Shown piece by piece: positions 1 through 25,609 of a DNA stretch of 25,609 nucleotides. The position numbers were made by a program, and so were the translations under genes. The notes under the pieces are model-generated. The model saw only the letters and a program-made list of their open reading frames with translations, had not been told where the DNA came from and made no database searches. Position 1 is the stretch's first letter, and every line of letters begins with the position of its first letter. Source of the DNA: a virus; the IMG/VR virus record IMGVR_UViG_3300042549_006003, positions 1 to 25,609 of that record. The stretch is one strand, 5' to 3'.

Positions 1-268
1 GACTGTCACCGCGAAGTAGATTTATTACCTTAAGAGCTCCATACGTTCTATTTGCACTAAGACTAGTAATAGGGCTCAATCCAACAAGAATCTTGTCATA
101 ACCTTTTAGGTCATCAAGTGTCCAGGACATTTCAGGGTCAGACTGAACTACATCGTGCCCTTGTTGAGTAAGCACGTGAATGAGTAGACTTGCAAATGAC
201 AGTGTGCGCTTGTTTGCGTCTGCAGATACGTGCGGAGCAGACATGCCAGTTATAAGAATTTTGCTCAT
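1..268 (-). CDS. Putative glycosyltransferase-like protein, N-terminal part (runs off the left edge)
   Basis: Only the first 89 codons are visible. The ATG at 266-268 overlaps the TGA of the upstream gene (265-267) in an ATGA arrangement, so the two are translationally coupled. The protein opens with MSKILITGM, and later shows KRT, a GHDVV stretch, then YDKILVGLSPITSLS and YGAL. These line up in order with the upstream protein (MKVLMSGF, KRT, GHEVD, YDVLWINLAPLNSLN, MGALYAL), so the two are tandem paralogues sharing a Rossmann-like N-terminal half of the GT-B type. By analogy with its neighbour it may transfer a sugar to a modified DNA base. The catalytic and C-terminal nucleotide-sugar regions lie outside the window, so function is inferred only from the paralogue. 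Confidence 0.7.
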   Translation of the reverse strand, partial: MSKILITGMSAPHVSADANKRTLSFASLLIHVLTQQGHDVVQSDPEMSWTLDDLKGYDKILVGLSPITSLSANRTYGALKVINLLRGDS

Positions 269-1476
269 GCACGAGTCCCATCTGCATTTAGTGCAATACC
301 CTTGTCCTCACGAACAGCACGCTCGATAATACGATTGCAGTGTTCAACAAACGCCGAGTACTCAGGAATGTAAGGCTTAAGAGCTTCCTGTTGCGCGATT
401 GCCGCCGCGGCTAATTCAGAGTCACTCATCTTTTCAACATCAGCAATCTTAAGTTTATAGGCGTCACCTAATGGATCACCTTCGCCTTTATCAGTTACAA
501 GAATAGATCCTACGTGCGCTGCGTATAGGAAACGACTGCGCCACCAACCAGATCCAGCGTGTGGATACGGTGGTGAAAGAATTCCCCAATGATGATTGTA
601 GAACTCAAGTACGTCTTGCTCTGTGTCGAAGCGTTGGCCGCCAAGCTTCTTAATAAGCTTACGACTGCCTACTATTTCAACTGGCCACTCTAGTGATTTA
701 CGTTCTAACCAGTTATCGTGTGGCATAAGAGCTCCAAGCACCCACGCACGCTTCTTATCAGACGCAGGTTTAGCAATAACAGGTTGCAGCGTAGGCATGA
801 TAGTTGCAGTTGGATCAAGAGCTTCAATTGGACCAAGTTCAATAGGCATACGCTTGCGAACTATTGAACGGTCACCAAATCCATACATAGGACACACTGG
901 AACCATACCAGCTTCCCATCGTTTATCTACAAGATCAGTTGATGCTTGAACAAGACGCTTCTCCCATGGTTTAATGTTTTCATCATTGTCCATCATGTAA
1001 TAGCGTTCAATGTAGCACTTTTTCGCCGCCGCAGGGTTGACCTCACGAATTCTTTCAAGTGCCGCCTCGATATCTGCACGACTAAAATACGTTGCGCCTT
1101 CTTCACCGCGATGCTCTGTGCCAACAAGGAGATGCTTATACAACATTGCAGGTTTACGAATTAGCGCACGCGCACCATTAAATACTGTATTGAATTGCCA
1201 ATCGTCAAAGAATCCAACGCAAGGAATGCCAGATGACAAAGCGTACAGCGCGCCCATCGCACCTTGGCGGCCATTCAACGAGTTAAGGGGTGCAAGATTG
1301 ATCCACAGTACATCGTAAGATGACAAGTCTTCGCCAGGCGTAATCTTGCGCCAGTCAACCTCGTGACCAGACTCGCGTAATGCCTTAGCAATAGACGCAG
1401 GTACGTCAATCTTTTGAATAGTTCTTTTCTCTGTGTTTATCTGCAGAGCAGTAAACCCACTCATTAGAACTTTCAT
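265..1476 (-). CDS. Putative DNA-base glycosyltransferase (GT-B fold, T4 beta-glucosyltransferase-like)
   Basis: 403 residues. ATG at 1476 follows GAGGAGGT with a short spacer. The N-terminal half reads as a Rossmann domain: MKVLMSGF at residues 1-8, GHEVD near 37-41, SYDVLWINLAP near 53-63, FFDDW at 89-93. T4 beta-glucosyltransferase, recalled from memory, has the same layout (MKIAIIN, YDRLIVVNSS, then FTDIR containing its catalytic Asp100), so Asp91/Asp92 are the candidate catalytic base. The C-terminal half has a second nucleotide-sugar-type region, GSGWWRSRFLYAAHVGS near 308-324 followed by ILVTDKGEGD. It lies directly after the ssDNA-binding protein gene and before a paralogue. With a dCMP hydroxymethylase elsewhere in the window, the likely substrate is 5-hydroxymethylcytosine in DNA. 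Glycosyltransferase is fairly likely; the DNA substrate is inference. An alternative is surface-polysaccharide or protein glycosylation. Confidence 0.6.
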   Translation of the reverse strand: MKVLMSGFTALQINTEKRTIQKIDVPASIAKALRESGHEVDWRKITPGEDLSSYDVLWINLAPLNSLNGRQGAMGALYALSSGIPCVGFFDDWQFNTVFNGARALIRKPAMLYKHLLVGTEHRGEEGATYFSRADIEAALERIREVNPAAAKKCYIERYYMMDNDENIKPWEKRLVQASTDLVDKRWEAGMVPVCPMYGFGDRSIVRKRMPIELGPIEALDPTATIMPTLQPVIAKPASDKKRAWVLGALMPHDNWLERKSLEWPVEIVGSRKLIKKLGGQRFDTEQDVLEFYNHHWGILSPPYPHAGSGWWRSRFLYAAHVGSILVTDKGEGDPLGDAYKLKIADVEKMSDSELAAAAIAQQEALKPYIPEYSAFVEHCNRIIERAVREDKGIALNADGTRA

Positions 1477-1491
1477 ACTACCTCCTCGTGG

Positions 1492-1554
1492 TTAAGTGCA
1501 TTTGGGACATCGTCTGAACTTTACCAGGACAGACGATGAACCAGACGCACTTAA
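1492..1554 (-). promoter_or_regulatory. Large intergenic hairpin between ssDNA-binding protein and glycosyltransferase genes
   Basis: The 79-bp gap holds two nested perfect inverted repeats: outer arms TTAAGTGC (1492-1499) and GCACTTAA (1547-1554), and inner arms CATCGTCTG (1508-1516) and CAGACGATG (1530-1538) around a 13-nt loop. Five further pairs can form between the arms, giving a nearly continuous stem of more than 20 pairs. No T-run follows it on either strand, so a classical intrinsic terminator is not shown. A transcript-end stabiliser, an RNase processing site or a partial terminator upstream of the GT ribosome site are all possible. Confidence 0.55.
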
Positions 1555-1555
1555 A

Positions 1556-2122
1556 TTAGAAAGGTGCTGCCGGTGGAGCCGCTGCTACAGCAGGTGCTGC
1601 CTCAGGGGCTGGTGCTGGTGCTGGTGCTGCTTCAGCTACAGGAGCTGCTGCAGGAGCAGGAGCTGGTGCTGGCGCTGGCGCAGCAGCTGCAACTGGTGCA
1701 CCTGGTGCAGGTATTGCAGACGTATAGTAGTTCTTGATTTCGTTCTTCTTCTGACCTTGCCAGGTGCGAGAAGTAACAGCCGCACGGAATGCACGACCAC
1801 GAATTGCTTGTTCAATCTGAGCGTTTGACGGGTTGGTTGCAAAGAACTCACGACCAAGACCAAGTGCCATCATCTTACGGAAGAACATTCCGAGAGCTGC
1901 GTTGTTGTCTGGTGTAACTACGAGGTTGTCCCAGATAAGTCGCTTTGCATGTGCGCCATTTTGGACCTGTGCCTTAATAGCGAACATTGTTTTGCCAGAC
2001 TGTGAAGTCTTAGCAGTTGCTTCCACGATGACTAAATCATAGTCACCGTCTGGAAGTGGATCGTAGCCAGTTGATACTTCACCAGCTTCTTTGACGAGAT
2101 CGCCCCAGTTGAGTGTACTCAT
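1556..2122 (-). CDS. Single-stranded DNA-binding protein, DUF669-like, with Ala/Pro tail
   Basis: 188 residues. The first 125 or so match the general pattern of DUF669-type phage ssDNA-binding proteins: an early PLPDGDYDLVIVEA strand pair, KTSQSGKTMFAIKAQV, and a WDNLVV segment, consistent with an OB fold. The last 60 or so residues are almost only Ala, Pro and a few Glu, ending PPAAPF. A flexible tail ending in Phe recalls bacterial SSB tips, although the acidic tip is missing. It would coat ssDNA at the replication fork and during recombination. It lies 6 bp downstream of the Sak4-like ATPase gene, a common phage pairing of recombinase and SSB. AAAGGAA is about 11 nt upstream of the ATG, a long but usable spacing. 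The family call is from pattern recognition. Confidence 0.7.
   Translation of the reverse strand: MSTLNWGDLVKEAGEVSTGYDPLPDGDYDLVIVEATAKTSQSGKTMFAIKAQVQNGAHAKRLIWDNLVVTPDNNAALGMFFRKMMALGLGREFFATNPSNAQIEQAIRGRAFRAAVTSRTWQGQKKNEIKNYYTSAIPAPGAPVAAAAPAPAPAPAPAAAPVAEAAPAPAPAPEAAPAVAAAPPAAPF
1570..1700 (-). repeat. Low-complexity GCT/CCA-type repeat encoding an Ala/Pro tail
   Basis: Plus-strand GGTGCTGGTGCT-type units recur with small variations, encoding alternating Ala-Pro in the ssDNA-binding protein. It is a degenerate hexanucleotide tract inside a coding region, likely prone to length variation by slippage. Confidence 0.7.
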
Positions 2123-2128
2123 AGTGGG

Positions 2129-2896
2129 TTAGTTTCCTTTCGTAGGTGGAGTTGCTTGCGGTTTTGGACCGAAGATCATGTCTAGCATGCGCTCGATTCC
2201 AAGGTCTTGCTGTTCAACGATCTTTCCAAGTCGACCTTGTACTCGCTCGCCTGCTTCGTATTCGTCTGTACGTTCTACATACATACGTCTTGCCTTGAAC
2301 GGTGGTTGCAGTGGATCTGGATTTGGATGTGTCTCCACTGTAATTGCGCCAAGAATGTCGTAGAAGTACGGTGCTTGAATTGCAAGCTGACCCTGTAGGT
2401 ACGGACGTGAACGACCGTCTGCTCCAGGACGAGCCATAGCAGTTAGCACAACAGCTTCTAGAGGTTGTGTAGGGTGCATTGTAAGGTCACGTAGGTCACG
2501 CAATAGCGCACCCATATGACGAAGCAATTCGCCCCATTGTTGCATCTTCATTTGTTCAGTACCAGCAATTGAATCCATGCACTTCACTTGAAGTTCAGAG
2601 ATAGAGTCAATGATGAGTGACTTGAACTGATGCTTTCCAGTTTGTAACCACTGGAATGTTTTAAGAACAACATCGTAGTCGCGAACGTTTACGACAACTG
2701 TGTCCCAGGTGCCATCGGCAACTGGTGGTTCTTCTCGAATTGGATCCCAGTACTTAACGGTGATAGGTAGGAAACGATGCCCACCTTCTACGTCAAGCAT
2801 GAGACGTGGATATGGTGCTGTCACTGCAAAAGTTGATTTTCCAACCTTTGACTCGCCATACACCATGATAGTGACTGAACGTTGTACTTCAGACAT
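2129..2896 (-). CDS. Sak4-like RecA-fold ATPase (phage recombinase / AAA_24)
   Basis: 255 residues from the ATG at 2896. A GTG one codon upstream is also open, but the ATG has the better spacing from AAAGGA. Walker A is GESKVGKS (about residues 14-21), Walker B is the hydrophobic run LIID near 94-97, and LMLDVEGG follows the first strand as in AAA_24/Sak4 ATPases. These single-domain RecA-like proteins load on ssDNA and promote annealing or strand pairing during phage recombination and replication. It sits between a Cas4-like nuclease and a DUF669-like ssDNA-binding protein, the expected partners. RecA-fold ATPase is near certain; the Sak4 subfamily is likely rather than proven. Confidence 0.75.
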   Translation of the reverse strand: MSEVQRSVTIMVYGESKVGKSTFAVTAPYPRLMLDVEGGHRFLPITVKYWDPIREEPPVADGTWDTVVVNVRDYDVVLKTFQWLQTGKHQFKSLIIDSISELQVKCMDSIAGTEQMKMQQWGELLRHMGALLRDLRDLTMHPTQPLEAVVLTAMARPGADGRSRPYLQGQLAIQAPYFYDILGAITVETHPNPDPLQPPFKARRMYVERTDEYEAGERVQGRLGKIVEQQDLGIERMLDMIFGPKPQATPPTKGN

Positions 2897-2939
2897 CACT
2901 GCTTCCTTTCATCTTTTTGTTTGTTTGCTGTTTGTAACA

Positions 2940-3872
2940 TTATTCACTTCCTTTTTTCTCTTCTGTAGACTTGTAATAGTCATATGGATCAGCGGACTGG
3001 AACGCGTCTTCAAGTGCAGCCTCTGCTGCGCTGCCGTCATCAAACATCGGGCAGATACTGAAGAATGAGCATTTCCACTTGCAATCACGCGTTGGATGTG
3101 GATACGCAATAAAACGATGGTCGCCACCTTCGTCTAACATCTTACGTGCATTCATCATGTCTGTAAGTGTTCCGTGAATACGTTGCCAGAATGAGCGCAA
3201 GGCAAACACATTGTGTCGTACCTCAATCTGCTCGTAAAAAGGTGGCTTTGCGTTTGCAGAGCGCTTTACCTTCTTAAGCATAGTAAAGATTCCGCCTTCA
3301 GAGCGTTCACCTTCTTTGTTCTGGGCTGTCTCAAGCATCATATAAGTAAGAATCTGTTCGTTCATGTGCGCCATTGACCCAAAGTCTGTAAATGAGCCGC
3401 CGACTGTCTTAAAGTCGCGGAACATACGCACGCCGTCAGCCTTACGACGAACACGCATATCAATCTTGCCTTGCAATATAACAGTATCATTCATAAGAGG
3501 CATTTCAATAATTTCTTCAGTAGAAATCATTTCTAATTCAGCATCAATACCGTTTTCTTCAACCCATTGTAGATATCCATCTAACATGATGCGACCAAGT
3601 TCAGCCTCTGACTCAAGGTCATAGGTATCACGGTAACTTTCAATAAGCTTCTGCTTGTCAATTTCAACAAGTTGCGAGTGTGCTTCAAGCAAAGGTATGT
3701 TCTTTGAGTAGTACATATCGAGAGCTTCGTGTACGCGTGAACCAAGTGCAAGTGCGCCTGTCATCTGTTGTGTCTTAGGCTGCAAGCGACGGTAGTAGCT
3801 TAACCACCAACGGCGACGGCAGTCCTTAAACGTTTGGATCTCTGAGTTAGAGATTCTTATAGGTTGGGTCAT
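2940..3872 (-). CDS. Cas4/RecB-like PD-(D/E)XK exonuclease with probable 4Fe-4S cluster
   Basis: 310 residues. It opens with ISNSEIQTFKDCRRRWWLSY, the typical N-terminal helix of Cas4/RecB-type nucleases with Cys18. The catalytic core is visible as LQGKID followed by FRDFKTVGG (the D...DxK part of PD-(D/E)XK). Near the C-terminus Cys264, Cys268 and Cys274 (CKWKC, FFSIC) complete the one-plus-three cysteine pattern that holds a 4Fe-4S cluster in Cas4 and AddB. It would resect DNA ends to ssDNA for the downstream Sak4-like ATPase and SSB. The ATG overlaps the helicase stop codon (ATGA), so expression is coupled. No CRISPR array or other cas gene is present, so it is a phage recombination nuclease, not part of an adaptation module. 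Confidence 0.82.
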   Translation of the reverse strand: MTQPIRISNSEIQTFKDCRRRWWLSYYRRLQPKTQQMTGALALGSRVHEALDMYYSKNIPLLEAHSQLVEIDKQKLIESYRDTYDLESEAELGRIMLDGYLQWVEENGIDAELEMISTEEIIEMPLMNDTVILQGKIDMRVRRKADGVRMFRDFKTVGGSFTDFGSMAHMNEQILTYMMLETAQNKEGERSEGGIFTMLKKVKRSANAKPPFYEQIEVRHNVFALRSFWQRIHGTLTDMMNARKMLDEGGDHRFIAYPHPTRDCKWKCSFFSICPMFDDGSAAEAALEDAFQSADPYDYYKSTEEKKGSE

Positions 3873-5671
3873 AGTTTTCCTGCCTTATCGTCTTTTAGTA
3901 GTGATAGAAGCTTTTCTTTATCTCGAACAATTTGTTCAAAGTTATCAGCCTTGGTTTCAAGAACCTGGATAACACGTTCCTCAATAGTTCCATCGGTCAC
4001 GTAGTCTGTGACGATAATTGAGTCATGAATTTCAGATCCAATTCTATGAACACGGTCAAGCGCTTGACGATGGTCAACAAGTGACCAAGGACGTTGCAAC
4101 ATAATAAGACGGCGAGCTGCAGTAAGTGTAATACCAACACCGCCAGCTTGCGCTGTAAACAGAATCCATTTAATCTTGCCAGATTGGAAGTCGTCAACCG
4201 CTTGTTGGCGCTCATCTTCGTCCTGCATACCAGTGATGAGACCATGCTCAATCTTTTCCTTAGTAAGCTCAGCGCTTAGCAAGTAAATTAGTTGACGTGA
4301 TACGGCACAAACAGCAACCGAGTCATTGCCAAAGTCTCCAGCCTTCATGTCGTCAATAACTGCATCTACCTTTGCAGATGGAGCAATAAGCGCTGTTGTA
4401 ATCTCGCCAGTCTCTTCATCTACAGACATTTCAGCGTATGAACTAGCGAATTGTAGTAGTCGAATAGTCTGTGTTAGTGGACTTGGCGCTGTTATAGCTT
4501 CACCGTCTTCTAACTCAGCAATCATGAGATCACGCATCTGGTTGTAAGCCTTCTGCTGCTTAGTACTCATCTCGACATCACGACGTTCAAACATCATTTC
4601 TGGGAGCCAAGGAAGTACCTTTGCCTTAAGCATACGACGCATTCTTGGGTTTAATCCTTGATAGAACTCTTGTTCCATATGAGGTTTAATGCCTAGAACC
4701 ATCATTCCACCGAAGGCGTTAAGCATAGTGTTAACCATGCGTTCAATCCAACGTGTTTTGCTTGGCCACTCTTCAGGGCTAATCCAGTGAAGGATTGCCC
4801 ATAGATCAAGCACATTGTTTGCAATAGGTGTACCAGTTAATGCGTAACGAATATCAGCGTCACCGGTTGCAGCCCATAAAGCACGGGTTTGCTTAGACTT
4901 TGGCTCCTTAGAGCGGTGAATCTCGTCAGCAATAACTGCCTTAAAGCTAATCTTGTTGAGTTCACGAATATGAACCTCGCAACGATTCTCTGTAACCTTC
5001 TCATCGTGACCGCCACATTCCTTGCAACGAGCAAGTGCAACAGAGCCATAAGATGCTAGTCGTGAGTGAGTACGAAGTGATTCCCAGTTGATGACGTAGA
5101 TATCTGCGTCTTCTTCAAACTGTTTACGGCGTTGAGCAGTAGATCCTTTGATGACCACAACCTTGCGACCTGGCCACCATCTGTCAAACTCACGCTTCCA
5201 GTTTTTCTTCAATGTATTAGGGCACACGATAAGCGCGGGGAAGATTTCTTCGCCGCCATCTTGTAACCATTTAAGCGCACGGATTGCTTGCGCAGTTTTA
5301 CCTAAACCAGGCTCATCTGCAAGTAATGCTCTACGGGCTGTTGCTAGAAACTTGACGCCCGCACGCTGATGTGGAAACAGGTCCTCGTTGCCCTCTTCCA
5401 GGGCTTCGAGTTCACGAAGATCATTGGCTGGGGTAATACGTGTCGATAATTCATTGGCTGCCCAAGACCCTAATCTAGGTCCTATAGTAAGGTCAGTTTT
5501 GAAGGTAGAACGCAACGCTAAGCATGTTGCCCAGCTTGTAGGCACGGACCATAACTGCGCACCTGGATCCCATTTAGCTCCAGGTATAGATTTGCAAAGT
5601 TCTTTAAAGCGCCACTCTGCATTGATTATTATGCGCCTGTTCGATTCGTCGAGCTCTACGGCTACTGCCAC
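3869..5671 (-). CDS. SNF2-family DEXH helicase with zinc-binding insert
   Basis: About 600 residues. The N-terminal 60 or so contain KELCKSIPGAKWDPGAQLWSVP-type sequence, like the HARP/SMARCAL1 N-terminal repeat. Helicase motifs follow: Q/PHQRAGVKFL, Walker A ADEPGLGKT near 119-127, DEIH (motif II) near 250-253, LTGTPIANN (motif III), and the C-terminal motif VI LDRVHRIGS. A zinc-ribbon-like insert (CKEC near 217-220, then C..H near 232-235) sits between motifs Ia and II. Such enzymes remodel replication forks, anneal or reverse forks, or displace protein. A TTG at 5674 is open, but the GTG at 5671 has about 7 nt to GAAAGGA and is preferred. It follows a candidate promoter in the 80-bp gap and overlaps the nuclease gene. 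Confidence 0.88.
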   Translation of the reverse strand: MAVAVELDESNRRIIINAEWRFKELCKSIPGAKWDPGAQLWSVPTSWATCLALRSTFKTDLTIGPRLGSWAANELSTRITPANDLRELEALEEGNEDLFPHQRAGVKFLATARRALLADEPGLGKTAQAIRALKWLQDGGEEIFPALIVCPNTLKKNWKREFDRWWPGRKVVVIKGSTAQRRKQFEEDADIYVINWESLRTHSRLASYGSVALARCKECGGHDEKVTENRCEVHIRELNKISFKAVIADEIHRSKEPKSKQTRALWAATGDADIRYALTGTPIANNVLDLWAILHWISPEEWPSKTRWIERMVNTMLNAFGGMMVLGIKPHMEQEFYQGLNPRMRRMLKAKVLPWLPEMMFERRDVEMSTKQQKAYNQMRDLMIAELEDGEAITAPSPLTQTIRLLQFASSYAEMSVDEETGEITTALIAPSAKVDAVIDDMKAGDFGNDSVAVCAVSRQLIYLLSAELTKEKIEHGLITGMQDEDERQQAVDDFQSGKIKWILFTAQAGGVGITLTAARRLIMLQRPWSLVDHRQALDRVHRIGSEIHDSIIVTDYVTDGTIEERVIQVLETKADNFEQIVRDKEKLLSLLKDDKAGKL

Positions 5672-5674
5672 CAA

Positions 5675-5753
5675 TCAATCCTTTCGTCGTTATGTATACA
5701 TACTAACACGCTTTTACAAAAAAGAAACTACATTTTGACCTAGTAAGTGGTTT
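5675..5753 (-). promoter_or_regulatory. Candidate promoter/operator region with a 12-bp palindrome
   Basis: This AT-rich gap separates the RuvC-like gene from the helicase gene. It contains the perfect palindrome TATGTATACATA (5691-5702) and, on the minus strand, a TTGTAA element 15 bp before TATACA, which could be a sub-optimally spaced -35/-10 pair. The palindrome overlaps the possible -10, as an operator would. It is the most promoter-like stretch in the replication region, but assignment by eye is weak. Confidence 0.35.
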
Positions 5754-6206
5754 TTATTGAAGTAGGCGCAATGGCTTCCAACCTACCTTCACGCAACGCA
5801 GAAGTCCATGGCGTATAGCATCAAGTGCATGACCTTCTCCACCACGGTGCCAATACTCTAATTTCTTTAGTTTTGGATTATCAAACATTGCCTTAGCGTC
5901 TGCAGGAGATTGAAAGTAGATATCATCTGCCTTTCTTCCTGCGTCCATAAGACACTGCTTAAGAATGCCAATCTGCTCCAGTGAGTAAGGCGCCTGTGAG
6001 TTTTTTACCGTCTGCATGTTAATAGTAAATCTTTCACAGACAACCTCAGCCTCAGGATAGAGACTTAGTGTTTCACGAATAGGTTTGGCGTACTCGTCTT
6101 GCTGGTATTCTCCAGACCAAAGCATCACTGGCTCTTGCCCTTGCTCAAGCGAGAACAAAGCCATTCCTGTCGCCTTACCTGGGTCTACTGATAGTACGTA
6201 TTTCAT
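5754..6206 (-). CDS. RuvC-like Holliday junction resolvase
   Basis: 150 residues, close to the usual length for RuvC. The RNase H-like core is clear: Asp8 in LSVDPGKATG, Glu58 in VVCERF, and the C-terminal HALDAIRHGL with Asp129 and His133, matching the acidic catalytic set of RuvC-type nucleases. It would cut four-way junctions during recombination or clear branched DNA before packaging. Its ATG overlaps the TGA of the DNA polymerase gene (ATGA), so it is co-translated with replication proteins. The family is confident; whether it prefers true Holliday junctions or other branched DNA cannot be read from sequence. Confidence 0.82.
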   Translation of the reverse strand: MKYVLSVDPGKATGMALFSLEQGQEPVMLWSGEYQQDEYAKPIRETLSLYPEAEVVCERFTINMQTVKNSQAPYSLEQIGILKQCLMDAGRKADDIYFQSPADAKAMFDNPKLKKLEYWHRGGEGHALDAIRHGLLRCVKVGWKPLRLLQ

Positions 6207-8029
6207 CGGTATTTTTCGCCCCAGTTCTCCATAGGTCCGTCGATTCCAGATGTAAGTGGGACTTCCCAGCCTTCTCTAGTAGTCATGCATTCTTGCACAA
6301 CCTTCATAATCTCTTGCGCGTCCTTACGCGGAGCATTCAACACGATTTCGTCGTGTACAGGAACGATAAGAAGTTCGGTTAAATCTGCCTGGTCGAGTTT
6401 AATCAAGTTAGACTTAAAGACTTCAGCCGCGCCTCCTTGAATTAAGTAATTCACAAGCGTGTAAGCTCTATCTTCATCGCAAGGAAGCCTACGGCCTGTC
6501 CATGTGTAGACGTATCCTTGTCCTTCTTGCCTAAAACGTCTAACGCCTGCGTCTTCAATTTGCTTTTGGAAGAACGCCATTCCAGGAAATCTCATATCAA
6601 ACGCATCTGATACCGTGCGCATCTGAGGCTCAGCAACGCCTGCGGTTAGCGCTTGCTTTGCAACGCCTGCGCCATAGAGTCGACCATAGACAGTTCCCTT
6701 AATAAGATTACGGCGCTTATCTGAGCGCTGCATCGTTGGGTCATTGTAGATCTCACGGCCAATCTCAGTAAACGGGTCTGAACCAGTTGCGTCTGCACGA
6801 TTAAAAAGTGTGATGAGGTTGTTATCACCAGATAGCGAAGCAAACATACGGAACTCAACTTGGTCAAGGTCCGAGGTAATAATGACGTGGTCTTCATCCT
6901 TAGGTATAAACGCTGTGCGAACAGTATCATCACCCTTAGGCAGTGTCTGCAGCGCTGGGTTTTGTATAGACATACGTGACGTACGAGCGCCAAGAGTCTT
7001 GACAGATGGGTGAACAAACCCATTCACATTGTCGTTAATAAAGTTAGCAAAGTAGGTATTGGCAAGTTTATCTGCCTTACGCTGCTTAAGAACAACCTCG
7101 GCTAGAGCCTTTACCTCATCATTTCCTGTAATTGAAAGTAACTTAAGTTGATCCTTAGATGCAGACTTCTGTCCTGAAGGTGTAAATTCAAAGATCTCTC
7201 CGCCAAGAGATTCAAACAACCGCACCAATTGAATGTTACTTGAGATTGATACGCCGTTATACTTTTCCTTTGCCCAGCCTTTAACAGACTCAGCATAGGC
7301 GGTTAACTCATCAAACTTACGCTTAGAGTAGTCTAGGTCAATACGAGCGCCATTGATTTCCATACGAGTAACAATGCGGCGTGCTGCCATTTCCAATTCA
7401 TACGCCTTGTTGTACGGTCCTCCTGGGCCACACTTTTCCCAGAACATTTCCCACAGGCGCATGGTAAGAACGCAGTCTAACGCGCCGTATGCCCAGTACG
7501 GTTGGAAGTTAGTAGGAACAGTTCCCCACGTCCAGCCATTTTCAATAAGTGAAATATCAAGTGATTCCTGTAACGCAACTGCTCGCCCATCAACGTGTAA
7601 AGCAGCGAGACGCTTAAGCGCCCCAGACCCAAGCGGATCAATGATGTGGGCCATAATCATCGTGTCGTGCGCACGGTGCCAAGGCAGTTTCCAATCTGAC
7701 TGAATATCAAACCAGCGAGCTTCAAACGCAATGTTGTGACAGACTATAGGCCCGTCAAAGCGCTCCATTGCCTCATAGAACACTCCTTTCCACTGGTCCC
7801 ATGGAATCGACCAACCTTGCTCTGCATCGCCCACTTGGACCAAACGTAGGCGTCCATGCCATGGCGATAGCGCATGGTCACGTGGGTTACCAGGCAACTC
7901 ACCAGTTTCAGTGTCAATTGCAATAGCGTTATGTGGACGGCGTTGGCCAATCCACTCAAGAAACGCTTGAGCTTTTTCAACGCTGTCAACAAGGTGAAGT
8001 TGAACGTCCTGCATGCCTTTAGTTGTCAT
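6203..8029 (-). CDS. DNA polymerase, family A, with 3'-5' exonuclease
   Basis: 608 residues, the length of phage Pol I-type replicases without a 5'-3' nuclease domain. Exonuclease motifs: Asp39/Glu41 (AIDTETG), CHNIAFE near 98-103, and YGALD (Tyr181, Asp185). Polymerase motifs: motif A DLDQVEFRMF from Asp387, motif B RRNLIKGTVYGRLYG with Lys444 and Tyr448, and motif C VHDEIV with His559-Asp560-Glu561. Tyr448 occupies the position of E. coli Phe762 and T7 Tyr526, which lowers discrimination against dideoxynucleotides. It would be the genome replicase and would have to accept modified dCTP if the hydroxymethylation pathway works. ATG at 8029 follows AAGGAC and overlaps the deaminase gene by 11 bp. 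Confidence 0.93.
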   Translation of the reverse strand: MTTKGMQDVQLHLVDSVEKAQAFLEWIGQRRPHNAIAIDTETGELPGNPRDHALSPWHGRLRLVQVGDAEQGWSIPWDQWKGVFYEAMERFDGPIVCHNIAFEARWFDIQSDWKLPWHRAHDTMIMAHIIDPLGSGALKRLAALHVDGRAVALQESLDISLIENGWTWGTVPTNFQPYWAYGALDCVLTMRLWEMFWEKCGPGGPYNKAYELEMAARRIVTRMEINGARIDLDYSKRKFDELTAYAESVKGWAKEKYNGVSISSNIQLVRLFESLGGEIFEFTPSGQKSASKDQLKLLSITGNDEVKALAEVVLKQRKADKLANTYFANFINDNVNGFVHPSVKTLGARTSRMSIQNPALQTLPKGDDTVRTAFIPKDEDHVIITSDLDQVEFRMFASLSGDNNLITLFNRADATGSDPFTEIGREIYNDPTMQRSDKRRNLIKGTVYGRLYGAGVAKQALTAGVAEPQMRTVSDAFDMRFPGMAFFQKQIEDAGVRRFRQEGQGYVYTWTGRRLPCDEDRAYTLVNYLIQGGAAEVFKSNLIKLDQADLTELLIVPVHDEIVLNAPRKDAQEIMKVVQECMTTREGWEVPLTSGIDGPMENWGEKYR

Positions 8030-8498
8030 TCAAGTCCTTAAATATCGTTACATCAATTCCACATTTGGCGAAATACTCAATTGTGGCCTCTGGTTTTCTA
8101 TGAGCTGCAATCGTGCTAACACGCATAACAACTTTTAGTATCCCTGAGTTAGAAATCAGCTTTGCACATTGAATGCACGCTGCGTCGGTAATATACACTG
8201 TCCCGCCCTCTACTCGTGAGCGGTCTACGTAGAGAAGCGCATTTGCCTCTGCATGAATAGACGGGCAAGAGTCATAAACGTTATCTAGCGGAGTTTCACC
8301 GCGAGCACGAGCGCACCAGTTCATGCACTCTCCTTCTTCAGGAAACGTAGCAGCAGGGCCGTTATACCCAGTCGAGCTGATGCGCTGGTCCTTTGAGACA
8401 ACAACCGCACCAATTTGTGCACGGCTACAACGAGAACGAAGAGCTACCGTATCTGCTACAGTCATCCACACCTCGTCCCATGATGGACGATTAGTCAT
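8019..8498 (-). CDS. Deoxycytidylate (dCMP) deaminase
   Basis: 159 residues. It carries the zinc-binding signature of the cytidine/deoxycytidylate deaminase family: HAEANAL with His82 and catalytic Glu84, and ACIQC with Cys108 and Cys111. STGYNGP near 42-48 and the Cys58/Cys62 pair match the dCMP deaminase subfamily. The enzyme turns dCMP into dUMP, feeding thymidylate synthesis. T4 also encodes this activity beside dCMP hydroxymethylase, where both compete for dCMP and tune pyrimidine pools. AGAGGA precedes the ATG, which overlaps the end of the small upstream gene. No other dTMP-forming enzyme is visible, so dUMP would be methylated by host ThyA/ThyX or a phage enzyme outside the window. 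Confidence 0.9.
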   Translation of the reverse strand: MTNRPSWDEVWMTVADTVALRSRCSRAQIGAVVVSKDQRISSTGYNGPAATFPEEGECMNWCARARGETPLDNVYDSCPSIHAEANALLYVDRSRVEGGTVYITDAACIQCAKLISNSGILKVVMRVSTIAAHRKPEATIEYFAKCGIDVTIFKDLNDN

Positions 8499-8673
8499 TA
8501 GATCCTCTAAACAGCGAGTACTTCATTGCCTCTGAGACAAGAAACATAGCTTCCTTGCGGGAAAACCCAGCGGTCTTTAGCTCTTCGTACATAACATGAA
8601 GAGTGATAGAAGCCTCGCGCAAAGGAGACAAGTACATGTCCTGCACCTTGTCGTTTTCTTCGTTACTTGCCAT
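8491..8673 (-). CDS. Small protein of unknown function (60 aa)
   Basis: The longer open frame begins at 8697, but the ATG at 8673 (MASNEEND) has a clean GAGGAGA ribosome site 6 nt upstream and is preferred. The product is a short, charged, probably helical protein: an acidic N-terminus, then LREASITLHVMYEELKTAGFSRKEAMFLVSEAM, which looks like two helices separated by a turn. It overlaps the end of the hydroxymethylase gene by 11 bp and the start of the deaminase gene by 8 bp, so it is a genuine part of this operon. Its position between two dCMP-using enzymes could point to a regulatory or scaffold role, but nothing in the sequence shows this. Confidence 0.65.
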   Translation of the reverse strand: MASNEENDKVQDMYLSPLREASITLHVMYEELKTAGFSRKEAMFLVSEAMKYSLFRGSND

Positions 8674-9535
8674 TTTCTTTCTCCTCGTTCTTTTCAATGG
8701 CGCGAATCATTGCATTTGCGTACCATTGCTCAAACGGATGCAGATTAAAGAGAAGACCCTTCTCGTGCTTGTGAATAGCAGCAGTAAGAGCGCCTTCAGC
8801 GCGTCGTTGCACTTGGTCCCAGCTAAGTCCAGTGATGGGAGGAATATCTTCGTAAGGCTCAGTTGTGTGCTTTAAGCTTTCTGCAACATCGTAGTGCTGC
8901 TCGTAGATATGAAGAGATCCAACGTGATGAGCGTACGTGCCTGCTTGAATTCCTAGAACAGAAGCCATAGCAATTTGAACACGAGTAAACTGGAAGAAGT
9001 CATACGCAGCTCCAAGCCATACGTCATTAGAACGCATGTACACACTCATATTGAGTTTGTTATCACGGATACGGAACTGATGCAAGATTGTGCACGGGTA
9101 ATCACGCTTACTTGGTAAAAGATCGAGTACTGGGTCCCAGATAGTAACAACCGCTTGTCGTGTATCTGGGTCTGCCTTTAGTCTATCGATGACAGGACCG
9201 TATTGGTCAATAGTGCGTGAACCGTACGCCCCATGGAATAGTCCATTGTCCTCTGCGTAATTCTTAAACATTGGACCTACTGCCATAACAAGCTTTGGTG
9301 TTGTTGCGCCTGCAAGTAGCTGGCACGCTTCAACTGCACCAATACCAGGAACAGTTCCACGGTTAACACCTAATGGAAGCGTGTCGTGCACGTTCTCAAT
9401 GCGAATTATTGCATCCTCGATTTCACGGGTCTTCATACCGCGAGGGGCAGCTTCCTTGCCGTGCTTAAGAACGTGCTGAACAAGGTCAACATAGCCGTTA
9501 ACTCCGTCAGGAATGTTAATTATTGCAGTATCCAT
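8663..9535 (-). CDS. dCMP hydroxymethylase (thymidylate synthase family)
   Basis: 290 residues of the ThyA fold. Visible family motifs are FHGAYGSR near 100-107, DPDTRQAVVTIWDP, the catalytic cysteine in DYPCTILHQF (Cys148), MRSNDVWLGAAYDFF near 167-181, and HHVGSLHIYEQH near 203-214. Thymidylate synthases have Asn in the LGxxxN position (E. coli Asn177) that reads uracil. Here it is Asp179, as in T4 gp42, whose MRSNDVVFGFRND and VGSLHVY motifs (recalled from memory) match closely; Asp selects cytosine. The predicted reaction is dCMP plus methylene-tetrahydrofolate to 5-hydroxymethyl-dCMP. AGAGGAT precedes the ATG, and the start overlaps the kinase gene by 16 bp, linking hydroxymethylation to phosphorylation. 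The main alternative is an ordinary thymidylate synthase, which Asp179 argues against. Confidence 0.8.
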   Translation of the reverse strand: MDTAIINIPDGVNGYVDLVQHVLKHGKEAAPRGMKTREIEDAIIRIENVHDTLPLGVNRGTVPGIGAVEACQLLAGATTPKLVMAVGPMFKNYAEDNGLFHGAYGSRTIDQYGPVIDRLKADPDTRQAVVTIWDPVLDLLPSKRDYPCTILHQFRIRDNKLNMSVYMRSNDVWLGAAYDFFQFTRVQIAMASVLGIQAGTYAHHVGSLHIYEQHYDVAESLKHTTEPYEDIPPITGLSWDQVQRRAEGALTAAIHKHEKGLLFNLHPFEQWYANAMIRAIEKNEEKENGK

Positions 9536-10542
9536 GGATCATCCTCTTTCAGTTTGTTATCGGCACTTTGCTGTATTGCTTGTCCATACTCTAAACTACT
9601 CTTGTAATTAAATCGCCGTACATGTTGCGGGTGCGGTAATACATCATACTCGCTTGAAGGGATTCCCGCCGCGATGATTCCTTTTTCGGCGTTTCGTCCT
9701 AAGGCAACAATGCGTGGTGACCCAAGGTCTTCCCAGAGATCGTACAGATCATCAATGTCAATATCTGCTACGTTAACAATTCCACACTTTGGCCATAGCT
9801 CTGTAGGAATAGCGCTTAGTAGAAAGTCGCCAGAGTTGTTATCAACAGGCATAAAAGGAAGTTTAGTTTCTTCGCCGTACTCTTCAAGTATGTTACGCTT
9901 ATCTCCAATAAGTAAAACCTTAGGGGTAGGGCTTCCAATGTAGTTAGGGTACTTTGTAAGAATAGGCTTAACCAAGCCAGACATTGCCTCGGCAACATTA
10001 ACGATGTGCTTAGCAATCTCTGTAATCTTACCAAGGCTGTCCGCTGGAGGAGTAAGACGCTCGGTTAAACTAACAGACAGAGCTGACGCAACAGAGTAGT
10101 TCTCTAGGATTTCTTTAAGATCATTTACCTTTACAAATTCGTCACCGCGAGACTCTAGACGATGCTGAATAACCTCAAGTGGTTGATACAGCCAAAAGGA
10201 GGCAACTCCACGAGACATAAGAAAGAGTTCAACCCAACGCCAACCAGCTTTACCTAGTAGACCAAAGCCATCAATGTTTGTGTGAGGACGATACTTAGGC
10301 GCATAGGTAATTTCGCCCCAGTGCCAACGATCTGATAAACCATTGCAATCCTGAGACCAGTTGATGTGCTCTACGCTATTAACGTAATCCTTAAGTACCC
10401 AACGGCGCGTCTCTTCAAGAGGGCGTCCTTTGTGGAATTGCATGAAGTGCTTGCCAACGTGACGTTGCTTGATTTCATTGGCAACCGCCTCAATAAGAGA
10501 CGTCTTGCCCGATGCGTCAGTGCCTTCTATAACTATAAACAT
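9520..10542 (-). CDS. Deoxynucleoside monophosphate kinase-like protein fused to a UDG-like C-terminal domain
   Basis: 340 residues in two parts. Residues 1 to about 190 form a thymidylate-kinase-like P-loop domain: FIVIEGTDASGKTSL with the P-loop at 7-14, FHKGRP near 35-40, LSDRWHWGE near 68-76 (the DR pair of this family), and a RLESRGDEF lid-like segment. Residues from about 206 form a second alpha/beta domain: PKVLLIGDKRN, NNSGDFLL, GIVNVAD, RIVALGRNAE and LPHPQHVRRF. The order (a GD/GE-P-like first strand, VALG.NA, final HP motif) recalls the uracil-DNA-glycosylase fold, but this is tentative. Overlap with the dCMP hydroxymethylase gene suggests the kinase phosphorylates hydroxymethyl-dCMP, the role T4 gives to gp1. 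AAAGGAC precedes the ATG. Confidence 0.65.
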   Translation of the reverse strand: MFIVIEGTDASGKTSLIEAVANEIKQRHVGKHFMQFHKGRPLEETRRWVLKDYVNSVEHINWSQDCNGLSDRWHWGEITYAPKYRPHTNIDGFGLLGKAGWRWVELFLMSRGVASFWLYQPLEVIQHRLESRGDEFVKVNDLKEILENYSVASALSVSLTERLTPPADSLGKITEIAKHIVNVAEAMSGLVKPILTKYPNYIGSPTPKVLLIGDKRNILEEYGEETKLPFMPVDNNSGDFLLSAIPTELWPKCGIVNVADIDIDDLYDLWEDLGSPRIVALGRNAEKGIIAAGIPSSEYDVLPHPQHVRRFNYKSSLEYGQAIQQSADNKLKEDDPWILQ

Positions 10543-10601
10543 TTGCGTCCTTTGTCATGTGTCGTGAAATTATATTACGTAGAGTGCGATTTAGGGTATA
10601 A
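10543..10601 (-). promoter_or_regulatory. Candidate promoter upstream of the nucleotide-metabolism genes
   Basis: On the minus strand a TAATATAAT stretch (around 10569-10577) could act as a -10 box. A TTATAC element (10596-10601) lies about 19-21 bp upstream, longer than the usual spacing. It precedes the ribosome site of the kinase gene. Only weak support by eye. Confidence 0.25.
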
Positions 10602-11061
10602 GCTCAACCTTATAAATAGATTCTATTCCTTTATCAAGTTCTGCCGCATCTTGTAGAAGACGCTCAGCAACCTTAGTTAGGTAGCGTGCGCCGCCCTGGT
10701 CGTACTTGTACAAAGCCTCAAGTACAGCATTTGGGTCTTCACTTACCTGCGCCCAGTAGCGATACTTCTCAGGAAAAATCATCACCGCACTTTTAGAAGG
10801 ATTACATTCTTCACAAGGAAGCGCATCATCTGTAAGCTCATCTGCATTTACCTCATTGAGACCATAGCGCTTTACAAGAGGGCAAGCAGCTCCATGAAAG
10901 ATAATTGACACGCCTATACGAGAAAGAATATATGAACCATTCTCTGTCTTGTAAAGCTCAAACTCAATCCAGCGCGTTGAACCACGGCGCCAGGAAGATG
11001 ATTCACTTAGCAGACGGCCATTGAACTGTAGAGTTCTTGCACTGTCTTTAACTTCAAACAC
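10591..11061 (-). CDS. Hypothetical phage protein (156 aa)
   Basis: I do not recognise the family. The start is a GTG at 11061 that shares bases with the TAG of the upstream small gene; GGGAGA lies about 9 nt upstream. The first 60 residues look beta-rich (LQFNGRLLSESSS, RWIEFELYKTENGSYILSRIG), with a CPLV turn, a DDALPCEECNP segment with paired cysteines that could bind metal, and a helical C-terminal third (NAVLEALYKYDQGGARYLTKVAERLLQDA). It separates the virion genes from the nucleotide-metabolism genes. No transmembrane segment or signal peptide is seen. Its compact size and mixed fold suggest a cytoplasmic accessory protein. Confidence 0.7.
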   Translation of the reverse strand: MFEVKDSARTLQFNGRLLSESSSWRRGSTRWIEFELYKTENGSYILSRIGVSIIFHGAACPLVKRYGLNEVNADELTDDALPCEECNPSKSAVMIFPEKYRYWAQVSEDPNAVLEALYKYDQGGARYLTKVAERLLQDAAELDKGIESIYKVELIP

Positions 11062-11237
11062 TAGTTTGTCTCTCCCTGTCGAACGTCCTGGTTGACTATA
11101 TCGTTTACTTGCATAAGCTGAGTTAGATCCGCGCGGAGAGACGCGATTGTAGCCTCGTACTGCATAACAAGCTCACCGATGCGCTGTTGAAGGGCAATGA
11201 TGACTAGTTCGTTCTTCGTCTTTGGGGCTTCAGCCAT
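11061..11237 (-). CDS. Small coiled-coil-like protein (58 aa)
   Basis: An ORF of 58 residues, MAEAPKTKNELVIIALQQRI onward, fills the gap between the hypothetical protein gene and the upstream 73-residue gene, ending in TAG at 11061-11063. The central part (ALQQRIGELVMQYEATIASL, then RADLTQLM) shows heptad-like hydrophobic spacing. No strong ribosome site is seen before the ATG, which lies 3 bp after the upstream stop, so translation is probably by coupling. It resembles the C-terminal halves of the two neighbouring small proteins in composition. These three may assist the adjacent fibre proteins (assembly, trimerisation or attachment), which is inference from position. Confidence 0.6.
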   Translation of the reverse strand: MAEAPKTKNELVIIALQQRIGELVMQYEATIASLRADLTQLMQVNDIVNQDVRQGETN

Positions 11238-11239
11238 GA

Positions 11240-11461
11240 TTATTCCGTAAGAGCAGCTATTTGTGCTTCAAGCGCCGTGATCTGCGCTTCCGCCGCGGCT
11301 ATTGAGTCATTAGCGCTCTGTATATTAGAAGCGCTTGGAGATGACACCGCGTTTTCTTGGATAATAGTTAGCTCTGCATTGTACTTATTGTATAGAGCGT
11401 TCTTGATATGTGACGTAATGACGCCAATCTTTTCTTCGTTGCTTAGACCAATCTCAGTCAT
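11240..11461 (-). CDS. Small coiled-coil-like protein, paralogue A (73 aa)
   Basis: 73 residues with AAGGAG well placed before the ATG. The sequence starts MTEIGLSNEEKIGVITSHIK, then has KYNAEL, a Ser/Pro-rich turn, and ends in a heptad-like helix (IAAAEAQITALEAQIAAL). The next gene upstream encodes a protein of exactly the same length with matching positions: L-S/T-N-E/Q-EK, HI-K/R-N, KYN-EL, SIAA, and a Leu/Ala-rich end. The two are therefore tandem duplicates. Function is unknown; position after the fibre genes suggests a virion or fibre-assembly accessory protein. Confidence 0.7.
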   Translation of the reverse strand: MTEIGLSNEEKIGVITSHIKNALYNKYNAELTIIQENAVSSPSASNIQSANDSIAAAEAQITALEAQIAALTE

Positions 11462-11478
11462 TATTTCTCCTTGCGTCC

Positions 11479-11503
11479 ATTTAGCGTCCTTGTAACGCTA
11501 AAT
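11479..11503 (-). promoter_or_regulatory. Hairpin in the leader of the 73-aa paralogue A gene
   Basis: The 103-bp gap 11462-11564 is AT-rich. It holds a perfect 8-bp inverted repeat, ATTTAGCG (11479-11486) and CGCTAAAT (11496-11503), with a 9-nt loop, about 10 nt upstream of the ribosome site. There is no T-run, so it looks like a leader structure rather than a terminator. A TACAAT element adjoins it on the minus strand, but I see no convincing -35. Confidence 0.35.
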
Positions 11504-11564
11504 TGTATCTTGTATTTTTAGTTTTCGTGCCTATTCTAACAACTTATTTTAAGCGTTAGTTTAA

Positions 11565-11786
11565 TTATAAAGTTCCTTCTTGTAAGCGCAGCAGTTCTGC
11601 TTGCAAGACGCCGAGTTGAACATCGCAGGCGGCGATAGACTCTTGATAAGCGTCTATTTTTTCTTGGTCTGGAGCTTGCATAGCTTGTTGGTACTGAACT
11701 GAAAGCTCGATGTTATACTTGCTTTCTTCTATGTTCCTTATGTGCCTATTTACTATATCTGTTTTTTCTTGATTTGTTAGTATCAT
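11565..11786 (-). CDS. Small coiled-coil-like protein, paralogue B (73 aa)
   Basis: 73 residues, ATG preceded by AAGGAG with good spacing and 12 bp downstream of the fibre gene. It begins MILTNQEKTDIVNRHIRNI, then has KYNIEL, a Pro-containing turn, and ends with SIAACDVQLGVLQAELLRL, a probable coiled coil. It is the same length as paralogue A and shares the EK, HI-K/R-N, KYN-EL and SIAA positions, so one arose by duplication of the other. A single cysteine lies in the C-terminal helix. Function unknown. Confidence 0.7.
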   Translation of the reverse strand: MILTNQEKTDIVNRHIRNIEESKYNIELSVQYQQAMQAPDQEKIDAYQESIAACDVQLGVLQAELLRLQEGTL

Positions 11787-11798
11787 CTTTATCTCCTT

Positions 11799-13298
11799 CT
11801 ATCCTACGGCTGTAGCGTATGCACTAGACCCGGCAGCGTTCACTGACTTAACCGACATACGAACCCAATTGTACGCGGCGGAAGTTGACGTAATTTTTCC
11901 GCTAGTAACGTTAGTAGCATAGACGTTTACAGCGGTTGCGTCGGTGTACGCATTGGTTGCTGTTGCTGAATTTCCAGAAGAGTTAATGTACGTAAATGTG
12001 TTGTTCACCGCAAACCACGGACCAGAGCTTGATGTTGCTGCCTCAAAGAAAACTCTGTAGAACGCGGCTGGCCCGAAATTAGCGTCTGCCGTAGGAGCTG
12101 ACCAAGAGGAGCTGTTGAACACTAGGTTAGGCGCAGTCCCGCTTGACGGAGTAGTTAAGCTAGTTGGAACGTTTGGCGCTTTTAGTAGAAGAGATGCAAC
12201 CGTATTAGATTCAACCTGATCTGACGTCCCTCCAGCATTTGTTGCAGTAGCAAAAGCTTTAAAGTTATAAGCAGGCGGAGACGCGTCACCTGATGTAATT
12301 GTGTATGTTACAGAAGCTGTTGATGAACTTGCCTTAAGAACAGTGCCTATCGCCCCTGGGCTAGGTGTTGCAGTAGAAGCGTATATTCCTACAAAATAAC
12401 TTGTAGGAGAGCCTGACCAGCCAGACGTAGTTGCTGTCAAAGTTGTTCCGTTGTACTGCGTGCCAGAAGGACTAAGTGTTACTGAGCCTCCTGTAGGTGT
12501 AGCCGCAGTCACTGCGACTTGATTAGAAAAAGCAGCAGTAGATCCAGTAGCGTTTGTTGCAGTTACTCTGCATCGAATAGGGCTCACGTAGAGACTTAAG
12601 AAGTTAGAAGGAGGTGTGTACGTAGAGCTTGTTGCGCCTGAAATAGCTATAAATGTTGACCCCTGGTCGTTGTACTGCCACTGATACGCGTATGTCCCAT
12701 CCGCATCATCTGGGTCCCATGTTCCATTTGTCGTTGAGTACTGTGTGCCTGGGTTACCAGTCGTTGGCGTCACCGCAGGAGCTACTGTGTTAATTGGCGC
12801 TGGCTTAGTAACAGTAACTGAACCACTTGTTGAAGTTGTTGTAGTCGAGTAGGTAGAGTTTGTTGCAGTCACAACAAAACGGTAGTACGACGTGAATGCT
12901 GGCATATCTGCGAGTGTAAGCGCGTACGTTACAGTGTTTGATCCGCCAATAGACGGGTTGGCGATAGACGTTGCAGTTCCTATATTTGTCCAAGAAGAGT
13001 TGTCAGATGACTTTTGAAACACGTAAGTACGTGAAGTAGAATCAGTCCAGCGGTAGTTTGTGCCAGTAAGAGTTGAAGGATACGTCGCATTGTTGCGAGA
13101 TATTTCTACTGTTTGAGCAATTGAAGGGGATACTGCAGATTGAAAGAATCTTTTCCATCCGCCAGCTCCAGAAGATACACGAATCCATCCATCAGTGACA
13201 GTTTTCCAGCCGCCTGCGCCAGACGCAGTTCTTATGAAATAGCTAGCGACTGTTTTCCAGCCTCCTGAGCCAGACCCGGTTCGAATATAGCCTGTCAT
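11799..13298 (-). CDS. Fibre/receptor-binding-type tail protein with Ig/Fn3-like domains and N-terminal triple repeat
   Basis: 499 residues rich in Ser, Thr, Gly and Val. The first 52 residues are three tandem copies of a roughly 17-residue unit with consensus (Y/F/W)IR(T/V)xSG(S/A)GGWK. After that come beta-sandwich segments of Ig or fibronectin-III type: NYRWTDSTSRTYVFQKSSD, YRFVVTATNSTYSTTTT, APAVTPTTGNPGTQ with YAYQWQYND, CRVTATNATGSTAAFSN, and a final domain with FYRVFFEAATSSSGPW. Such proteins display adhesive domains at the tail tip and could bind host glycans. Its ATG overlaps the TGA of the upstream fibre gene (ATGA) and has no clear ribosome site, so it is translationally coupled. 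Receptor binding is inferred from composition and position. Confidence 0.65.
   Translation of the reverse strand: MTGYIRTGSGSGGWKTVASYFIRTASGAGGWKTVTDGWIRVSSGAGGWKRFFQSAVSPSIAQTVEISRNNATYPSTLTGTNYRWTDSTSRTYVFQKSSDNSSWTNIGTATSIANPSIGGSNTVTYALTLADMPAFTSYYRFVVTATNSTYSTTTTSTSGSVTVTKPAPINTVAPAVTPTTGNPGTQYSTTNGTWDPDDADGTYAYQWQYNDQGSTFIAISGATSSTYTPPSNFLSLYVSPIRCRVTATNATGSTAAFSNQVAVTAATPTGGSVTLSPSGTQYNGTTLTATTSGWSGSPTSYFVGIYASTATPSPGAIGTVLKASSSTASVTYTITSGDASPPAYNFKAFATATNAGGTSDQVESNTVASLLLKAPNVPTSLTTPSSGTAPNLVFNSSSWSAPTADANFGPAAFYRVFFEAATSSSGPWFAVNNTFTYINSSGNSATATNAYTDATAVNVYATNVTSGKITSTSAAYNWVRMSVKSVNAAGSSAYATAVG
13140..13298 (-). repeat. Triple tandem repeat at the fibre protein N-terminus
   Basis: Three imperfect 51-60 bp units encode IRTGSGSGGWKT, IRTASGAGGWKT and IRVSSGAGGWKR. 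The units are clear at protein level and partly conserved at DNA level (TTTTCCA-CC-CC-GC-CC-GA on the plus strand). They are probably surface loops or an attachment motif to the tail. Confidence 0.75.
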
Positions 13299-14464
13299 GG
13301 GGTATACACCAACATTATGTCACCAACACTACCTGAAGTATCTGTAGAAGCAGTAAAAGAAAATGTTGCGTCAATATTTCTCAAGCCAGATAAAAAGATA
13401 GGAGAAGAAGAATCTAAATATGCTTTCGTGCCATCTAAAGTAAGCGAAGTAGACCCAACGGTTAAACTTATAAGAGTGTCAGCCTGCAAGCCGATTAGAG
13501 TACCAGCGTCCAAGGAGAGTAGATCAGTAGAATCAAGAGTAACAACGCCTCCTGGAATAAACGAAAGTGACCCGGAGGTATCTACAGCTAAGTGGACAAA
13601 GTCAGAAGAAACGTAAAGCCCAGTAGAGAAACTGCCAGTTCCATCTCCTACGTGTAGTCCGCTGTCATAGCCTGATTCAGAGTACGGACTTACTCTGCCA
13701 CTTATTACGCCAGAAGAATTGTAAAAATTTATCTGATCTGAGGAGGTTATTTCAAGTCGCTCACCTGTGGCTGAAGTGCGAATTAGACCACCAGTCACAG
13801 TAGCAGACGTCATTTCAATTGAAGCAGAAATTGTTCCAGCACCAATACGCGTAGCACTTAAGCTACCAGTTGTTATCTGTCCCGCGTCAAGATTTGATGT
13901 AACAATCACGGCGGCGTCAAGTGACCCTGCTGTAATTTTTGTAGCTGATATGCTTGCTAAGGCGTTGTTACCTAAAGTAAATCCAACCCAGGTGGTGCCG
14001 TTATACCGATAGATCTTATTATCATCATTGGTGTCAAACCAAGTATCACCAGTAACGTACGTTCCGCCTGTTGGCTGGTTATCTTGACGATAAATAGTGT
14101 TCTTACCGTCTGCCGATGCGCGGGCGGTAAGATCTACTGCTGAAAGATCGATGAACTCATCTGTGTCAGTGCTGTAGACTTTTGCAGCGCCAGTATCTGG
14201 GTCAACCCAGGTTGTACCGTCTTTTAAGTCTTCTGTTGGCTCAGTATTAGAAACTGTAGTCGTGCCAAAAGAGACTTCTTTAGGAGTCACGGTGTCAGTA
14301 GCAATATTTTTAGCTACAACTGTACGATACTGAATCTTATCAGCAGTAACCACGTTCTTCTTTAACCGCTTAGCGCCAGGGCGCTTTTCGGCAAGACGAA
14401 CACGACGCTCTACGTCTGATACAACCTTGCCAATCGTCTTACGACGTCTACGTCTGCTAGCCAA
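13295..14464 (-). CDS. Tail fibre-like protein, beta-helical
   Basis: About 389 residues. A TTG at 14473 is open but abuts its GGAGG; the TTG at 14464 (MASRRRRR) has about 9 nt of spacing and is preferred. It starts with an Arg/Lys-rich segment and a short helix (VVSDVERRVRLAEKR), then repeating beta segments: KIQYRTVVAKNIATDT, a DTWFDTNDDNKIYRYNGTTW motif common in phage tail-tip and fibre proteins, then ISATKITAGSLDAAVI, GQITTGSLSATRIGAGTI, a pattern of repeated strands typical of trimeric fibres. The C-terminal part (TLDSTDLLSLDAGTLIGLQA and following) continues the repeat and ends in a compact head. It lies between the hub protein and the Ig-type fibre protein, so it is probably the central fibre. 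Confidence 0.7.
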   Translation of the reverse strand: MASRRRRRKTIGKVVSDVERRVRLAEKRPGAKRLKKNVVTADKIQYRTVVAKNIATDTVTPKEVSFGTTTVSNTEPTEDLKDGTTWVDPDTGAAKVYSTDTDEFIDLSAVDLTARASADGKNTIYRQDNQPTGGTYVTGDTWFDTNDDNKIYRYNGTTWVGFTLGNNALASISATKITAGSLDAAVIVTSNLDAGQITTGSLSATRIGAGTISASIEMTSATVTGGLIRTSATGERLEITSSDQINFYNSSGVISGRVSPYSESGYDSGLHVGDGTGSFSTGLYVSSDFVHLAVDTSGSLSFIPGGVVTLDSTDLLSLDAGTLIGLQADTLISLTVGSTSLTLDGTKAYLDSSSPIFLSGLRNIDATFSFTASTDTSGSVGDIMLVYTP

Positions 14465-16661
14465 TTTTGTCAACCTCCGGCTCTGTCACTAGAAGGAGTT
14501 CTACTTCTTCAGGAAAACTTGGAACATCTGGAACTCTAACTTTAAATCCATCGATTTTTCTTACAAGAACTGTATCGCGCGGCTCTAGGTCACTACCAAG
14601 ACGCATTCGTACAAACTCGTCTTCAACTACGATAGAGCACCAGTCTCCAGGTGCATACTCGCCGAGCTTAGGAGATAAGGATCCGTTTACAGTTACTGTA
14701 ATATCAGAGATAGGCGTGCGCATTTCTGCTAAGTATCTTTGAGCGTGCTCATACAACTTTTCTTCTAAAAACACGTCATTTTTTGTTTCTTCTTGGTCAA
14801 GAAGCGGCCACCCAGCTGCCAAAAGATCAGTAGCAGACGCAACAGCGTACGGCTCGCTTACGTCTTCTCCAAGCCCACCTGCGTTTCCAACTACAAAGAA
14901 TCGTGTTGCAGAGTCTTCTGCGTTCTCTTCCATTGTCATGTTAATGATACTACCAGGGTACTCAAATACGAGCTTGTCTGCGCCAAAACGACTAATAGGT
15001 GAAACTTCTCCTTCTGTAGGAGGGTCTGGAAAGTCAATAGCCATTAGAACAAATTCACGAGTAAATACTGGAACAGTTCCAACGTACTCTAAGTGGCAGT
15101 CTATCCGATACTCGAAACCTTTAACTGTGTCAGAGTAATCGTCAAGTACTTCTCCGACGTTCTTAAGTTCAAATCCACGGTAATTAGTATTAGGAACATT
15201 TTTTCCACTGTACGCATCAGTTGAGTAAGAAATATCAATGTCAGAGTTGCCAGGGAACGGGCCGTAGGTTCCAACGCTCACACTTGGAGTTCTTGTTGCA
15301 GTAGCACTAGTAACCGCAGTTGTGGGCATGTCAGTGTCAGCGAGACTTACTGTAAAGGTCGTAGATGTAGGCGTTTCAATTACGGTATGCAAAGTGTCAA
15401 AAACGATTGCCGGAACTTGTACTACTACTGTCCCAGTAGGAGAGACTGCGGTTGAAGGCACATCTGTAGCGATTTTTGCATACGTAATAGTTGTAGTTGA
15501 AGGTACGTTGTCAACAATGTAAACTCCATTAAATGTAGAATCAACTCCGCTGACGGTGACGGTATCTCCAAGGTTAGCTCCGTGAGCCGTAGACGTGGTG
15601 ATAGTTGCAACGTTGTCGGTGAGTTTCTTGTTGTTTACAGCTACAGATGACCCGTCAACTCCAGAAAGAACTACTGTGTCTCCAATGGTAAAACCGTGCG
15701 CAGCAGATGTTGTTATTGTTCCAACAAAATTAGTAATGCTTTTGAAAGTTACTGTCTTTTGCACTGCAGTAAGACTAGCTGTTGGGACATTAGCAGCAGT
15801 AATGTTGGCGGTAAATGTATTAGTGGCAGGGGTAGATACTACGTCGTAGACGCCATTAAACGTAGAATCAACGTTAAACACCTCTACAGTTTGCGTTGGT
15901 ATTGCCCCGTGGGCAGCAGATGTAGTAAAAGTAGCAACGTTATTTAGCAAAGCTCTACTAGTAATCGCGACGTCGTTTCTTAAAGCTGGTTCAATCTCGA
16001 TATTAGCAAATGTTGTTCCACTAAAATCGCTTAGCACCTCGTCAACTAACTGACGCACATAATCATAGGTGTCTACGCGCACATACACAGTTGCATCAAT
16101 ATAAGTTCCATTTGGAATTCCAGAAGAGGTAATGGTGAACTGATCTGTCCCGTTGGCAGTAGCTACTGTGTAGTAGTCGTTATACTCGTACATATCAGTC
16201 GTAAGAAACTCGAGCTTAATCGGAGAGTTCACTGGAAAGGCATACTCTGAGTTCTGAAGAGTTACTGTAGCAGTGCCACCTGACACAACAACGTTAGCTC
16301 CAAAGTCGTGAGAAAAAGTCTGCCATATGTGACGATGATGAAAGTAACTTGTAAACTCTGAGCCATTTACATTTAATGTTCTGTCAAGAACATTGTATGA
16401 GCGGCTCCAGATGATTCCGCCCCATATGCATACTTGGTCGCGCACTATGTAAAGAGCGGTCTTGCCTGGCATCGTGCTGTTATAGATGTCCATGTGAGCA
16501 GTCTCTGGGATAACTGGAATAGTCCCGCTAAAAGAGCCAGCTGCTTTAATAGATCTTTCAAAGTTAACACTGCGAAAAGGAATTTCAGCAAGCACTCTAT
16601 TGCTGAGTAGGTCAGTAGTAAAATACCTATACTCTGCTGCCGTGCCGTCTGTCGCTGCCAT
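14457..16661 (-). CDS. Tail hub/baseplate protein carrying three to four copies of the recurrent beta module
   Basis: 734 residues. The N-terminus (FRSVNFERSIKAAGSFSGTI, YIVRDQVCIWGGIIWSRSYN, VNGSEFTSYFHHRHI) and the C-terminus (EENAEDSATRFFVVGNAGG, YLAEMRTPISDITVTVNGSL, YAPGDWCSIVVEDEF) fit a siphovirus hub protein of the minor tail type (Gp37-like). Between them are insertions of the recurrent ATITTSxxHG...GDxVxVSG...NGxY...VPxxTTFTY module: one at about 234-304, one split at 305-340 and 417-457, and one complete copy at 343-416 lying inside the split copy. A divergent relative may span 120-196. The gene follows the Dit gene with AAGGAT before its ATG. The hub would contact the distal tail ring and the central fibre. 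Confidence 0.72.
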   Translation of the reverse strand: MAATDGTAAEYRYFTTDLLSNRVLAEIPFRSVNFERSIKAAGSFSGTIPVIPETAHMDIYNSTMPGKTALYIVRDQVCIWGGIIWSRSYNVLDRTLNVNGSEFTSYFHHRHIWQTFSHDFGANVVVSGGTATVTLQNSEYAFPVNSPIKLEFLTTDMYEYNDYYTVATANGTDQFTITSSGIPNGTYIDATVYVRVDTYDYVRQLVDEVLSDFSGTTFANIEIEPALRNDVAITSRALLNNVATFTTSAAHGAIPTQTVEVFNVDSTFNGVYDVVSTPATNTFTANITAANVPTASLTAVQKTVTFKSITNFVGTITTSAAHGFTIGDTVVLSGVDGSSVAVNNKKLTDNVATITTSTAHGANLGDTVTVSGVDSTFNGVYIVDNVPSTTTITYAKIATDVPSTAVSPTGTVVVQVPAIVFDTLHTVIETPTSTTFTVSLADTDMPTTAVTSATATRTPSVSVGTYGPFPGNSDIDISYSTDAYSGKNVPNTNYRGFELKNVGEVLDDYSDTVKGFEYRIDCHLEYVGTVPVFTREFVLMAIDFPDPPTEGEVSPISRFGADKLVFEYPGSIINMTMEENAEDSATRFFVVGNAGGLGEDVSEPYAVASATDLLAAGWPLLDQEETKNDVFLEEKLYEHAQRYLAEMRTPISDITVTVNGSLSPKLGEYAPGDWCSIVVEDEFVRMRLGSDLEPRDTVLVRKIDGFKVRVPDVPSFPEEVELLLVTEPEVDKIG
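15291..15749 (-). repeat. Recurrent beta module, nested pair (one copy inside another)
   Basis: The outer copy starts at about 15749 (KSITNFVGTITTSAAHGFTI, GDTVVLSGVDG), stops near 15642, and resumes at about 15413 (HTVIETPTSTTFTVSLADTD) to 15291. A full inner copy occupies 15414-15635 (KKLTDNVATITTSTAHG, GDTVTVSGVDSTFNGVYIVD, VPSTTTITYAKI). Removing the inner copy restores a normal outer copy. Confidence 0.8.
15750..15962 (-). repeat. Recurrent beta module, single copy in the hub protein
   Basis: Encodes SRALLNNVATFTTSAAHG, VEVFNVDSTFNGVYDVV and TPATNTFTANITAAN. It adjoins the nested pair directly. The GD before VEV is replaced by TQT, so it is more diverged than other copies. Confidence 0.75.
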
Positions 16662-16702
16662 TATTTATCCTTCGTCGTAAGAGTCGTTAAAGCTATTGTA
16701 TT

Positions 16703-18838
16703 CTATCCGAGCCAAGCTGAGCGGTAAAAAACTTCAAGAACTGCTGTTGAATTTGCGTTTCCATCATCGTAGAAGCTGATGATGTTATCTCCAGGAGCAA
16801 GTAGAATCCATTCTGCTAATACGTCAACTAACCCACGTTTTCCAATTGCGTCTCCGTTAAGCGCAACCTCGTGTTCGCGTGTGTCAATTTCAAGAATGTC
16901 AGGACCAAACGTAATCGTGCCAGAGCTCGCAGTTGCAGAAACGTTTGTAGCCGTTTTAGCGTATGTTAGCGTAGTGGTTGTAGGGACTGTAAGAATAGTA
17001 AATGTGCCATTAAAGGTAGAATCAACTCCAGTAACAACTATTTCGTCTCCTGCCAGCATCCCATGAGCAGCGGACGTTGTAAGAGTTGCAATATCACCCG
17101 TTAGAGCTTTGTTAGAAACTGTGCGTGTTAGAACTCCGCGCAGCGACTCAATGATAGTAATGGTCTCGTTTGTAGTTTCATTAAAAATAGTCGCAGGGCC
17201 GGTAACCGGGCCAGTAACTTGAAGAACTACTGATGTGTATGCTGTTCCAGTATTCGTTACCGTAGCAGTCCCGCTTGCAGCAGGCGATGCACTTTCTCCA
17301 GCAATAGTTACTGAGCGGTAGCCTAGCTCATGCGCCTCGTACCATTCATACTTTAGAGGGTCTGGAGCCCTTAGTCCAATAGAGAACTCTGTGCGCCCAC
17401 GTGCATTTACAGTCTTGATCTCAGGACGCCCTGAGAGACGAACGTAGGACGCCTTAGTAGGGTTCTCGTTAGTACGTAACCAGTCACCAACGTAAACCAA
17501 ATCTGTATTCTTAATAAGTTTATCACGCGCCGCGGCAACCTGCGAAGCACTAGGAGTAACAAACACACCTTCAAGAGTAATGACTCGTGCATTATAGCGT
17601 CCACGTACATCGTATGAACCGTCGCCATATCCGCGAGGAATATCACGAACTTCTGGGTCAGGGTGCGTCCACCATCCTTCAATATTTGTGCACACCCATA
17701 CAACACCGTCTTCATCAATTGTGTTAAGAACAAGGCTACCAAGAGAAATATCAGCGTTAAGCTGCATACCCGTGACCTTAGGGTACGGAACTTTGCTAAG
17801 ACCTTTATTAACTGTTGTTGTTTCATAAGCCTGCGTTACATCATCAAAGTATTCTTCAACATAAGAATTAGCTTCAAGAAGAACTGCGTCAAGCAAGAAC
17901 TTCTTAGAAGTTGTCCCCGCTGTGGGTTGAAGCACATATATAAGCGCAGCCGCTGCATTTGCAGGAGAGGTGAACACTCCAGACAAGCGTGTCCAGTCAA
18001 TACCGTCAACAACTTCGAACGCAGTAGTGCTTGAAGTGGATATAAATGATCCACCACTCGCGGCAGTGTACCAGTCAATGTCAATTCTAAATGTCCCTGT
18101 TTCTTCGTCTGCAGGGACCTTTACATACGCGGATACTGCGTACGATATTGAAGCAGACACCACGATGCGAGATGAAGTAACCGCTCCTGAATTAGCCAAC
18201 GCAGGCTTAGTAACTTCAAGACAGGACGAACCAAAGAAAGAATCGTAAGTAACTCTTTGTGCTGATGTTGAATCTTTTATAACAGTGCCTGTGTCAGCCG
18301 CTGACGTAATCGAGCCACTTACTGTAGTCGTGTATGTAAATGTAGTAGCTGAAGGTACGCCTGCAACAGTCCATGTACCTTCAAGTGAAGGGTTACCGTT
18401 TGTCCCATCAACCGTAACTACGTCGCCAGCTACAAGAAGGTGCGCGGCTGATGTAGTTATAACCGCAGTAGTCCCGGACCTCTCGGAATTAGTTATAGTT
18501 TTTTCTGTGGCTGTAGCTACTGCGGACTTGGCAAGGTAGACTGTGCCAGTGTCCGGAGCTGAAGTGATAGTGCCACTCGCGCTAGTAGTGTACGTAAAGG
18601 TAGTAGTCGTTGGAACTGACGTAATTACGTACGTTCCATGTAGCACGGAGTTACCATTTGTGCCAGAGATGGTTACTGACTGCCCAATAACTAAACCATG
18701 CGTGCTTGCTGTTGTAATTGTTGCAGTAGTCCCGGTGCGGTATGTGTTAGTGATACGCAAACGAAGTGCAGAAGATGGCGACCATCCAGTAGCGTTAGTC
18801 TTAAAAGATGGATTAACAATTAGGTTATTTCTAGCCAC
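16703..18838 (-). CDS. Distal tail protein (Dit) with CBM-like front domain and three inserted beta modules
   Basis: 711 residues from the GTG at 18838 (MARNNLIVNPSF), chosen because GGAGGT lies 7 nt upstream; the frame is open to 18895 but that would overlap the tape measure by 56 bp. Residues 1-27 and about 190-345 form one carbohydrate-binding jelly roll: NLIVNPSFKTNATGW, then CLEVTKPALANSG, YAVSAYVKVPADEETG, WTRLSGVF, FLLDAVLLE. Two beta modules (28-101 and 114-188) interrupt it. The Dit ring domain follows (TGMQLNADISLGSLVLN, RVITLEGVFVTPSASQ, RTEFSIGLRAPDPLKYEW). The C-terminal galectin-like domain (PATIFNETTNETITIIESL, then ILEIDTREHEVALNGD and WILLAPGDNIISFY) contains a third module at 575-644. 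It forms the ring joining tail tube and baseplate. Confidence 0.8.
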   Translation of the reverse strand: MARNNLIVNPSFKTNATGWSPSSALRLRITNTYRTGTTATITTASTHGLVIGQSVTISGTNGNSVLHGTYVITSVPTTTTFTYTTSASGTITSAPDTGTVYLAKSAVATATEKTITNSERSGTTAVITTSAAHLLVAGDVVTVDGTNGNPSLEGTWTVAGVPSATTFTYTTTVSGSITSAADTGTVIKDSTSAQRVTYDSFFGSSCLEVTKPALANSGAVTSSRIVVSASISYAVSAYVKVPADEETGTFRIDIDWYTAASGGSFISTSSTTAFEVVDGIDWTRLSGVFTSPANAAAALIYVLQPTAGTTSKKFLLDAVLLEANSYVEEYFDDVTQAYETTTVNKGLSKVPYPKVTGMQLNADISLGSLVLNTIDEDGVVWVCTNIEGWWTHPDPEVRDIPRGYGDGSYDVRGRYNARVITLEGVFVTPSASQVAAARDKLIKNTDLVYVGDWLRTNENPTKASYVRLSGRPEIKTVNARGRTEFSIGLRAPDPLKYEWYEAHELGYRSVTIAGESASPAASGTATVTNTGTAYTSVVLQVTGPVTGPATIFNETTNETITIIESLRGVLTRTVSNKALTGDIATLTTSAAHGMLAGDEIVVTGVDSTFNGTFTILTVPTTTTLTYAKTATNVSATASSGTITFGPDILEIDTREHEVALNGDAIGKRGLVDVLAEWILLAPGDNIISFYDDGNANSTAVLEVFYRSAWLG
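16907..17116 (-). repeat. Recurrent beta module inside the Dit C-terminal domain
   Basis: Encodes SNKALTGDIATLTTSAAHG, GDEIVVTGVDSTFNGTFTI, VPTTTTLTYAKTATN. It separates the ETITIIESL and ILEIDTR strands that are normally joined by a short loop in Dit galectin-like domains. Confidence 0.8.
18275..18499 (-). repeat. Recurrent beta module, second copy in the Dit front domain
   Basis: Encodes TNSERSGTTAVITTSAAH, GDVVTVDGTNGNPSLEGTW, VPSATTFTYTTTVSG. It belongs to the NGNPSLEGTW subtype and shares 35 identical bases (18369-18403) with the copy near the right edge (25244-25278). Confidence 0.85.
18536..18757 (-). repeat. Recurrent beta module, first copy in the Dit front domain
   Basis: Encodes TNTYRTGTTATITTASTHG, GQSVTISGTNGNSVLHGTY, VPTTTTFTYTTSASG. 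It is tandem with the next copy, separated by about 12 residues. Confidence 0.85.
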
Positions 18839-18839
18839 G

Positions 18840-21731
18840 TTATGCACCTCCACGGCGTAGTTGGAATGCAATCTGGCGTGAAACCATATTGGCAAGCTCT
18901 GATTCGTTCATTCCTTGTGAAGGATAGACGTTAACGGTAAGGTCTGTTGTCTTACTGTTGTTGTTACTACTTGTGGCAAGAAGCTCAATCATTGCCTTAT
19001 CACGGACTGAAAGGCCGTTTGCGTCAAGCGGTTCGATACGCTCCGGGCGACCAGCTTCTGCAACACGAGCGATAGTGCCACCAGCTTTTGGATAGACAGT
19101 TCCACCTTCTGCAAACTTAGGAATCTTAGCAAATCCTAAAGTGCCTCCGCCAAAAGGACCAACTTTAGGAAGAGTGATACTAGCCTTACCGAGAGAGTTA
19201 TTCCAGAGATCAGCAATTCCGTTTATTACTCCACGTACTACGGAGATTACTCCAGAGAAGGCAGTTGATACTGTACCAGCGATGCTCCCAAAAGCGTTAG
19301 CTAATCTACCAACAGTGTTAATGAGGCCTACAATTAGACTTGAAACTACTTTAATAGCTCCGACAAGGACAAATTTTAGAATAGGGACTAAAGTAACAGC
19401 CAGAATGTCTCCTATAGTCTTAAAGACTTTAGAAGTCCCTTCAAGGGTTGGCTTTAATCCTTTTAGCGCTTCTTTAATAGAATTAAATGCGGTAGAAAGC
19501 GATCCGCTGACTGCAGAAACTAAGCCAGATATTGCTTCACGTAATTGCTCACTATTTTGGTACGCCACATAAAAGATTGCAACAACAGCTGCAATGGCAG
19601 CAACTGCTAACAATACTGGAGCGCTAATTCCAGCTAAAATTGTAATTAGAGGAGCAAGTGCAGCTCTAAGCATGCCGACAGGGTTTAGCACGAAGCTTAG
19701 CACTTTTGCTATTGCTAGGAATGATCCTACAATAACTTTTCCTGCAAAAACAATAACGCTAGATATAAGTCCGATAGCGCTAAAGAACGCGAGAATTTTT
19801 GCTGCATTATCGAATAATTCTTTCACGGCCGGGTTAGAAAGAGCTGCTGTTACTGTTTTTAGAGCGCCTGTCAGCGTGTTCCAGAATACTGTAATAGCTC
19901 CAGAAGAAAGAGTAATTTTAGCAAACTCAGCAAAAGCTACTATGAATTTTGCAAGAGCAGGGCTAGACGCATTAAGCTCTTTTAGTATTTCGCCAAAGAT
20001 AGGAACTGCGTCTTTAAGAATGTCAAAAAAGACTTTTACGTTAGGGTCAGCTCCTGCCTTCAAGATCTCTTTAATAAGACCTCCAAAGAATCCAAGAACT
20101 GACTTAGAGTTTTCAGCTACTGCCTTAAAGTACTTAGACAGTGCTGTCTGCCCTTCTACACTGCCAGAGAACTTTTCAAACTCTGCTGTAACGTCCTTAA
20201 AATACTCAATGAGAATGTATCCACCACCACCAGGTGTAAAATTAGCTCTAGTTATGTTTACAATTCCGCTAATAGCATTTCCAAAAACTTCACCAATTTT
20301 TGCTGCAATGTCTCCAGCCTTGTTAAACATCTTTTCAAGCTCACCCGTAGCTTGCCCCGCGTCTAGATAGCTAGCCCAGCCGGCAGTCTTCTTTTCTAAG
20401 AACTTATTAAACTTATTTGCCAGAGGCTGAGCTGAAACAAGAGTCGACAAGAATCCATCGTAAAGATTACTTACTGTTCTTGCATAACTTTCTATATTAG
20501 TGCCAGCATTTCTAATAACTTGCTCTAGATCACCAATATTCTCAATATCGGTAATAGCTTTTGTTATAGTGCCAAAAGACTTACCAATGCTGTCACCAAG
20601 TTCAACAAGAACTGGCTTTAGTGCTGGGAAAAGTTTTGTGCGAAGTCTTTCCAAACCTGCTTCTAACTGATCAAAAAGCTTAGTGCCTAACGCGTCGCGC
20701 AGTTCCTTGAGTGAAGGCATGAACGTACCAACCATGTACTTAACAAAGTCTTGCGCTTCTTTAGAGAGGCCGGATAAAGCTTCTGCAAATGCAGTATCAC
20801 CGGCTCCGCCTCCTTGAGCTTTTTTAAGCGCGTCTTGAGCATCTTTTTGATCACGAAGAGCATCAATCTGACTTTTCTTGGCGTTTAAGTACGTGTCAGT
20901 CTGCTCATAAACTTCCGTGCCTGCGGCTGCTGCAGCGTCACTTAAGCGTTCTTGCTCTTTACGAAGATCTGCGTTACGGTCTTTAGCTTTACGTAGATTG
21001 AGTTCAGCTTCTTGAAACGCAAGATTTGCTTCTCTACGAGCACGGGAGTTAGGCGGTAAGTCTTGAACACGTTGAAGAGTTTCGCGAGCTTTTTCTAGCT
21101 CAATAGCAGCTTTCTTTTCGCCAAGCGCTGCGTCTTCTGCATCAAAACCAAGTTGTTGGATTTCTTCTTGAGCGTCTTCAACCGCGCGCGTAAAGTCTCG
21201 CTGAGCTTCTGTTACTCGTTCTGTCGCTCTTAGTAGACGCTTAAGAGCGTCTTCTTCCGCTTGTACGTCTTTAGTAGAACCCTTGCGTGCTTTAGTTCCT
21301 GCAGAAATTGCTGCGCCTACGCCTTTAAGTGCACTCGACAGACCTATGGCAGCAATACCAATCGACGTGAGGGCAGTAGCAAATACAATGCCAGCAGGCG
21401 CGGCTGCAACAAGAGCAGATGCTAATGAAACTAGTCCGCCAACTAATGCACCTATACCAGAAACTAGTTGAGAGATTAGCGGTCCTACTAGGTATCCAGT
21501 ACGAATAAGTCCTTGGAATTGCTTTCGTGCACGAATTGCTGCCTTTTCAAAGCCAGACATAGACCTGCCTATGCTGTCTCCAGCTCCACCGCCAAATCCA
21601 CGAGAGAAAGACTCTCCTACAGCTTTGCCATCTCTTTCAAGATTGATCCCGCTTGCTGCACGACGGACTTCGTTTTCAAAGCCAGTAGTTATAGCTTTAA
21701 CAACGATGTATGCGTCGCCTACGACTGCCAC
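18840..21731 (-). CDS. Tape measure protein
   Basis: 963 residues, the longest product in the window, from a GTG with GAGGAGGT 6 nt upstream. The N-terminus (YIVVKAITTGFENEVRRAASG) is typical of siphovirus tape measures. It is followed by a hydrophobic region (about 80-135), long charged helices (about 153-300, rich in Glu, Lys and Ala: probable coiled coil), a large helical middle, and a second hydrophobic stretch at about 640-725 (IGLISSVIVFAGKVIVGSFL, later VLLAVAAIAAVVAIFYVAY) that could insert in the host membrane during DNA entry. The C-terminus has the common KFAEGGTVYPKAGGTIARVAEAG motif. At roughly 0.15 nm per residue, the tail would be about 140-145 nm long. It follows the two-frame chaperone, the canonical siphovirus order. 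Confidence 0.93.
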   Translation of the reverse strand: MAVVGDAYIVVKAITTGFENEVRRAASGINLERDGKAVGESFSRGFGGGAGDSIGRSMSGFEKAAIRARKQFQGLIRTGYLVGPLISQLVSGIGALVGGLVSLASALVAAAPAGIVFATALTSIGIAAIGLSSALKGVGAAISAGTKARKGSTKDVQAEEDALKRLLRATERVTEAQRDFTRAVEDAQEEIQQLGFDAEDAALGEKKAAIELEKARETLQRVQDLPPNSRARREANLAFQEAELNLRKAKDRNADLRKEQERLSDAAAAAGTEVYEQTDTYLNAKKSQIDALRDQKDAQDALKKAQGGGAGDTAFAEALSGLSKEAQDFVKYMVGTFMPSLKELRDALGTKLFDQLEAGLERLRTKLFPALKPVLVELGDSIGKSFGTITKAITDIENIGDLEQVIRNAGTNIESYARTVSNLYDGFLSTLVSAQPLANKFNKFLEKKTAGWASYLDAGQATGELEKMFNKAGDIAAKIGEVFGNAISGIVNITRANFTPGGGGYILIEYFKDVTAEFEKFSGSVEGQTALSKYFKAVAENSKSVLGFFGGLIKEILKAGADPNVKVFFDILKDAVPIFGEILKELNASSPALAKFIVAFAEFAKITLSSGAITVFWNTLTGALKTVTAALSNPAVKELFDNAAKILAFFSAIGLISSVIVFAGKVIVGSFLAIAKVLSFVLNPVGMLRAALAPLITILAGISAPVLLAVAAIAAVVAIFYVAYQNSEQLREAISGLVSAVSGSLSTAFNSIKEALKGLKPTLEGTSKVFKTIGDILAVTLVPILKFVLVGAIKVVSSLIVGLINTVGRLANAFGSIAGTVSTAFSGVISVVRGVINGIADLWNNSLGKASITLPKVGPFGGGTLGFAKIPKFAEGGTVYPKAGGTIARVAEAGRPERIEPLDANGLSVRDKAMIELLATSSNNNSKTTDLTVNVYPSQGMNESELANMVSRQIAFQLRRGGA

Positions 21732-21749
21732 TTGCTCACCTCCTCGCTT

Positions 21750-22196
21750 TTACCTAGAAAACGGTTCGTCTAATACTGCACCAAATGGCTTTGCAGATGA
21801 GGCATCAACTGGCGTAGCCGGGACAAACGCCTTCGTTGGTCCCTTTAATGGATCAAATGGAACTACGGTGTCATCTTCTTCGTAATCGTCAAAGTTCTTG
21901 ATGTTTCCATTGGCGTTTGTAGAGTTGTTCGTGCGCACTCCGCCGTATGGATACTTGTACCCGTAGAAATCTTGGTAAAGAATCTCGCGACTACGACTAC
22001 GTCCTTCTGCTTGTTCGCCTGAAGCGTAGTCCATGTCTTCTTCTAAAAAGAAGTGAAGAACGTCTAACATGTCAGATGCTTCCATTTCTCTTAGATTAAG
22101 TCCGTTCACGAGTGCTTTTCCGTTAATATATGGCCAGAGGTCAATCCCCCAAGTTAGGAGACTTCTGGCTCCGTTTCCGGGCGTCCTGCGTACACC
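21750..22196 (-). CDS. Tail assembly chaperone, downstream frame (probable -1 frameshift product)
   Basis: The frame is open from 22196 and contains a GTG at 22109, but conserved-looking sequence begins before that GTG: LLTWGIDLWPYINGKALVNG, then LREMEASDMLDVLHFFLEED, GRSRSREILYQDFYGYKYPY, and an acidic tail. This fits the second part of a siphovirus tail assembly chaperone, usually made only as an extension of the upstream chaperone by programmed frameshifting. Moving back one base from the upstream frame between 22196 and 22157 enters this frame; the upstream stop is at 22154-22156. The pair would coat the tape measure and recruit tail tube subunits. Independent initiation at the GTG is less likely, since its ribosome site is weak. 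The gene ends 18 bp before the tape measure. Confidence 0.72.
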   Translation of the reverse strand, partial: GVRRTPGNGARSLLTWGIDLWPYINGKALVNGLNLREMEASDMLDVLHFFLEEDMDYASGEQAEGRSRSREILYQDFYGYKYPYGGVRTNNSTNANGNIKNFDDYEEDDTVVPFDPLKGPTKAFVPATPVDASSAKPFGAVLDEPFSR

Positions 22197-22492
22197 TCAA
22201 CAAGCCACCCCGAGATATCGCCAAGTGTTTCTACTGAAACAATCTTGTCTGGACTTTCTAGTAGAGCCGAGAATCTAGTGTAGCTTTCTGGTAAAAGAAC
22301 ATGCTCGAAAAACATGTTAATTGTCTTTGCAGATTCAGAAGCGTCGTCTCCGCTTGAACGAGCAACGAGGTCAAGAAGCGTCTTGCCTTGAAGTTGTTCG
22401 CGGCAAGAAAAATCTTCACCGTAAAGCTTGAAAGTTACTGGCTCTTTTTCACCAGCGTTTTTGCCAGAGCCAAAGTCTCTGTATTTAGTCAT
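22154..22492 (-). CDS. Tail assembly chaperone, upstream frame
   Basis: 112 residues with GGAGG 8 nt before the ATG. Small and acidic, with VTFKLYGEDFSCREQLQGKTLLDLVARSS, ESAKTINMFFEHVLLPESYTRF, and DISGWLVEVYAGRP at the C-terminus, a pattern common to the gpG-like chaperones of actinobacterial siphoviruses. Its position directly before a second frame and the tape measure supports this. It should be made in excess over the frameshifted form. The sequence past VEVYAGRP is the zone where the shift must occur. Confidence 0.82.
   Translation of the reverse strand: MTKYRDFGSGKNAGEKEPVTFKLYGEDFSCREQLQGKTLLDLVARSSGDDASESAKTINMFFEHVLLPESYTRFSALLESPDKIVSVETLGDISGWLVEVYAGRPETEPEVS
22157..22196 (-). 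other. Zone of presumed -1 ribosomal frameshift
   Basis: In this 40-nt window the upstream chaperone frame and the -1 frame are both open. It contains ...CGC CCG GAA ACG GAG... in the zero frame. No canonical X XXY YYZ heptamer is seen; CCCGGAAAC is the closest run. A run of five G lies just after the zero-frame stop. Confidence 0.5.
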
Positions 22493-22525
22493 CTTTTCTT
22501 CCTCCGTTTTTGCGTTTGTGTCTTT

Positions 22526-22545
22526 ATTAAGACGTTTGTCTTAAT
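22526..22545 (-). promoter_or_regulatory. Short perfect hairpin before the tail chaperone gene
   Basis: ATTAAGAC and GTCTTAAT form an 8-bp perfect stem (9 with the flanking T-A pair) around GTTT in the 55-bp gap between the gp10-like and chaperone genes. AT-rich and without a T-run, it could mark mRNA processing or weak termination that adjusts chaperone expression. Confidence 0.35.
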
Positions 22546-22547
22546 AG

Positions 22548-22943
22548 TTATCTTATCAAATAAAGGTTGTCCGCGAGGAACTTATTAGGCTTAGTTCCAG
22601 GGTGTCTTACAAGTCGTGAATACACTACTCTGCTGCCAGAAGTGAATCTCAACATTGTTGCTCTATCAGGAGTAATAATATGAGGTTTAGTTCCTTCATG
22701 GTGGGCTAACGCATAGCTAAGCGGAGAGCCGATTCTCATCTCTTGACCTAGAGGAGCTCGCGTCTGTCTCATATGAATAGAATTTTTCAGTCTTCCAGTG
22801 TCTACACCAACCTGTGCTTTTGCAGCTGCGATGATAGCTCTTCCTTTTACGAAGAGGTGACGACCAACAGGACCAAAAGGGTCGTTGAGAAGAAAGTCTA
22901 GGTCTTTTCTACGAAAAACAATTTTACTAAACACTAAGGACAT
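22548..22943 (-). CDS. HK97 gp10-like neck/tail-completion protein
   Basis: 131 residues. The segment VKGRAIIAAAKAQVGVDTGRLKNSIHMRQTR, with VDTGRLKNSI, is the hallmark of HK97-gp10-like proteins that act at the head-tail junction or tail completion. It is followed by MRIGSPLSYALAHHEGTKPHIITP, also typical (YA..HEGT-PH). Its ATG lies 1 bp beyond the stop of the upstream gene, so translation is coupled. Length is in the usual range for the family. Confidence 0.8.
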   Translation of the reverse strand: MSLVFSKIVFRRKDLDFLLNDPFGPVGRHLFVKGRAIIAAAKAQVGVDTGRLKNSIHMRQTRAPLGQEMRIGSPLSYALAHHEGTKPHIITPDRATMLRFTSGSRVVYSRLVRHPGTKPNKFLADNLYLIR

Positions 22944-22944
22944 T

Positions 22945-23448
22945 TTATGGAACCGCCAACGTTACTTGCATGCTTGTTGTTTGGAATCCACCTTCAAATC
23001 CTGAAACGTCTGCTGTCGCAATAACACCCATGCCAAACTCACCTGGCTCCCACTGATCAATCTTGTTGAGCAGGCGCATAAACATCCATGCATCAACTGT
23101 AGCAGCTTCAGAACCTTCTTGAATCTTGTCTCCTGAAGGCGCTCTTCCATTTACACCAACGACTGGAATCTCGCGTGATATTGAAATAGTCAATACTGCG
23201 CTGCGTGGCATAGTGCAGCGCTGAGGACTACCTGCTTGGTCTCCTGGAGGGCCAAGGTAAATCTGCACGAACGAGACTACAAGCTGCTCGCAATCAACGG
23301 CAGGTGAACCTACTGTCCAAAATCTACGAGATGGCAAAGGAACATTGTTTTCTTCAAATACAGTAATGGTCTTATCAAGAACGCTATCCATTAGATTTTT
23401 AAGGCTTAAGGCGTCTTCTGACACCATAGAGACGTCTGTTATTGGCAT
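22945..23448 (-). CDS. Tail terminator-like head-tail connector protein
   Basis: 167 residues starting MPITDVSMVSEDALSLKNLM. It has a helical N-terminus (NLMDSVLDKTITVFEENNV), a strand-rich centre (CEQLVVSFVQIYLGPPGDQ, AVLTISISREIPVV), and a C-terminal strand pair (GVIATADVSGFEGGFQTTSM, QVTLAVP). This is the layout of actinophage tail terminators or neck proteins, which cap the tube and dock the tail to the head. It lies between the adaptor and gp10-like genes. Only GGGGA about 9 nt upstream serves as a ribosome site. The exact role (terminator versus stopper) cannot be fixed from sequence. Confidence 0.6.
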   Translation of the reverse strand: MPITDVSMVSEDALSLKNLMDSVLDKTITVFEENNVPLPSRRFWTVGSPAVDCEQLVVSFVQIYLGPPGDQAGSPQRCTMPRSAVLTISISREIPVVGVNGRAPSGDKIQEGSEAATVDAWMFMRLLNKIDQWEPGEFGMGVIATADVSGFEGGFQTTSMQVTLAVP

Positions 23449-23508
23449 CGTGTTATATCCCGTCAGTTGCGTATGAAAGTGTCTTATATGTCGTCTGAGT
23501 GCCCATAA

Positions 23509-24909
23509 CTAGCCGCCTAGAGTGTATGTAGGGGTAGGGTCAGTAGCTAGGCGAAGTTTAAGGTTTCCAGAGGCAATATAGACAGTTTCTACGCCATCTG
23601 CTTCTGCGTTATTAGGCTGACTCGCGTACAAGTCCCAGGTACCAGGGTCAGAGAAGCCTACGTAGTTGTACGCTTCATCGTAGCCAACGAAAAGTGTCAA
23701 AGTATCGCGTGATTCATTAGTAACAACGGCTGTTCCGGTGTCTGCAGTCAGCGTGACGTCGTCTACGCGGTCAGCCTCAGCACGAGCGTAGACAAACGTG
23801 GTAGCTGTAGGCACCTCAGTGATGTAGTAGCTTCCGTTGAAGGTAGCGTTAATGCCAGTAATAGTTACAAGGTCGCCAGCAATAAAACCGTGCGAGGTAG
23901 ACGTGGTAATAGTTGCAACGTTGTCGGTGAGTTTCTTAAAAGTTACGCTTTTGGTAATGTCGGTAGTGATGGTGTTGATAGAAACTGATGTAGATTCAAG
24001 GTCTTTTGACGCGAGTCCTGACCAATTACTAATTTTTAAGTATGGTACCCACGCATTATTTGTTACAAGGAAGTTCGCGTTAAGCGAATCAATGTTGACC
24101 TCTAGTGTAGCGCCTTCTTCGCCTGTGACGTACATATCAAGACTGCTCGCAGCCAGCTTGAGAGGCTTAGGTACATGACGACGAGCGCGTGGAACATCTA
24201 CTGAGAATACGCGTGACTTTGCACGTGCCTTATCTGGGTTTGAAGACTTAAGGAAGAGATCAACAACGTATAGACCTGTTCGCATGTCATCAATGAAGTC
24301 CTGATTGTCAAGAATAGTGTATGAAACGCCTTGACGTGATACCGAGGTAATACGCTGTGGCAACGCACAATCGTCAGACCCTGACCAAAGCTTAATAAAT
24401 TCAGTTGCAAGAACACGAGCAGCAGCTCTTCCTGCTGCTGGTGCTGGTGAGCCATACGAGTATGTCACTTCAATGTTGCAAGGTGTCCATGGGACACCAG
24501 AGCGTGCCTGTAAGGTTGAATGGTCAACGAGATAGTAACGACTAGGGTTAACAATCTTGCCAGTTCTATCTCGCACTGAGTGCACCTGGGTTACTGGACG
24601 ACCGCGAAGTCGTAAGCGCGATGATGGAGACATACCGTCTGTTGTCATTTCAGCATAGTCGTCAAACTCATCAAAAGGAATATTGTAGACCTGGCCGTCT
24701 ACAAGCTCTGCCGTATAGTTCTTAGCCGACTGGCCTAGGCGATAAGCTCTAGATGCGCAAATGTATCTTTCTGTGACAGTAACAACTCCGCCATATTTTC
24801 TACCAGATAATGACCACAGGATCTGAGACGCAGTCTTGACCGCTTCATACGCGTATTCGCTATCTGCGTAGTCATCAAGCTCGTCAGTGGTGACCCAAAG
24901 GTTTGACAC
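23509..24909 (-). CDS. Head-tail adaptor with unusual C-terminal beta-rich extension
   Basis: 466 residues from a GTG with GAGGAC upstream. The first 240 or so look like a head-tail adaptor: TTDELDDYADSEYAYEAVKT, ILWSLSGRKYGG, a strand-rich middle (RLRGRPVTQVHSVRD, YYLVDHSTLQ), VTYSYGSPAPAAGRAAARVL, and LPQRITSVSRQGVSYTILD. The remaining 220 or so are an extra beta domain (SLDMYVTGEEGATLEVNIDS, VPYLKISNWSGL, then DTLTLFVGYDEAYNYVGFSD, TWDLYASQPN). A recurrent module at about 321-397 sits inside that extra domain. Typical adaptors end near 170-240 residues, so the extension may project outward at the neck, as a whisker or decoration. The adaptor identity is likely; the role of the extension is inferred. 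Confidence 0.7.
   Translation of the reverse strand: MSNLWVTTDELDDYADSEYAYEAVKTASQILWSLSGRKYGGVVTVTERYICASRAYRLGQSAKNYTAELVDGQVYNIPFDEFDDYAEMTTDGMSPSSRLRLRGRPVTQVHSVRDRTGKIVNPSRYYLVDHSTLQARSGVPWTPCNIEVTYSYGSPAPAAGRAAARVLATEFIKLWSGSDDCALPQRITSVSRQGVSYTILDNQDFIDDMRTGLYVVDLFLKSSNPDKARAKSRVFSVDVPRARRHVPKPLKLAASSLDMYVTGEEGATLEVNIDSLNANFLVTNNAWVPYLKISNWSGLASKDLESTSVSINTITTDITKSVTFKKLTDNVATITTSTSHGFIAGDLVTITGINATFNGSYYITEVPTATTFVYARAEADRVDDVTLTADTGTAVVTNESRDTLTLFVGYDEAYNYVGFSDPGTWDLYASQPNNAEADGVETVYIASGNLKLRLATDPTPTYTLGG
23719..23949 (-). repeat. Recurrent beta module in the head-tail adaptor
   Basis: Encodes FKKLTDNVATITTSTSHG, GDLVTITGINATFNGSYYIT, VPTATTFVYARAEAD. At DNA level 23897-23937 matches 15589-15629 of the hub gene with one mismatch in 41 bases. 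Confidence 0.85.
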
Positions 24910-24953
24910 GTGTTTGTCCTCGTCTACTCGTCGTTAGTTTATTCTAATAGGGA

Positions 24954-24998
24954 AGCGGCATGCCTGTGTATACATGTATTACACATCGGCATGCCGCT
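24954..24998 (-). terminator. Strong bipartite hairpin after the structural gene (possible terminator)
   Basis: In the 102-bp gap, arms AGCGGCATGCC (24954-24964) and GGCATGCCGCT (24988-24998) are an 11-bp perfect inverted repeat. A second stem TGTGTA/TACACA extends it above a 2-nt bulge. On the minus strand it lies 13 bp past the stop of the upstream gene and is followed by TTCCCTATTAGAATAAAC, AT-rich but without a clean T-run. It is probably a partial terminator or 3' stabiliser giving the abundant upstream protein a higher mRNA level than the adaptor. Confidence 0.6.
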
Positions 24999-25011
24999 CC
25001 ACACTTGCTAA

Positions 25012-25609
25012 TTAGGAGGTTGGATCCTCTGTTGACGCAATGATAAAGTCTGTTGCGTTATCTGCGTTGTAATCTTCGTTTCCAGGAACGTTATACGCTG
25101 TTGTTGATCCCTGTGAAGTGAAGTCTGTTACCGCGCGTGCATCTGCCGCTACTAAAGCAGTGCCTGTATCAACAGCAGAGGTAATAGTTCCACTTGTTGT
25201 TGTTGTATATGTGAAGGTTGTTGTTGTTGGGACGCTTGCGATTGTCCATGTACCTTCAAGTGAAGGGTTACCGTTTGTACCAGAAACTACCACTGTATCT
25301 CCTGCCACGAAGCCGTGAGCTGTTGAAGTTGTAAGTGTCGCAGTTGATCCTGTACGAGCAGAGTTAGAGATAGTCTTTGAGATATCTCCGTGCCATGTGT
25401 AGAAGCCCTTGCGCCCTGTTGGAGCCCATGATGCACGAGCGTATGAGTATGGGCGCTCTGCAGCAACTGGGAATTCCCAGCGCTCATCGAGGCCTGAACC
25501 AAACTCTTCGTTACCAAGGCCGTAACCTTCAAATGTGTTTGCAAGCATGCCGTTTTCAATTACGCGATCTCCTGAAAGGCGAAGCTTAACATATGGGAAT
25601 ACCCAGTGG
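25012..25609 (-). CDS. Major virion structural protein (tail tube or capsid), C-terminal part
   Basis: The frame is open to the right edge, so only the last 198 residues or so are visible. The ATG at 25548 has no ribosome site and is internal. The sequence HWVFPYVKLRLSGDRVIENG, NTFEGYGLGNEEFGSGLDE, RWEFPVAAERPYSYARASW suggests an abundant virion protein. Then follows a recurrent beta module and a short C-terminal segment (TDFTSQGSTTAYNVPGNED). No tail tube gene occurs between the terminator-like gene and the chaperone gene, where it is usual, so this may be the displaced tube protein. By position, just before the adaptor, it could instead be the major capsid protein. Either type often carries a C-terminal Ig-like domain. 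A strong hairpin follows it. Confidence 0.55.
   Translation of the reverse strand, partial: HWVFPYVKLRLSGDRVIENGMLANTFEGYGLGNEEFGSGLDERWEFPVAAERPYSYARASWAPTGRKGFYTWHGDISKTISNSARTGSTATLTTSTAHGFVAGDTVVVSGTNGNPSLEGTWTIASVPTTTTFTYTTTTSGTITSAVDTGTALVAADARAVTDFTSQGSTTAYNVPGNEDYNADNATDFIIASTEDPTS
25150..25377 (-). repeat. Recurrent beta module in the right-edge structural protein
   Basis: Encodes SNSARTGSTATLTTSTAHG, GDTVVVSGTNGNPSLEGTW, VPTTTTFTYTTTTSG. It belongs to the NGNPSLEGTW subtype and shares 35 identical bases with the Dit copy at 18369-18403. Confidence 0.85.

Follow-up and report, generated by a model that had tools for sequence, protein, structure and literature searches.

A protein module of ~70 residues, carried by four virion genes in the DNA analysed here, probably nests within itself six to eight deep in related phages, in an array split over two genes, with the result that five modules and the final strand of the Dit (distal tail) protein would be completed in trans. 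The DNA in question, “the window,” is the whole stretch of 25,609 nucleotides (positions 1 to 25,609 of IMG/VR virus record IMGVR_UViG_3300042549_006003). All virion genes and modules located below lie on its minus strand.

The following account, taken as a whole, seems to us a likely one. The module would be an insertable FCCH-like beta barrel, small and of about six strands, which enters surface loops without breaking the fold of its host protein. It would have spread by recombination among the genes for the major tail protein (MTP), neck adaptor, Dit, and hub of siphophages related to phages of Actinobacteria. Its own loop, between a half ending in “GDtVtVSG” and a half starting in “FNGtY,” would accept insertions as well, leading to nesting. 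Repeated insertion into the innermost loop would then give a rod, the chain running outward via the N-halves and back via the C-halves. In one group of relatives, the terminal hairpin of Dit would be the base from which the rod grows, with the chain broken part-way back into two genes, each of five modules and the Dit C-terminal domain being completed by two polypeptides. The gene break would leave two free ends part-way along the rod, where the second polypeptide would add fibronectin-III domains. Rods on a Dit ring would point outward and may act as rigid spacers or arms by which adhesion domains are raised and anchored about the tail tip and neck. The observations behind this account are the anatomy of the sequences, empty sites in relatives, the placement of modules in a tree, balanced counts of module halves, and the relocation of the terminal strand of Dit.

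The module, the genes that carry it, and its role

The right part of the window, on the minus strand, holds the structural genes of a siphophage. As read, these are the MTP C-terminus, the head-tail adaptor, two small neck genes, two chaperone-like genes, the tape measure, Dit, the hub, and two fibre-like genes, which is the order found in the cultured Actinomycetia phage DSL-LC01, with thymidylate kinase and thymidylate synthase next. The gene cut by the window edge (25012..25608) had been described in the first-pass annotation simply as a right-edge structural protein carrying the module. The module is there, and the protein can now be named as the C-terminal part of the MTP from its identity to the MTPs of DSL-LC01 and of L027 (L-numbers denote loci of relatives), the latter being 87% identical over 198 residues. 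The adaptor gene (23509..24909) matches phrog_783 with E = 5e-38. The Dit gene (16703..18895) carries the SPP1_Dit C-terminal domain (PF22768) at 27.7 bits, above the 25-bit cut-off, which places it with siphovirus Dits; the same domain scores 29.3 bits in the unsplit Dit of L010 and 30.6 bits in the split Dit of L045. Its N-terminal domain is CBM_4_9-like, at 22.9 bits (below the cut-off of 25.9) in the window and 40.3 bits in the intact homologue, L010. The hub gene (14457..16661) matches phrog_1885, and Foldseek aligns its AlphaFold2 model (pLDDT 78.7, pTM 0.65) with the T5 tail-tip, diffocin, Listeria gp18, and other hub proteins, with E down to 6e-5 and low global TM-scores, which assigns it a hub fold.

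A profile built from seven seed copies of the module, which match themselves by construction, recovers seven intact copies. The MTP has one (25150..25368, 97 bits; also placed in the module alignment) and the adaptor has one in its C-terminal extension (23722..23937, 101 bits). Dit has three, scoring 90, 94, and 99 bits: DN1 (18530..18760) and DN2 (18272..18505), which lie in tandem in a loop of the CBM-like domain and are also placed by the module tree, and D3 (16907..17116), in a loop of the C-terminal domain. The hub has two (91 and 102 bits), namely H1 (15744..15962) and a copy at 15420..15632 that sits within the loop of another. This interrupted copy, H2, is matched by the profile in two parts: its N-half (15645..15743, 30 bits) ends in SGVD, the intact 102-bit copy follows, and the C-half (15291..15416, 7 bits) then resumes. 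The original count of at least eight copies in four virion genes therefore holds for seven intact modules, the eighth being not a free copy but one split by another, and the copies span 15291-25368 of the window rather than 15150-25377 as proposed. A degenerate ninth copy, H0, is likely in the hub (16080..16307; residues 119-194), because that stretch has the same six-strand pattern as the module in the predicted structure and gives weak C-half scores in relatives.

Independently of the profile, a cross-gene tblastn search with Dit as the sole query found the MTP copy with E = 7e-28, the nested hub copy with 2e-18, the adaptor copy with 2e-16, and the other hub copies with 7e-12 and 1e-6. The reported absence of the module from the tape measure, the chaperones, and the DNA metabolism genes is borne out, with every such open reading frame of the window scoring ≤1 bit against the module profile.

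What kind of domain is this? No family could be assigned to the module with confidence from scans of Pfam, PHROGs, and NCBIfam, and a search of PDB sequences returned only a weak match to the phage tail protein gp15 (E = 0.017). By structure, Foldseek matches the module to F1-ATPase subunits and to the FCCH-containing E1 enzymes UBA1 and UBA6. The UBA1/UBA6 matches reach a Foldseek probability of 1.00 over ~110-150 columns, with TM-scores that are low because only one of many modules aligns. The E1_FCCH profile (PF16190) scores 14.1 and 15.9 bits in window proteins and 17.3-17.4 bits in those of L045, all below its gathering score of 29.5 bits. As modelled, the module resembles the FCCH barrel. 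To the FCCH domain of E1 ubiquitin-activating enzymes it shows a local fold match and weak profile matches, and it differs in that the phage module has no enzyme context and is dispersed and nested in virion proteins. For the nested segment as a whole, Foldseek found no matching solved structure; the best viral structure match is a 1247-residue protein (527 columns, TM 0.55).

The identity of the host proteins fits decoration of the virion surface, and we favour a rod-building spacer that would serve as a scaffold for host adhesion. The module might instead be a glycan-binding adhesion domain in its own right, its copies raising avidity. In lactococcal 936 phages, the neck protein, the MTP, and the evolved Dit, which are the protein kinds concerned here, contain proven carbohydrate-binding modules (CBMs), with host binding shown for two (PMC6669499), and two of the window copies lie inside a CBM_4_9-like domain. 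We think direct glycan binding by the module unlikely. The CBM_4_9 match in Dit falls outside the modules; over the module residues themselves, the Pfam, PHROGs, and NCBIfam scans gave no CBM, Ig-like, or lectin match, and the fold match is to the FCCH barrel. The residues that are invariant in the alignment (A, TT, H, G, P, and T) look structural, of the kind that keep a fold, and nesting would put most copies along a shaft.

Spread between virion genes

The module had been proposed to be an intragenomic mobile domain, and homologous phages carrying every copy at the same place were named as what would argue for ancient fixed domains. That objection falls, since relatives have empty sites at five positions: MTP, adaptor, Dit C-terminal domain, Dit CBM loop, and hub nest. 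In the annotated MTP of DSL-LC01, blocks that are 82% and 75% identical to the window lie on either side and the module between them is missing. The adaptor module is present in 22 of 58 loci (proteins of ~455 aa) and absent from 36, the nearest module-free forms being ~383 aa long. The D3 site is precisely empty in L013 and L015, whose flanking residues closely match L010. Among the Dits seen, DN1 and DN2 interrupt the CBM_4_9-like domain only in the window and L008, and the domain is uninterrupted in L027, L087, and L010. The nested hub copy occurs in L027, L087, and the window and not in the 656-aa hubs of relatives, a filled hub being 735 aa long.

A tree of 245 modules suggests where some of these copies came from. 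The modules are short and support is moderate, with values of 0.82-0.89 for the cross-gene placements. DN1 and DN2 fall among MTP modules, where the MTP copy of the window itself is the sister of DN2 (support 0.87). The sisters of the nested hub copy are adaptor modules (0.82), not the hub copy that hosts it. The remaining copies cluster by gene position, in D3, H1, adaptor, and MTP clades, from which we conclude that most module sites are old. The window copies are only 40-68% identical to each other in DNA, so the transfers must be old. Even the MTP and DN2 copies, at 70% identity in protein, share 68% in DNA, and their transfer was therefore not recent.

The low DNA identity and the grouping of most modules by position would also be expected if the copies were ancient fixed domains and the differences among relatives were lineage-specific losses rather than spread. 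We consider such a history quite improbable, as it has to accommodate DN1 and DN2, seen in two Dits and placed with MTP modules, and a nested hub copy that is restricted to three hubs and groups with adaptor modules. A single insertion is a simpler history than the loss of this copy, at exact boundaries, from inside a module in every other relative. Spread of the module between virion genes is thus supported by the empty sites and the tree. The hallmarks of a mobile element are another matter. When empty and filled Dit sites were compared directly in DNA, no target-site duplication was seen, and a ~70-residue module without a mobility gene, splicing motif, or target duplication does not qualify as a mobile element or intein, so that “mobile” should be read as a domain spread by recombination.

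Probable nesting of modules in relatives and the two-gene Dit

Self-nesting, which the first-pass annotation did not notice, is the most unusual feature of the module. Nests were detected with separate N-half and C-half profiles. In relatives, including cultured Microbacterium phages, a run of N-halves leads to one complete module, and a matching run of C-halves follows, to a depth of six levels in the hub and seven to eight in Dit. The hub presents a series: one level in most relatives, two in the window, L027, and L087, and about six in Microbacterium phages and others. The hub of L048 has six N-halves then six C-halves, as do those of L049 and L090 with one weak C-half counted by eye. An AlphaFold2 model of a six-level hub segment, built from eight sequences, has pLDDT 85.7 and pTM 0.68; in space, each N-half would pair with its C-half, and the nested array may well be rod-shaped. 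A scan of bacterial genomes with the nested hub returned no relative. We rejected the idea that one particular hub module hosts the nest in every phage; Microbacterium-type hubs carry two full modules before the nest, which makes the module that hosts it there uncertain.

In Dit, the terminal hairpin (16706..16777; SFYDDGNANSTAVLEVFYRSAWLG) is the site at which relatives have the nested array and the gene break. It is module-free in the window and in most relatives. Read by eye, L112 has one module there, and L086, whose Dit is a single chain, has a tandem module together with a two-level nest; in other relatives the site holds seven to eight levels split over two genes. The nests of Big4, A3Wally, and Cece differ from those of Zooman, Pumpernickel, and L045 by one whole module, in the innermost loop; Big4 and Zooman are Microbacterium phages.

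Where the nest is deep, gene 1 encodes the Dit core, all of the N-halves, and two or three C-halves, and ends there. Gene 2 begins at a start codon of its own and encodes fibronectin-III domains (E = 4e-38), then five C-halves, and finally the usual terminal strand of Dit (YRSGW). In Pumpernickel, the two genes are gp95 and gp96. In agreement with this division, the match to the SPP1_Dit model (97 positions) breaks off at position 89 in gene 1 of L045 and runs to 97 in the unsplit L010. Over the two genes, N- and C-halves balance in all 13 distinct pairs, as seven N and 2+5 C (Pumpernickel, Zooman, L045, L048, L049, and L100) or eight N and 3+5 C (Big4, A3Wally, Cece, L046, L051, L052, and L090). 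These counts use profile matches alone in the best-scoring genomes, and weak halves were added by eye in L046, L049, L051, L052, and L100. The two gene products would assemble into one structure.

Read along the sequence, N-halves adjoin N-halves and C-halves adjoin C-halves, just as they would in two independent half-repeat arrays, or solenoids, that had expanded separately. Against this, the halves balance in all 13 two-gene Dits counted and in the best-scored hubs. In the one- and two-level forms (window, L112, and L086), modules have entered whole, at a single point, and the difference between close relatives is an entire module at the nest centre. Separate expansion is for these reasons very unlikely, and we retain nesting.

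The missing end of Dit can be followed more widely. A further 80 loci were added, and among 100 distinct Dit open reading frames, 22 lack the terminal strand by pattern while lying away from a contig end. Four were set aside: in L075 and L205 the strand is present in slightly altered form, the sequence available for L170 includes no next gene, and in L139 the next gene runs off the contig. In 17 of the 18 testable strand-less cases, the next gene ends in the strand (RSGW); among 67 strand-bearing Dits, no next gene ends in this way (Fisher p = 6e-17, to be taken only as a guide because the test treats related phages as independent). New cases among the added contigs are L143, L144, L145, and L162. 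The exception is L149 (13054-19371), where a strand-less nested Dit is followed by a gene of 2106 aa that has C-halves and no RSGW end. In scans for further split Dits, Microbacterium-type alignments gave few new contigs and a more diverse alignment gave more. The genes are adjacent, and in the same frame in some phages, but a sequencing or assembly artefact, or a frameshift or read-through that joins the parts, is scarcely credible. The split recurs among cultured phages (five isolates) and in at least eight contigs from metagenomes, with differing relative frames. In every pair, gene 1 ends in a stop codon and gene 2 starts at an ATG of its own, which in most has a Shine-Dalgarno-like site; in the Microbacterium group, conservation of the gene 2 N-terminus begins at that ATG.

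Some nests hold more than halves. In the hub genes of L052 (7166-11707) and L095 (9971-14506), extra complete modules lie in linkers of the returning C-half run, making these linkers another type of insertion site in the nest. In the nested Dit of L051 (1-3276), an extra CBM-like stretch of ~170 residues lies inside the N-half run at about residues 735-900, and other domains can apparently enter the nest.

Known systems and further observations

Modular exchange in phage tails is known. So are beta domains scattered over the virion, and FCCH-like modules in phage proteins have already been named in databases; the phage protein A0A6J5SG50 in BFVD, for example, is called “Ubiquitin-activating enzyme E1, FCCH domain containing protein.” The module is therefore known in kind, and what seems new is the nesting with its division between two genes.

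Three systems invite comparison. Ig-like domains occur on many phages, scattered over tail fibres, major tail proteins, and head proteins (Fraser et al. 2007, cited in PMC7602432). They are, like our module, small beta domains outside the core function of virion proteins, but they belong to another fold and family; they are added at various places, and the sources consulted do not describe them as self-inserted or shared between genes. The lactococcal 936 phages have accessory beta domains on the same three kinds of carrier protein as here; theirs are CBMs, whereas the present module is FCCH-like and nests. In crAss-like phages, the BACON beta domain has multiplied in tail-associated proteins by duplication and horizontal transfer (PMC6949934). 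BACON arrays run head-to-tail, and the word “nested” is absent from that article.

Tandem, not nested, arrays of ~6-8 modules also occur in our material, in the Dit C-terminal region of another group whose Dit is unsplit (L101, L103, L106, L108, L109, L117, L120, L121, and L122), and those of L120 and similar Dits are the like-for-like counterpart of the BACON arrays.

Within the open-access literature, we found no description of a self-nested module of such depth or of a nest split over two genes, no papers on nested or self-inserting domains, and none that treats phage FCCH modules or the Microbacterium phages concerned, which is weak evidence of novelty because subscription journals lay outside the search.

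If the account is true, phages have a new way of building, with a single small unit, an appendage that is both rigid and branched. In the self-nesting geometry, each added module is tied by two strands and not by one, so the rod should be stiffer, and the nest keeps a readable record of the order of insertion. The two-gene Dit would be an example from nature of one fold completed by two polypeptides, and can be tested in cultured Microbacterium phages. Nesting would also explain the long minor tail proteins of these phages that are annotated without domain assignment.

A few minor observations may be of use to those annotating related genomes. In L017 (4438-5562), a module copy lies in the gene upstream of the MTP, the only such case among the loci examined. 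Elsewhere in the window, two predicted proteins of 73 aa (11240-11461 and 11565-11786) look like diverged paralogues, possibly forming a coiled coil. The gene at 11799-13298 starts with three 51-nt tandem repeats (13143-13282), encoding IRT(G/A)SGxGGWKTV-like units, and the rest of its product looks Ig/FN3-like.
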